A stretch of 51,820 nt of DNA, from assembly GCA_945883495.1 (NCBI GenBank), contig CAMCXS010000042.1, forward strand, positions 1 to 51,820, read 5' to 3'. The translations under genes were made by a program, and so were the position numbers. This DNA is from Akkermansia muciniphila (GTDB lineage Bacteria; Verrucomicrobiota; Verrucomicrobiia; Verrucomicrobiales; DEV007). The notes under the pieces were generated by a model. The model was not told where the DNA came from. It did not search any database and worked only from the letters and a program-made list of their open reading frames with translations. Below, in pieces: positions 1 through 51,820 of this stretch; the first letter of the stretch is position 1; each line of letters begins with the position of its first letter.

Positions 1-145
1 CAGATCCGCTACAATGCGAATTCGATTGCGATTCCGAGCACCGCTTCGCTGAGCACGAGCACGATACCCGTCCCGGCTCCGCTGAGAAGCGCTCATCCTC
101 CGCGTCGCTGCGTCTTGAGCGAAGCGGGCATGAGACCGTTGGGCC

Positions 146-1531
146 TCAACCCAAGAACTTCCCGGGATTCAAGATGCCGTGCGGATCCAACGCGGTTTTG
201 ATCGCGCGGTGGGTAGCGAGATTCACGGAATCGAGCGCCTCGCCGATCCAACGTTTTTTGGCCAGCCCGATGCCGTGTTCTCCCGTGATCGCCCCGCCCC
301 AGGCGAGGATTTGGCGGAAGAGACGATCGAGCGCCGCGTCCACTTGCTCCTTCTTTGCCTTCATGTCGTCTGGGCTGACCATGATGTTGACGTGGATATT
401 GCCATCTCCCGCATGCCCAAAGCTGGCCACCGCGAATCCAGTTTCTTCTTGAAGCTCACGCGAGAACTTGGCCAGATCGACCAACCGGCCCCGCGGCACC
501 ACGATGTCTTCATTGAGCTTGATCAGCCCGGTCGCCCGCAAGCTGTAGGAAAAACTGCGCCGGATTTCCCAAATCCCTTCACAGGCGGCTTCGGAGTCCG
601 CCGTCTCCAGCATCGTGGGCTGCAAGCCTTGGAGCAACGTTTGCAGGTTGCGGCAGTCGCTGGCCACCGCTTCCGGTTGACCGTCGATCTCCAGCAACAA
701 GTGGGCGTCCCCCGGAGGCACGTTTTGCGGCGCTTCAGGATTTTCCCGGGCCGCCCGCAACGTGAAAGCATCGGAAATCTCCAAGGCGCAGGGCAGGAAC
801 CCAGCGGCGAACACGGCCTGCACGGCGGCAGCCGCCTCTTCAAAGGTGCGGAACCCAGCCGACAACGTGGCCCGGGCCGGAGGAAGCGGGATCAGGCGCA
901 AGGTGACCTCGGTGACCACGCCCAACATCCCTTCAGATCCGACAAACATGCCCACGAGATCAAACCCGGTCTTGTTTTTGTGGGTCCGGCCCCCGGCGCG
1001 CAGCACCTCCCCCCCCGCCAAAACGGCTTCGAGCCCGAGCACATAGCTCCGGGTGACTCCATATTTTAAGCACTTCGGCCCGCCAGCGTTGGTCGCGACG
1101 TTGCCGCCGATGCTGCATTCCCGCAGACTGGCCGGGTCGGGGGGATAGTACCAACCGAGCCGTTTCACCGCATCCTGCAAATCTCCGGTGATGACCCCAG
1201 GTTGCACCACAGCAAGGCCATCGGCCGGGTTGATCTCCAGAATCCGGTTCATCCGGGCCACGGAGAGAGCGATGCCTGCCTGGACGGGGACGCAGCCCCC
1301 TACGTAGCCAACTCCGGCCCCCCGAGGCGTCACCGGAATCCGGTGCAAGTGGGCGAACTCCAGGACTTTGGCGACGTCGGCGGTGCTTTCCGCGAAGACG
1401 ACCACGTCCGGCTCATTGGCGGCATACCACTTGTCGGTGGCATGGGTTTTGAGCTGCTGGGGATCAACGGAGACTTGTCCCTCTCCGAGAAACCCGAGGA
1501 GGTGCGTCCGCAAAACATCGGCATTCATCAT
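146..1531 (-). CDS. FAD-linked oxidase, GlcD / D-lactate dehydrogenase type
   Basis: Predicted flavoprotein that oxidises a 2-hydroxy acid such as glycolate or D-lactate. About 461 residues, the usual length for GlcD-like FAD_binding_4 / FAD-oxidase_C proteins. The N-terminal half carries the PCMH FAD-binding stretch (PRGAGVGYVGG, later SIGGNVATNAGGPKCLKYG). The C-terminal half carries HAGDGNIHVNIMV and TGEHGIGLAKKRW, typical of the substrate and FAD-capping domain. The frame stays open further upstream, but I place the start at the ATG whose ATGA overlaps the stop of the kinase gene before it; the longer N-terminus reads as the kinase gene in another frame. It is the last gene of the rnr-kinase-oxidase run. 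No GlcE or GlcF partner is visible, so the exact substrate is open. Confidence 0.88.
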   Translation of the reverse strand: MMNADVLRTHLLGFLGEGQVSVDPQQLKTHATDKWYAANEPDVVVFAESTADVAKVLEFAHLHRIPVTPRGAGVGYVGGCVPVQAGIALSVARMNRILEINPADGLAVVQPGVITGDLQDAVKRLGWYYPPDPASLRECSIGGNVATNAGGPKCLKYGVTRSYVLGLEAVLAGGEVLRAGGRTHKNKTGFDLVGMFVGSEGMLGVVTEVTLRLIPLPPARATLSAGFRTFEEAAAAVQAVFAAGFLPCALEISDAFTLRAARENPEAPQNVPPGDAHLLLEIDGQPEAVASDCRNLQTLLQGLQPTMLETADSEAACEGIWEIRRSFSYSLRATGLIKLNEDIVVPRGRLVDLAKFSRELQEETGFAVASFGHAGDGNIHVNIMVSPDDMKAKKEQVDAALDRLFRQILAWGGAITGEHGIGLAKKRWIGEALDSVNLATHRAIKTALDPHGILNPGKFLG

Positions 1532-1914
1532 CGAGAAACCAAAAGCGCCCAAAGGCGCGGCAAGAAAATCACGGCTCCCGCCAACGCAGCGCCCAGGGAA
1601 ACCACGAGCACGCCGCCCGCCGCTGCATCCTTGGCGTGTCTGATGAGGAAGTGCTCCTTCATGGAAACACGGTCGGCCAGCCGCTCCAACGCAGAGTTGA
1701 TCGCCTCCGCCGCCATGACTTGGGCGATGCAGAGGATCAGCACGGCCCATTCCACGCTGCTGACGCGGAAAAATCCAGCCGCCGCCGCCACCACCGCCGC
1801 GACCACGAAATGGAGCCGCATGTTCTGCTCCGTGGCGATGACGTGGAGGAGACCGACCGCTGCACAGACGAAACTTCGTCTAAGCTTTCCTACGTCAATG
1901 CCGGCTACCTTCAT
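1528..1914 (-). CDS. diacylglycerol kinase / undecaprenol kinase family (DgkA)
   Basis: Small integral membrane lipid kinase of about 128 residues, expected to phosphorylate diacylglycerol or undecaprenol at the cytoplasmic membrane. It shows the family signature EAINSALERLADRVS followed by AKDAAAGGVLV and a closing hydrophobic helix, the layout of DgkA/UndPK proteins (usually 120-130 residues, three membrane helices). The N-terminal segment with hydrophobic stretches around FVCAAVGLL and FVVAAVVAAAAGFF provides the first two helices. The chosen ATG overlaps the end of rnr by 20 bases, and the stop overlaps the next gene as ATGA, so translation is probably coupled. Lipid versus undecaprenol specificity cannot be read from the sequence. 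Confidence 0.87.
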   Translation of the reverse strand: MKVAGIDVGKLRRSFVCAAVGLLHVIATEQNMRLHFVVAAVVAAAAGFFRVSSVEWAVLILCIAQVMAAEAINSALERLADRVSMKEHFLIRHAKDAAAGGVLVVSLGAALAGAVIFLPRLWALLVSR

Positions 1915-4162
1915 CCTCTGCACGACGCCGATGGCCCGTGACCAAGGTAAAATCAAGGTGTTTACGCTCCAGATCGACGCGAAGCACCCGAACCGGGATG
2001 ATCATGCCCGCTCGGGCGACGATTTTGCCGCGCGGACCGATGATCCGTTGCATCCGGGGTTCTAGCTCATAGCCGAGAGGAAGATCGGCTGATTTCAGCA
2101 ATCCCCTCAGTTGCAGGGACTGCAGTTCGACGAAGGCGCCGCGGGGCAGGATCTCGGTGACCACGGCCTCGAAGGAGACGTCCTTCTTCTCGCGCATCAG
2201 GCGCATGAGGTATTCGTATTGCTTGAGCAGTTTGGACTCCTGTTCCGCGCTCGCGGCGGTCCGCTCGGTGGTGGAGAGGTGCTCCGCGGTTTCCGCCAGT
2301 TCCGGCTTTTTCGGCAAGGGCCGTGCCGTTTCCGGGCTCGTGGCGAGTTTCTCCAACACCCGGTGGACGACCAGATCGGCGTAACGGCGGATCGGGCTGG
2401 TGAAGTGACAATAGTTCTGCTTTGCCAAGCCGTAGTGTCCAAACGGCTCCTCGCTGTAAACCGCCCGCTTCAGACTTTTCAGCAAACTCAGCTTGAGCAC
2501 GTGCTCCTCCGGCTTCCCGCGGATCGCGCGCAAGAGCTTTTGCAGCTCGTTCTTGATCGTGACGTCGCCGACCGGATGGCCATAGGCAGTGGCCAGTTCG
2601 CGGAAATCGAACAGCTTTTCCGGATCCGGATCCTCATGCACCCGGTAAATGGCTCCCGCTTGGCGGTTCTTGATGAATTCCGCGACCGCTTCGTTTGCCG
2701 CCAGCATGAATTCCTCAATGAGTTGGTGCGAAATGTCGTAAACAACGAGCCGGACATCAATGGGCTCCCCGGCCTCGTTGAGGATGACTTTGACCTCGGG
2801 GAAATCGAGATCCAGCGATCCGTGCTCCATCCGCAAGTGCCGCAAGCGCCCCGCCAAATTCCAAGCCTCGTGCAACGCCTGGCTGAACAGGGCATCGCCT
2901 CCCGTCCCGTTTTGCACCGGCTGATCGAGGAGCGCGAACGCTTCCTCGTAGCTGAAGCGGCGTTGGCTCCGGATCACCGCCTTGGCAAAGCGCGACTTGG
3001 TCCGATGCCCTTGCGCGTCGAACTCCATGATCACCGCGTGCGTCAGCCGGTCGACGTGTGGATTCAGGCTGCAAATGCCGTTACTGAGATGAAAGGGCAA
3101 CATCGGGATGACCCGGTCCACCAGGTAAACGCTGTTCCCCCGCTTCCGAGCCTCTTTGTCCACAGCTCCCCCAGCCCGCACGTAATGCGCGACGTCGGCG
3201 ATGAACACGCCCAACTCCCAGCCTCCGTAGTCCAGACGGCGCACGCAAATCGCGTCGTCGAAGTCCCGAGCATCGAACGGGTCGATCGTAATGACGAACG
3301 CTTCCCGCCAATCTTCCCGCCCCTCGGCCTCCTCCGCGCTCACCTCGATCGGCGCTGTCGAAGCTTCCAACAGCACGGCTTCGGGGAAATCGAGCGGCAA
3401 ATCGTAGCGGTGAATGATGGAAAGGATATCGACGCCCGGAGCGCCCATCGGCCCCAGAACCCGGACCACCTTGACCTTGGGGTTGCGGAGCGGGCTGGTC
3501 CAAGCCGTGAGCTCAAAAACGACTTTGCACCGGTCCTCGGCTCCAGGCGGGAGGGCGGCTGTGTCCGTATCGCAGTCCCGGTGGAAGGCAGGCTCGTCCG
3601 GGACGATGCGCCCGTAGCCGCGTTCCAAATGCAGGGTGCCGACGTACTGCTGGCGTTTGCGGCGGACGATCTCCTCCACCTTGGCCTCCCAACGCGCCCT
3701 CGGCTCTTCCCGGAACTTTTTGACGTGGCGTTGCCAAGCGGGAGGCGGCCCCTGAAACACGGAGAATCGCACGGTGTCGCCCGGGAGCGCCGTGCTGCTG
3801 TTCCGCTCTCCGAAAAAGACGCTTTCTTTGCCGATCCGGGCGCGCAAGGTCCGGCGGCTCTCGTCATTGGCCTCGATCCACCCGTTGCGCACCTTGCCCG
3901 GGGAAGGAAATTCCACGACGCCCACCCAAGTCTCGCCTTTGGCGGAGGCTGGACGCGGCAAGCCGTAGCGGGACTTTTTGTATTCCTCGATCGCGCCGCG
4001 TTCTTCCAGGTTGCGGATGGCTTGGCGCAGATTGGCCCGATCCTTGGACGCGACCTCTAGCGCGCGAGCCAACTCGGAGCGCGTCATCGGCTGGGCCTTA
4101 GGTGCTTCCAGGAGGCGCTGGATGCGCTTTTCCAGTTCGGCGGTGCCGGGATTCGAGTCCAA
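1895..4162 (-). CDS. rnr: ribonuclease R (RNB-family 3'-5' exoribonuclease)
   Basis: Processive 3'-5' exoribonuclease that degrades structured RNA in the cytoplasm. The 755-residue protein has an N-terminal winged-helix-like segment (about 10-70), cold-shock domains, a central RNB catalytic domain and a C-terminal S1 domain (ILPRGAFVELQSLQLRGLL). The catalytic acidic cluster DPFDARDFDDA lies at about residues 294-304, including D294, D300, D302 and D303, so it should be active. The length is slightly below the 810 residues of E. coli RNase R and fits RNase R better than RNase II because of the N-terminal helical domain. It heads the minus-strand run into the lipid kinase gene. Confidence 0.95.
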   Translation of the reverse strand: MDSNPGTAELEKRIQRLLEAPKAQPMTRSELARALEVASKDRANLRQAIRNLEERGAIEEYKKSRYGLPRPASAKGETWVGVVEFPSPGKVRNGWIEANDESRRTLRARIGKESVFFGERNSSTALPGDTVRFSVFQGPPPAWQRHVKKFREEPRARWEAKVEEIVRRKRQQYVGTLHLERGYGRIVPDEPAFHRDCDTDTAALPPGAEDRCKVVFELTAWTSPLRNPKVKVVRVLGPMGAPGVDILSIIHRYDLPLDFPEAVLLEASTAPIEVSAEEAEGREDWREAFVITIDPFDARDFDDAICVRRLDYGGWELGVFIADVAHYVRAGGAVDKEARKRGNSVYLVDRVIPMLPFHLSNGICSLNPHVDRLTHAVIMEFDAQGHRTKSRFAKAVIRSQRRFSYEEAFALLDQPVQNGTGGDALFSQALHEAWNLAGRLRHLRMEHGSLDLDFPEVKVILNEAGEPIDVRLVVYDISHQLIEEFMLAANEAVAEFIKNRQAGAIYRVHEDPDPEKLFDFRELATAYGHPVGDVTIKNELQKLLRAIRGKPEEHVLKLSLLKSLKRAVYSEEPFGHYGLAKQNYCHFTSPIRRYADLVVHRVLEKLATSPETARPLPKKPELAETAEHLSTTERTAASAEQESKLLKQYEYLMRLMREKKDVSFEAVVTEILPRGAFVELQSLQLRGLLKSADLPLGYELEPRMQRIIGPRGKIVARAGMIIPVRVLRVDLERKHLDFTLVTGHRRRAEDEGSRH

Positions 4163-4293
4163 TACACCCAGTTAGCGCCGACCACAATGCCTTGTCAAAC
4201 CTGGAATCTTCTTGACTTTAAAGCTTTCTTCAGGCTTTTATCCGGTTTTTGTGTCCACACGCTGGAGGTGAATGCGTGGGGAAAAATGCTCAA

Positions 4294-4953
4294 ATGGCAA
4301 TCATGAAGCGACAAAACAGCAATCAGACTCTTCTCTGGACCATCATCCACGCGGGAGCCGTTCTTGGATTTGCCGCCCTGACCAGTTGCACCAGCGCCCG
4401 CATGAACTTCGCGGACATCAGGCCGTTGGAGCGTTTCCGCCAGCCAGCCAGCACGCCACAACCCCCGCCAAACAAGTTCGTCATCAAGACGACCGCCTAC
4501 TGTCATCAAGAGTCAGATAGCCAAAAATACGGCAAGCTCACCGCCCGCGGCACCACCCTCCGCTGCACCGGACCGATCCGCAGCGCCGCCGCCGATTGGT
4601 CCCGCTACCCCGTCGGCACCCGCTTCCGCATCATCGGCCAATCCCAAGTTTATGAAGTGGACGACTACGGCAGCGCCCTGGTCGGGACAGACACCATCGA
4701 TATCTACCAGCCCACCATGCGCTCCATGCGCAACTGGGGTGCCCCCGTCGTGGGCATTGAGGTCATCCATTGGGGCAGCTACGCCGAAAGCGAGGCCATC
4801 CTGGCCCCTCGCGCCAAGAAATCCCCTTACGTCCGGCAAATGCTCACCGGCGTCCGCGCCAAGAACATGCAACTCGAGGCAGGTCTCCAACCCGTCGGTG
4901 GACCGGTGGGCCAAGGCCGACACGCGGCCCATCGGACTCGTAAATCCGCGTAA
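4294..4953 (+). CDS. 3D-domain lipoprotein (MltA-like double-psi barrel)
   Basis: Predicted exported lipoprotein of about 219 residues. A basic start is followed by a hydrophobic stretch ending in the lipobox-like ALTSC. The C-terminal region matches the 3D (three-Asp) domain: TAYCHQES, then a GTRF segment, then VDDYGSALVGTDTIDIY, which holds the conserved aspartates. 3D domains occur in MltA and Rpf-like cell-wall enzymes, so a peptidoglycan-related role in the envelope is likely, but no separate catalytic domain is present. I use the ATG at 4294; an ATG nine bases later is equally possible. It sits three bases before nth. Confidence 0.8.
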   Translation: MAIMKRQNSNQTLLWTIIHAGAVLGFAALTSCTSARMNFADIRPLERFRQPASTPQPPPNKFVIKTTAYCHQESDSQKYGKLTARGTTLRCTGPIRSAAADWSRYPVGTRFRIIGQSQVYEVDDYGSALVGTDTIDIYQPTMRSMRNWGAPVVGIEVIHWGSYAESEAILAPRAKKSPYVRQMLTGVRAKNMQLEAGLQPVGGPVGQGRHAAHRTRKSA

Positions 4954-4956
4954 CCC

Positions 4957-5607
4957 GTGACCAAGCCGGAACGCGCCGCCTTCCTTGAACGGCGTCTCGC
5001 CGAGCTTTATCCCGAGACCCCCATCCCGCTCGACCACCGGGATCCCTACACCCTTCTGGTCGCCGTCCTCCTCTCGGCCCAATGCACCGATGCCCGGGTC
5101 AACCTCGTGACCCCTTCCCTCTGGGCCTTGGCCGCTCATCCGCGTGATATGGCACAACGTTCCGTGGAGGAGATCGACGCCATTGTCCGGCCCTGCGGCC
5201 TCTCTCCGCGCAAAGCACAAAACATCCGGGATCTTTCGCGAATCCTCGTTGAGCAGCACGGCGGCCAAGTGCCCGCTGACTTCGAAGCCCTGGAAGCGCT
5301 CCCTGGCGTCGGCCACAAAACCGCTTCCGTGGTAATGGCCCAGGCGTTCGGGGTTCCGGCATTCCCGGTCGATACTCATATCCACCGCCTGGCGCAGCGC
5401 TGGAAGCTGACTTCCGGCAAAAGCGTGGCCCAGACCGAGGTGGATCTGAAGCGCCTTTTCCCCAAGAAAAGCTGGAATCAGCTTCACCTTCGCATCATTT
5501 TTTACGGCCGAGAACACTGTTCAGCCCGTGGCTGCGACGGCACCGTCTGCGAGATCTGCCGCACCTGCTTCCCGGAGCGGAATAAGCCAGTCGTCACGAA
5601 AAAGTAA
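4957..5607 (+). CDS. nth: endonuclease III (DNA glycosylase/AP lyase)
   Basis: Base-excision repair glycosylase/AP lyase that removes oxidised pyrimidines. The 216-residue protein starts with GTG. It contains the helix-hairpin-helix LPGVGHKTASVV with catalytic Lys at about 121 and VDTHIHRLAQRW with catalytic Asp at about 139. A C-terminal cysteine cluster (C188, C193, C198, C201, C204) should hold the 4Fe-4S cluster, but its spacing differs from the C-x6-C-x2-C-x5-C of E. coli Nth. Length and motifs otherwise fit the family well. It follows the lipoprotein gene by three bases and is probably co-transcribed with it. Confidence 0.93.
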   Translation: MTKPERAAFLERRLAELYPETPIPLDHRDPYTLLVAVLLSAQCTDARVNLVTPSLWALAAHPRDMAQRSVEEIDAIVRPCGLSPRKAQNIRDLSRILVEQHGGQVPADFEALEALPGVGHKTASVVMAQAFGVPAFPVDTHIHRLAQRWKLTSGKSVAQTEVDLKRLFPKKSWNQLHLRIIFYGREHCSARGCDGTVCEICRTCFPERNKPVVTKK

Positions 5608-5738
5608 GCTGTCGCCCAGGTTCTAGCGGCCACAGAACAGCCCGGGCGTCTAGCAGAATCGCTCTAGCGATGTCGCAGGGTTACGCCACTGAGGCAGGTG
5701 AATGCACGACTGTGGCCAGAAAAATACTTAAGAAGTCT

Positions 5739-5765
5739 ATACCATCATGGTATCTTTTCTTTTTT
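5739..5765. promoter_or_regulatory. perfect dyad followed by T-rich tract, between nth and the pseudokinase gene
   Basis: A 15-base perfect palindrome with one central base (ATACCAT-C-ATGGTAT, 5739-5753) is followed directly by a pyrimidine run ending in six T. It could be a weak intrinsic terminator for nth, or an operator for the operon that starts 72 bases downstream. The one-base centre makes it a poor RNA hairpin and a better protein-binding dyad. Confidence 0.35.
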
Positions 5766-5836
5766 GACTACTTGATCAATTTACCCAGTCCTAGCACTGT
5801 GCGCCCGCTGTCCAGGAGCAGCTTTTCCTCTCCCTC

Positions 5837-7462
5837 ATGAACACCACGGCAACCTTTCCTCTGGCTTCTTCCCGCTCGTTCGATCCTCACTCTTCCCCGC
5901 TTTTACTGAAGGGAAACGACGCAGATACCCGGCTCACTTTCTCTCCGGACCGGGGCACGTTTGTTCAGCTCAAGCAGTACCATCGCAAAGGTCTACACGA
6001 TCCGGAAGCCGTCCGCGAGTTAAACCGGAAGCTCCGTTCCGTTCAGGCCCAGTTCCGGGGAGGGATTGCCTTTCCGCTAGCCGCCGGAATCCGGGATGGC
6101 CGGGTTTATCAGGAGATGGAACTCCTGCCAGGCCACAGCCTCTTGGCCTTTGTCCGGCGCAACGGACGACTACCCTCTCACGCCATCCTTTCCCTGGCGC
6201 GGCGCATCGTGGATCGTTTGGTTTTTGTCCGGGATCAATATGGGTTTCTGCCCTCGCTGCTGCCAGAATCGATTTACCTCTGCCGAGAGGGCAAAGAAGG
6301 CTGGGTTCCTTCATTTGCGGACTATCCGCTCTGGCCTTGCCAGCAAGCCGCTGGACCGGAACAAGAAGAGCAAGCGGTGGAGCAACTGGCCATTGTGCTT
6401 TACTTCCTGGCATCCCGGAAGGTGGTCTCCTCCTTTGCGGCCCTCTGCCAAGCTTGGCCAGTGCTGCGAGGCACTTTACCCTATCCTCTCGTGCCGATCT
6501 TTGACTGGTTCCTCCGGGAGGGAGGCGAGTCCGCAGGCAGCCTCCCAGCGGAATTGGGGCGTCAATTAGCCGTTGCGGCGGCAGAAGCGGGAACGGATAC
6601 CCCGATCCTCCTAGAGCCTCGGGTAGAGTCCCAGCTCCTCGAATCGATCCCGCCCATCCATCGCTTGGAAAGCCGATTCACGATCGAAGGCGGCGGTCGC
6701 TGCTTGAGCCAACCGGCCTCCTACGACGCCCACGATCAATTGCGCAACGAGCCGAGACGCCTTCATCTCCTTCCCGCGGAAGAAGCTGCCGGATCCAACT
6801 TCCGGCGCTTAGTCGCGCAGGCCCGCAAACTGACTCACCGCCGCACCAAATCCGCCCTCCTTCCGGTGGAGGACGTTCTTTGTGATCCGGCAGGTTGTGT
6901 GATCGCGGAACGGCATGCACAAGGCATTTCTCTTGAGGAAGTGCTGGAGCGCCGCCCCGCGATGCGCACCAGTGAAGCCGCAGCATTGCTCAGCCGGATC
7001 GGACGTAGCCTCTTGGGACTGAGAATGTCGGGTTGGGACGTCCAAGGGCTCAGCGCACAGGATATCTTTTTGGACAGCGGGATCCTCCGGGGCGATTGGA
7101 GTCCGCAGCTCCTTTCCTCCGTCGAAGTCAGATTCCGCAGCTTCCCGTCCAACCTTCATTTCCGCACGCCTCGGACGCTGGCGAATTTCTTGCCCCTTGT
7201 CCCCCAACGCGAGCAGGTCCGCATCGCTCAAAACTGGGCCAAGCCGAAATACTGGTTCTTCGCCTTGGCCGCGTCCATGCTGCAAGACACCGAGGAATCG
7301 ACCTGGAACCGCTCCGCCCGCTATTCCTTGCGGCGTGCCTTCCTTTCCCGGGCGGATTGGCCTGGCCTAATTGTATTCCTCGGCCAACTGCACTGGATCG
7401 CCAGGACGCAAACCGAACCGGCGCTCTCTTTGCGTCGCTCCGAGGCTGCCATGGCCGCCTAA
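5837..7462 (+). CDS. tandem protein-kinase-like pseudokinase
   Basis: Protein of 541 residues that I read as two degenerate Ser/Thr kinase folds in a row. In the first, VQLK (K46) is placed like the ATP-binding lysine strand. YQEMELLPGHSLLAFVRRNG (91-110) matches the hinge and alpha-D region of bacterial Hanks kinases. The catalytic-loop position reads YGFLPSLLPESIYL (135-148) with no HRD, and the DFG position reads FADYP (160-164). In the second, PRRLHLLP (306-313), ISLEEVLERRP (364-374) and GWDVQGLSAQDIFLD (399-413) fall in the same order, again without HRD or DFG. Phosphotransfer is therefore unlikely; a scaffold or sensor role is more plausible. It is the first of four close-packed genes, one of which encodes an FHA-like domain. 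Kinase-fold assignment is my inference from pattern, not a search. Confidence 0.7.
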   Translation: MNTTATFPLASSRSFDPHSSPLLLKGNDADTRLTFSPDRGTFVQLKQYHRKGLHDPEAVRELNRKLRSVQAQFRGGIAFPLAAGIRDGRVYQEMELLPGHSLLAFVRRNGRLPSHAILSLARRIVDRLVFVRDQYGFLPSLLPESIYLCREGKEGWVPSFADYPLWPCQQAAGPEQEEQAVEQLAIVLYFLASRKVVSSFAALCQAWPVLRGTLPYPLVPIFDWFLREGGESAGSLPAELGRQLAVAAAEAGTDTPILLEPRVESQLLESIPPIHRLESRFTIEGGGRCLSQPASYDAHDQLRNEPRRLHLLPAEEAAGSNFRRLVAQARKLTHRRTKSALLPVEDVLCDPAGCVIAERHAQGISLEEVLERRPAMRTSEAAALLSRIGRSLLGLRMSGWDVQGLSAQDIFLDSGILRGDWSPQLLSSVEVRFRSFPSNLHFRTPRTLANFLPLVPQREQVRIAQNWAKPKYWFFALAASMLQDTEESTWNRSARYSLRRAFLSRADWPGLIVFLGQLHWIARTQTEPALSLRRSEAAMAA

Positions 7463-7479
7463 TTTCAAAATCCTTTAGC

Positions 7480-9780
7480 ATGTTTACCGAAGACCCAATC
7501 CATCAGCCAAGCCAACTCCGGGATATCGGGGCCCTCAATGTATCCGATGTCGTCGGAGAGTTGCAGGTTGCGCTCCACGCCGGCGCCGGCGTCCTCGTAG
7601 TGGCCGGGGATACGATGGCCGAGCTCTCCGAGTCTCTGGAGGAGCTGGTCGTCGAAGCCTCTCGCCAGTTTCCGGACCTGTCCTGCGTTCTTTTTACGCC
7701 GGAGCACCCAGAAGGAGCCATCGGGGCCCTGGAGGAAGCGCTCCGGGCACTCTTGGGCCGCCAGCCGGAGGAAGCGCTCCAGTCCCCGCCTTGGGAGATC
7801 GTGGAAGCCTCGTTGCTGCGCGGACATTTGCCAGAGTCATCCCCCCGGCTGTTAGTCGTGGATCGACTTCGCGAGCTGTTTCACGAATCAGAAGCCGACG
7901 TATCCCGCTTCTGCCGCTCCTTGAGCCGGTGGGCCCGCCTGGAACGGATGTCCGTCGTGGTCGGCGTGATCCGAGAGGATCTGGACAAGCTCCGCGCCAT
8001 CGCGGGCTTGCTCCCCTCGTTACAACCGGCCGTCCTCCCATCCGCATTCCCGGCCCCGCTGCCAGGGAGCGGGGTGAGTGTCGAAGCGCCAGAGGACCCC
8101 ACTTCCATTCCAGCCCCGGAACCGGAACTCATTCTTGAGCCGACGCACATCTGGGCAGCAGAAAGCGAGACCGAAGGGGCACGACCGGCTGACGTGGACA
8201 CGCAGCCCGCTCCATCGCTCATCCTTCGCCAGATCGAGCCGCTCCCCGAAGCCTTCTTTCATTCGGACGTTCTCCAAACTTGGGATGCCGAGCCGGTCCA
8301 ACGCCCCCAGCGGAAAGCCGGCGGCAAGCGCTCCGTCCACCTCTTTGAGCTGCTCCTAGTGAGCACTGCGGTGGCACTGTTGGTCTACTTTTTGCCGTTG
8401 CGCGACTCCGCTCCCATGGCGACTCCTGTTCCCTCGCCCGCGCCAACGGAATTCTCCAGCATTCCCGAGGCGTCTGCTGCGACCAGTCCTTCCGAAGCGC
8501 CGTCGTCAGCCGCCTTGATTCCTGTTTCGGGCCTACCGAAAGAAGCACCAACAGCCCAGACACCAGAGGCCGAAGCGCAGGCAGACACTCCTGCCAAAAA
8601 ATCGCCTCCCATCAAGAGCGCAATCCCCGTCGCCGCCCCAGCAACAGCCCCACCCCAAAAACCAGTGCAAACATCCGCGAGCCTGGAGCAGGTTTCCGTG
8701 AATCCTCCACGGCAAATCCCGGGGCCAGCGATCGCGGCCAAACCAGTTCAGGCCCCAGTGGCCCAGCCCCCAAAAGCCTTGCCGCCCCCTGCTCCGGTCG
8801 CGGCCGCTCCGAAAGCTCCCGCGAAGCCCACGCCTTCCGCTCCCAAAGCCAACCCAAAACCCACGCAAGGGCAAGCCCGCGCCTCAAAGCCGCCCTTGGA
8901 GCCGACCAGGAAATCAGATCCTGTCAGCCGCCTCAGCACCGAACTCAAGAAGTCCCCTCCGGCAACTTTTGGAGACGTGGCCGTTCTTGCGGAGAACTTG
9001 TCGCAGTCTGTGGCGGCGGACGCCCGCGAAGATCTACGGAGCTTCCTGGCCGATCGCTTCTTCAGCGAGGAACACTTTGCGCTCGCCATGGGCAAGCTCT
9101 TCGCTGACGCCCGGGTCGATGATGCCGTCACGGCAAACCAGTGGTTTCAAAAGGCCGTCGATCGCGATTTGGCCGGCGGCATGACCCAACTCGGCGTCTC
9201 CCATCTTCTGGGTCGCGGCTTACCGCAGAATACCGAGGAAGGCTACCGTTGGCTGGTACGCGCCCGTGCCAAGAATGACGGAGCGGGCGCTTTTTTGGCT
9301 GCAATCTGCCGCATGCGTGGAACCGGGGCTACCCAGAACCTCCCCATGGCCCGGGAACTGCTCAATGTCGCAATTGATCAGAAATGTATCGAAGCTTACT
9401 GGGAATCTTCCTGGATGCACGCGGAAGGTCTGGGCGGCGCCACGGATAAAGATTGGGCCTTCCACCTCTGCCGGATCGGCGCGGCTCACGGAGAGGCGAA
9501 GTGCGTGGAGCGGCTCGCCCTGCATTACGAAACTGGGGACCTAACCCCAAAAGATCTCGATAAGGCGGTCGATCTGCGGGCAGCCGCATCTACTGCCCGC
9601 TCCTCTTGGCTCAGGAACGTCGCCTCCCAGATAGAAAAGCTACCCATGGATCATCCCGCTCCCGCTCCTTCGGCGGAAACCGTTTCCGCCCTGCCATTGG
9701 CCTGGCTCCAGCTTTGGTCCCAGCGGACCCACATGTCCTTCGTGAGATCCCTGACTGGTTGGCATACGGCTGTCCGCTAA
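7480..9780 (+). CDS. one-pass membrane protein with N-terminal NTPase-like domain and C-terminal Sel1 repeats
   Basis: Protein of 766 residues with four parts. Residues 1-180 form a compact alpha/beta domain: a strand GVLVVAGD (37-44) where a P-loop would sit but with no GxxxxGK, and a Walker-B-like strand SPRLLVVDRL (121-130); it resembles a degenerate RecA/AAA fold. A linker leads to one transmembrane helix at about 286-306. A very long Pro/Ala/Lys-rich, probably extended, segment spans about 310-485. The C-terminus (about 530-710) has Sel1-like repeats (VTANQWFQKAVDRDLAGG, TEEGYRWLVRARAKNDG, LPMARELLNVAI). By positive-inside reasoning the N-terminal domain is cytoplasmic and the repeats are periplasmic. 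The start is an ATG 17 bases after the pseudokinase stop; the longer upstream frame is a shadow. Function unknown. Confidence 0.75.
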   Translation: MFTEDPIHQPSQLRDIGALNVSDVVGELQVALHAGAGVLVVAGDTMAELSESLEELVVEASRQFPDLSCVLFTPEHPEGAIGALEEALRALLGRQPEEALQSPPWEIVEASLLRGHLPESSPRLLVVDRLRELFHESEADVSRFCRSLSRWARLERMSVVVGVIREDLDKLRAIAGLLPSLQPAVLPSAFPAPLPGSGVSVEAPEDPTSIPAPEPELILEPTHIWAAESETEGARPADVDTQPAPSLILRQIEPLPEAFFHSDVLQTWDAEPVQRPQRKAGGKRSVHLFELLLVSTAVALLVYFLPLRDSAPMATPVPSPAPTEFSSIPEASAATSPSEAPSSAALIPVSGLPKEAPTAQTPEAEAQADTPAKKSPPIKSAIPVAAPATAPPQKPVQTSASLEQVSVNPPRQIPGPAIAAKPVQAPVAQPPKALPPPAPVAAAPKAPAKPTPSAPKANPKPTQGQARASKPPLEPTRKSDPVSRLSTELKKSPPATFGDVAVLAENLSQSVAADAREDLRSFLADRFFSEEHFALAMGKLFADARVDDAVTANQWFQKAVDRDLAGGMTQLGVSHLLGRGLPQNTEEGYRWLVRARAKNDGAGAFLAAICRMRGTGATQNLPMARELLNVAIDQKCIEAYWESSWMHAEGLGGATDKDWAFHLCRIGAAHGEAKCVERLALHYETGDLTPKDLDKAVDLRAAASTARSSWLRNVASQIEKLPMDHPAPAPSAETVSALPLAWLQLWSQRTHMSFVRSLTGWHTAVR

Positions 9781-9809
9781 CAAACAAACCCTCCCAGCCT
9801 TCCCCTACG

Positions 9810-11162
9810 ATGTCGCGGACGTCTTCTTTACTGCCGTTTGATTCTGCATTGCCCTTTCTCGCCGTCACATTCCCGGACGGTACCGACCGCATCTACGCCA
9901 TCCCCAACTCCGGCCTAATCGTCGGCAGCAGCCCGGGAAATGCCCTCTACATCCCAGACGGGGAGCTAGCTGGCCGCCACGCGGAGGTGTTGCTGGGTGA
10001 AGACGGCGGGGTTGAACTCGTCGATCTCGACTCCGGCTACGGCACCTTCGTCAACGGCGTCTCCGTGCGCCGCTGCTGGCTGGAAGAAGGTGACGAAGTG
10101 TGGTTCGGCGTTGCGCGAGCCCGCTTTTCCACCGGACAAGATCACAGTCCAATGTCCGCACCAGGACACTTGTTATCCCAGGCGGACGACGGATTGCCGA
10201 CGCTCGCGCTGGGGAGCGAGCCGGGGATCGAGCCAGATCCAGAAACGGCCAGTGCGCTCCAGGAGGAGTGGACCGCGCTACGCAGCGAGCAAGAGCAGCT
10301 CCGCCGCGACCGGCTGCAATTTGAAACGGCCAAGCGCAAGCATCTTGAGAAAGAGCGCGCGCTATTCGAAACAGGCGAGCCGCACGTTCTCTTGGATACG
10401 TGCCGCCAGGAACTTCGCCGGCTCAAACAGCGTTCCGAAGAGTTTGCGTTGGAGCTGGAGGCGAAACACCAAGAGCGGCTCGCCTTGGAAGCCGAGTTTG
10501 GCAAACTGCGCAAGGCGCTTGCCGAACTCGCGAGCGAAAAGGACCTAACGCATAAGCAGGTTGAGGAACTGCAACGAGAGCGGGTGATTACACGAGAATG
10601 CATAGCTTCTCTCGCCAGGCTTTCCGTCCGAGCCAAGCTGGAGTGGTCCACTCAACTTGAAAAGCTGCGGCACGCCTGCACAGCCGAGGAGCGCTGTTGG
10701 CAAACTTTGGTAGTCAGGCGGGAAACGCTGCGTAAAGAGGTGACGACCATTCGCAAGGAACTCGCGGAAGCCAAAGACTCGTGGTTGTCCTTTGAGCGGA
10801 CAGCCCAAACGCAACGCGCAACCCTGGACAAGGAACACCTTGAACGCGTGGCGGAGATCGAGGAGGAATTGCAACGGCGCCAGCACGAACTCACCATTCA
10901 GCGGGAAGCCTTCGAATCCATGCGCGAGGCCATGGAGCTGGCGACCTCGGATTGCGGAGAGGCATTGGCTGCCACCGAGCGCCTCCGGACCGAGTCAGAC
11001 CTGTTGCGCCAGGAAATGGACAAGCACGTCGAGAAAATCTCTGACCTCTCACAAGAAGCGACTACCTTGCGCTCGACCATCCAGGATCTCCAACGCAAGG
11101 AGCAAGCCTTGGTGGAACGCCTGCAAATGCTTCACCGCCAACAACTCCGCACCGCTTCCTGA
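9810..11162 (+). CDS. FHA-domain protein with long coiled coil
   Basis: Protein of 450 residues with an N-terminal FHA fold (about 15-108) and a long coiled coil (about 145-450). The FHA pattern is clear: LIVGSSPGN, GRHAEV, DLDSGYGTFVNG. However, three positions usually conserved for phosphothreonine binding differ: the GR arginine is S40, the first Ser of the SRRH motif is A54, and the Asn of NGT is Y77. H57, T79 and N82 remain. The domain may therefore bind a partner without phosphothreonine, which fits the inactive kinase gene upstream. The rest is charged heptad sequence with no membrane helix. It starts 29 bases after the Sel1 gene and ends three bases before the next gene. Confidence 0.8.
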   Translation: MSRTSSLLPFDSALPFLAVTFPDGTDRIYAIPNSGLIVGSSPGNALYIPDGELAGRHAEVLLGEDGGVELVDLDSGYGTFVNGVSVRRCWLEEGDEVWFGVARARFSTGQDHSPMSAPGHLLSQADDGLPTLALGSEPGIEPDPETASALQEEWTALRSEQEQLRRDRLQFETAKRKHLEKERALFETGEPHVLLDTCRQELRRLKQRSEEFALELEAKHQERLALEAEFGKLRKALAELASEKDLTHKQVEELQRERVITRECIASLARLSVRAKLEWSTQLEKLRHACTAEERCWQTLVVRRETLRKEVTTIRKELAEAKDSWLSFERTAQTQRATLDKEHLERVAEIEEELQRRQHELTIQREAFESMREAMELATSDCGEALAATERLRTESDLLRQEMDKHVEKISDLSQEATTLRSTIQDLQRKEQALVERLQMLHRQQLRTAS

Positions 11163-11165
11163 TTC

Positions 11166-11624
11166 ATGAACGCGTTCCAAGCCCAAGCCTCCCAATTTGC
11201 CGAGCTATTGTCTTCCCCAAAGCTCAACCCATCGGAATTAGTGCCGCTGTTCCTGCGATTCCGCGCATGCATCGAAGACAGCATCCCAGAGTGGGACTTT
11301 GTCGATCCTCAGTTGATTCCGCACCTCCGGCAGATTGAAGAGACTTTGCACGGCTCTGGACGAAACCTTCATTCCGTCGCGGACCGCCGGACTCTGGCGC
11401 GCCAGCTTTTTTTGAGTCTGAGCCCTCGGCTCAACGAGCGTTATGCGCCTCCGCTGCCGCAGGAGTCCCCAGTCTCGCTTCCCATGCTCGCGGACTGGCT
11501 AGCCCCGTCAGCGCTCATCGGGGTGGCCGGAGCCCTGATGCTGGCGATTGCGCACGCTTCCTCTGAGCACGCCCCCCGAAACGAGACCGCCAAGCACGAA
11601 CGACCACCGTCGGGGATGCGGTAG
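11166..11624 (+). CDS. small membrane protein of unknown function
   Basis: Protein of 152 residues that I do not recognise. The N-terminal 100 residues look soluble and helical; one hydrophobic helix at about 112-131 (SALIGVAGALMLAIAHA) is followed by a short charged tail. It starts three bases after the FHA gene, so it belongs to the same operon and probably to the same membrane-associated complex as the Sel1 protein. Confidence 0.7.
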   Translation: MNAFQAQASQFAELLSSPKLNPSELVPLFLRFRACIEDSIPEWDFVDPQLIPHLRQIEETLHGSGRNLHSVADRRTLARQLFLSLSPRLNERYAPPLPQESPVSLPMLADWLAPSALIGVAGALMLAIAHASSEHAPRNETAKHERPPSGMR

Positions 11625-11646
11625 CCGCAACCCGGGAGCGAATCCT

Positions 11647-11901
11647 CTAGGCGTCCCAACGGACCGTTTGAATCGCGGTAACCATGATCTTTTGGTCATT
11701 AACAGCCGACTGGGTCGCCGCTAACAAGTCCGCCAGAGATGCACCGTCCGCGTCTTTCGCAGTAAGCAGGTAGATTTGCCGGTAACCGTTCCAGGCCCCA
11801 TCCACAGCCGCTGCCAAAACCTGTTCAATTTCCACGTCACGATCCACCCGGATGACCCAGGCGGAAAATGTTTCGATGTTTCCTGCAAGGCTCACACTCA
11901 C
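11647..11901 (-). CDS. small hypothetical protein
   Basis: Encodes 84 residues from a GTG start that is preceded, about five bases upstream on this strand, by a strong purine-rich ribosome-binding site (GGGAGGAGAGG). That is unusual in this window, where most genes have none. The predicted fold alternates strands and helices (FSAWVIRVDRDVEIEQVL, GYRQIYLLTAKDADG). I recognise no family. It lies tail to tail with the small membrane gene. Confidence 0.55.
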   Translation of the reverse strand: MSVSLAGNIETFSAWVIRVDRDVEIEQVLAAAVDGAWNGYRQIYLLTAKDADGASLADLLAATQSAVNDQKIMVTAIQTVRWDA

Positions 11902-12013
11902 CCTCTCCTCCCTCTTTTACCATAGAGGGATTTTCTTCATTGCGTAAAGAATTGTTGCTTCGAAAAAGACAAAAGTTTGTCGAAGCTCGCCCGCGCAAAG
12001 CAAGAAGCGTAGA

Positions 12014-12613
12014 TTACGCGGCTAAAAGCTTCCGGAATGCGGCCAACGACTGATCCGCGGCAGCATTCACCCATTGAATCGACCGGCGGCCCCTCGCGAG
12101 CGCCAAAACTCCGAGAAAAGACGACATCAGCAAGGCGGACATCTCATCCGGGCTGGCACTTTGCGTCATCGTCCCCTTGCCCACCCCCTGCGTGAGCCCC
12201 GCAAGAAGCTCCGCGTGAATGGACTCCAGCATCGCCTCCCCGATTTTGGCTAACTCGGGTTCCCCGCTCTGTAACTCAACTAGAGTTCCCAAGATCAAAC
12301 CACAATGGGACGGCTTTTCCAAGGCACACCGCCGGGCTGTTTCCAGCACAGTCTGGGCGATCTCTTCGATCCCGGGCGCTTCCTGGATCATCTTTAGAAG
12401 CGGCTGCACCACTACTTGCCGATACTGCTCCAAGCAGGTTCGGTAGAGACTCCGCTTGTCGCCAAAGGCTTCGTAAATGCTCTGGCGGCCGATTCCCATC
12501 GTGGCCTCAAGGTCGGCTAGCGTCGTACCGGTAAATCCGTAAGCAGCGAACTGGATGGCGGCTTTCTCCAGAACTTGCTCCTCAACGAATTCCTTTTTCC
12601 GCCCGGAAGGCAT
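12014..12613 (-). CDS. TetR-family transcriptional regulator
   Basis: DNA-binding repressor-type protein of 199 residues. The N-terminal TetR domain has the helix-turn-helix FTGTTLADLEATMGIGRQS (about 27-45) followed by IYEAFGDKRSLY; the C-terminal part is the ligand-binding helical bundle (ARRCALEKPSHCGLILGTLVE). I start at the ATG of MPSGRKKEF because the frame upstream looks like non-coding promoter sequence. It is divergent from, and clearly paralogous to, the second TetR gene 331 bases away. A palindrome lies 37 bases upstream of the start and may be its own operator. Confidence 0.9.
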   Translation of the reverse strand: MPSGRKKEFVEEQVLEKAAIQFAAYGFTGTTLADLEATMGIGRQSIYEAFGDKRSLYRTCLEQYRQVVVQPLLKMIQEAPGIEEIAQTVLETARRCALEKPSHCGLILGTLVELQSGEPELAKIGEAMLESIHAELLAGLTQGVGKGTMTQSASPDEMSALLMSSFLGVLALARGRRSIQWVNAAADQSLAAFRKLLAA

Positions 12614-12944
12614 GGGCGGGTTAATTAAGGCATCTCGGAACAGAATCAAGTCAATTTGACCTAGCATTTTGGAGTAATATTTCTTAGACCGTCTCCGTAC
12701 AAAGTCATACATGACCCTTGCGCTTAAGATCTGAGCTCTTCATCAGGCTACCGAATCTATTTTCACCAAATCGCTCCGCTCCGATCTGCGGCCATCGTTC
12801 TATCCCTCCGAAACTCTGATTTTTCTTGCACTTTGCATGATTTTCGGTTCGTGTCGGCCCAATGCGCCTCCCCATAGCATTCTGGCCCGTTCAATCGTCT
12901 GCGTCGGGCAATCCCATTGATGCCCCGGGCTCTTTTATCCACCC
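12614..12944. promoter_or_regulatory. divergent regulatory region between the two TetR genes
   Basis: A 331-base gene-free, comparatively AT-rich stretch that must hold both divergent promoters. The clearest element is the dyad GTCAA-T-TTGAC at 12650-12660, a plausible TetR half-site pair. A looser inverted repeat (GGGCAAT ... ATTGATGCCC, 12906-12925) lies just before the right-hand gene. I see no convincing -35/-10 pair and no small reading frame. Confidence 0.35.
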
Positions 12945-13610
12945 ATGAGGCGCAACTCAAACGTTTGCACAGGGAAGCTTCTTACCGTGACCGACGGTAA
13001 AAGCGAGCTCCTTGACGAGCAGGAAGCACTCAACCGCGCCTCGCAGCAGTTTGCCGCCCGCGGCTTCGTCGGCACCTCGCTTCCAGATCTAGAGGAAGCG
13101 ATGGCGATGGATCGCCAGGCGATCTATGCAAAGTTTGGGGACAAGGGCTCACTCTACCGGCGTTGCCTCCAGAATTACCTTGAGAGGAACGTCAACCCGC
13201 TGCTTGTCCAAATCCGCCAAACCCAGGATGCCGAGGAAATTGTTTCTCTGCTGGCAAGCTTCGCTGAGGGCAATGGAGAAGCGAGCACTTCGCTGGCTTC
13301 CCTCCTGATTGGCGCTCTCGTCGAGATGGAATCAGTCGATCGCGATGCCGCCGAGACGGCGGACAAAATCTTCTGCACCCTGAAGACTGAGATCAGCGAC
13401 CAACTGCGACGGCTGGCGGGTCCGCACCAGCTTCCTGGAAATGCATGCCCCAACCGCACCGCAGCCGCCTTGGTCACCGCGCTTCTGGGCATGCTAGTCG
13501 GGCACCGCGGAGAACGGACTCGAGAATGGGCTCAGTTTTCCTTGAGCGATCCCCACCACGTCATCCAGAGCGTCGTGGCCTTTTTCGCCTTGCCCGAGAA
13601 AGAAATTTAA
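12945..13610 (+). CDS. TetR-family transcriptional regulator (paralogue of the divergent one)
   Basis: Regulator of 221 residues. The helix-turn-helix FVGTSLPDLEEAMAMDRQA (about 41-59) and IYAKFGDKGSLYRRCLQNYL match the divergent TetR protein almost position for position, so the two arose by duplication. The C-terminal ligand domain is more diverged, which suggests a different inducer or a heterodimer. It lies 12 bases before the SpoIIAA-like gene and heads the run towards the acyltransferase and methyltransferase genes, its likely targets. Confidence 0.88.
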   Translation: MRRNSNVCTGKLLTVTDGKSELLDEQEALNRASQQFAARGFVGTSLPDLEEAMAMDRQAIYAKFGDKGSLYRRCLQNYLERNVNPLLVQIRQTQDAEEIVSLLASFAEGNGEASTSLASLLIGALVEMESVDRDAAETADKIFCTLKTEISDQLRRLAGPHQLPGNACPNRTAAALVTALLGMLVGHRGERTREWAQFSLSDPHHVIQSVVAFFALPEKEI

Positions 13611-13622
13611 GAGTCCCGTCCG

Positions 13623-14081
13623 GTGAATGTCCTTCATACTCACTTCGTCCTCGCCGCGAGCGATCCCAAAGGGAAGATCGAGTATTACTACGACGAGGAC
13701 CAAAACGTGCTCTACGAGCGTTTCACTGGACAGATCTCGATGACCGCAATCATAAGCTACCTGGGCGGACTGGAAGAAATTGCATTCCGGGATGGCTGCC
13801 GGGTCTTCGCGGATTTCAGTGCGGCTAGCGGTCTCAATCTGGATTTGCGCAAAATTAAGCGAATCAGTGAATCCTCCCACCGCATCACCTTCCGGATTCG
13901 CCGCATGAGGGTGGCCCTGCTCACCCGGGACTCGATCAGCTGGGGCGTGGCCAACTGCTTCGCCTTTCTCGCTCGCCGTCCGGATTACCAGATTCAGGTC
14001 TTCAATGACCTGTCCCAGTGTGAGGATTACCTGAATCTGCACGGCCTCGCCGCCGAAGCCTCGAGCGATCTCGCCGCCTAA
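13623..14081 (+). CDS. SpoIIAA/STAS-like small protein
   Basis: Protein of 152 residues with a GTG start. The pattern YYYDEDQNVLYERFTGQIS, then a helix, then CRVFADFSAASGLNLDL, then VALLTRDSISWGVANCFAFL and YQIQVFNDLSQCEDYL resembles the SpoIIAA/STAS-like fold of strand-helix pairs, which usually acts as a regulatory or ligand-binding module. The family is assigned by pattern only and with moderate trust. It follows the second TetR gene by 12 bases and precedes the acyltransferase gene by 226 bases. Confidence 0.55.
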   Translation: MNVLHTHFVLAASDPKGKIEYYYDEDQNVLYERFTGQISMTAIISYLGGLEEIAFRDGCRVFADFSAASGLNLDLRKIKRISESSHRITFRIRRMRVALLTRDSISWGVANCFAFLARRPDYQIQVFNDLSQCEDYLNLHGLAAEASSDLAA

Positions 14082-14281
14082 GAAACGAGGAAGCGGCCTC
14101 CTACATCCCTATAGCGAAGCGGGCAACTTTAGCCAGCGGCTTCTCGTCCGCACGTCTACCGCTTCACCCTATCCCTCACAAAGTGGGGCCCAGGCACGAA
14201 GGGCGAAGCTGCACACAAGCGCGAGGGACGTCGCGTTAAAGATACTAAAGATAAGTTGATTTTTACTCTAGATTGAGCATC

Positions 14282-14295
14282 AGTCGGCGCTGACT
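14282..14295. promoter_or_regulatory. imperfect dyad upstream of the acyltransferase gene
   Basis: AGTCGGCGCTGACT is a 14-base near-palindrome (one mismatched pair) ending 12 bases before the ATG of the acyltransferase gene. It could be an operator, for instance for one of the nearby TetR proteins, or a small leader hairpin. It is unlike the dyad between the TetR genes. Confidence 0.3.
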
Positions 14296-14307
14296 ATCAA
14301 GCCCACA

Positions 14308-15033
14308 ATGATTGCTCGCACCAAGATGTCTTCGATCGGGGAAACCGGCGCCGATTTGCACCTAGAACGTATGGACGGTCCAGTTCAAGCCGCCGCCGTC
14401 TACCGTTTGCGCCACCAAGCGTATTCCGCCGTGGGCGCGCTCCCAGTAGAACATGCAGCCGCCGACCAGTTCCCCGACCGCTACGACTCTTGCCCAAACG
14501 TGCAATCCTACGGAATCTTCCAGAGATCCGGCCAAACCTTGTTAGGCTCCATCCGCGCGAACCTCTGGAACCCAGAGCTCGGAACCCCAGAAATTTGTGC
14601 GTTTGAGCGCTACAAGGACGAAATCTCCGTTGAACTCGGGCTCGATTCAACCTTGGTGGAGTCCAACCGCCTGGTGACACACGAGATTGGCCGAGAGGAA
14701 TCCCCGGGCTTGCAGATGGCTCTCTTCCGCGCCATCGGCGTCAACGCTTACGCCCACTACGTCGACTACATCATCATCGCCGTTCGTCAGCGGCACGCGA
14801 AGCTTTACGAACGCATGCTTCAATTCCGCACGATCTCCAAGCCCAAGCCGTACCCGGGACTGAATGTGGAGATGGTCCTCATGGCGAGTGACTTCCGCTC
14901 GCTCTACCCCTGGGTAACCCGAAATCGCCCGGTGTTCACGGTGAGCACCGAAGAAGCCAACCGCCTCGCCCTTCGCCTCCCTGGCCAGACCCAACTGGAT
15001 GGAATCGAGTCCTCGGTCGCGCTATCCTTCTGA
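14308..15033 (+). CDS. N-acyl amino acid synthase-like (FeeM / AHL-synthase-related GNAT) acyltransferase
   Basis: Protein of 241 residues with the GNAT-type layout of FeeM and LuxI-like N-acyl synthases: AAVYRLRHQAYSAVGAL (29-45), an acidic segment FPDRYDSCPN (55-64), LLGSIRANLW (78-87), and VESNRLVTHEIGRE (117-130), where these enzymes keep their E-x-x-R/S-R-L-V strand. Such enzymes move a fatty acyl chain from acyl-ACP to an amino acid or related amine in the cytoplasm. I prefer FeeM over LuxI because no LuxR gene is nearby. A methyltransferase gene follows after 18 bases, suggesting that the acylated product is methylated. The substrate is unknown. The start could also be the Met seven codons in. 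Confidence 0.7.
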   Translation: MIARTKMSSIGETGADLHLERMDGPVQAAAVYRLRHQAYSAVGALPVEHAAADQFPDRYDSCPNVQSYGIFQRSGQTLLGSIRANLWNPELGTPEICAFERYKDEISVELGLDSTLVESNRLVTHEIGREESPGLQMALFRAIGVNAYAHYVDYIIIAVRQRHAKLYERMLQFRTISKPKPYPGLNVEMVLMASDFRSLYPWVTRNRPVFTVSTEEANRLALRLPGQTQLDGIESSVALSF

Positions 15034-15051
15034 CCCCAAGTCGCGCTCTCC

Positions 15052-15801
15052 ATGCAAAGCCTTGAACACACATACGTCGATTGGAGTAACTACTCCAGGA
15101 GCTACGACGAAGTCATCCACTGTAATCCGGCCTACCGGGATCTCTTGGAGCAAGCTCGGCGGGAATGGAGATCCATCCCGACTGATTCGGTTACGCGAAT
15201 TCTCGATCTCGGCGCCGGCACCGGAAACTTTGGATTGCATGCGCTGGAAGATTTTCCTGAAGCCTCGCTCGACCTCGTCGATGCGGACCTGCGAATGCTC
15301 CATCAAGCTCGGCATAAAACCAGCCCAGGCCAGAAGGTGCGCCTCCTCGTCAACGGCGCCAAGGAGTATCTTGAAAAAGACGGCCCCAGCTACTCACTAA
15401 TTCTTTGCTTTCACTGCCTTTACACGCTTCCAGATCCGAAGGGCACACTGAAGGCTATGCGCCAGCGGCTAGCCCCGGGCGGCTCCGTCCTCCTCTGCGA
15501 TCTCGGCCGCGTCCTCGACGTCGGCAAGTGGCGTGGCATCATTTTCGGGGATCTCGTCCGGCAAAGGGGGCTACCTCAAGCCCTTCAGGTCCTGTGGCGA
15601 GCCAGGGATTTCACATCACAGAACCAAACAATCGCCCAGCTTCAGCGCAACGGCACGTTCTGGATTCATAGTCACGAGGAGTTCCTCAGTGCGGTAGAGG
15701 AAGCCGGGTTTGAAGTCCGCGAGCACCGGATCGTCTTTGAGGGCGATTCCGACCTAGTGTTGGCCACCAGCGCCGATGAGGTGACGGGACTGGTGAACTG
15801 A
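15052..15801 (+). CDS. class I SAM-dependent methyltransferase
   Basis: Protein of 249 residues with a Rossmann-type methyltransferase fold. Motif I is ILDLGAGTGNFG (50-61). The acidic end of strand 2 is LVDADLRML, motif IV-like SLILCFHCLYTLPDP follows, and LAPGGSVLLCDLG is the post-motif loop and strand 5. The C-terminal third (RARDFTSQNQTIAQLQ and beyond) probably forms the substrate lid. It lies directly behind the FeeM-like gene and most likely acts on that enzyme's product or a precursor. Small-molecule methylation is favoured; the acceptor atom cannot be read. Confidence 0.87.
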   Translation: MQSLEHTYVDWSNYSRSYDEVIHCNPAYRDLLEQARREWRSIPTDSVTRILDLGAGTGNFGLHALEDFPEASLDLVDADLRMLHQARHKTSPGQKVRLLVNGAKEYLEKDGPSYSLILCFHCLYTLPDPKGTLKAMRQRLAPGGSVLLCDLGRVLDVGKWRGIIFGDLVRQRGLPQALQVLWRARDFTSQNQTIAQLQRNGTFWIHSHEEFLSAVEEAGFEVREHRIVFEGDSDLVLATSADEVTGLVN

Positions 15802-15975
15802 GCGCTGCAAGGGGCGCGGTCAGTTCCAGGACGGGCCATTGCGCCCCGCCCCAGCCGTTACAAACTGCCGCGGCGGGGGACCCCACGCCATCCTCGTGAA
15901 CCGGGTTGCGTCGCGGGCTCTCCGATGCTTTGATGACCATCGTCGTCGCCCAACGCCAATCCTCCCCCCCGCACC

Positions 15976-16350
15976 ATGGAACCGAACGCCCCCGCTTTTC
16001 GCAATCCCGACTCTCTGCTGGAGTCCGGCAAAACCCAGGCGATGCGCGCCGCCGAGCAGTTGCGCAACGCGGCGGCTTCCACCGTCCAGCAATTCCGCAC
16101 CGTGGCGGAAGAGCGCGCGGACCAACTCCGCGCCGCCGCAGGGGAACAGACCGGCACGATGCGTGCCGCCGCCGAAGCACAAGCCGAGCAGCTCCGCGAT
16201 GCCGCCGAGGAACAATGGAGCCAGGCCCGCACCCATGTCCAAGATTGGCAGCAGGAGCTCGAAACCTATGTCCGGGCCAATCCAACCAAATCGATTTTGG
16301 CGACCTTTGGCCTCGGTCTCGTCCTTGGTCTCATGATGCGCCGTCGTTGA
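15976..16350 (+). CDS. YqjD/ElaB-like (DUF883) membrane-anchored protein
   Basis: Protein of 124 residues: a long Ala/Glu/Arg/Gln-rich amphipathic helix with repeated EQLRxAA units (for example AAEQLRNAAAS, ERADQLRAAAGEQ, AQAEQLRDAAEEQ) and one C-terminal transmembrane helix ending in LATFGLGLVLGLMMRRR. This is the DUF883 design. In E. coli these proteins anchor to the inner membrane and can bind ribosomes in stationary phase. It is followed by two small membrane genes, matching the yqjD-yqjE-yqjK order. Confidence 0.78.
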   Translation: MEPNAPAFRNPDSLLESGKTQAMRAAEQLRNAAASTVQQFRTVAEERADQLRAAAGEQTGTMRAAAEAQAEQLRDAAEEQWSQARTHVQDWQQELETYVRANPTKSILATFGLGLVLGLMMRRR

Positions 16351-16379
16351 TCGTGCGGCTTCCACCCTTTCTCCGATTG

Positions 16380-16790
16380 ATGGCTGGCCCCTTTGGCGAT
16401 GACGGCGTACCCGGAAAACAGATCGGGGTCACCACGCGCAATCTCATCGCCCACCTTCAGGCACGCACCCAGTTGCTGGCGCTGGAAACCCGGGAGGCTT
16501 ACCGGGAACTGTGCGGCCGGTCGCTGTTCGGGGCGATTGGAGCTCTCCTCATTTTGATCGGCTATCTGCTGACGCTGACCTGCGTCGTGCCGCTGTTAGC
16601 GGAGAGCCTCAAGGTCCGCTGGCAATTTGTCGGCCTCGTGTTGGCGGCCTTACACCTCATAGCCGGCCTCGTTGTGCTCTGGATCGCGCGTCGCCGCTTC
16701 TCGGCGGTCCTCTACGAATGCACTCTCTCCGAACTGGAAAAGGATCGCCAATGGCTCGCCCGGAACCAGCCCGCAACCCCTCGAAATTAG
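16380..16790 (+). CDS. YqjE / Phage_holin_3_6-like membrane protein
   Basis: Protein of 136 residues with a short soluble N-terminus (NLIAHLQARTQLLALETREA), two transmembrane helices (about 45-95: SLFGAIGALLILIGYLLTL and FVGLVLAALHLIAGLVVLWI) and a charged tail. This matches the YqjE family, annotated as phage-holin-like although no phage is near. It overlaps the start of the next gene by 40 bases. A GTG nine codons upstream is an alternative start. Confidence 0.75.
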   Translation: MAGPFGDDGVPGKQIGVTTRNLIAHLQARTQLLALETREAYRELCGRSLFGAIGALLILIGYLLTLTCVVPLLAESLKVRWQFVGLVLAALHLIAGLVVLWIARRRFSAVLYECTLSELEKDRQWLARNQPATPRN

Positions 16791-17152
16791 AGCTCGTCGC
16801 GACGCTCGACCGGACCCGCGCCTCCCTCTCCCGGGATCTCGGAGGCATGGGGCGCGCTTTGGACTTGGGGACGAGGTTTCGACGGTCCTACGCCTCCGGA
16901 TCGTGGCGCTGGCTAGCGAGTGCCCTGGTGCTGGGAGTGGTCGCCGGCCTTCGCTTCATGTCGCCCTCAGCGCCACCGTCATCGAAAACCGCTCCGGCCG
17001 CCAAGCCGTCTGGAAACGGGGGCGGAATGATGGCAAACCTCGCGGGCGTTTTGCTCCGGCAGGTGCTCACAAGTGCAGCTCAACCCGCTTTGAGCCGGAT
17101 TTTAGGGCAAGAGATCGACAAATGGCTCAGCGCAGTATTGCGAAAGCCCTGA
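16751..17152 (+). CDS. small membrane protein, YqjK/DUF3618-like
   Basis: Protein of 133 residues. The N-terminal part (KLELVATLDRTRASLSRDLG) resembles the short helical leader of YqjK/DUF3618 proteins. One transmembrane helix follows (ASGSWRWLASALVLGVVAGL), then a Pro/Ala/Ser linker and a helical tail. The start lies inside the yqjE-like gene, pointing to translational coupling. Family assignment is tentative; position in the three-gene set is the main support. Confidence 0.6.
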   Translation: MARPEPARNPSKLELVATLDRTRASLSRDLGGMGRALDLGTRFRRSYASGSWRWLASALVLGVVAGLRFMSPSAPPSSKTAPAAKPSGNGGGMMANLAGVLLRQVLTSAAQPALSRILGQEIDKWLSAVLRKP

Positions 17153-17209
17153 CTCTTTGCTTAGCTGGCGCCCTCCCATCCGACGACCCTTGTCTTTTCA
17201 CGGCCTGCC

Positions 17210-18295
17210 ATGTCCGAAACCATCGCTACCCTTCCCCACATCGACGATTACCTGAATCTGTCGGTTGAATACGACGCCTCCGACCTGCACCTCTGCGCGG
17301 GCACCCAGCCCTCGTGGCGCCGCTACGGATTGTTGCAACCGATTTGGGAAAACGCAGCCGTCCTCACGGCGGAAGACATGGAGCGCATCGTCAAGGGCTT
17401 CATCGATGAGCGGAACTTCCAACGATTCATGGAGCGGGGTGACGCCGACTTCGCCTACGCCACGGCCACCCACCGTTTCCGGGCCAGTGTGGTGCGCCAG
17501 CGCTTGGGATGGACGGTCTGCTGCCGGGTGATTAACACCAAAGTCCGCTCCATGGACGAGTTGGGACTCCCCACCATTCTCAAGCCTCTCTTGGAATACA
17601 GCAGCGGTCTGATCCTTGTCACGGGCGGGATCGGCTCCGGGAAATCGACCACCCTGGCGGCCATGATCAATGAGATCAACACCACCCGCGCCGATCACAT
17701 CATCACCTTGGAAGACCCAGTCGAATACGTCATCGAGTCCAAGGCGTGCCACGTGAATCAACGGGAGGTCCACCTGCACACCGGCTCCTTCGCCCGCGCA
17801 TTGCGAGCCGCGCTCCGGGAAGACCCGGACGTGATCATGGTCGGGGAAATGCGGGACCTCGAAACCATCTCCCTGGCCATCACCGCCTCGGAAACCGGTC
17901 ACTTGGTCATGGGCACCCTGCACACCAGCTCGGCTGCCCGGACGCTCGACCGGGTGCTCGATGTATTCCCGGTCGATCAGCGGGATCAGATCCGCCAGAT
18001 GGTCAGCGAATCACTCCGGGGCGTCATCTGTCAGCAGCTCGTCCCCCGTTGTGACAAGGAAGGGCGGGTGCTGGCCCAGGAAATTCTCGTGAACTCCCCC
18101 GCCGTGTCCGCCTCCATCCGGGACGGCAAGACGTTCATGATCCCGGGCATCATGCAAACCGGCCGGAACATGGGCATGCGCCTGATGGACGATGTCCTCT
18201 ACGAACATCTCACCGCCGGGCGAATCTCCCAAGAGCAGTGCCTCATGCGCGCCGTGGACCAAACCACCATGAAGCAAAAACTCGGACTCGTCTGA
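17210..18295 (+). CDS. PilT/PilU-type pilus retraction ATPase
   Basis: Hexameric ATPase of the type IV pilus machine, 361 residues. The N-terminal PAS-like domain begins near ASDLHLCAG. Walker A is GGIGSGKS (139-146), the Asp box is THRFRAS to LEDPVEY, Walker B is DPDVIMVGEMRD (205-216), and the His box is GHLVMGTLHT (230-239). The C-terminal AIRNLIRE element of PilT is changed to AVSASIRDGK, closer to PilU. It is followed after 33 bases by a second ATPase of the same family. No pilin or assembly genes are in view. Confidence 0.9.
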   Translation: MSETIATLPHIDDYLNLSVEYDASDLHLCAGTQPSWRRYGLLQPIWENAAVLTAEDMERIVKGFIDERNFQRFMERGDADFAYATATHRFRASVVRQRLGWTVCCRVINTKVRSMDELGLPTILKPLLEYSSGLILVTGGIGSGKSTTLAAMINEINTTRADHIITLEDPVEYVIESKACHVNQREVHLHTGSFARALRAALREDPDVIMVGEMRDLETISLAITASETGHLVMGTLHTSSAARTLDRVLDVFPVDQRDQIRQMVSESLRGVICQQLVPRCDKEGRVLAQEILVNSPAVSASIRDGKTFMIPGIMQTGRNMGMRLMDDVLYEHLTAGRISQEQCLMRAVDQTTMKQKLGLV

Positions 18296-18328
18296 TATTG
18301 GACAACCCTCTCCGCGTTACCTCACGTC

Positions 18329-19417
18329 ATGCCTATCATCGACCAGTATTTTGAAGTGCTCGTCCAAGGGAGCGGTTCCGACCTTCACCTATCCGAAGGT
18401 CAACCCCCGAAAGCGCGCATTCACGGCTCCATCGTCCCGATCGCCGATGGCGAGCTCTCCCACGAAGCCATCAAGCAAATCCTCGCCGAGATTTGCGATC
18501 CGAAAGCCTTCGAACGCTTCCTCGAAGCAGGCGACCTCGACTTCGCTTACGAAATGGACGTGAATTCCCGTTTCCGCTGCAACTATTTCAAGCAGCAGAA
18601 CGGTCTCGCCGCCGTCTTCCGGCTCATCCCGACCAAGATCGCCACTCTCGATCAACTCGGAATTCCCAAGGCCGTCGAAGGCTTTGCCCACATGCGGAGC
18701 GGCATCGTCCTGGTCACCGGTCCCACCGGCTCCGGGAAATCGACGACCCTGGCGGCCCTCATCGACTTCATCAACACGAGCTACAACCGGCACATCGTCA
18801 CCATCGAGGAGCCGATCGAGTTCGTGCACCGCAACAAACAGTCGATCCTTACCCAGCGTGAGGTGGGAATTCACTGTCCGACGTTCGCGGACGGCCTCCG
18901 CGCCTCGCTCCGGGAAGACGCGGACATCGTGCTCGTCGGGGAGATGCGGGACCTGGAAACAATCTCCCTGGCGCTGACGGCCGCCGAAACTGGCCAGCTG
19001 GTCTTCGGGACGCTGCACACCAATAACGCCCGGAAGACCGTTGACCGGATCATCGACGTCTTCCCATCCGACCAACAGGCACAGGTTCGCACCATGCTTT
19101 CCTCCTCGCTCCGCGGGGTAGTCGCTCAGCTGCTCATGAAACGGATCGACCAGCCTGGCCGGGTTGCGGTGAACGAAATTCTCATCTCCACCCCCGCAGT
19201 CGGCGCGGTGATCCGGGAAGGCTCGACCTACAAGCTGTATGACGTCATCACCGGCGGCAAAGCCCACGGCATGCAGTTCATGGACGACGCCATCATGGCT
19301 CAGCTCATGGCCGGTCGCGTCTCACCCGTGGAAGCCTACATGAAGGGAACCGATAAGGCTCGCTTCGTGAAGTTCCTTCCGCCGGAGCACGCCGCGCTGG
19401 CAAATTCGGGAGGTTGA
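18329..19417 (+). CDS. pilT: PilT-type pilus retraction ATPase
   Basis: Type IV pilus twitching ATPase of 362 residues. It has the N-terminal SDLHLSEGQPP, Walker A GPTGSGKS (131-138), LDFAYEMD and VTIEEPIEFVH as acidic boxes, Walker B ADIVLVGEMRD, and the His box GQLVFGTLHTNNA. The C-terminal conserved element reads AVGAVIREGS. It shares the whole domain plan with the gene before it, so the pair is a PilT/PilU-like duplication in one operon. Which of the two is the main retraction motor is uncertain; this one has the more canonical Walker A. Confidence 0.88.
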   Translation: MPIIDQYFEVLVQGSGSDLHLSEGQPPKARIHGSIVPIADGELSHEAIKQILAEICDPKAFERFLEAGDLDFAYEMDVNSRFRCNYFKQQNGLAAVFRLIPTKIATLDQLGIPKAVEGFAHMRSGIVLVTGPTGSGKSTTLAALIDFINTSYNRHIVTIEEPIEFVHRNKQSILTQREVGIHCPTFADGLRASLREDADIVLVGEMRDLETISLALTAAETGQLVFGTLHTNNARKTVDRIIDVFPSDQQAQVRTMLSSSLRGVVAQLLMKRIDQPGRVAVNEILISTPAVGAVIREGSTYKLYDVITGGKAHGMQFMDDAIMAQLMAGRVSPVEAYMKGTDKARFVKFLPPEHAALANSGG

Positions 19418-19521
19418 GCCGGTCAGATTGCAAGGAGGCATAGCGGCCGGGCTGAAACGGCTGGTTGGGGACAACCAGCCTTGCCCAAGGACATCTGGCT
19501 GTCGGGACAAACTCCCGAGCA

Positions 19522-19557
19522 CAAAAGAGCCCCCAAGTGCGGGGGGGCACTCGGGGG
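19522..19557 (-). terminator. intrinsic terminator of the ExbB/ExbD operon
   Basis: On the minus strand a GC-rich stem (CCCCCGAGTGC pairing with GCACTTGGGGG, one internal mismatch, C-rich loop) is followed by CTCTTTTG. It lies 21 bases past the stop of the last gene of the minus-strand motor operon. No T tract exists on the plus strand, so it does not serve the pilT genes. Confidence 0.8.
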
Positions 19558-19578
19558 CGGGAAAAGACAGAAACAATC

Positions 19579-21135
19579 TCAGTCCAGCGTTTTCTTGGGT
19601 GGCCCAATCCGGACCGCGTTGGGATTCGGCGGCGGACCTGGAGGCGCAGCCAGCTGGAATCTCTGTACCTCGAAGTTCGGAATTCTCACCGCGATCTCGA
19701 TTCCAGTCGGAGGCGCATTGTAAAACTCCCAAGTTGCCGGCACTCCCACTTCATCGGCCACTTTGCGGGCTTCAAGGTACGTAGCGAAGCCGTCTTTGGC
19801 TACTTGGAACACGGCAACGCCCTTGGGATTTGCCTTAATGGAGCGCATCGTGCTCAGGAATAGGGATCTGGAATCAGCGATCTGCTCGACCGTTTCACCA
19901 CCTTCGGGGCGGGGTCTCATGACGACCTGCACCGCAGTATCCCCGGGCTTGACGACGGGCTCCATTGAGAACGTTTTTGCAAAGAGCTGACTGCCCGTCG
20001 CCCGCTGCAACGCCTCCGCGATTCGGAAAGCGTCGTAAACTGTCTTACTCTCAGCGGCGCTCTTGAAGGGCTCGTTGTCGGCCAAGGTCTTCACGTAATC
20101 CACCACACCGCGTGGCGTGTTCTTCACATCCGCAGCTTGGTTCCCGTAGCGGAAAACTAGATCTTTCCCTTTTGTTTCCACCTTGATCGTCTTCTTGGCG
20201 GGATCAGTGGAGGAATCAAGCGCCACCCACTTGGTGACATCTCCCTTGGCAGCGGCTACCACGGCATTTGCCACATCTGGCATGGGCTTGTTGAGCCGGA
20301 CCGAAATTTTACCGATGTCCGCAAGGAATTTGGTGTTCACCTCAAGTTGATCGGCAGCTAGGGCTTTGTAGGCGAGAGCGACCTGGTCCATCTGGAACTT
20401 CTCTGCTAGTGGCGAAATGATCGGCCAAGCCTTCTGGGCCTCGGCCGCACTGCCCAGCGCCTTTTCCAGCATTGGCCGGAACGGATTGATATCGACGGTC
20501 TGATAGCGGAAGCTAGAGCGAGCCTTCTCTAGGCCCGCAACCAACGGCGGGACATAGTCATCCTGCTTGTAGAAGTAAATCTTTCCTCCAGTGACAATCA
20601 CCCGAGTCTCCACGGCCTCCGCCGGGTAATCACGAGGATTGGGGAGGCGCACATAGGTGGGCGGTTCCGGTTTGTAGATCGGCGTTTCGTCCAGCAGTGC
20701 CTTCAACCGCTCGATCTCAGCAAGCAGCTTGTCCAAAAGCTCTCGCTGCGCATCCCGAACCTTGGTGTTGGTATCGATCTGCTTCTGGACGTCGTTGGCA
20801 TCCATCAGTTTGATGCGTTGCTTCACGGCAGTGAGATCCACCGTCTCAATCTGTTTGCTCACCTCAACGATCTTCTTCTTCGCGTCCAGCTCCTGCAATT
20901 TGGCTTGGGCTGGATCGATCTGAATCGGAGTCACAGTGGCCAACTGTTGCTGCAATTCCTCCAACTGTGCCTGAGTCACGTCGGGCAGCTCAGAAAAGAT
21001 TTTCCGAGCCGCTGAAGCGATACTGATCCCAATGGTGACCAAAACAATGAGAAGCACTCCCACCACGTTGGTCATGGTATCCATGAGAGCAACGAAGGGA
21101 AGCTCCTGTTCCTCGGCGTGTCTTCTGTGTGCCAT
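19579..21135 (-). CDS. large ExbD/TolR-like membrane protein with coiled coil
   Basis: Protein of 518 residues. The N-terminus carries one transmembrane helix with an ExbD-type proton-binding aspartate, PFVALMDTMTNVVGVLLIVL (D19). A coiled coil follows (about 50-155, QAQLEELQQQLATV and later heptads), then a large periplasmic region without a recognised peptidoglycan-binding motif. Usual ExbD or TolR proteins have about 140 residues, so this is much enlarged. It is the third gene of the zinc-ribbon ExbB / ExbD-like / ExbD-like operon and would form the stator-rotor unit with the channel gene. Both ExbD-like proteins begin MA-[HK]-RRH and place the Asp at the same position. Periplasmic task unknown. 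Confidence 0.75.
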   Translation of the reverse strand: MAHRRHAEEQELPFVALMDTMTNVVGVLLIVLVTIGISIASAARKIFSELPDVTQAQLEELQQQLATVTPIQIDPAQAKLQELDAKKKIVEVSKQIETVDLTAVKQRIKLMDANDVQKQIDTNTKVRDAQRELLDKLLAEIERLKALLDETPIYKPEPPTYVRLPNPRDYPAEAVETRVIVTGGKIYFYKQDDYVPPLVAGLEKARSSFRYQTVDINPFRPMLEKALGSAAEAQKAWPIISPLAEKFQMDQVALAYKALAADQLEVNTKFLADIGKISVRLNKPMPDVANAVVAAAKGDVTKWVALDSSTDPAKKTIKVETKGKDLVFRYGNQAADVKNTPRGVVDYVKTLADNEPFKSAAESKTVYDAFRIAEALQRATGSQLFAKTFSMEPVVKPGDTAVQVVMRPRPEGGETVEQIADSRSLFLSTMRSIKANPKGVAVFQVAKDGFATYLEARKVADEVGVPATWEFYNAPPTGIEIAVRIPNFEVQRFQLAAPPGPPPNPNAVRIGPPKKTLD

Positions 21136-21169
21136 GGCAGTGTCTTACAAAATTTAGTTTGCCTTCAGT

Positions 21170-22054
21170 TTATGCGGCCGGCTTCGGCGCCGCGGCTGCC
21201 ACTGGCGGTTTTGGAATGCTGCCCCGGAACTTGGCAAAGAGCTCCAAGTCCAATTTGCCTCGCCCCGGGATCGGCAACTTGCCGACCCGGATCTTGTAAT
21301 CCGAGCTGGCCCGGCCAGCTCCGTTGTTGAAGGCGCCTTGGCCGTCATCACGAATGAGGAAGAGAATCAGGGAATTCGGGTCCTTGGCCACTTCTCGCAG
21401 AAAGTGGTTGTAGGCCACGTCCGCCACCACCACCTCAGCAGATGCCCCTAAGCGGTAGTCTTCTCCCCAAGCACCCAACACTTGGAGAGCGCCGCCGTTG
21501 CATTCCACGAAGTAGACTTTCACGTTGTCGCCCATGCCGGCTCCTGAAGGCTGAACCACGACTGGCGGGATTTTCTTGTCCGGCGGAATCTTTCGTTTGT
21601 CGATTTCCGCAACGAGCAATGCCTTTTCCTTGTTCTGTTCTTCCTGCTGCTTCTTCAATCCCTCGATTTCCACCATCAGGTCATCGAGCTGCTTTTGTAA
21701 CTTGAGAATCGCCAGTTGATACTGCTCCTTCGAGTTCTTGGCGTCATCGATCAAACGCCGCAGTTTGAGGTATTTGTCTGTCTTTTCCTGGAGATCCTTT
21801 TGCGCCTTCTGCAGCTCCGCAACCGCAAGAGAGGCTTCCGCCTCCTTCTTCTTGTGCTCCTCCAGCTGCTTCTTCGTCTTCACAAACTCCTGAGAACGCT
21901 GAATTTCCTCAGGAGACCGGCCCTGAGTCTTCTGCGTTTGGGCCACGGCCATGACGACGATGATCAGGACGAGCACCCCGATGAGGGAGCAAAGAATGTC
22001 CAAGAAGGGGACCACGAGGATCTCGTCCTTGGCGGAATGTCTACGCTTTGCCAT
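21170..22054 (-). CDS. ExbD/TolR-like membrane protein with long coiled coil
   Basis: Protein of 294 residues. A short basic N-terminus leads into VVPFLDILCSLIGVLVLIIV, an ExbD-type helix with the key Asp at D19. A coiled coil spans about 50-150 (rich in K, E, Q), and a small C-terminal globular domain follows (DNVKVYFVECNGGALQV ... LILFLIRDDGQGAFNNG), ending in a Pro/Ala tail. It sits between the channel gene and the larger ExbD-like gene. The C-terminal domain has no family that I recognise. Confidence 0.77.
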   Translation of the reverse strand: MAKRRHSAKDEILVVPFLDILCSLIGVLVLIIVVMAVAQTQKTQGRSPEEIQRSQEFVKTKKQLEEHKKKEAEASLAVAELQKAQKDLQEKTDKYLKLRRLIDDAKNSKEQYQLAILKLQKQLDDLMVEIEGLKKQQEEQNKEKALLVAEIDKRKIPPDKKIPPVVVQPSGAGMGDNVKVYFVECNGGALQVLGAWGEDYRLGASAEVVVADVAYNHFLREVAKDPNSLILFLIRDDGQGAFNNGAGRASSDYKIRVGKLPIPGRGKLDLELFAKFRGSIPKPPVAAAAPKPAA

Positions 22055-22112
22055 GGGATGACGAAAAGGTTGAGATGGAAACGGGGCAGCTACCTTGGCC
22101 GTTTCAGTTCAG

Positions 22113-23681
22113 TCAACGGCCAAACCAGCCCTTCTTCTTCACTTGCTGAATGACGACCTGTTTCTCACCCAGGTCGGCCAATACCTTGTTGAGCCCCTCC
22201 ACCGCGGAGGTCAGGGCTTTCACGTAGTCGCTAGTGGACTTCGCGCTTTCGGACAATGGCCCCGTCAAATCTTCCCGCATCTTGGACATGATGGTTCCGA
22301 ACTCGGACGACGCCTTCTGCTCAAGCTTGCCCGCGTGATCCGCCAGCCCCTGAGAAATCGACCGGGTGTATTCGTTCGCTGACCGGGCACTCTCGCTCAC
22401 CGCCGAAAGCAACTCCGAGCGCAAGCTCTTCATTGTATCGACGAACTCCTCGGCCACCCGCTTCTCGTGCGCCGCCGCCCGGGCTTCCATCTGAATTGAC
22501 TGCTGCTTGATTTGCCCGGTCACTGCGGTCAACTCGCCCAAGAACTCTCGTTGCACCTGCGTCAACGCATTCACCAGCATGTTCATCATGCCCGCCGGGT
22601 CGCCCCCGGCCAATCCGCCGCCATCGTTCAGGCGGGGAAGCAGCACCTCGTTGCAGAACGCATCGATCTCGTTCAAGCAGTCGTCCTCATCCTTCGACAT
22701 CGTGTTCAGCGGGAAGTTGAGGATCATAGCGAGCAACAGACCGAGCAGGGTGGCGTCGAACGCCGTCCCCAAACCGCCCGTCACCGCACCGAGAGAGTTC
22801 TTGACCGCCTCAATGTCCTCCATGTTGGACAAATCCATCCCGCCGATGGCATGGGACAGACCGATAACCGTTCCAATGAATCCCAAAATCGGAATCGCCC
22901 AGAAGAACGCCTTGATCAGGGTGTAACTCCCTCCGATCCGCATGCTGTCGATGTCTGATTGGCTCTCCAGCATGTGGGCGACGCTGTCGTTATTCTGCTT
23001 GACTTCAAACAGCTCCAAGGCCTTGCGGATACGGTTCACCATCATGCTGTCACGCAATGCGTGTGGAAGCTTGTAGAGGTGATCAATGAAGCTCCCCACG
23101 TTGTCGGCATTGATTTCCGCTCCCAGTTCCCAAGGCAGAACGTTGAGAAGGAGGGCCTGGCGCTGCCGGCGCAGCATTTGGCTCTTGAAGAAAAGGATGA
23201 CCATCGCCCAGGCAAACAAAAGGAAGTTCGCAAAGGAGACTTCCCAGTGCTTGAAGAACAGCGAGGCAATGAACTGAATCCCGTTGTAATCAGAATGCTC
23301 AACCTCCTTGGGCGGGTTGAAGGGAAAGAGGATCGCCCCCAACAGCACGGTGAGTGCCAGCCCAATCCCAAAGCACACAAAGCCGTTCGGGTTCGTCGGG
23401 TCTTTCTCTTCCCACCCCCCCCGCTCGAACTGCTCGCGGTCATAGCCGCCCTCGGCTGCTTCCTCCTGCGCGCCCGTTTCTTCTTCTCCGGCATCGGGAG
23501 CCGTCAGCCCCAGCGATGGAGAAGGAATCTTCGGCTTCGGAATCCCCTGCAAGCTCGTTTGACTGCTGACCGTTTCCGGGATTTGCAACTTGGTGTTGCA
23601 ACCCGGACACCGGACATACTTTCCGGCAAATTCCGGTTCAGCTTGCAGCTGCATCTGGCAGGAGGGACATTCAAACTTCAT
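22113..23681 (-). CDS. zinc-ribbon MotA/TolQ/ExbB-family proton channel protein
   Basis: Protein of 522 residues. It opens with a zinc ribbon (C5, C8, C25, C28: FECPSCQ ... VRCPGC), followed by a low-complexity acidic linker. Four membrane segments follow (about 101-120, 150-165, 258-279, 305-324). The last two hold the family core IPILGFIGTVIGLSHAIGG and GLGTAFDATLLGLLLAMI. A cytoplasmic coiled-coil tail of about 170 residues ends the protein. The channel would use the ion gradient together with the two ExbD-like proteins. The zinc ribbon at the N-terminus is unusual for ExbB and seems typical of PVC-group proteins. No flagellar, Tol-Pal or TonB gene is near. Confidence 0.85.
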   Translation of the reverse strand: MKFECPSCQMQLQAEPEFAGKYVRCPGCNTKLQIPETVSSQTSLQGIPKPKIPSPSLGLTAPDAGEEETGAQEEAAEGGYDREQFERGGWEEKDPTNPNGFVCFGIGLALTVLLGAILFPFNPPKEVEHSDYNGIQFIASLFFKHWEVSFANFLLFAWAMVILFFKSQMLRRQRQALLLNVLPWELGAEINADNVGSFIDHLYKLPHALRDSMMVNRIRKALELFEVKQNNDSVAHMLESQSDIDSMRIGGSYTLIKAFFWAIPILGFIGTVIGLSHAIGGMDLSNMEDIEAVKNSLGAVTGGLGTAFDATLLGLLLAMILNFPLNTMSKDEDDCLNEIDAFCNEVLLPRLNDGGGLAGGDPAGMMNMLVNALTQVQREFLGELTAVTGQIKQQSIQMEARAAAHEKRVAEEFVDTMKSLRSELLSAVSESARSANEYTRSISQGLADHAGKLEQKASSEFGTIMSKMREDLTGPLSESAKSTSDYVKALTSAVEGLNKVLADLGEKQVVIQQVKKKGWFGR

Positions 23682-23960
23682 GATGAAACTCTAGGAGATT
23701 AAGGAATTCGGGGGGGACAGTGCAATCCTCTTTTGATGCAACTACCCGGTCACGGAAAGGTTTGGGATGTGAAAGGGGGGATGAAACCGGACATTGATTT
23801 CAGCCGTCCCCGGCCCGCCAGTTCACCTTGAATTGCCTTTTTGGTCAAGAGCAATCCTCCGCACATCCGTAGAAATCGAAAACTGAAAATCTTTCCGTCT
23901 GGCGCGGACTTTGCTAGCCTCGCGTGGCGCCCTTCCCTTCCCCCCTAATTCTTCGTTTCC

Positions 23961-24446
23961 ATGACTACAATCCCGACCGATCTCGCCCGCGTCGAACCCG
24001 CCACCATGGCTCAACTCGACGACCTCGTGGAGCTCGTCATGGAACTGTTCCGGATTGAACAAGATTTCAAACCAGACCGGGCCAAGCAAGAACAAGGGCT
24101 CCGCCTCATCCTGGAGCAGCCCAGCCGAGGACGCATCTTTATGGTCCGCACGGACCACAAAATCATTGGAATGGTCAACTTGCTCTTCACCATCAGTACT
24201 GCCGAGGGCGGCTTCGTGATCCTCATGGAAGATGTCATCATCCACCCCGACCACCGAGGTCACGGCTATGGCTCAATCCTCATGGAGCATGTATTAAAAT
24301 TCGCCCAGGAGAAGAACTTCCTTCGTATCACCCTTTTGACGGACGCCATCAGTGCCGAGTCCCAGCGGTTCTTCCACAAGTTCGGCTTCGACCGGTCCCA
24401 GATGGTCCCGATGCGCCTCAATCTCGGACCCGGCAAATCCTCATGA
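23961..24446 (+). CDS. GNAT-family N-acetyltransferase
   Basis: Acetyl-CoA dependent acetyltransferase of 161 residues. The acetyl-CoA-binding motif A is VILMEDVIIHPDHRGHGYGS (the R/Q-x-x-G-x-G/A pattern as RGHGYG), followed by MEHVLKFAQEKNFLRITLLTD and the end motif AESQRFFHKFGFDRSQM. The substrate cannot be told. The stop overlaps the start of the next small gene (ATGA). Confidence 0.88.
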   Translation: MTTIPTDLARVEPATMAQLDDLVELVMELFRIEQDFKPDRAKQEQGLRLILEQPSRGRIFMVRTDHKIIGMVNLLFTISTAEGGFVILMEDVIIHPDHRGHGYGSILMEHVLKFAQEKNFLRITLLTDAISAESQRFFHKFGFDRSQMVPMRLNLGPGKSS

Positions 24447-24745
24447 TGATTGCAACCATGCGCGGAGATTCGTTCGGCCAAGGCGCCCATGCCTTGGCTG
24501 CCGGAGAGAACGCTCTAGTGCTCTTCATGCTCGCCCTTCACATCTCGGTCCTCTGCCTAATCTTTCTCGTCGGCTGGTTCACCTGGCGCCGCCGCATCCG
24601 CACCAGTCTTCCCGCTGAAACAGAGGCACTTCTGGAGGAGTTAGAAGCCCCTTCCCGCCCGGTTGACTCCGCCGCCCCAGTTTCTACATGGGAGCGCGAC
24701 GCGGATTGGTGGAAGCCAGAAGCCGCTCAGGATGGGAAGGGATAA
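24443..24745 (+). CDS. small membrane protein
   Basis: Protein of 100 residues with one transmembrane helix (ALVLFMLALHISVLCLIFLV) followed by a basic WFTWRRRIR stretch and an acidic, tryptophan-bearing C-terminal tail, probably cytoplasmic. No known family. It starts on the ATGA that ends the GNAT gene, so the two are probably translated together. Its 3' end overlaps the convergent hydrolase gene by 19 bases. Confidence 0.6.
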   Translation: MMIATMRGDSFGQGAHALAAGENALVLFMLALHISVLCLIFLVGWFTWRRRIRTSLPAETEALLEELEAPSRPVDSAAPVSTWERDADWWKPEAAQDGKG

Positions 24746-25641
24746 GCTGGATAGCCCAGTTCATCGAGCCAGTTACCCGCGATCCGCCAGAGCTCCTCCC
24801 GGTGCGCACCGTGCAAAGGCTCGTGCAATCCGCCCGGGATCTCGTGATGTGCCTTCCGCCGACACGGCATCGTCTCAAAAAGCTCCCGGCTCAACGGTGG
24901 CGGACAAACTTCGTCCGCACTTCCATGCGTCATCAAGACATCCAGCCCCGCCGGCAGTAACGTCGCCGCCACTCGCACCCGCGTCGCCCGCTCAATCATC
25001 TGCGCGCCAAATCCAGCGGTGACCGTGTGGTGCAGCAGACGCTCCTCACTCCCGCCAACTCCGTCCGCCCCCGAGCCCAGCGAACGCTCCCGGCATTGCG
25101 CGGCTCTCACCCCGGTGTCGATCGGCAATCGCGGACACAGCACTCCGGCGATTGCCGCCACCCGCAGCAAAAACTTTGGCTGGCGCCAAGCGGGATCGAC
25201 CAACGGAGAACTCAACCACGCCATCCGGAACAAGCCGGGACGCCGCGCCAAGTAGTCGATGCTCAGATACGCACCGAACGAATGCGCGAACATCCCCAGC
25301 TCCGCGCCGTCCTCCAGCTCGTGCCGCAACTGCACCACCAAGTCATCCAAGAGCTCAATCAGCGCATCCCAACCAGGCACATGCCCCCGTTGCCCTGGGG
25401 AGCGCCCATGCCCGGGAAAATCAACGCCAATTCCCAAAATTCCACGCTCCGCGAAAAAGCGGCCAAGCGCCGAGTACCGGTGCAAATGGTCCCCCAACCC
25501 GTGCACCAGCAACATCCCGGCCACCGGTTTCCCAGGCGGCCGAAACACATGCCTGTAGACCGTGCATCCCGACGGAAAGCGATGCAGTTCCCCCTCTTGC
25601 GTCATGGTCAATTTGACGGGGGCGGGATGGCGCCCCATCAC
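24727..25641 (-). CDS. alpha/beta hydrolase, lysophospholipase/monoacylglycerol lipase type
   Basis: Hydrolase of 304 residues in the Hydrolase_4 (PldB/MGL) style. The oxyanion strand is MLLVHGLGDHLHRY, DFPGHGRSPGQRGHV follows, and the nucleophile elbow is FAHSFGAYL (S121), where the usual first Gly of GxSxG is Ala. The likely acid is D243 in MTHGSADEV, the base H273 in GGLHEPLHG. The substrate is probably a lysolipid or monoacylglycerol. The GTG start overlaps the stop of the FMN reductase gene (GTGA); an ATG directly after it is an equal alternative. Confidence 0.85.
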   Translation of the reverse strand: MMGRHPAPVKLTMTQEGELHRFPSGCTVYRHVFRPPGKPVAGMLLVHGLGDHLHRYSALGRFFAERGILGIGVDFPGHGRSPGQRGHVPGWDALIELLDDLVVQLRHELEDGAELGMFAHSFGAYLSIDYLARRPGLFRMAWLSSPLVDPAWRQPKFLLRVAAIAGVLCPRLPIDTGVRAAQCRERSLGSGADGVGGSEERLLHHTVTAGFGAQMIERATRVRVAATLLPAGLDVLMTHGSADEVCPPPLSRELFETMPCRRKAHHEIPGGLHEPLHGAHREELWRIAGNWLDELGYPAYPFPS

Positions 25642-26219
25642 TCCCCGCCCACTCGAAGCCGTACCAGTTGCTCCACGACCCGGCGCAGCGCCTTCCCCGC
25701 GCGCGGATCCGTCAACCCGCCTTGCTCGTCAAACGCCTGATACGCCTGCGACAGCGCGTATTGCGCGGGCACAACGTAGACACCGATGTTTCCCAAAATC
25801 TCCCGCAGGTGCCGCAACGCCCGGATTCCTCCCAAATTCCCCGGCGATGCCGCGATCAAGGCCGCCGTTTTCCCATCGTATGCTTGCAAGACCGGTTCCG
25901 AATCACTCTCCGCGCGGGAACACCAATCGATCGTATTCTTCAGCAGCGGCGTGATCGAACTGTTGTATTCCGGTGACGCAATCAAGAAGCCGTCGTGCTC
26001 AATCATGAGCGCTTTCAGCCGCTTTGCCGCTTCTGGCAACCCGTTCGCATCCTCCCAGTCTCCGTCGTAAAGCGGCATCGGATATTCCGCCAAATCAACC
26101 TCCGTCACCTCCGCGCCCGCCTCCCGCGCCAACTGGACGGCACAATGCAGCAACTTGCAATTCACGGAGTCGCGACGCGCACTCCCAGCCATAGCGAGGA
26201 TTTTCGGAACGGTTTCCAC
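25638..26219 (-). CDS. NADPH-dependent FMN reductase family protein
   Basis: Flavodoxin-like oxidoreductase of 193 residues with a GTG start. The phosphate-binding loop is AGSARRDSVN (11-20), and SPEYNSSITPLLKNTIDW is the conserved family motif contacting the flavin. ASPGNLGGIRALRHLR continues the NADPH_FMN_red pattern. The role is reduction of flavin, quinone, azo or metal substrates in the cytoplasm. It precedes and overlaps the hydrolase gene by four bases. Confidence 0.9.
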   Translation of the reverse strand: METVPKILAMAGSARRDSVNCKLLHCAVQLAREAGAEVTEVDLAEYPMPLYDGDWEDANGLPEAAKRLKALMIEHDGFLIASPEYNSSITPLLKNTIDWCSRAESDSEPVLQAYDGKTAALIAASPGNLGGIRALRHLREILGNIGVYVVPAQYALSQAYQAFDEQGGLTDPRAGKALRRVVEQLVRLRVGGE

Positions 26220-26261
26220 CAGCGTTTGACGCCGGACCCCATCATCGCCTTACTTGGAACG

Positions 26262-26732
26262 ATGCCGGCCATTGAGAAATCCGCCATCATTGCCACCGTC
26301 CGCGCTCACCTCCAGGCCCAGTACGATCGCATCGTCGGCGCCGCCCTCGAAGCGCGGGGCTACGCCACCGATCCTGGCAGCAAGGCGGAGTCCAAATACG
26401 ATACCCGCAGCCTCGAAGCCGCCTATCTCGCCATCGGTCAGGCCGAAAAAGCCGACGAACTCGCCGAAGCCCTCGCGGATTTCGATACCTTCGACTGGCC
26501 AAGCTTCCCGCCGGACGGCCGGATCGCTCTCGGCGCTTTGGTGGAGTTGGACTTTGATGGGGATCGCGTCTTTTGCCTCATCGGTCCCGGGGGCGGAGGC
26601 GTCTCTTGCCGCTTCGAGGGCGTCGAGGTCACCGTCGTGACCATCCAAGCCCCGCTCTACGCCCGCATCGCGAGCCGCCAAGCGGGCGATCTACTTCCCG
26701 GCCCCGCGCTCCGCATTCTCTCCGTCTGCTGA
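26262..26732 (+). CDS. GreA/GreB C-terminal (FKBP-like) domain protein
   Basis: Protein of 156 residues. The C-terminal half (RIALGALVELDFDGDRVFCL, then IGPGGGGV ... VVTIQAPLYARIASRQAGDLL) matches the FKBP-like RNA-polymerase-binding domain of Gre factors, including the closing SPL-x-x-A-L-x-G-K-x-x-G-D pattern as APLYARIASRQAGDLL. The N-terminal part is helical but lacks the long acidic-tipped Gre coiled coil, so it may bind RNA polymerase without stimulating cleavage. Its end overlaps the convergent membrane gene by 42 bases. Confidence 0.65.
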   Translation: MPAIEKSAIIATVRAHLQAQYDRIVGAALEARGYATDPGSKAESKYDTRSLEAAYLAIGQAEKADELAEALADFDTFDWPSFPPDGRIALGALVELDFDGDRVFCLIGPGGGGVSCRFEGVEVTVVTIQAPLYARIASRQAGDLLPGPALRILSVC

Positions 26733-27503
26733 CTTCCCCTCGAGATACCTCCCGGCCAAAACCAACCCCGCGAGCGGCGCCAGCACCGAGAGCAGCTGCA
26801 CCCCGGCCAAGCCAATCATTCCCAAAAACGCGCTAGTCGTCATCACGAGGGCCCAACGAGGTGGCCAAAGAATCAGCGTCGCCAACAGCCCCTCGCTTAC
26901 GATCACCCCTCGGGCAAACCACCCGGAACACGCTCGCAGCGTCTCGTCACTCCAATTTGCCCGCATCCAATCAAACGGGAAGTACGGCTTCTGTACCACG
27001 TAGAGCTGATAAAACGCTTCCCCATTCCAGTAATCCGGAGTCAGCTTGCCAATCACTCCGCCCAAAAAACAGAGCCCCACGATCCCCTGCCCCAGCGCGA
27101 TCGCATGCCGCTCCACTCCCACATTCCCGTCCTCAATCCGCCGGGCCCACCACACCAACCAGAGCGCGCTCCAGAACGCCGCGGCATAGCTCGCGTCGTT
27201 GTAACTGGCAATGTGCCCCAGCAACCCCAACGCGCAAAGCACCAGCCCCACCGCCAGCCCACGGAGCACCCGCACGTCCGCCACCCCAAATCCCGCCCCG
27301 CCCCCTAGCGCCAGCACGAACATCCCGAGCGCCACGCCGGGATTCCGCATCGCCTCCGGAAACAGCCAATGTTCCGTGATGGGAGTCTCCAACCCCGCCA
27401 GGAACAGCCGCGTATTCTCGACCGTGTTCACGAACCAGCCAATGAGCCACCCCGCCAAGGCGATCCTCCAGGCCTTCCGCCGGATCTGAACACGTAACGT
27501 CAT
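26691..27503 (-). CDS. polytopic membrane protein, possibly HTTM-like
   Basis: Protein of 270 residues with about six hydrophobic segments (for example ALAGWLIGWFV, ALGMFVLALGGGAG, GLAVGLVLCALGLLGHIA, GLVLAGRYL). The stretch YNDASYAAAFWSALWLVWW and VVQKPYFPFDWMRANWSDET are the most distinctive. The topology recalls HTTM/DoxX-like membrane proteins, but I cannot confirm a family. Its start overlaps the stop of the gene before by four bases (ATGA), so the two form a pair. Confidence 0.65.
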   Translation of the reverse strand: MTLRVQIRRKAWRIALAGWLIGWFVNTVENTRLFLAGLETPITEHWLFPEAMRNPGVALGMFVLALGGGAGFGVADVRVLRGLAVGLVLCALGLLGHIASYNDASYAAAFWSALWLVWWARRIEDGNVGVERHAIALGQGIVGLCFLGGVIGKLTPDYWNGEAFYQLYVVQKPYFPFDWMRANWSDETLRACSGWFARGVIVSEGLLATLILWPPRWALVMTTSAFLGMIGLAGVQLLSVLAPLAGLVLAGRYLEGKSADGENAERGAGK

Positions 27504-28000
27504 GGCCCCGGCGTTACAAACCGCTCCTCCACCAAACTCATCCGGAATTCGCCTCCTGCTTCGGGTTGCACCCGCGTCTTAGTCAGCAATTCCCGCCCCC
27601 GGTAACGCGACCGGCAATACAGATAGAACGCTTCACTCCCCAATCCGCGCCGCCGCGCAAAGGTAAACAGCCGCGGCGGATAATGATTTACCCAAGTCGC
27701 CCCGGAAAACGCCTCCCCTACCGCTAAGTCCTCCGAGCTCAGCCGGTATTCATTGCCGAACGAATACATCGCCGGCACCACTTGTTGCGGTAACCACCGC
27801 CAATAACTCACCGTCGTCAGGTGGAACCGCCGCATCACCGTCGCTGTCACCCCAGGCAGCAACGGCAGCAGCAGGATCCAAAGACTCACGAGCGCCAACG
27901 TCCCGTAAAAAAGCCGAGTCGGTCCTCGCCGTCCCTCCGCGCCACCACGCCTCCAGGCCGCCACCAAGGCGATCTTCTCGCTCCACGCGTCTCGTTCCAT
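27500..28000 (-). CDS. membrane-anchored protein of unknown function
   Basis: Protein of 166 residues with one hydrophobic helix (LFYGTLALVSLWILLLPLLPG) preceded by a basic cytoplasmic end and followed by about 110 extracytoplasmic residues (WRWLPQQVVPAMYSFGNEYR, YPPRLFTFARRRGLG). No family recognised. It is translationally coupled with the polytopic membrane gene and is divergent from the DUF1080-esterase gene. Confidence 0.6.
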   Translation of the reverse strand: MERDAWSEKIALVAAWRRGGAEGRRGPTRLFYGTLALVSLWILLLPLLPGVTATVMRRFHLTTVSYWRWLPQQVVPAMYSFGNEYRLSSEDLAVGEAFSGATWVNHYPPRLFTFARRRGLGSEAFYLYCRSRYRGRELLTKTRVQPEAGGEFRMSLVEERFVTPGP

Positions 28001-28065
28001 GCCCCCTCATTCTGACACATTCGAAAGACCAGGGAAAGCTCCCACGTGATCCCGGAACCCCTACG

Positions 28066-29691
28066 ATGAATTCGCGTCCCATCGCTCTCCTCATCCTGCT
28101 CCCTCTCGGTCTCGCCTCCGCTTGGGCGCAATCCGCAGCTCCCTCCCCAACCCCGCCCAAAGGCTTCCGCGCCCTCTTCAACGGCACCGATCTCTCCGGA
28201 TGGCACGGGCTCGATCCCCACCAAGTCGCCAAACTCGACGGCCAAGCCCGCGAGGCCAAGCTCAAGGCCATGCGCGACGACTTCGCCAATCACTGGCGCG
28301 CCGAAAACGGCGAACTCGTTAACTCCGGCACCGGCCCCTATGCCGCCACCGATGCCGATCTCGGCGATATCGAACTCCTCCTCGAATACAGAACCGTCCC
28401 CGGCGCCGACAGCGGAATCTACCTTCGCGGCACGCCCCAGGTCCAAATCTGGGATCCAAATCAAAAGGACGATCCCAAGAACCCCACCCGCAAGCCCCGG
28501 CTCGGCTCCGGCGGCCTCTTCAACAATTCCCCAAGCTGGCCGGGCCGCGATCCCCTGGTCCGCGCCGACAAGCCCTTCGGCGAGTGGAATAGCTTCCGCA
28601 TCCGCCAGATCGGCGCCCGCACTTGGGTTTGGCTCAACGGCAAACTCGTCGTCGATGGCCAGGATCTGGAAAATTACTGGGACCGCAACCAACCGCTCCC
28701 GGCCCAAGGTCCAATCATGCTGCAAACCCACGGTGGCGAAATTCGCTGGCGCAACATCTACGTCCGCGACATCCCGGAGGAAGAAGCGCAACGCATCGCC
28801 GCCGCCGCTCCCCCGATCCCCAAACCCACCCTGTTCGATGTCGCCTACGGCCCGCACCGCAAGCAGGTCGTGCACTTCTGGAAAGCGTCGTCGGACAAAC
28901 CAACACCCCTCCTTTTCTATGTCCACGGCGGCGGCTGGCGCAGCGGCAATCGCCTCAGCGGCGTCGCCCCTCTCCTCTCCCAGTTTCTCCAAGCCGGCAT
29001 TTCCGTCGTCTCCGTGGAATACCGCTTCACCGATGAAGCCACCGCCGATGGAGTCGTTCCGCCGGTAAAGGGCCCGCTCCACGATGCAGCGCGCGCCCTG
29101 CAATTCGTCCGAAGCAAGGCCGCGGAGTGGAACATCGACAAAACCCGCATCGGCGCCAGCGGTGGTTCCGCAGGGGCCTGCACCTCGCTTTGGCTCGCTT
29201 TCCATCCCGACCTGGCGGATCCCAACAGCAGTGATCCGATCGCCCGGGAATCAACTCGCCTCCTTTGCGCGGCAGTCAACGGCGCGCAAACCACCCTCGA
29301 TCCGCGGCAAATGAAGGATTGGACGCCAAACAGCAAATACGGCGGCCACGCCTTTGGCTTCACCGGGGATCCCGCCACGAAACTGTCCCAATTCGACGAA
29401 TTCCTCGCCAAACGCGACACCATCCTCCCCTGGATCGCCGAATACTCTCCCTACGCCCTGGTGAGCTCCGACGATCCGCCAGTTTATCTCTTCTACAAGG
29501 CCGCCCCAGCCCTGGGCCAAGAACAGAAAGACCCCACCCACACCGCGAACTTCGGAGTCAAGCTCCAAGAGCATTGTCAATCCAACGGCGTGGAGTGCGA
29601 ACTCGTCTACCCTGGTTCCCCCAACGTGGTGCATGCCACGGCGGCGGATTATCTCTTAAGCGAACTCACCCGCGCGGATCGCGGAAATTGA
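28066..29691 (+). CDS. exported DUF1080 (3-keto-disaccharide hydrolase) and alpha/beta esterase fusion
   Basis: Secreted two-domain protein of 541 residues. A signal peptide (ALLILLPLGLASAWAQ) is followed by a DUF1080 domain (about 35-245: FRALFNGTDLSGWHG, DSGIYLRGTPQVQIWD, GEWNSFRIRQIGARTWVWLNG). A BD-FAE/esterase domain follows (about 260-540: LLFYVHGGGWRSGN, oxyanion; IGASGGSAGA, nucleophile S368; late NVVHAT, likely base). DUF1080 proteins bind or cleave oxidised sugars; the esterase part would remove acyl groups. The fusion suggests one enzyme for an esterified glycan in the periplasm or outside. Convergent with the ThuA gene 20 bases away. Confidence 0.85.
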   Translation: MNSRPIALLILLPLGLASAWAQSAAPSPTPPKGFRALFNGTDLSGWHGLDPHQVAKLDGQAREAKLKAMRDDFANHWRAENGELVNSGTGPYAATDADLGDIELLLEYRTVPGADSGIYLRGTPQVQIWDPNQKDDPKNPTRKPRLGSGGLFNNSPSWPGRDPLVRADKPFGEWNSFRIRQIGARTWVWLNGKLVVDGQDLENYWDRNQPLPAQGPIMLQTHGGEIRWRNIYVRDIPEEEAQRIAAAAPPIPKPTLFDVAYGPHRKQVVHFWKASSDKPTPLLFYVHGGGWRSGNRLSGVAPLLSQFLQAGISVVSVEYRFTDEATADGVVPPVKGPLHDAARALQFVRSKAAEWNIDKTRIGASGGSAGACTSLWLAFHPDLADPNSSDPIARESTRLLCAAVNGAQTTLDPRQMKDWTPNSKYGGHAFGFTGDPATKLSQFDEFLAKRDTILPWIAEYSPYALVSSDDPPVYLFYKAAPALGQEQKDPTHTANFGVKLQEHCQSNGVECELVYPGSPNVVHATAADYLLSELTRADRGN

Positions 29692-29710
29692 GGGTTGCGA
29701 GTCCACTCCA

Positions 29711-30547
29711 TCACTCCCTCCCCGTCACCCAAAGTAAAGCGCGGCAGACAAGATCGAGATACCGGGCGTCGCCCACCGTGTCGTTGTTGTGGCCGATCGT
29801 AGTGCTGAAAATCCGGGTCTTGCCGGGCCCAAATTCGTTGGTCCAGGCGACCACCGCTTCCACTTCCTTGGCCGGTTGCTCCGGCTCGCCCGGCTTCGCT
29901 TTCGGCTTTTGCGATTGCTTGCCTTTGGCGATGGGATGGCCAGTGAGGACTTGGATGTTGTTGTAAAGTTCCTCGTTGATCGTCGTCCATCCAGAGAGCC
30001 CTTTTGCGATGGGGTGCTCCGCGTCCACATAGCTGATGTCAATCGGCGATTGCGGTCCGTGGCCGGTGGATTGCAGGCCCAGCATTTCAAACCAACCGGC
30101 GTTGTCGGCACCGGCAGCGACCGGTTCGCGGAAGTTCCCCCAACGATAGCTGTGCATCGCGCAGTGCAGATTCACCGCTGGGACCCCGTTGCGATGCGCA
30201 TCGAGGATACACTTCACGTAGGCTGGATCGGTGACGTCCGCGGAACATTCGTCGTGGATCACGACGTCGTAGCCGTTCGCCCAGTTCTCCGAGTTGTAGA
30301 TTTCAAAAGTCGCTTTGGTCGATTTATCCGGGTTGTGGACGATCTCGACCTGGGCATCAAGCCGCGCTTCGATACCTTCTTTGAGGAGCAGGGTCTGCGT
30401 CGCGTAATCATGACAGCAACCGCCGGCTACCAGCAAGACTTTGAGCTGCTTGGGCGCATTCTGGGCCTGAGCAAAGAGCAGCGTCCCGGCCACGGCAATA
30501 CCGGCCAACGGGAGGAGCAGGAAGAGGGGTTTTCTTGAGAAACTCAT
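29711..30547 (-). CDS. exported ThuA-domain protein
   Basis: Protein of 278 residues with an N-terminal signal or anchor (LFLLLPLAGIAVAGTLLFAQA) and a ThuA (glutamine-amidotransferase-like) domain. The pattern VLLVAGGCCHDY, YDVVIHDECSADV, GVPAVNLHCAMHSYRWG and FGPGKTRIFSTTIGHNNDTV is typical, including the closing GHN. ThuA proteins take part in sugar or glycoside use, and many act with 3-keto-glycoside enzymes such as the DUF1080 gene next door. Its start overlaps the photolyase stop (ATGA). Confidence 0.88.
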   Translation of the reverse strand: MSFSRKPLFLLLPLAGIAVAGTLLFAQAQNAPKQLKVLLVAGGCCHDYATQTLLLKEGIEARLDAQVEIVHNPDKSTKATFEIYNSENWANGYDVVIHDECSADVTDPAYVKCILDAHRNGVPAVNLHCAMHSYRWGNFREPVAAGADNAGWFEMLGLQSTGHGPQSPIDISYVDAEHPIAKGLSGWTTINEELYNNIQVLTGHPIAKGKQSQKPKAKPGEPEQPAKEVEAVVAWTNEFGPGKTRIFSTTIGHNNDTVGDARYLDLVCRALLWVTGRE

Positions 30548-32244
30548 GATGCACCTATCTCAGGCGGAATCCGCTCATCCGGCAAGCAGGAATCGAACAA
30601 CTCCATCTGCAACGGCCGCGCCGGGTCCGCTGCCGCCACTTTCTTCTTCCCCCGGCTTGTTCCCAATCCGCGTTCCCGCCATTCCGCGCGAACTGCCCGG
30701 GCCCCGCCGGTGGAGGGGCGCTTCCGGGATCCGTGGGTGACGTAAACCCGCCGCGCCTCGGAACGCGCGTCCTCGCGTCGACGCACCTCGCTGATCTTCG
30801 CTTTGGCTTCGCGGCAGGCTTGAGCGTGATCGACCACCGGTGCGGGATACTCGTGGCCGATCCGGCAACTAGACCGGCGTTGCACCTCGGCCGGCATCTT
30901 CTCCGGTTGAGCCAAGAACGCCACCGGCACCCGTTCCAACTCCGGCAGCCAGCGCCGCACGAAGACGCCATGCGGATCTTGGTCAATGAGCTGCTTGGCC
31001 GGAGAGTAAATCCTCACGGCGTTGATCCCCGTGGTGCCGCTTTGCATCTGAAACTGACTGAAGTGAATCCCCGGCTCGAAATCCAGGAAGTGCCGCGCCA
31101 GCCAAACCGAAGTGGGCCGCCAGTGCAACCAGAGGTGATAACTCGCGAAACTCACCAGCATGGCCCGCATCCGGAAGTTGAGCCAGCCAGTCACGCGGAC
31201 GCTGCGGATGCAGGCATCGATCATCGGATACCCCGTGCAGCCTTCCGTCCAGGCTTGGAATCGCCTCTGCCCCTCCGCGGATTCGGTAAACTCTTCGCGA
31301 AGGCCGTTGTAGACCGCCGAGAAATTGGAGAACTCAATGCCCGGCTCGGTTTCCAGCTTCTGCATGAAGTGGCAGTGCCAACGCAAGCGGGCCTCAAAAC
31401 TGGTGAGCGACCCGAACCAGCGCCGATCCACCGGCAATCCGCGCAGCCGTTCCTCGGCCAAGGCCTCACGCCGTTGCCGGCTCGCCTGGGCCACGGTCCG
31501 CACCGACAGGCAACCCCACGCCAGATATGGGCTGAGCCGCGAACAGGCCGTCCACCCCGTGAGCGGGCTCGACATCTCCTTCCGGTAATTCACCCCGCGC
31601 CCGGCCAAAAAGCTGTCCAGCGTAGCCCAAGCGGCCTCTTCTCCACCACGCTGCGCTTCCCGCTTGGTGGCGACGCCGAGTCCGGCCGCTTCCGGAGTGA
31701 GAAAATCCCCCGGATCGAACCGGAAGTTCCCCGGACCAAAACGCGCCGGAGCGGTCGCGCACGGCAGGCTCATGGTGCGTTCCCACGCCTCGGACCAGCC
31801 ATCCCGGGATCGCAACCGGCGGATCACCCCGTCTTGCCGAAACTCGTGCCACTCAATCCCCGTCTCCCGGCACCAACGCCCCACCCGCTGATCACGCCGG
31901 AAGGTGATCAAGTTTCCCGTCTCCTCATGACTCCAGAGCCGCGCGAACCTAGTCTGGCGTTGCAATTCTACCAGCACAGCCACGGCTTCCCCGGTCCGGA
32001 CCAGAAGTTCCCCACCCCGGCTCCGCAATGCCTCCCTCAGTTCCCGAAGCGATTCGTTGATAAAAACGAGGTGAGATGCCTCGAACTCCGGCGAGTAGAG
32101 GAGTTCCGGCTCGTAGAGATAGAACCCCAGAACCGGCCCACGCCGCGCCGCCTCGGCTAACGGCCAATGATCCGCAAGCCGCAGATCCCGCTTGAACCAA
32201 ACGATCTCGGGAATGGGATCAGACGTCGGCATCGGCATCGGCAT
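30544..32244 (-). CDS. cryptochrome/photolyase family FAD protein
   Basis: Flavoprotein of about 566 residues. The N-terminal photolyase alpha/beta domain ([20 protein letters not shown]) is followed by the helical FAD domain (about 230-440: [77 protein letters not shown]). About 90 extra Arg/Lys-rich residues end the protein. The order fits DNA photolyases and related cryptochromes; repair versus light-sensing cannot be decided. Three in-frame ATGs lie inside a hexamer repeat; I use the first. Cluster with a DUF2256-DUF3253 gene and an FAD oxidoreductase gene upstream. Confidence 0.88.
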
Positions 32245-32638
32245 CGCCAATTTGAAATCGGATCGGCCCGGCGGCCGTGCCGGGAGTCACCGGCTCACCA
32301 CCTTGGGTGCATCGCAACGCGCCTCGGCGCACCAACGCGGCCCCAACGGCCCGGACCTGCGGCATCAACGTCCGCCAACCTTCCACATCCAAGGCACGGG
32401 CGGCCTCGGACGGACAAAACGTTTTCCCAGCGCCGCGCTGCACCGCGAGCCGGAGCAGCACCGCCTCGATGTCTCCCGTCGCCACGCCCGTTCCACCCCG
32501 CGGCGTTCCACGGCGGCAGGCATCGCTGCAAAACACGACGGTTTCCCAGTGCCGCTCCCATTTTTTCCGCCATGTGAACTCCCGTCCGCAAACCCGGCAG
32601 GTTTTGGAGGGAAGATGCTCCTTTTTGACGCCTCGCAT
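32219..32638 (-). CDS. DUF2256-DUF3253 fusion protein
   Basis: Protein of 139 residues. The N-terminal DUF2256 part is a zinc-finger-like segment, [20 protein letters not shown], then [10 protein letters not shown] (C14, C17, C37, C41). The C-terminal DUF3253 part is winged-helix-like ([40 protein letters not shown]). Both domains often travel with photolyases and cryptochromes, and here the gene overlaps the photolyase gene by 26 bases and follows the oxidoreductase gene by four. I start at MRGVKK; the longer frame lies in the upstream gene. Confidence 0.8.
32228..32245. repeat. three GGCATC hexamers in the overlap of two genes
   Basis: Three exact copies of GGCATC (GATGCC on the coding strand). 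In the DUF2256-DUF3253 gene they encode the Asp-Ala tail; in the photolyase gene they encode Met-Pro repeats that supply three consecutive possible start codons. A change of one copy would keep both frames. Confidence 0.75.
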
Positions 32639-32642
32639 CGGA

Positions 32643-33542
32643 TCAGGCAAAGTTTGCGGCGAACTCGAGCCCAGCCAGCCAGGCGTCTTCCACCCGAGAA
32701 GCCCGCACCGCGTCTCCCACGAAATGGCCCCCCGTCGGAAGCCCGGGTACCCGGAGCGGCTCGGCAACCCGCGCAAACCGCCACCGATGCCCCAACCCGG
32801 CGGCGAAGGAATTTGCCGGAAGCCCCCAAGCCTCTTCGATCATCGGACGCACCAAATCTGGATACGCTTCCAACGGCCGCTCCAGATGCTCCCGGCTAAA
32901 CGCCTCGGAAAGGTGCGCCACCAGCACCGTGAATCCCGGCAAGATCCGGCCCGGCTTGTGGTTTTCGCACGCGGTCCAAGCCAGCGGCGCCGCTGGATCG
33001 GGATTACGCAACGCATACGCCTCCGAGGTGCGCCCCAGCCACTCCCCGCGATATGCCAGAATGACTGCCACGCAGGGCACGTAGTCGAACCCGGCGGGAT
33101 CGATCCCAAACAGACGCGCCGTCTGCGGCCAAGGCGCGGTGCTGATCACCTCATCGAATTCTCCTCGCAACGTTCGCGCCTCCTCAATCGCCGTCTCCAA
33201 GCGAACCTCCAGCCCACCAGCCAGGTCGCGGACGAGGCGGCTGTTCCCGTCTCGATGAAACCAACGATCCTCCTCTCGCCCCTCGCCGGGAAGGATCGGA
33301 GCGCTCAGCCGCTGCAAGTGATCCCCCGACGCAGCGGTTGCTGCCTCGCGGAAGCGCTCATCCCGGATCGTGAAATACTGCGCACCGTGATCGACGACAT
33401 GGCCCTCCCAACGCTTGGAAGCACAACGCCCGCCCAAGCCCCGGGACTTTTCGAAGATCACCACCTCATATCCCCGGCGCACCAACTCCCGGGCGGCCGC
33501 CACGCCCGCCAATCCAGCCCCAATGATCGCCACTCGTTGCAT
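32643..33542 (-). CDS. NAD(P)/FAD-dependent amine-oxidase-like oxidoreductase (renalase-like)
   Basis: Flavoprotein of 299 residues. The dinucleotide-binding motif [20 protein letters not shown] with a [13 protein letters not shown] follow-up is clear, and a C-terminal FAD contact [18 protein letters not shown] closes the fold. The size and the phrase [18 protein letters not shown] match bacterial renalase-like NAD(P)-binding proteins often found beside photolyases. Possible roles are reduction of the photolyase flavin or of a nicotinamide by-product. It heads the minus-strand photolyase group. Confidence 0.85.
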
Positions 33543-33637
33543 CCGGAGGGAAGAACGATCCAGGCGCCCGGGCCGATGCGCTTGCGGCGCTGATTTACAC
33601 GGGTTAAATGGCGATATTCATCACCTGGTTCCCCGCA

Positions 33638-34546
33638 CTACGCGTAACGGCGCGCTGCTGGTAGCGGCCGGGTCTCCTGTTCCCGCTCCCAATGCGTCGC
33701 GGCGCGGAATTCCCGAGGGCTGACGCCTTTTTGCTCACGAAAGCGGCGATTGAAATTCGAGAGGTTGGCAAACCCACTCTCCAACGCCACTTCGCTCACC
33801 GGCAGATCCGTTTCCAGCAGCAGCCGGGAAGCCATGCTGATCCGCAACTCATGGAGATACCCCACGAGCGTCTTCCCGGTGCTTGCCTTGAAAAACCGGC
33901 AAAACGCCGCCGGCGTCAGATGAGCCACCGCCGCCACTTCGTCCAACGTTACCGGTTCCGCAACCCGCTGTTGCAAATACCGGACCACCCGGTCCATCCG
34001 CTCGATCTGCCCGGGCCGCAACGATGGTCGATACCCCGGGCTGGCCAAGGGAATCCGTTCGGTGGACCGCCCCAAATCCCGCAACAACAGCAGAAAGCTC
34101 GCAAAGCGTTCCAATTCATCTTGTTCCGGCAAGGCCAAGATCCGCTCGGCCGCCTCCCGTCGCGTTCGTCCGAGGAACTCAAAGCCGCGGGCCGCCTCTT
34201 CCAGGAACCTCGCCACCACGGCCATCTCTTCCCGCCCCAACAGATCTTCCCCTAACGTTTTCGCCGAAAACTGCAGCACCGCCAGCGCCGGCCGGCTCCA
34301 GTCTTCCTCATCGGCTTCCGCCGGATGCAACGCGTGAGGCACGTTCGGACCGTTCAAAAAAAGCGAGCCGGGCTCCATCCTTCCTATGAAGTCTCCGGAA
34401 ATGTAGGTCCCGGTATTCTTGAGGACAAGCAGCAGATCAAGCTCCGGATGAAAGTGATACACCGGCCAAACGTCACGATCGATCTTGAAAACAAACGAGC
34501 GCCGCCCGCTGGTAGGAATGTATTCGAATTGGGGCCGGACCTGCAT
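33638..34546 (-). CDS. AraC-family transcriptional regulator
   Basis: Regulator of 302 residues. The N-terminal cupin sensor (WPVYHFHPELDLLLVLKNTG, GDFIGRMEPGSLFLNGPNVP) is typical of AraC proteins sensing small molecules. The C-terminal pair of helix-turn-helices is TLDEVAAVAHLTPAAFCRFF and PVSEVALESGFANLSNFNRR, ending in GVSPREFR. I start at MQVRPQFEY because the frame upstream is repetitive, non-coding sequence. Its target is not obvious; neighbours are argG and the photolyase cluster. Confidence 0.92.
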   Translation of the reverse strand: MQVRPQFEYIPTSGRRSFVFKIDRDVWPVYHFHPELDLLLVLKNTGTYISGDFIGRMEPGSLFLNGPNVPHALHPAEADEEDWSRPALAVLQFSAKTLGEDLLGREEMAVVARFLEEAARGFEFLGRTRREAAERILALPEQDELERFASFLLLLRDLGRSTERIPLASPGYRPSLRPGQIERMDRVVRYLQQRVAEPVTLDEVAAVAHLTPAAFCRFFKASTGKTLVGYLHELRISMASRLLLETDLPVSEVALESGFANLSNFNRRFREQKGVSPREFRAATHWEREQETRPLPAARRYA

Positions 34547-34568
34547 AGGTGCGCGCGCCGCTCGCGCG

Positions 34569-34758
34569 GTTGATGGTTGATCGTTGATGGGAAAAATCCA
34601 GTCAAAACCGAGGCGACGGCCGTCATGGACAACCTGGCAGCCGTCACGGAGCATCTGACGCCCATCCAGAGGCGGATCGTCATCCGGAGCCATCTGACCG
34701 CCGTCGGATCCATCGCGCCCCTCCCCAGAAGCCCCGCGGAGGGTTGATGGCTGATGGG
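34569..34758. repeat. degenerate short repeats between the AraC gene and argG
   Basis: The gap of about 330 bases has no gene. Two GGTTGATGG-type tracts (34568-34591 and 34742-34758) flank a run of degenerate units of about 21 bases (34622-34642, 34643-34663, 34679-34702) that share the pattern GTCA-N-GGA-N-CATCTGAC-N-CC. The units drift in length and sequence. The argG promoter must lie in or just after this region, but I see no clear boxes. Confidence 0.45.
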
Positions 34759-34880
34759 CGAGAATGGTTTTTGGGCAGCTGGCTATCCCGAGCACGATCC
34801 CGAGCACTCCACCACTCGACGCGCGCTCGCGCGCCACCTCCCACTTGCAACTCACGCGCGGCACCTTATCTGTCCCGCCG

Positions 34881-36170
34881 ATGAAGATCGTTCTCGCCTA
34901 CTCCGGAGGTCTCGACACCAGCGTGTTGCTGAAATGGCTCGGCCAAGTCTATGACGCCGAAATCATTGCCTTTTGCTCCGACGTCGGCCAAGAGGAGGAA
35001 CTCGATGGCCTAGAAGCCAAAGCGTTGGCCACCGGAGCCAGCAAGTGCATCATCGGCGACCAGAAAGAGGAGTTTGCCCGGGACTTCATCTTTCCGATGC
35101 TCCAGGCGAACGCGATTTACGAGGGCCAATACCTGCTCGGCACCAGCATCGCCCGTCCTTGCATCGCCAAGGGGATGCTCGACGTCGTGAAGCAAGAAAG
35201 CGCCCACGCCATCGCCCACGGCGCTACCGGCAAGGGCAACGACCAGGTCCGCTTCGAGCTCACCGCCGCCGCCTTGGCTCCGGATATCGACGTCATTGCT
35301 CCCTGGCGCGATGCCCGTTTCCGCGCCCAATTCCCCGGCCGCGCGGAAATGATCGCCTACGCCGCAGAGAACCAAATCCCCGTCCAAGCTTCCGCGAAGA
35401 AGCCCTACAGCATGGACCGCAATCTTCTCCACATCAGCTTCGAAAGCGGCATGCTTGAGGATCCCTGGTTCGATTCCAGCCACCCCTCCAACAAGGAAAT
35501 GTTTGTCCTCAGCGTTTCTCCCGAGGACGCCCCGGATCAGCCAGAATACGTGGAACTGCTCTTTGAGAAAGGAGACTGCGTTGGTTTGCGTTGTGACCGC
35601 TTGGGCGACCTCGTCAGCGCCTTGGGATTGACGCCCACCGGCGAGAAGGACGGCTATACGCTCTTCACGCCCTATGGCGTCATGAAGGTTCTCAATCGCC
35701 TTGGTGGCGACCACGGAGTTGGGCGGGTCGATATGGTGGAAAACCGGTTCGTCGGCATGAAATCCCGTGGCGTGTATGAAACCCCTGGCGGGGCGATCCT
35801 CCTGGCCGCGCACCGCGATCTGGAAAGCCTCACGATGGATCGCGAGGTCATGCTGCTGCGTGATTCCTTGATCCCGAAGTATGCTCAACTTGTCTACAAC
35901 GGCTTCTGGTTCGCCCCGGAACGCCATGCGCTACAGGCGCTGGTCACGGAGAGCCAGCAAAACGTCACCGGCGAGGTCCGGGTGAAACTGTACAAGGGCA
36001 ACGTGATCCGCGCCGGCCGCAAGTCCCCCCGCAGCCTCTACCGCGAAGCCGTGGCCACGATGGAGGCCGATCCAACCCAGGCTTACAACCAAGACGACGC
36101 CACCGGCTTCATCCGTTTGAATGGACTACGCCTGAAGAACGAGGCGCTCCGGGATCAGCGGAAAAGCTGA
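34881..36170 (+). CDS. argG: argininosuccinate synthase
   Basis: Joins citrulline and aspartate with ATP in arginine biosynthesis. The 429-residue protein starts at [19 protein letters not shown], the PP-loop ATP-binding signature. [14 protein letters not shown] is the second family signature, and [29 protein letters not shown] and [20 protein letters not shown] follow in the usual order. Length is normal. It stands alone, with no other arg gene in view. The start is the ATG of [10 protein letters not shown]; the open frame upstream runs into repeats. Confidence 0.97.
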
Positions 36171-36194
36171 TGTCACAGAGGCGGCGCTCGCGAC

Positions 36195-36224
36195 CAGATC
36201 TCTTTGTCACCCCGAGGAGATCTG
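36195..36224 (+). promoter_or_regulatory. inverted repeat covering the ribosome-binding site of the SUMF1-like gene
   Basis: CAGATCTC (36195-36202) and GAGATCTG (36217-36224) are perfect 8-base inverted arms with a 14-base loop. The right arm partly covers the GAGGAG ribosome-binding site, which lies nine bases before the ATG. Folding of the mRNA could therefore hide the site. No T tract follows, so it is not a terminator for argG. Confidence 0.4.
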
Positions 36225-36228
36225 ATCG

Positions 36229-37473
36229 ATGAGTGTCATCCTGCTCACCCCAGCCAAGAGCCGTTCACGCTCGCTCTGGAAGCCGTTTCCCTGGAAGCGC
36301 GCCGCCCGGCTCTGGCCCTTTGCCTTGACGCTCGCCTTGGGCTGGGCAGGGGGCTTTCTCCACGGCAGCTATCGGGGCGCTGACCGGGCGATTTCCGTCG
36401 AAGAAGCCCCCGTGCTTCCCGTAGAGCAGATTGCCACCGCCGCTTCGGTGCCGCCAGCCGCCGCCCGGACGCCAGCTCCAAGCCGGCCTGCTCCCACGCC
36501 TTCCGTCCCGGAGCCGATCCCGGTGAGCTCGAAGGTGGCGTCCGCGGCCGTCCCTCCAAGACCGCCAGCCGCCGCCCTGGCCAAAACCGCACCGAGCCCG
36601 GAGCCCGCAAAGCTGCCCAGTCACATCCGCGTCTCCAGCCAGCCCGAGAAAGCCGAGGTGTATGCCGCCGAGAAATTCCTCGGACTGACCCCGTTGGACC
36701 TGCCCGACGTCCCTGCCGGGAATTACACTTTCCGCGTGGAAAAGGAACGCCACACCCGCAAGCTCGTGGAAGCCCGGGTCAAGGCGGGCGCCTCCGTGGA
36801 ACTTGACGTGGAGCTGCAATACGATCCCGAGCCCCGCACCGGCAAACCATTTACCAGCGGCCACGGAATCCGCATGCAGTGGATCCCTTGGCTCCAAGGC
36901 TGGGCAGCCGCCGTGGAACTGCCCCAATCCGCCTACGAAGCGGTCGCTCACGAGAACCCCAGCGAGCACAAGGAGCCCGGACTTCCCGTCACCAACGTGA
37001 CCTGGGCCAAGGCGATGACGTTCTGCGATCTGCTCACTATTGCCGAACGGGGGCTCGGCTTCTTGCCTGAGGGGTATGCCTACGCCCTCCCGTCGGACGA
37101 TGAATGGAGCCGCCTCGCCAAGGACACGCCCTTAACTCAGGCGGTGACCAGCCTCCGCGCTCCCCGGGAAGCCCCCGCCCCAGTGGGATCCCTCGCCGCC
37201 AATGCTCTAGGCCTCCACGATGTCCGGGGCAACGTCTGGGAATGGTGCCGTGATTCCTACACCGCCGAGGTGCATCGGCGGCAAGTGACCGAGAACGCCA
37301 CTGGCGATCCATCCCGGATCAACCAACGCTACAAAGTCCTGCGCGGCGGCAGTTGGAACCGGACCAGCGAGAGCAATCTCGGCTTAGGATTCCGGCTGGC
37401 TGCGGACGGAAATAGCCACAGCGACTACGAGACCGGATTCCGGGTCATTCTCGTGAAGGCGGATCTGCCGTGA
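36229..37473 (+). CDS. membrane-anchored PEGA and SUMF1/FGE-sulfatase domain protein
   Basis: Protein of 414 residues. A basic N-terminus and one transmembrane helix (ARLWPFALTLALGWAGGFL) are followed by a long Pro/Ala-rich linker (about 60-130). A PEGA domain comes next (about 133-205: IRVSSQPEKAEVYAAEKFLG, GLTPLDLPDVPAGNYTFRVE), then a SUMF1-like domain (about 215-414: LPVTNVTWAKAMTFCDLL, ALPSDDEWSRLA, VRGNVWEWCRDSY, VLRGGSWNR, ETGFRVIL). The SUMF1 fold is often used as a binding module; the active-site cysteines of true sulfatase-activating enzymes are not evident and no sulfatase gene is near. Probably periplasmic. Confidence 0.83.
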   Translation: MSVILLTPAKSRSRSLWKPFPWKRAARLWPFALTLALGWAGGFLHGSYRGADRAISVEEAPVLPVEQIATAASVPPAAARTPAPSRPAPTPSVPEPIPVSSKVASAAVPPRPPAAALAKTAPSPEPAKLPSHIRVSSQPEKAEVYAAEKFLGLTPLDLPDVPAGNYTFRVEKERHTRKLVEARVKAGASVELDVELQYDPEPRTGKPFTSGHGIRMQWIPWLQGWAAAVELPQSAYEAVAHENPSEHKEPGLPVTNVTWAKAMTFCDLLTIAERGLGFLPEGYAYALPSDDEWSRLAKDTPLTQAVTSLRAPREAPAPVGSLAANALGLHDVRGNVWEWCRDSYTAEVHRRQVTENATGDPSRINQRYKVLRGGSWNRTSESNLGLGFRLAADGNSHSDYETGFRVILVKADLP

Positions 37474-37480
37474 TCCAGCG

Positions 37481-37996
37481 TCAGGCCACCTGCTCTTCGC
37501 GATTGTCGAGGAGCTTTTTCAGGTGCTCCAAGCCGTAGCGATACCGCGACGCCACCGTGTTGGGGGATTCCCCGAGCTGCGTTGCGATTTGCGCAAAGGT
37601 CAACCCGCCCCAGATTTTCAAGGCGATCACCTCCCGGTGTTTTTCCGGGATCCGCGACAGCGCGTCTTGCACCGATTTGGCGAAGAGTTCGTTGTCGCCA
37701 TCGAACTCAAACAGCGCGTCCTCGGCGTCCGGGCGTTCTTCGGCGACGAGATGCTCGCGCTCTTCCCGGCGCAAATTGGACCGAGCGCGATCGATCGCGC
37801 AACGGCGGATGTTGGTGTACACGAGGCTGGACGTCTCCTCGGTGATCCGGCCTTGGCAGGTTTTCCACGTTTTAACGAGCGCGTCCTGCAACACATCTTC
37901 CGCATCCGCCTGAGAACGGGTCTGCTGGCGGGCATAGAAGAGCCACTTGGCGCTGTTCGCCTCCAGCCAGTCTTGCCATTCCCGCCGGTTTGTCAT
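37481..37996 (-). CDS. ECF-like RNA polymerase sigma factor
   Basis: Sigma-70 family protein of 171 residues. Region 2 is WLFYARQQTRSQADAEDVLQ and DALVKTWKT; region 4 is LSRIPEKHREVIALKIWGGL, TFAQIATQLGESPNTVASRY and RYGLEHLKKLL, a clear helix-turn-helix. No anti-sigma gene is next to it. I use the ATG of MTNRREW, with a GGAA stretch five bases upstream; a longer frame adds 18 residues. Its 3' end is eight bases from the SUMF1-like gene, convergent. Confidence 0.88.
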   Translation of the reverse strand: MTNRREWQDWLEANSAKWLFYARQQTRSQADAEDVLQDALVKTWKTCQGRITEETSSLVYTNIRRCAIDRARSNLRREEREHLVAEERPDAEDALFEFDGDNELFAKSVQDALSRIPEKHREVIALKIWGGLTFAQIATQLGESPNTVASRYRYGLEHLKKLLDNREEQVA

Positions 37997-38048
37997 TGAG
38001 TTCCGCGTTGCCGGATCTTTCTCGACAATGTAAAACGGTTTCCCCGTC

Positions 38049-38389
38049 ATGGTGCGAAAATCTGCCCAGTTTTTAGCTGCGCCCGTCGCCGAGTGGCTCG
38101 TGCTTCTCCTGGTGGCACATTTGGCATTTGAGACGGTGTCGGTGGCTAGGGAATTCGAGGGAGTTCTTTATCATACCCTGACAGTCAACTCTTCTCAACA
38201 ACGCTTGCGTTTGTTTTGGCGGAATGAGGCTGGTCAGTCTTACAATTTTTTCTGGCACTGGACTGTCCGGACGAGCTTTACTTGGATGGGGCCATCTCTG
38301 AGTTTTACTTGCGCGGGGAATCCTCAGAGATCCCATTTACGACCGATTTCGGCGCAATTTTTGCTCTGACTGAGCCAGCCGCCAAATAG
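38049..38389 (+). pseudogene. decayed phosphodiester glycosidase (NAGPA/YigE type) remnant
   Basis: One frame opens at 38049 with a signal-peptide-like stretch (EWLVLLLVAHLAF) and REFEGVLYHTLTVN ... RLRLFWRNEAGQSYNFF, which looks like the N-terminus of exported phosphodiester glycosidases. From 38255 a different frame reads ALDCPDELYLDGAISEFYLR, then TTDFGAIFALTEPAAK and a stop at 38389, which is the usual C-terminus (the ALYLDGSIS and FGxIxAL motifs). The two ends are joined out of frame and the central, catalytic part of the family is absent, so an internal deletion and frameshift have destroyed the gene. Confidence 0.65.
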
Positions 38390-38506
38390 ACATGAGCAAA
38401 AACGCGTCCAGAATGAGTCGTTGCCAATGCGTACGGAATTGAACGCCCCACAGCTTTGCTTACTCTGACAATTGACTTTAGCGAAATTTGTCCTGCCTTT
38501 AAGCTC

Positions 38507-39352
38507 ATGCATTCCTTCCGTCTCGCCGTGATTTTCTTCGGGGCAGCCGCTACCGCGGTTCTGGCCAATCCTGCGGCAGCCCCAGTTGAATCTTCCCGCG
38601 AGCTGAATGGACCGCCGACCGTTGTGGACCGGGCCGCTCCCAAGCGGTTGCAGGTCGATGATAGCTGCGCCGGAAGACTCCAGACTGGGGAACCTCAGTT
38701 CTCCGAGCCCGATGGCCTCGACACCGTGCGTTTTCCAGTGACCAATCTGACGGACGCTCCTCTGAAGATCCGGGTCGCGACTTGTTTCATCCGTTCCGAT
38801 GGCGAGGTCGTCCCCAATCCCTACGCGGAAATTAAGGGCGGTTTCGAGGGCATGACCCGCGGCTTTTTGGGCGTGCTCTCGCTCGGCGCTTCGGAGATGG
38901 CCATCGTGAACGAGGGCTGTGATGCCACGATCCTCACCTCTCACGTCCTCGCCCCACGCCAGGAACTCATCGTGGAACACCAACTCCCTTATGCCTGCGA
39001 CCAAGTGGTGGGGTCGCGTTCCCGGGTTTGCGTCGTCACCGAAACCGTGAACGCGGATCATGCCAAGGAAGTGCGCCGCATCATGAAGGAGCAATACTGG
39101 AAAGTGCGCGACAGCTACTTCCAGGAGCGGCTCAGCGAAACCCAGCGTTGGGAGGAGCTCCGCAATCGGCTCGACAACGAACGCGCCTCCCTGGAACCGC
39201 TCAGCGAGGCTTACCACAAAGCCATGGACGCCTACTGGAAGGCTCACCAATCCCACCAAGCCAAGCTGGCCGCCCTCGAATCCAAGTTCCTCACGTTTGC
39301 CCGCTCCCAGGAGGAATCTCTACGCAGCGCTCTGAGTCCGGAGAAGCCGTAA
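38507..39352 (+). CDS. exported protein of unknown function with C-terminal coiled coil
   Basis: Protein of 281 residues with a signal peptide (MHSFRLAVIFFGAAATAVLA). The middle part (VRFPVTNLTDAPLKIRVATC, then GASEMAIVNEGCDATI) looks like a beta-sandwich domain. The C-terminal third is a charged coiled coil (about 195-275: VRRIMKEQYWKVRDSYFQER and on). No family is certain. I start at the signal peptide Met; the frame is open 17 codons further upstream. A good terminator follows 26 bases after the stop. Confidence 0.65.
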   Translation: MHSFRLAVIFFGAAATAVLANPAAAPVESSRELNGPPTVVDRAAPKRLQVDDSCAGRLQTGEPQFSEPDGLDTVRFPVTNLTDAPLKIRVATCFIRSDGEVVPNPYAEIKGGFEGMTRGFLGVLSLGASEMAIVNEGCDATILTSHVLAPRQELIVEHQLPYACDQVVGSRSRVCVVTETVNADHAKEVRRIMKEQYWKVRDSYFQERLSETQRWEELRNRLDNERASLEPLSEAYHKAMDAYWKAHQSHQAKLAALESKFLTFARSQEESLRSALSPEKP

Positions 39353-39378
39353 GAGCCCTGAGATCAAACTTCCGCCAC

Positions 39379-39409
39379 AAGGGGCATCCGCAAGGATCGC
39401 CCTTTTTTT
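39379..39409 (+). terminator. intrinsic terminator after the exported-protein gene
   Basis: AAGGGGCATCC and GGATCGCCCTT form a stem with a two-base internal mismatch and a GCAA tetraloop, followed by seven T. It is 26 bases past the stop and correctly oriented. Confidence 0.8.
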
Positions 39410-39449
39410 ACAGGCCTGAATTTAGTTAAGAAAATCAAATAATCAAGGC

Positions 39450-39478
39450 TTGCATAATTCCTTAAAGTCCTGAATTAT
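39450..39478 (+). promoter_or_regulatory. candidate sigma-70 promoter of the outer-membrane barrel gene
   Basis: TTGCAT, a 17-base spacer and AATTAT in an AT-rich stretch just after a terminator. The start codon lies 51 bases beyond and is preceded by a strong AGGAGA at 39517-39522, seven bases from the ATG, which suggests high expression. Confidence 0.4.
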
Positions 39479-39529
39479 TGTGCGACAAGCCCCCACTTGG
39501 CTTGACTACCAAACTCAGGAGAACCCAAC

Positions 39530-40270
39530 ATGATCAAGAATCGTCACATCGTAGCTCTCGCTACTCTCGTCGCTGCCTCGGCAGTGGCCGGTCCTGCCGT
39601 CGAAAACCCAGTTTGCGCGGTCCCCTTCACCGGTGAACTCTCGGTCGGTTACGAAACCAACTACATCTTCCGGGGCGTCAACCTCGGTGAAGATGCTCCT
39701 TGGGCCAGCATCGGCCTCAACTTCCCGATTCATGAGAAGCTCAGCTTGGATGTCGGCACCTGGTACATCAACTCCACCAACAATCCCGATACCTTCGACG
39801 AACTCGATACCTACGCGTTCTTGAACTTCCAGGCGTTTGGTCTCGACGCCTCTCTCGGCGGCACTTGGTATTACTTCCCTGAGCCGGGCGGAAACACCGG
39901 GGAGCTCTCCCTCGGCCTCAGCAAGGATCTCAAGATCTTTGAACTCGGCGGTTTCGCTGCCTATGACCTCGGCGATGTTGGCGGTTGGTACTTCGAAACC
40001 CGCGCCCTGCGCACCTTCGCCCTCAGCGATTGCTTGGACCTCAACCTCGGCACCGGCATCAGCTTCACGGAAGACTACAGCTTCCGCACTCCCTTCCTCG
40101 GCGCGGATGGTTGGAACCATGCCTACGTCCGCCTCGGCCTCGGCTGGCACATGACGGAAACCGCCACGTTGAATACCTACGTTGGCGGGAACTTCGCCCT
40201 TGATGCCCTGGATGCCATCGACGACGCAGACCGTCTGCACGGTGGCGCGAGTGTTTCCGTGGCATTTTAA
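39530..40270 (+). CDS. outer-membrane beta-barrel protein, TorF-like putative porin
   Basis: Protein of 246 residues with a cleavable signal peptide (HIVALATLVAASAVAGPA). The rest alternates short beta strands ending in aromatic residues: GELSVGYETNYIFRGVNL, LSLDVGTWYINSTNN, DASLGGTWYYFPEPGG, FELGGFAAYDLGDVGGWYFE, and a final strand GGASVSVAF ending in Phe as outer-membrane barrels do. The opening matches putative porins of the TorF type. Strong ribosome-binding site, own promoter and own terminator point to an abundant, single-gene unit. Confidence 0.82.
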   Translation: MIKNRHIVALATLVAASAVAGPAVENPVCAVPFTGELSVGYETNYIFRGVNLGEDAPWASIGLNFPIHEKLSLDVGTWYINSTNNPDTFDELDTYAFLNFQAFGLDASLGGTWYYFPEPGGNTGELSLGLSKDLKIFELGGFAAYDLGDVGGWYFETRALRTFALSDCLDLNLGTGISFTEDYSFRTPFLGADGWNHAYVRLGLGWHMTETATLNTYVGGNFALDALDAIDDADRLHGGASVSVAF

Positions 40271-40304
40271 GCTGCCGCCGAAGCCCACATCAAGAATCTA
40301 GCAC

Positions 40305-40335
40305 AGGCCGTCCTCCTCGGAGGACGGCCTGTTTC
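40305..40335 (+). terminator. intrinsic terminator of the outer-membrane barrel gene
   Basis: A perfect 12-base inverted repeat (AGGCCGTCCTCC / GGAGGACGGCCT, two central bases) is followed by GTTTCGTT, 35 bases past the stop. The T tract is modest. The facing minus-strand gene ends 33 bases on, so the stem could act for both directions, but only the plus strand has T residues after it. Confidence 0.75.
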
Positions 40336-40362
40336 GTTCCGGAGATTCGGAATTCTTCGGGC

Positions 40363-41067
40363 TCAATCATCGAAATAGAGGATCCTTCCGCAGTTCTCGC
40401 AGTGCGTGATCTCTTGGTCCGTCTTTGCTTTGAGGATGGTGGACGTGGTCACCTTCATGTGACAGCCTTTGCACTGTCCCGCGGAAAGCGCGACGAGGGC
40501 GGATCCCTGCTTCGCTTTGACCAACCGATCGTAAATCGCCAGCAGCGTCGGTTCCACCTTGGCGGTGAAGGTCCGGCGCTCGGACTCCAGCTCCGCGATC
40601 TGCGCCTCGTTGTTGCGGCGCCTTTCTTCGAGCTGCTTCAGCTCGGCATCGACGAGTTCCTGCGTCCGGCGCAAGCCCGCCTCCGCCGCCGTCAACGCGG
40701 CCTTGAGTTGCTCGGATTTCTCCATGAACACGAGTTCCTCGTCTTCCAGCCGGCCGATGTCGCCTAGGTAACGTTCCACCTCGTGGCCGAGCGCCTGATA
40801 TTCCTCGTTCTTCTTGGTCTCGAACTGCTGGGTGCGGAGCCGTTGCAAGGTGTTGCGCCGGGTTTGGATATCCAGTTCCAAGCGCTTTACGAGCACTTCG
40901 TTCGCCTGGAACGCTTCCTTGGCCTTGGCCACGGCGGCTTGATCCCCGTTGAGCCGGGTCTTGGCCACCTCGATCATTCGAGGCATGTTGGCGATATCTT
41001 TGCGAAGCGCGAGAATGCGTAGGTCGCGATCTTGAACGATCAGCAGGGTTTCGAGGTCAGGCAGCAT
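40363..41067 (-). CDS. C4-type zinc-ribbon coiled-coil protein (CT398/DUF164-like)
   Basis: Protein of 234 residues: a long coiled coil (about 10-190) followed by a zinc ribbon with C199, C202, C223 and C226 (CKGCHMK ... HCENCGRILYFDD). This is the zf-RING_7 / CT398 family known from chlamydia and many other bacteria, cytoplasmic, with a proposed role near secretion or transcription. It starts three bases after nagZ ends and should be co-expressed with it. Confidence 0.88.
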   Translation of the reverse strand: MLPDLETLLIVQDRDLRILALRKDIANMPRMIEVAKTRLNGDQAAVAKAKEAFQANEVLVKRLELDIQTRRNTLQRLRTQQFETKKNEEYQALGHEVERYLGDIGRLEDEELVFMEKSEQLKAALTAAEAGLRRTQELVDAELKQLEERRRNNEAQIAELESERRTFTAKVEPTLLAIYDRLVKAKQGSALVALSAGQCKGCHMKVTTSTILKAKTDQEITHCENCGRILYFDD

Positions 41068-41070
41068 GAT

Positions 41071-42171
41071 TCAGTAAAGTTCCACGGGCGATCGGGCTCC
41101 ATCTTCGACGCTCAGGATGGCGGCTCGTTCCTCGCCCAAAGTCGCGACCCGAAGATCCCAAATCTCCCGGTTGATCGCTTCAAAACGTTCCAAGGACCAA
41201 GCGTCCGGCCGGGCGAGCTTGCGCTTGAGCGCTTCCACGTGACGCAAGGCATCGTCCAAGAGCGGGTGCGGCAACGTCGCCAAAATCGCGTGCGCCTCCT
41301 CCACCATGTCCACCCGATGGCAGATCATCGCGATGTCATTCCCCGCCTCGATGGCGTAGCGAATGGTGTCAGCGAAGGTGACTTCGTTGAGAATCGCGCC
41401 CATATCGAGGTCGTCGGTCATGACGAGTCCTTCGTAGCCCAGTTGGTCGCGCAAAAAGCGGCGGATCACGTTGGGCGAGAGTGAGCCCGGCCAGCGGTGA
41501 TCATCGAAACACGGGTAATAGGCGTGTCCCACCATGATGCTATCCAGATCCGGCAGCATCGAGCGATATGGCAACAGGTCGTGCGCTTCCATTTCCGCCA
41601 TCGTCTTCTCAATCACCGGCAGGGCATGGTGCGGATCGACCCGGGCGGACGCGTATCCGGGGAAGTGCTTGCCACAAGTGAGAATGCCCTCGCGGCGCAA
41701 CGCGGTGTTGAAGACCGTGGCATTGCCGATCACCTCGTCCGGCGTGGTCCCATAGGTGCGGCCGCGTAACGAGTTGTCGATGTCTCCGTTGCACGAGATA
41801 TCGAGCACTGGACAGAGATCCAAATTGAATCCAAAGAGCCGCAAGAGCCGCCCCGTCAGCTCACCATGCTTGCGGATCAGGTGCAGATCGCCTTTCTCCC
41901 GGAGTTGCTGCGCGTTCGGCGGTTCCTGGCCGATCAAGCGGAGCCGGGATACGCGTCCTCCCTCCTGATCAATGGTGATGATGGGTTCGGTCTGGCTCAG
42001 GTCACGCAAATCGTCGATCAGCTTCCGGAGTTGCTCGGGACTCTTGATGTTGCGGCCAAACAGAATGAAGGCGCCGGGCTGCAGCTTCCGGAAACGCGCC
42101 GCCGTATCGGCATCAAGGTCCGGGCCGGGCACACCCGTCATCAACAATTGCCCCAAGCGCTGGCTATCCAT
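41071..42171 (-). CDS. nagZ: beta-N-acetylhexosaminidase (GH3, NagZ type)
   Basis: Cytoplasmic glycoside hydrolase that removes GlcNAc from muropeptides in cell-wall recycling. 366 residues. Seen: PGAFILFGRNIKSPEQ, IITIDQEGGRVSRL, KHFPG (168-172) and GLVMTDDLDMGAI with the nucleophile Asp at 253 or 254. The NagZ loop after KHFPG normally begins HGD and ends DSH; here it is YASARVDPHH, so D179 and H181 may be the Asp-His acid/base dyad. It lies in a minus-strand run behind the PQQ-propeller and membrane genes. Confidence 0.92.
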   Translation of the reverse strand: MDSQRLGQLLMTGVPGPDLDADTAARFRKLQPGAFILFGRNIKSPEQLRKLIDDLRDLSQTEPIITIDQEGGRVSRLRLIGQEPPNAQQLREKGDLHLIRKHGELTGRLLRLFGFNLDLCPVLDISCNGDIDNSLRGRTYGTTPDEVIGNATVFNTALRREGILTCGKHFPGYASARVDPHHALPVIEKTMAEMEAHDLLPYRSMLPDLDSIMVGHAYYPCFDDHRWPGSLSPNVIRRFLRDQLGYEGLVMTDDLDMGAILNEVTFADTIRYAIEAGNDIAMICHRVDMVEEAHAILATLPHPLLDDALRHVEALKRKLARPDAWSLERFEAINREIWDLRVATLGEERAAILSVEDGARSPVELY

Positions 42172-42227
42172 GTCGCGAAACCATCACTTACGCGACGTCG
42201 CCAGGGAAGACAAAACCTTTTTGGCGT

Positions 42228-42662
42228 TCAGGTCCGCGCCGGGGTCAAGGCCTCCACCGCCGCCATCAATAGCGCCGCCACAAGCAAGGCCGCCAACAGG
42301 ATCAAATAGGCCGTCGCCGCCGCCCCCTGCACGCCCGGAGGCAGCAGTCCGTCCCCGGGGAACGAGAGCTCGTCGTCCCTCAGACGTTGCAAAAAGCTCA
42401 CCAACCACGGCATCGGCACCAGGAGCAACGCCCAGCGGAACCGCTCCGGCACGCGGTGGCCAAAGTACAACCCGAGCAGGTGAATCAGCCCAAACGACCA
42501 AAATCCGGCCGCCAACGCCGCATCGATCCCAGTCATCGGCCACGCAGCCTGAAGACCCAGCATCACGGCTAGCCAAAACAGGGTCGCATACCAGCAAAAC
42601 AGCGACAACGGCAGCGCGGCTACCTGGAAAATCATCCAGCAGCGCCAGGTGACCGAAGTCAT
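42228..42662 (-). CDS. polytopic membrane protein of unknown function
   Basis: Protein of 144 residues with four hydrophobic segments (WMIFQVAALPLSLFCWYATL, FWLAVMLGLQAAW, FWSFGLIHLLGLYFG, and a final ATAYLILLAALLVAALLMAA). No family recognised. The ATG overlaps the stop of the PQQ-propeller gene by four bases, so the two are translationally coupled; it may anchor or serve that exported protein. Confidence 0.6.
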   Translation of the reverse strand: MTSVTWRCWMIFQVAALPLSLFCWYATLFWLAVMLGLQAAWPMTGIDAALAAGFWSFGLIHLLGLYFGHRVPERFRWALLLVPMPWLVSFLQRLRDDELSFPGDGLLPPGVQGAAATAYLILLAALLVAALLMAAVEALTPART

Positions 42663-44065
42663 TGGCCGCCTCCTGCTGCTCGCAGATCGTAGCACAAGAG
42701 CCTCGGCGGCGTCCCGGTAATCAAATCTTTCTGATTCTGGGCCACATAGAGCAATCCACGACTCAACGCCGGCAATGTCCAGCTCTGGGTAGCGGCAAAT
42801 AGATCCGCTTGGCACACGATCTTCCCACCAGCCGGACTCAAATCGAGCACCGCCAATGTCCCCATCTCACCAAGCGCGTAAAACCGCCCTTCCGCCCGGA
42901 GCAACGCGCCCCGGAAGAATCCCCAACCGAAGGTCCGCCCACCCAGCTCTTTCTTCCAAAAGAATTCTTCCCGCCACTTCCGTTCCCCCGTGGCGGCGTC
43001 CCAGCAATCCAAACCGGCATCGGGCTCGTTGCGGCCGGTGAATGCGTAGATGTGCCCGTCCACGAGCAAGGGCGTCGTGAAGTGCAACTTCAGCTCCGGC
43101 GCCTTCCACAGCGGTTTCGCCTTCTCATCCGCACCATATTCCAACAGCACGCCCCCTTCCGTGTAGGTCTCGGACAGCATTACCCGATTCCCCGGCAGCA
43201 CCAACGGCGTCGCCGCGTTCACGGACTCATACTTGGTCGAACGCCACGGAAACGCATCCTCCAAGGACCCCGTCTCGGGATCGATCCGCAGTAACCCGCC
43301 CACCGGAGGATTGCTATCCCCACCGGCGAACACCAGCAAACTCGGCTTCCCATGCAAACGGGTGACGAACGGCGACGCATAGCTCGCTGGCCACTCCTGT
43401 TTCGTCTCCCAAATCGTGACCCCAGACCCGGCGTCGAACGCCGCCACCGCCACGCCCGCCGGTCCACCGAGCGGCACAATCACTTTCCCTTCGTAGACCA
43501 ACGGCGTCGGCCCATGCCCGAAGAAAAACGGCCCGGGCTGATAATCCTTCCCCAGGTCCCGCATCCACACCATCTTGCCGGTCGCAAGCTCCAAGCAGTG
43601 CAGCAGGCTATTTGCTGACAGCGTGTAGACTTTTCCTCCGGCGATGACCGGGCTGGCCCGCGGTCCCGTTCCGTAACCATACCGGTCCCGGTATTTGCAC
43701 GGATAGGTGAACTGCCACTGCAACTCCCCCGTCTCCGGATGCCGGCACTCAACTCGGTCGATGTCCTCGACGTTGTCAAAGGTCACCAAGCGATCTCCGG
43801 TGATCGATGGACAGGCGTAACTCTCCCCTTTTTCCAGCTCCCAAACCAGCGGCGGGCCTTCGGGACCGAACGTCGCGAGCAAACCGGTTTCCGGAGACGT
43901 GGCATCGTCCGCCGGCCCCAGAAAGCGCGGCCAATCCGAAGTCACCGCGCCCTGGGAGAGCGGCTTGGGCGCCTGGTGAAACGTCACCTTCCCCGGCTCC
44001 GCCCAAGCGGAAAACGCCGCGCCTCCGATCCACAATATGCCCGCGGTAACCGCCGCTCGATTCAT
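42659..44065 (-). CDS. exported PQQ-like beta-propeller protein
   Basis: Periplasmic protein of 468 residues. A signal peptide (AAVTAGILWIGGAAFSAWA) is followed by repeated WD-like propeller blades of the PQQ_2 type: DWPRFLGPADDATSPETGLL, ASPVIAGGKVYTLSANSLLH, LELATGKMVWMRDLG, CWDAATGERKWREEF, EGRFYALGEMGTLAVLDLS. Such proteins are common in planctomycetes and verrucomicrobia as outer-wall or scaffold proteins; most bind no PQQ. Start is the ATG three codons after an upstream GTG. Confidence 0.85.
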   Translation of the reverse strand: MNRAAVTAGILWIGGAAFSAWAEPGKVTFHQAPKPLSQGAVTSDWPRFLGPADDATSPETGLLATFGPEGPPLVWELEKGESYACPSITGDRLVTFDNVEDIDRVECRHPETGELQWQFTYPCKYRDRYGYGTGPRASPVIAGGKVYTLSANSLLHCLELATGKMVWMRDLGKDYQPGPFFFGHGPTPLVYEGKVIVPLGGPAGVAVAAFDAGSGVTIWETKQEWPASYASPFVTRLHGKPSLLVFAGGDSNPPVGGLLRIDPETGSLEDAFPWRSTKYESVNAATPLVLPGNRVMLSETYTEGGVLLEYGADEKAKPLWKAPELKLHFTTPLLVDGHIYAFTGRNEPDAGLDCWDAATGERKWREEFFWKKELGGRTFGWGFFRGALLRAEGRFYALGEMGTLAVLDLSPAGGKIVCQADLFAATQSWTLPALSRGLLYVAQNQKDLITGTPPRLLCYDLRAAGGGQ

Positions 44066-44267
44066 GGCGCGCACCGTATCAGGGCACGATCAGAATGGAA
44101 ATCTGAGATTTGCACTTTGGCGCCCGGCCGCCGAGGAACGCCCTCGGTGCCCCCCCCCAAACGGAATTCATGCAGGGACCAGAGAAATGCATCGGAACGG
44201 GTGGTGGTGGCCCAACCGCCCCCCTCCTCCAACCACCATCCCTTCGTGATCTGTGGTTGAGTTGATC

Positions 44268-47075
44268 TCAGTCCAAATAGATCAACTCGTTCGCGTTCAA
44301 GAGCGCCCGGCAGAAAGCCCGCGTCCCATGCTCCGCGATCAGCCGCCCCCCTACTTCCCGCTCGTTGTCGGAAGCTTCTCGTTGGAATGCCAGCCGGTAG
44401 GCGCTGCCCACCGGGTCCGGGGTCTCCAGACGCGCCGCGAGAGCCGTCGCCATATCCGTCGTGAAGGAGTGATTCATCATCGTCAGCGCCTGCAAAGGCG
44501 TCGTCGTATTGGCTCGTTTCGGGGCGGCGAAGGCGATGTCGGGAAGATCGAAATCATTGAGGATATCGACGACGCTGGCGCGGGCGTTTTGATGATAGAC
44601 CGCGCGGCGATAGGTCTCGGGGCCATGGACATCGAGCGGGAAATACGTGCTCACGTTGTTCTGGGTGAACTTATATAAGCGAAAGCCACGGCCGCCCATC
44701 GGCTCCAAGGTCAGCTTTCCGCCCACGGTCAACAGCGTGTCGCGAATCTCTTCCGCGCTAAGGCGACGCGGCGGAAAGCGCCAGAGGAGTCTCGCGTCTT
44801 TGTCGAGCTTGGCGCCGTCCTCGCGGTAGGCCGCGCTTTGCAGATAGGTGCGCGACAGCAGAATCTCACGGTGCAGAGCCTTCAATTTCCAACCGTTCGC
44901 GATCAATCGTCCCGCCAGGAAATCGAGCAACTCGGGATGGGTCGGTTTGCCGCCGAGAAATCCGAAGTCGCTCGGGGTATCCACGATGCCAGTGCCGAAG
45001 TGATATTGCCAGACGCGATTGACCAGGACCCGCGCCGTAAGCGGATTGTCGCTTGAGGCGATCCACCGCGCCAAGGCAAGGCGGCGTTCTCCTTCCGGCG
45101 CCTGCGCAGGGAGTGTATACGGTTGGGTCACTTGATCCAACACGCTGAGGCTCGCAGGGATCACCGCGTCCTGCGGTTTCATGGGATCGCCGCCCTTGTG
45201 GACATAGGTCGGTTCCTTCGGTTGCGCGTAGTTGCCAGCCCAGACCATTGGCAAGGCTGGGACCTGATTCAGCTGGCTTTGCAGCGCCGCGATTCGCTTG
45301 TCCACCTCGGCGAGCTTGGCCGATTCTTCATTTTCCGTCACCGCGCGGCGCACCCGCTGAATCCCATGAGCCGGTGACCATGGTTCGCGATCCTCGCCGC
45401 TGGCCACCGTCTTCCACGTCTTGCCATCGCTAGATACTTGGATCTCGTACTCACATGGTGTGGCGCCTTGAGATTTGTCCTGAACATCTTTGCCCTTCGC
45501 ATTGCGGAAGACGATCCGGTCGATGGCTTCCTCCTGGGCGAAGGTGATCGTCAGGATGGCCGGAGAGCCGATGAACCATTGTTCGCCGGGCTGGCCGTCG
45601 ATGCAAAACTGCGGGCCGTAGGCATCGGGAAAATCCTCGGCGACAGCTCCTTTGGCTCCGTCCGCCTTGGCACCATTGGCAGCCAGAGCGACGTTGCGCC
45701 CTCCGCTCCAGGCTTCGAACTCCGTGAGCCGGCCGCCCCCGCGCAAGTCCGTGGTCGCTTGAATCACAAAGCGGACCTGCTTCGCCCTCACCGTTTGAAA
45801 GCGGTCTTCGGTGCCCTGCGGATCGATTTTGGGCCGCGGAAAGGTGCGCTCCGCGAGGGCTTCCTTCGCCCTGGCTTCGATCGTGCCATTCAGGGCATCG
45901 CGTTCCGCAGTCAGCTTCGCGATCTGCTCCCGAAGTGGCCTGGTGGCGGCCTCGTGCGCGTGCCGTTGCTCCTTGGAAGCTACCACCCGGCGACCGTGGG
46001 TGACGCCTTCAAACACCGCGCGGATCCGGTAGTAATCTTCCGTCGGAATCGGATCGAACTTGTGATGATGGCAACGCGCACAGTTGATCGTTAACCCAAG
46101 AAAGGCGCCCGACGTCGCCGTAATCATATCGTCCAAGGTGGCGGCGCGGATATTCTTCTGCGCGACCACGTCTTGGTTTCCCACATCATCATAAGGGCCG
46201 GCGACAAGAAACGCGCTGCCCACCTCTGTTTCGGGCCGGTCTTTGCCAATCACATCACCGGCGAGGTGCTCAATGATGAACTGATCAAACGGCTTATCCT
46301 CATTGAAGGAGCGGATCACATAGTCGCGAAACGGCCAGAGATCATCGATGATAAAGTTCCGTTCGAACCCGTTGCTTTCCCCGAACCGGACCACATCCAG
46401 CCAATGCCGGCCCCAACGTTCCCCGTATCGTGGCGAGGCCAGCAAGCGATCCACGAGGGCCTCAATCGCCGCGTTCCGGTCGGCCTGGCACGCCGCCACA
46501 AAGGCTTCGACCTCCGTCAGCGAGGGCGGCAAGCCAGTGAGGTCATAGGTGATCCGGCGCATCAAGGCGCGCGGATCAGCGGGGGGATTCAGGGCGAGCT
46601 TTTGTTCCGCCAGCTTCGCCTCGACGAATCCGTCGATTGTTCCATGCGCAAAGTCCTGATTCAGAGGCTGCAACGACCACCACGATTTGTCCGCTCGCTT
46701 GGCTTCGATCACTGCGCCATCGCGCGGATCGGGCGCTCCCATCTTGACCCAGGTCACCAAGTCCGCGATGACCGCGTCGGGCAGCTTTGGCTTCTTGGGA
46801 GGCATTTCCAGGTCCGGCTCGGAGTGGCGGATCGTCCGGATCAAGAGACTGTTCTCGGGATCTCCCGGAAGGATCGCGGGTTCGCCGTGATCTCCACCCT
46901 TTTCCCAACCAGCCTTGGAATCGAGATAAAGATTGCCCTTCAGCTTCTTGGCGCTGGCGCTGTGGCACGCATAGCAATGCTCAACAAGAACAGGACGGAT
47001 CTTCTGCTCAAAGAACGCAATGCCCGCCGGATCGGCCGAGGCGGTGGCCGTGAGGAAAACGAGGAGCTGGATCAT
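44268..47075 (-). CDS. PSCyt1-DUF1549-discoidin-DUF1553 protein
   Basis: Large exported protein of 935 residues. A short signal peptide is followed by a cytochrome-c-like PSCyt1 domain with the heme motif HCYACH (C34, C37, H38). DUF1549 (about 130-340: TYDLTGLPPSLTEVEAFVAA, SPRYGERWGRHWLDVVRFGE) follows. An F5/8-type discoidin module (about 430-580: FVIQATTDLRGGGRLTEFEA, CEYEIQVSSDGKTWKTV) is inserted, and DUF1553 (about 660-930: RVWQYHFGTGIVDTPSDFGF, ALTMMNHSF) ends it. It pairs with the DUF1501 gene, whose stop overlaps its start by one base. The paired families are proposed to act in polysaccharide breakdown. Confidence 0.88.
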   Translation of the reverse strand: MIQLLVFLTATASADPAGIAFFEQKIRPVLVEHCYACHSASAKKLKGNLYLDSKAGWEKGGDHGEPAILPGDPENSLLIRTIRHSEPDLEMPPKKPKLPDAVIADLVTWVKMGAPDPRDGAVIEAKRADKSWWSLQPLNQDFAHGTIDGFVEAKLAEQKLALNPPADPRALMRRITYDLTGLPPSLTEVEAFVAACQADRNAAIEALVDRLLASPRYGERWGRHWLDVVRFGESNGFERNFIIDDLWPFRDYVIRSFNEDKPFDQFIIEHLAGDVIGKDRPETEVGSAFLVAGPYDDVGNQDVVAQKNIRAATLDDMITATSGAFLGLTINCARCHHHKFDPIPTEDYYRIRAVFEGVTHGRRVVASKEQRHAHEAATRPLREQIAKLTAERDALNGTIEARAKEALAERTFPRPKIDPQGTEDRFQTVRAKQVRFVIQATTDLRGGGRLTEFEAWSGGRNVALAANGAKADGAKGAVAEDFPDAYGPQFCIDGQPGEQWFIGSPAILTITFAQEEAIDRIVFRNAKGKDVQDKSQGATPCEYEIQVSSDGKTWKTVASGEDREPWSPAHGIQRVRRAVTENEESAKLAEVDKRIAALQSQLNQVPALPMVWAGNYAQPKEPTYVHKGGDPMKPQDAVIPASLSVLDQVTQPYTLPAQAPEGERRLALARWIASSDNPLTARVLVNRVWQYHFGTGIVDTPSDFGFLGGKPTHPELLDFLAGRLIANGWKLKALHREILLSRTYLQSAAYREDGAKLDKDARLLWRFPPRRLSAEEIRDTLLTVGGKLTLEPMGGRGFRLYKFTQNNVSTYFPLDVHGPETYRRAVYHQNARASVVDILNDFDLPDIAFAAPKRANTTTPLQALTMMNHSFTTDMATALAARLETPDPVGSAYRLAFQREASDNEREVGGRLIAEHGTRAFCRALLNANELIYLD

Positions 47076-48493
47076 CAGGCCAGGATACTTTGCAGAACGT
47101 GCCCATGGACATCGGTGAGCCGTCGGTTGGCGCCGTTGTGATAGTAGGTCAGCTTCTCGTGATCCAACCCGAGCAGATGCAATACGGTGGCATGAAAATC
47201 ATAGACCGTGGCGATATCCACCGCGGACCGCCTCCCGAAGTCATCGGTGGCTCCATGACTGACGCCGCCTTTGACCCCAGCTCCCATCATCCACGTCGTG
47301 AAGGCATCCGGATTGTGATCCCGCCCCGAAGTGCCGTCTTGATGCGTCGGCATCCGGCCAAACTCAGTGCACCAGATCACGAGCACATCATTTAACATAC
47401 CGCGTTGCTTGAGATCGGTGAGTAACGCGGCCGTCGGTTGATCGAAGATCGGGCAATGCCGTTCATAATCCGCTTTGAGCGTCTTGTGCGCGTCCCAATT
47501 CAACAATCCATCCACCGCGCTGGCGCGCGAAGCACAATACAAACTGACGAAGCGCACGCCCTGTTCCAGGAGTCGCCGAGCCAGGAGACAATTCCGCGCA
47601 TAGGCCGCCTTGAGTTTGTTGGCATCGTTCGTGCCGTAGAACTCGTGGATCGTTCCGGGTTCTCTGGATAGATCGCTCACCTCTGGAGCGGTCATTTGCA
47701 TGCGCGCGGCCAGTTCATAGGCCGCCATCCGGGCCCGCAACTCGTCGTTTCCGGGGTGCCGACGGGCGTGTTCCTCGTCGATGAAGTTGAGGAAATCGCG
47801 GGTCGCCAACTCCTCGCGTTCGCTGATGCCGCTGGGCCGGCTCAAATTCCGGAGCTGTTGCTGGGCGGACATCGTGATGCCTTGAAAGCGGGCCGGGAGA
47901 AAGCCGTTACTCCAGTTCGCCTTGCCGTTGGGCGGCTCGCCTCGGAGATCCTGAACGGCCACGTAAGTGGGCAGGTTTTCGTTGAGCGTGCCCAAGCCGT
48001 AGCTGATCCACGATCCCGCACTGGGAAAGCCATCGCGGGTAAAGCACGAGTTCATGTTCACACACCCGGGCCCATGCGTGTTCGTGCGCGAGGTCATCGA
48101 GTGGACGAAGGCGATGTCATCGACATGTCCGGCCATGTGGGGCAGCATCGTGGAAATCATCTTGCCGCTCTTCCCGGCCGGGGCGAACGGCCAGGGCGAC
48201 TTCATCAGGTTTCCGTTCTTCCCCTGGAACGTGACCTCGGTTTGTCCCCCTGGGAGCGGAGTGCCGTGGTATTTCTCCAGCAGTGGCTTGTGGTCCCAGA
48301 GATCGACATGGGAAGCCGCACCCGGACAGAAGATCTGCAGCACCTGCTTCGCCTTGGGAGCAAAATGAGGTTCCCGGGCGGGAGCGGCCGTGAGTTCACC
48401 GGCCAGAAGGCGCGACAGGGCGACTCCGGTCATGCCAGTGTTCATGCGAGCGAGGAACTCGCGCCGGGCCAGATCGATGGGGTTTGCGGTCAT
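47075..48493 (-). CDS. DUF1501 exported protein (sulfatase-fold)
   Basis: Protein of 472 residues with a Tat-like start (ARREFLARMNTGMTGVALSR). The body shows DUF1501 landmarks: VLQIFCPGAASHVDLWDHKP, HSMTSRTNTHGPGCVNMNSC, NDVLVIWCTEFGRMPTHQDG and GRDHNPDAFTTWMMGAGVKG, ending HLLGLDHEKLTYYHNGANRR. The fold is alkaline-phosphatase/sulfatase-like with metal-ligand His/Asp residues. It is upstream of, and coupled to, the PSCyt1/DUF1553 gene. Confidence 0.9.
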   Translation of the reverse strand: MTANPIDLARREFLARMNTGMTGVALSRLLAGELTAAPAREPHFAPKAKQVLQIFCPGAASHVDLWDHKPLLEKYHGTPLPGGQTEVTFQGKNGNLMKSPWPFAPAGKSGKMISTMLPHMAGHVDDIAFVHSMTSRTNTHGPGCVNMNSCFTRDGFPSAGSWISYGLGTLNENLPTYVAVQDLRGEPPNGKANWSNGFLPARFQGITMSAQQQLRNLSRPSGISEREELATRDFLNFIDEEHARRHPGNDELRARMAAYELAARMQMTAPEVSDLSREPGTIHEFYGTNDANKLKAAYARNCLLARRLLEQGVRFVSLYCASRASAVDGLLNWDAHKTLKADYERHCPIFDQPTAALLTDLKQRGMLNDVLVIWCTEFGRMPTHQDGTSGRDHNPDAFTTWMMGAGVKGGVSHGATDDFGRRSAVDIATVYDFHATVLHLLGLDHEKLTYYHNGANRRLTDVHGHVLQSILA

Positions 48494-48568
48494 CGGCTTT
48501 TCTTACACGGCGGGCCGGGGCGGTTTGCTTTCAAGGGATGTGGGAAACCGTGCCCACATCCCTCTTCC

Positions 48569-48641
48569 CGTAGGCCGGACATTCTTGTCTGGCCAATGCT
48601 ATTTCCTACGTTCATGGCCAGACAGGAATGTCCGGCCTACG
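48569..48641. repeat. long palindromic element (27-base arms)
   Basis: Two arms of 27 bases (48569-48595 and 48615-48641) are exact inverted copies except for one T/C change, with a 19-base loop. Each arm reads CGTAGGCCGGACATTC-Y-TGTCTGGCCA. It lies in the 176-base gap between the TIM-isomerase gene and the DUF1501 gene, both minus strand. It looks like a REP- or MITE-like mobile palindrome and could fold as a strong RNA hairpin between the two genes. Confidence 0.85.
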
Positions 48642-48669
48642 ATTGAACCAAAACCCTTAACCGGCGCTC

Positions 48670-49524
48670 TCACCCAAGATCCAACACCCGATCCATCCGG
48701 CGCGCGACATCTGTCAGATACTCCCAATCGCCGCCCCGCATCTCCGCCGCCGCCCACCCCTGAAAATTGATCTTCGCCAACTCCGCGCGAACCGCGGGCC
48801 AGTTGATGCTCCCCTCCCCCAGCGGAACGTCGAACCCTTTTCCCATGCCTTCGGACATGGCTTTCTTGAGGTCGTATTCCTTGATGTCGAGCTTCTGGGA
48901 ACGCGTTCCAAGAACCTGCGCCCAGTGTTCCGGGATGCCCCAACGCACCATGTTCCCGATGTCGAAATGCACCTGCACCCAGGGACTGCCGATTTCATCA
49001 ATATAGCGGGCCATGTCCATGGGACTGATGAGGAACGTGGCCCAGACGTTCTCGACGAGCAGTTTGACTCCAAGTTCCTGCGCCAATGGGATCGCGGCGC
49101 GGAGTTGCTCTTGGCTGGTTTTCCAGCTTTCCAGGATCGGCTTGTCCTGAGGATAGCGAGCCACCACCAAAGTGGAGTCACCGCCAAGCTGTTTGGTGAG
49201 CCGTATACCTTTTTCCAGATCCTCGGGGTTGGTACTGGCGGTGACCGTGCCGTCGATAAGCAGTCCGCTCGCCTGCGACGCCGCCAGCCATTCCGCCGGA
49301 TCCTTCACATCGCCCAGATTCGGCTCCACGCCTTCGAACCCGCACTCGCGCAGCTTTTTGAAGGCGTCCACCAGCGGCACCGGCGTGGCGGGTTTTACCA
49401 TGTTCCACTTCAGGGACTTGCGGATTTTGCCCGTAAATTGACCGGCCTCGGCTCCGGCCAGCGGGGCGAGCAGGGCGGCGGCAGACGAGGCGAGGATTTG
49501 GCGGCGGGTGGGGTTCAGGTTCAT
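48670..49524 (-). CDS. Tat-exported sugar phosphate isomerase/epimerase-like TIM barrel
   Basis: Protein of 284 residues with a twin-arginine signal (TRRQILASSAAALLAPLAGA). The AP_endonuc_2 barrel follows: ECGFEGVEPNLG, LGVKLLVENVWATFLISPMD, VQVHFDIGNMVRWG, SQKLDIKEYDLKKAM, GEGSINWPAVRAELAKINFQ and GWAAAEMRGG, with metal-ligand Glu, Asp and His at the strand ends. Likely a keto-sugar isomerase or epimerase in the periplasm. It overlaps the creatininase gene by four bases and is probably in the same unit. Confidence 0.87.
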   Translation of the reverse strand: MNLNPTRRQILASSAAALLAPLAGAEAGQFTGKIRKSLKWNMVKPATPVPLVDAFKKLRECGFEGVEPNLGDVKDPAEWLAASQASGLLIDGTVTASTNPEDLEKGIRLTKQLGGDSTLVVARYPQDKPILESWKTSQEQLRAAIPLAQELGVKLLVENVWATFLISPMDMARYIDEIGSPWVQVHFDIGNMVRWGIPEHWAQVLGTRSQKLDIKEYDLKKAMSEGMGKGFDVPLGEGSINWPAVRAELAKINFQGWAAAEMRGGDWEYLTDVARRMDRVLDLG

Positions 49525-50339
49525 GATGGGATCTTCCCGGAATTCGAGCGCGGGCGGACCGGCAGTTGCGCGAAGGTGCGTTCAATGTCCCCCAGCAAAT
49601 CGATCACGGTGCGAACGCCGCGCTCTAGGTAAGCTTCCCCTTCTTCCGCCGTGGCGGTGGTGGCATCGCCCCACGTTCCGGACTTGGTGATCTCATAGAC
49701 GCTGCCCGGATTGGCGAAGAAAAAGGCGGTATGCACCGCGGGCGATTTCGTGACGGTTTCTGGAAACGGCGGATGTTCGATATTGAGCTTGGAGAGATCG
49801 ACCCAATCCGGATTGATCGCCAGAATCATGGAAACTTCTCCGTGTCCCGCGTGCATCCCAAACGCGCGCATTTCCTCCGGCGTGAGGGCGTCGTAGTGAT
49901 TGACCGGAAAGGCCCGGGCGTCATCGGGCATTTCATGCGACGCCTGGGCGCAGCCATAGGCGATCGCCAAGGTGTTATCATAATGGCCGTTGAGGAAGAT
50001 AATCCGCTTGAATCCGCTCTTGGCGAACGACACACAGAGGTCGCGAATCACCGCCATGAAGGTCTCGATGCGCAGACTGAATTCTCCAGTGAATCCGCGA
50101 TGTGGATAAGAAAGCGCATAGGGCAAGGAGGGCGCCACCAGCGCGTTGCCCTGGCGCAGGCAAATCCGCCTTGCGATCTCCCGCGGAATGAACACATCCG
50201 TGCCCAACGGCGAATGCGGCCCATGCTGCTCGGTGGCGCCGACCGGAATGATGACGGTGTGATGGTTCGCCAGGAAGGCTTCCAATTCCGGATTCGTCAG
50301 CTCGTCGAGAAAAACAGTGGGTGGTTTCATCCGCGCCAT
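49521..50339 (-). CDS. creatininase-family amidohydrolase
   Basis: Metal hydrolase of 272 residues. GATEQHGPHSPLGTD (34-48, ligands E37, H39, D48), FLNGHYDN and HAGHGEVSM give the binuclear site of creatininase and the related MftE proteins. No mycofactocin genes are seen. The substrate is unknown; the neighbour is a sugar-isomerase-like gene, so amidohydrolysis of a modified sugar or peptide is possible. It starts directly behind the DUF4058 stop. Confidence 0.88.
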   Translation of the reverse strand: MARMKPPTVFLDELTNPELEAFLANHHTVIIPVGATEQHGPHSPLGTDVFIPREIARRICLRQGNALVAPSLPYALSYPHRGFTGEFSLRIETFMAVIRDLCVSFAKSGFKRIIFLNGHYDNTLAIAYGCAQASHEMPDDARAFPVNHYDALTPEEMRAFGMHAGHGEVSMILAINPDWVDLSKLNIEHPPFPETVTKSPAVHTAFFFANPGSVYEITKSGTWGDATTATAEEGEAYLERGVRTVIDLLGDIERTFAQLPVRPRSNSGKIPS

Positions 50340-51146
50340 TCAAGAGCGAAACCCTTGCTCCCGCAAGAACTGCTCCAGCCACTCCTTGTCTTCCGGCGCC
50401 ACGTCGGGCTCGGGCCATTGCGTGTAATCGATGCCGAGGTGATAGCCTCCATTGCGATAGCACTGATCCAGAATCGCCTGGAGATCGAGAATGACATCCG
50501 CGTCCCCGCGCCGCAGGGGGATGCAGAACGTGGGCAGCCGCTGACGCAGATCGATCGCGTAGATTTCCCATTCGGGCCAAGCAATGGAAGCCCGGTAGAC
50601 GGAAATCAGGCCACCACCGCGTTTTGCCCGGTCGGGAAGTTTGACCTGCGGCAGCGAAACGATGTATTCACCCGCCCGAATCAGATCGATCTCCACGAGA
50701 TTGACTTCCGCGGCGAGGTAATCGGCCTGTTTGCGCTGGTAATGCTCGCGCTTCGTCCGCCCAACTTTGTTCGCGGGGCTTAGCACCTCAATCGCTGTCA
50801 CCAAAGCCCCGCCAGACCGGGTATCGACAATCTCCAGGTGCCGCAACGTAATCGGTTCATCCACCGGGATGACAATCGGCTCCGCGACAGCGAAATTCCC
50901 GGCAGCGGAGTCACCCTTCCAAACCGGCGACCACGGCGCTTCGTCGGTGACGTGGACGTCTGGATACGCGAGATGCGCGCCCCCGGAATCGGGACCATCC
51001 ACGGTGACAACCTCCTCCACCCGGGTCCACAATCCGGGAGGCAACTGGGCCTGCACGGCGTCTCGCATGTAAGTCATCATGCTGGTGTGCACGTTGCTCC
51101 AGAACGGCTCCAGATACGGATCGAGACCGGGGAAGGGACTGTTCAT
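50340..51146 (-). CDS. DUF4058 protein
   Basis: Protein of 268 residues. NSPFPGLDPYLEPFWSNVHT at the start is the typical opening of the DUF4058 family, and VTAIEVLSPANKVGRTKREH followed by YQRKQADYLAAEVNLVEIDL is its core, a nuclease-fold-like E-x-n-SP-N-K pattern. Members are abundant in planctomycetes, cyanobacteria and verrucomicrobia and have no known role. I start at MNSPFPG rather than 23 codons upstream. Confidence 0.88.
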   Translation of the reverse strand: MNSPFPGLDPYLEPFWSNVHTSMMTYMRDAVQAQLPPGLWTRVEEVVTVDGPDSGGAHLAYPDVHVTDEAPWSPVWKGDSAAGNFAVAEPIVIPVDEPITLRHLEIVDTRSGGALVTAIEVLSPANKVGRTKREHYQRKQADYLAAEVNLVEIDLIRAGEYIVSLPQVKLPDRAKRGGGLISVYRASIAWPEWEIYAIDLRQRLPTFCIPLRRGDADVILDLQAILDQCYRNGGYHLGIDYTQWPEPDVAPEDKEWLEQFLREQGFRS

Positions 51147-51226
51147 CGGACTCCGGTAGGATAGCGGCGGGAACGCAGTCCGTAAACCGCGATGTGAGGA
51201 ATGCGCCGCCGGCAAGCAGGCGCCCC

Positions 51227-51820
51227 TTAGCCCGCTTCGAGCCGGTAGCCAATTCCTGGTTCATTGACAATGCGCGGCCCAGAGTCCCCGAGTTTTTTGC
51301 GCAAGTGATTGATATGCACGCGCAAGCCTTCGCTGGGGTCGCTGTTGTGACCAGCCCAGACTTGTTTCACGATCTGGTTCTGCGTCACGATCCGGCCCGC
51401 GTGTTCCGCGAGCACCTTGAGCAGAGCATACTCAGTCGGCGTTAACTTTAGCGGAACGGAGTCCAAGGTGACTTCGTGATGCAGCAGATCCAGCGTGAGC
51501 TGCCCCGCTTCAATCCGGGGGCTCTGCCGGGTGAAGCGACGCCGCTGGATCACTTCCAGACGGGCCAACAATTCCGCGGTGCCGAACGGTTTGGTGACAT
51601 AGTCGTCCGCCCCGGCCTCCAAGGCTTCCACCTTGACCGCTTCTTGATCCCGAACGCTAAGGATCAGGACGGGAACCTCACTCCACTCCCGCAAACGCCT
51701 CACGACTTCGATGCCATTCATCGCCGGCAATCCCAGATCCAGGAGCACCACATCCGGCCTCTGGAAGGCAGCCTCTTGCAAGCCGAGCTGACCGTTGGCG
51801 GCTTCGCAAACCTCATAGCC
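51227..51820 (-). CDS. OmpR/KdpE-family response regulator (cut by the window edge)
   Basis: The 3' part of a two-component regulator; the frame is open to the last base, so the N-terminus is missing. A receiver domain with phospho-acceptor Asp in VVLLDLGLPAMNGIEVVRRL, the switch segment VLILSVRDQEAVKVEALEAG, and Lys in DDYVTKPF is followed by a winged-helix Trans_reg_C domain (LKLTPTEYALLKVLAEHAGR, LRVHINHLRKKLGD, NEPGIGYRLEAG). This resembles KdpE, the potassium-pump regulator. The partner kinase would lie outside the window. Confidence 0.9.
   Translation of the reverse strand, partial: GYEVCEAANGQLGLQEAAFQRPDVVLLDLGLPAMNGIEVVRRLREWSEVPVLILSVRDQEAVKVEALEAGADDYVTKPFGTAELLARLEVIQRRRFTRQSPRIEAGQLTLDLLHHEVTLDSVPLKLTPTEYALLKVLAEHAGRIVTQNQIVKQVWAGHNSDPSEGLRVHINHLRKKLGDSGPRIVNEPGIGYRLEAG

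Follow-up and report, generated by a model that had tools for sequence, protein, structure and literature searches.

In rotary models of MotAB, ExbBD and TolQR, the axle consists of two identical helices with their two aspartates, and for AglRQS it has been left open whether two different axle proteins share one ring (PMC9389320). The same question is raised by a locus of Akkermansia muciniphila (assembly GCA_945883495.1, contig CAMCXS010000042.1, positions 1 to 51,820; this whole stretch of 51,820 nucleotides is hereafter the window), in which a gene for a ring protein (B) is followed by genes for two different axle-type partners (D1 and D2). We analyzed this trio by profile searches, structure models and comparison with related loci, taking up an original prediction, made from the DNA alone, that D1 and D2 could form a heterodimer in one ring.

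The trio and its genomic neighborhood

The ORF listing, which covered positions 16000-27500 of the window, places all three genes on the minus strand: B (22113-23681, 522 aa), D1 (21170-22054, 294 aa) and D2 (19579-21135, 518 aa), with gaps of 58 bases between B and D1 and 34 bases between D1 and D2. An intrinsic terminator is predicted 3' of D2 (19529-19558, minus strand), with a 12-pair stem, a loop of 6 and a T-rich tail. Both the ORFs and the strong terminator were thus found where they had been predicted, and terminator-like sites were not in excess region-wide (5 found versus 5.8 in shuffled sequences).

The nearest window genes encode, by profile, two PilT/PilU ATPases and a GNAT acetyltransferase. 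No tonB, tolA, tolB or pal adjoins the trio in the window flanks (profiles) or in 12 relatives (by eye), and ZorC, ZorD and ZorE were not seen beside it (26 loci, 12 by eye, and the nearest window neighbors by profile), in line with what had been noted for tonB, tol-pal and Zorya genes. Apart from the trio and overlapping spurious ORFs, the largest shared neighbor cluster, gpsA-like by eye, occurs in 6 of 26 loci, some of which have short flanks.

Conservation of the trio across genomes

A scan of genome contigs gave 28 hits, two of which (L068 and L069) were zinc-ribbon-only matches in non-motor proteins and were left out. The order B-D1-D2 recurs in 26/26 of the true loci, including one where D2 runs off the contig (L043) and one where B is broken (L067). 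Because all 26 keep the trio, a chance pair of ORFs was ruled out.

The zinc-ribbon family as defined here comprises 56 loci, 29 in the window's clade (clade I) and 27 in a sister clade (clade II), some of them from near-identical strains. D1 lies 3' of B in all 56, at 552 bases from B in L127 and within about 100 in the remaining loci. D2 comes next in 52 of the 56 and is broken in one, L140, where a stop codon interrupts the frame close to the start and the frame changes later, and for which readable residues alone were counted. In the other four genomes D2 lies on a different contig, complete in G312, G027 and G175 and as a fragment in G024: L100, which seemed to be without D2, has a whole one on contig C40 of the same genome; L129 and L126 run to the contig end, with a whole D2 on C128 and a C-terminal fragment on C223, respectively; and the contig of L108 ends after D1, with D2 on C46 as a 353 aa open frame that has the Asp. 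A further 30 short loci outside the 56 (L012-L041), many of them at places that longer loci also cover, show the order B-D1-D2 where they are long enough.

Among the 56 loci we found no homologue with just one ExbD-type gene, the case that the original prediction had set against itself. In the distant clade III locus L118, B and D1 are followed by a RecQ-like gene, leaving one D adjoining B; D2 was not found in that genome by a profile of clade I, whose reach may not extend to clade III, and L118 is a possible one-D case.

The ring protein B

B matches the Pfam MotA_ExbB family (PF01618) at 48.2 bits, above the cut-off of 22.9 (50.7 bits in the genome scan), which confirms the MotA/TolQ/ExbB core ascribed to it. 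Hydropathy predicts four hydrophobic segments (101-119, 147-165, 255-273 and 303-321), suggesting a MotA-like N-in topology rather than that of ExbB/TolQ; MotA has its N-terminus inside, while ExbB and TolQ have three membrane segments. The GT motif of segment 3 is present in 29/29 clade I and 27/27 clade II loci, and the Thr after A310 in segment 4 is invariant in alignment A1. Judging by the pattern, we take these to be the ExbB/TolQ threonines that face the Asp.

The N-terminus carries a Cys4 zinc-ribbon-like segment (23598-23669, minus strand) whose cysteines C5, C8, C25 and C28 are invariant across the 19 rows of A1. The CxxC..CxxC pattern occurs in 27/29 loci of clade I and 24/27 of clade II; in the five that miss it (L052, L067, L127, L128 and L140) the N-terminus of B looks cut off or broken. 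Zinc-ribbon profiles all stayed under their curated cut-offs on B, and what stands of the C4 zinc ribbon originally described is the set of four invariant cysteines, with zinc binding putative. At the other end, a C-terminal tail of about 170 aa carries a KKKGWF motif at its C-terminus (22122-22139, minus strand; 19/19 rows of A1). The broader pattern [KRN][KRQ]KG[WLF][FL] is matched in 25/29 clade I and 6/27 clade II loci; many of the clade II misses are looser versions such as QKKGWFSR, and L106, L107 and L108 have nothing similar.

Two old families of axle-type proteins

The single membrane helix of ExbD/TolR/MotB-type proteins, with an Asp near its cytoplasmic end, is present in both window partners, and the Asp is at residue 19 in each (D1, 21998-22000; D2, 21079-21081; both minus strand), so that the common D19 position was correctly recognized. 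The MA-[KH]-RRH start said to be common to D1 and D2 is real in the window and loosely kept among relatives.

The AlphaFold2 monomer of D1 (pLDDT 80.2, pTM 0.39) has a 107-residue helix (48-154) followed by a putative TolR/ExbD-like outer domain, and that of D2 (pLDDT 75.4, pTM 0.59) has a broken coiled stalk and a putative TolR/ExbD-like outer domain with a helical insert. This insert, at about residues 210-286 (20278-20508, minus strand) from the gap block of alignment A3 and the model helices, is found in long D2 proteins and is missing from short ones (368-400 aa). TolR (5by4) is the top VIA match of both D1 (Z 7.2, rmsd 2.9, 84 residues) and D2 (Z 7.5, rmsd 3.6, 93 residues), with both Z below 8 and a lead over unrelated rows of less than 1 Z for D1 and 2.5 for D2; for D1, ExbD entries score Z 6.1, 6.0 and 5.7, and unrelated RNase-H-like and kinase rows reach 6.4. 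With Foldseek, neither model had a match at E<=0.001; ExbD and TolR are absent from the 50 rows listed for D1, and TolR is at rank 2 (E 0.10) for D2. Profile searches of solved structures returned coiled-coil and weak MotB matches (E 0.028) for D1, coiled-coil and other weak matches for D2, and apolipoprotein matches for B. Neither D1 nor D2 is matched by PF02472 (ExbD/TolR) at E<=1, and D1 scores weakly against the TolR profile (17.5 bits against 162). The ExbD likeness claimed for the two proteins is thus suggested by the top VIA match of each outer domain and fails at the level of PF02472.

D1 and D2 each form an old family of their own. Profiles made exclusively from clade I sequences score clade II D1 proteins at 68-208 bits and clade II D2 proteins at 104-191, versus 0-28 bits between families. 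The stalks are similar in length (D1 138-147 and D2 141-148 residues, 51 loci) and do not covary within the zinc-ribbon family (r = -0.38, differences of up to 10 residues); in the distant clade IV both are short (by eye).

Ton/Tol and Zorya-like alternatives

The ring family match and the TolR-like outer domains could indicate an extra Ton or Tol energiser. Against this, ten more MotA_ExbB matches are present in the genome, together with eleven canonical ExbD (PF02472) matches, none of which is D1 or D2; no Ton or Tol partner gene was seen adjoining the trio; the stalks are about 145 residues long; and PF02472 is not matched. We regard an energiser of this kind as extremely improbable. Two canonical ExbD genes also stand side by side at three loci of this genome.

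A second alternative is a Zorya-like or other anti-phage conflict motor, whose B tail would recruit an effector encoded elsewhere. B resembles ZorA profiles (best E 9.7e-10), its tail is long, as described for ZorA (PMC11890865), and the distant clade III loci L118 and L114 adjoin GAP1-N2/GAP1-M or DO-GTPase2-like genes. However, the NCBIfam ZorA cut-offs are far off (26.3 versus 100 and 23 versus 500 bits), the ZorB1 profile reaches 13.6 of 400 bits, D1 and D2 have no Pfam match to an OmpA-type peptidoglycan-binding domain at E<=1, no ZorC, D or E was seen adjoining the trio, and the neighbor cluster shared most often is limited to the 6 of 26 loci given above. A Zorya operon was ruled out on the missing partner genes and the unreached cut-offs, and a conflict motor in the wider sense appears very unlikely. 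By profile, the trio belongs with neither Zorya nor Ton/Tol.

D1 and D2 are not equivalent

With its column masked during alignment, D1 residue 19 is Asp in 29/29 clade I loci and Ser in 27/27 clade II loci, and no substitute acid occurs from -6 to +17 of the Ser site in the 27 clade II loci. The membrane Asp of D2 is kept in 55/55 readable cases (29 in clade I and 26 in clade II; these are 27/27 and 24/24 in the alignment, plus L160, L161, L140 and the G175 copy). As far as sequences can tell, D1 and D2 are therefore not equivalent, since the D1 Asp is replaced by Ser in the sister group.

This bears on the possibility that B serves two homodimeric motors, B5(D1)2 and B5(D2)2, for different loads. 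In the window clade both proteins have Asp19, and AglRQ and AglRS are both described as theoretically MotAB-like channels (PMC9389320). Yet clade II retains a D1 with neither Asp nor another acid; a D1-only axle could therefore not carry ions by the usual Asp, and B5(D1)2 would not work there by that route. Two separate motors are, in our judgment, very unlikely indeed.

A D2 homodimer in the ring, as in ExbBD and MotAB, with D1 as an accessory beside it (a plug, an anchor or a load-sensing stalk), would explain the constancy of the D2 Asp and the dispensability of that of D1, and TonB and TolA are described as single-pass partners outside such rings (PMC12215075). However, the pattern of the D1 segment, PFLxILxxxIGxL, is about as strictly conserved as that of the D2 segment. 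After collapsing at 90% identity (21 D1 and 20 D2 sequences in clade I, 27 and 24 in clade II), the mean pairwise identity of the clade II membrane segments is 71% for D1 and 70% for D2 (70% and 68% without the Asp column), compared with 29% and 26% for the stalks and 31% and 31% for the outer domains. An Asp-less D1 segment conserved like that of D2 is as expected if it lies inside the ring. The similar lengths of the two stalks, and the gain of an Asp by clade I D1 exactly at the axle site (the simplest reading of the B tree), also speak against D1 as an accessory, and we consider the D2 homodimer unlikely.

Fixed differences between the clades

We scanned 1,016 alignment columns for fixed differences. 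Of the 92 columns with a conservation of at least 90% in each clade, six differ between the two: D1-19, D2-15, D2-16, B-310, B-318 and B-145. D2 residues 15 and 16 (21088-21093, minus strand) are Val and Ala in 27/27 clade I sequences and Asp and Ser in 24/24 clade II sequences. In segment 4 of B (A310-A318, 22728-22754, minus strand), position 310 is Ala in 29/29 clade I and Thr in 27/27 clade II loci, and position 318 is Ala in 29/29 and Ser in 26/27, respectively. Five of the six are presumed to lie on the ion path of B, D1 and D2, the pore-facing orientation of B-310 and B-318 being likewise presumed. As 36-37 of the 92 columns are in pore segments, five of six would fall there with a chance of about 0.03-0.04, the pore segments having been named after the result was seen.

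All six differences map to a single branch of the B tree and therefore represent one correlated episode, not a repeated one. Clade II was named by its D1 residue before any tree was made. A quick tree of 80 rows, without the near-copies L043, L045, L049, L052, L059 and L067, joins some long branches (L108 and L114), and a careful tree of 50 rows leaves both of these out; two exclusions, that of L107 from the one-clade test and that of L108 from the set, were made with the quick tree already in view.

These changes can be read, tentatively, as the movement of a second carboxylate between the axle proteins. D2 would provide the sole classical ion-binding carboxylate in most zinc-ribbon lineages (5:1:1, giving five rather than ten steps per turn or a one-way switch), and the window clade would have re-evolved Asp from Ser in D1 while in D2 an extra acid one turn away, Asp15, was replaced by Val and segment 4 of the ring lost two hydroxyls. 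In clade III, D1 has Asp, many D2 proteins have Glu or Asp four residues before the Asp (by eye), and 1 of 21 (L152) has Gly at the Asp site. A constant number of two acids per D1:D2 pair holds for clades I and II and fails in clade III, and is therefore not claimed as a rule.

A proposed hetero-pair motor

We estimate a probability of roughly 60% that the trio encodes an ion-driven motor of the MotA/ExbB type whose axle is a D1:D2 hetero-pair, in a 5:1:1 arrangement. The heterodimer first proposed for this ring gains support because both D genes are kept, the stalks are similar, the D1 segment is conserved and the changes along the ion path are concerted; the comparison also makes its two members unequal. 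In the proposed mechanism, five copies of B would form a ring, and one D1 helix and one D2 helix would fill its pore. D2 would supply the indispensable ion-binding Asp, and D1 would take the second axle position, with Asp in the window clade and Ser in the sister lineages. The flow of ions may turn or switch B around the D1:D2 axle, and the two stalks, of 138-148 residues, would carry the TolR/ExbD-like domains toward the peptidoglycan or the outer membrane, the predicted 107-residue helix of D1 spanning some 16 nm. On the cytoplasmic side, the putative zinc ribbon and the KKGWF-type tail end may hold the ring in place or transmit its movement to a partner in the cytoplasm. For the cellular role of the trio, we favor force or signal transfer in the cell envelope.

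Both states exist in nature among close relatives, with D1 having Asp or Ser and the D2 Asp constant. If the hetero-pair is true, purified complexes of the two groups would reveal directly whether a single carboxylate per axle is enough and how many steps make a turn.

Comparison with known systems

ExbB5-ExbD2 and TolQ5-TolR2 of E. coli resemble the trio in having a ring and an Asp axle, and differ in their homodimeric axle, short linker and three-segment ring subunit. In the cryo-EM structures, the identical axle helices are described as lying about half a turn apart, and the Asp environments of TolR differ (PMC12215075). ZorA5-ZorB2 of Zorya also has a ring of the MotA/ExbB type, extended at the C-terminus by a long cytoplasmic part (PMC11890865), and shows weak profile similarity to the trio, but has one type of ZorB with a peptidoglycan-binding domain and further defense genes, and its cut-offs are missed here. 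GldL5-GldM2, of type 9 secretion and gliding, shares a long periplasmic shaft (18 nm in GldM); it is set apart in that GldM is a dimer of one protein and is described as having no obvious sequence homology to MotAB (PMC9389320).

A single ring gene accompanied by two ExbD/TolR-type partners has precedents, as both AglRQS and the Xanthomonas exbB-exbD1-exbD2 genes have been published. Xanthomonas campestris has tandem exbD genes after one exbB (tonB-exbB-exbD1-exbD2), with different mutant phenotypes for exbD1 and exbD2 and exbD2 dispensable for iron uptake; this is a Ton system with tonB, in whose description we find no mention of a zinc ribbon or a long stalk (PMC3551730). The closest precedent is AglRQS of Myxococcus xanthus gliding, with one MotA/TolQ/ExbB-type gene and two different ExbD/TolR-type genes, for which a 2022 review states that hetero- or homodimer formation is not yet known (PMC9389320). 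AglQ (162 aa) and AglS (194 aa) are short members of PF02472 (PMC3169522), whereas D1 and D2 do not match this family at E<=1; AglQ and AglS are both described as having the conserved Asp (PMC9389320), which D1 may lack. The trio is further distinguished from AglRQS by its long stalks and by the putative zinc ribbon on B.

Organization and distribution of the trio

The trio is encoded on the minus strand at positions 23681-19579 and comprises B (522 aa), a zinc-ribbon MotA/TolQ/ExbB-type ring protein, followed by two different single-pass axle-type partners, D1 (294 aa) and D2 (518 aa). The genes are separated by gaps of 58 bases (B to D1) and 34 bases (D1 to D2), and a 12-pair terminator (19529-19558) closes the unit; the three-gene motor set of the original prediction was observed as described. 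B passes the cut-off of the Pfam MotA_ExbB profile and has four hydrophobic segments, a CxxC-CxxC ribbon at its N-terminus, and a tail of ~170 residues. The KKGWF/KKKGWF end of this tail (22122-22139) is kept in most relatives, the intervening tail being variable, and may correspond to a docking peptide. D1 and D2 harbor one membrane segment apiece, each with an Asp at residue 19, and neither matched Pfam ExbD at E<=1. A second, diverged MotA/ExbB-type match in this genome (contig C88, 22039-22224; 25.5 bits; open frame of 509 aa) contains one TAA.

A profile scan of genome contigs identified 28 loci, including 26 true relatives with the order B-D1-D2 (D2 is cut by the contig end in L043, and B is broken in L067); the other two were rejected as zinc-ribbon-only matches. 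In a phylum sample, 93 of 387 genomes matched the B profile at E<=1e-10, including ribbon-less distant relatives. We fetched 60 more stretches and assigned clades based on B score and D residues: clade I (the window type, 29 loci including the 26), clade II (ribbon, 27 loci), clade III (short B, 22 loci), and clade IV (long B without ribbon, 7 loci), with locus L119 more remote and not assigned to a clade. All 56 loci of clades I and II have D1 after B (with a 552-base gap in L127), and 52 of them have D2 next (the L140 copy is broken). In the remaining four genomes D2 lies on a separate contig, whole in G312, G027, and G175 and as a fragment in G024. A short stretch resembling a transposase remnant by eye, beside the split trio of G312 (L100:2080-2380), may explain the relocation of D2 in that genome.

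Genomic context

Upstream of the trio in the window lies a divergent GNAT acetyltransferase gene, and downstream are two adjoining, convergent PilT/PilU-family ATPase genes (17210-19417) that point to the trio's end (TIGR01420, 424 and 426 bits; cut-off 319). By eye, no pilT-like gene was found near the trio among the listed neighbors (at most eight per locus) of 12 relatives. Leaving aside ORFs that overlap the trio, no neighboring cluster recurred in more than six of 26 loci, some with short flanks, which argues for the trio as a self-contained unit.

Several relatives have recognizable neighbors. By eye, a block of lpxD-, ompH-, and bamA-like outer-membrane assembly genes lies upstream of B in L048, L049, L050, and L067, and a gpsA-like gene precedes B in six further genomes, five of which also have a plsY-like gene. 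Proteins of 963-1042 aa are encoded upstream of the short-B motors of L109, L110, L111, and L112; the two that were scanned (L109 and L111) had no Pfam match at E<=0.001. A distant clade III motor (L118:38-5209) adjoins GAP1-N2/GAP1-M genes (72.9 and 30.9 bits, above cut-off), and DO-GTPase2-like genes, below cut-off, adjoin clade III motors at L118 and L114:233-6301. These neighbors may tie such distant motors to GTPase-associated systems.

D1 and D2 are not equivalent partners

Membrane segments were aligned with the Asp column masked, and the residues at this site were then counted. In clade I, Asp is present in D1 (29/29) and D2 (27/27, plus two D2 from L160 and L161). In clade II, D1 carries Ser in 27/27 and D2 carries Asp in 24/24, plus two D2 from L140 and G175. 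No acidic residue was found in clade II D1 from -6 to +17 of the site; two proteins have Asp at +18. D1 and D2 orthology across clades is well supported, since clade I-built profiles score 68-208 bits (D1) and 104-191 bits (D2) against their clade II counterparts, vs. 0-28 for D1/D2 cross scores. In clade III, Asp is found in 22/22 D1 and, partly by eye, in 20/21 of the loci having D2; L152 (G167), with Gly, has the sole such D2 encountered. Of the six readable clade IV loci, five have another residue in the first gene (C, C, A, C, S) and L159 has Asp; the second gene carries Asp in 6/6 (partly by eye; L117 left out).

The Asp-less D1 of clade II has a membrane segment with a mean pairwise identity of 71% (D2, 70%), or 70% and 68% once the Asp column is dropped; stalk identities are 29% and 26%, and outer domains reach 31% in both. 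The clade I values for the segment are 88% (D1) and 94% (D2). Such conservation would be unneeded in an ordinary anchor, suggesting that D1 is kept in a ring-like mould.

Concerted changes and their direction

Across 1,016 aligned columns (B 402, D1 258, D2 356), 92 are >=90% conserved in both clades I and II, and six of these differ between them (clade I/clade II): D1 D19/S, D2 V15/D, D2 A16/S, B A310/T, B A318/S, and B H145/R. Five of the six are found in ring segment 4 or within or beside the axle segment. Segments of this kind, named afterwards, hold 36-37 of the 92 conserved columns, which gives five of six a chance of ~0.03-0.04. All six differences lie on one branch, and the pattern is a hint, not proof, that B, D1, and D2 share one ion path.

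In B trees, clade I is monophyletic (100/100) and nested within clade II, a group defined by its D1 residue ahead of tree building. Clade II forms one clade neither in the quick tree, after which L107 and L108 were removed, nor in any of 200 bootstrap trees, and constraining its monophyly (without L107) was rejected (p-AU 0.0037). The simplest history has Ser as the older D1 residue in the ribbon family, with a gain of Asp on the clade I stem; the alternative would take about four separate losses. Across all four clades, at least two Asp/no-Asp changes are needed (tree unrooted).

Stalks and outer domains

From Asp to the conserved outer-domain start there are 138-147 residues in D1 and 141-148 in D2 (51 loci), with pair differences of at most 10; stalk lengths do not covary inside the family (r = -0.38). 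By eye, both stalks are short in clade IV and long in clade III. The D1 AlphaFold2 model has a single 107-residue helix and a small alpha/beta domain, and that of D2 a broken, low-confidence stalk and an alpha/beta domain with an interrupting helical insert (20278-20508), found in long D2 proteins and absent from 368-400 aa versions. TolR (5by4) is the top VIA match of both (Z 7.2 for D1, 7.5 for D2), Z alone being insufficient for homology; for D1, ExbD follows at Z 6.1 amid unrelated rows of up to 6.4, and the second-ranked D2 row has Z 5.0.

Proposed working and comparison with known systems

The originally predicted heterodimer in one ring gains support from sequence comparison, short of proof. 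Based on family knowledge, ions would cross between ring and axle via the Asp of D2 and drive B round a pair formed by D1 and D2, whose stalks may extend to peptidoglycan or the outer membrane. Structures of E. coli Ton and Tol reportedly have two identical axle helices about half a turn apart, and two TolR Asp residues in differing environments (PMC12215075), which makes a fixed division of labor between axle helices plausible. The genome has ten further matches to MotA_ExbB and eleven to ExbD, which speaks against a Ton/Tol duty.

An exact-phrase literature search for an axle partner without Asp gave none among the matches listed, with subscription journals and bioRxiv largely outside its reach; nor, within the same coverage, did the literature listings show a later answer on the pairing of AglRQS, given as not yet known in a 2022 review (PMC9389320). 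AglRQS has the closest layout, with one ring gene and two axle genes (PMC9389320, PMC3169522), and Xanthomonas has tandem exbD genes too (PMC3551730). The zinc ribbon and tail of B may serve as cytoplasmic anchor or output, as does the cytoplasmic extension of ZorA (PMC11890865). The window genome itself has three canonical tandem ExbD pairs; those on contigs C1 and C7 carry Asp in both partners (the C16 pair, its second gene unread, is excluded). Beside these systems, the novelty of the trio lies in its unequal axle partners and a natural Ser/Asp switch in D1.
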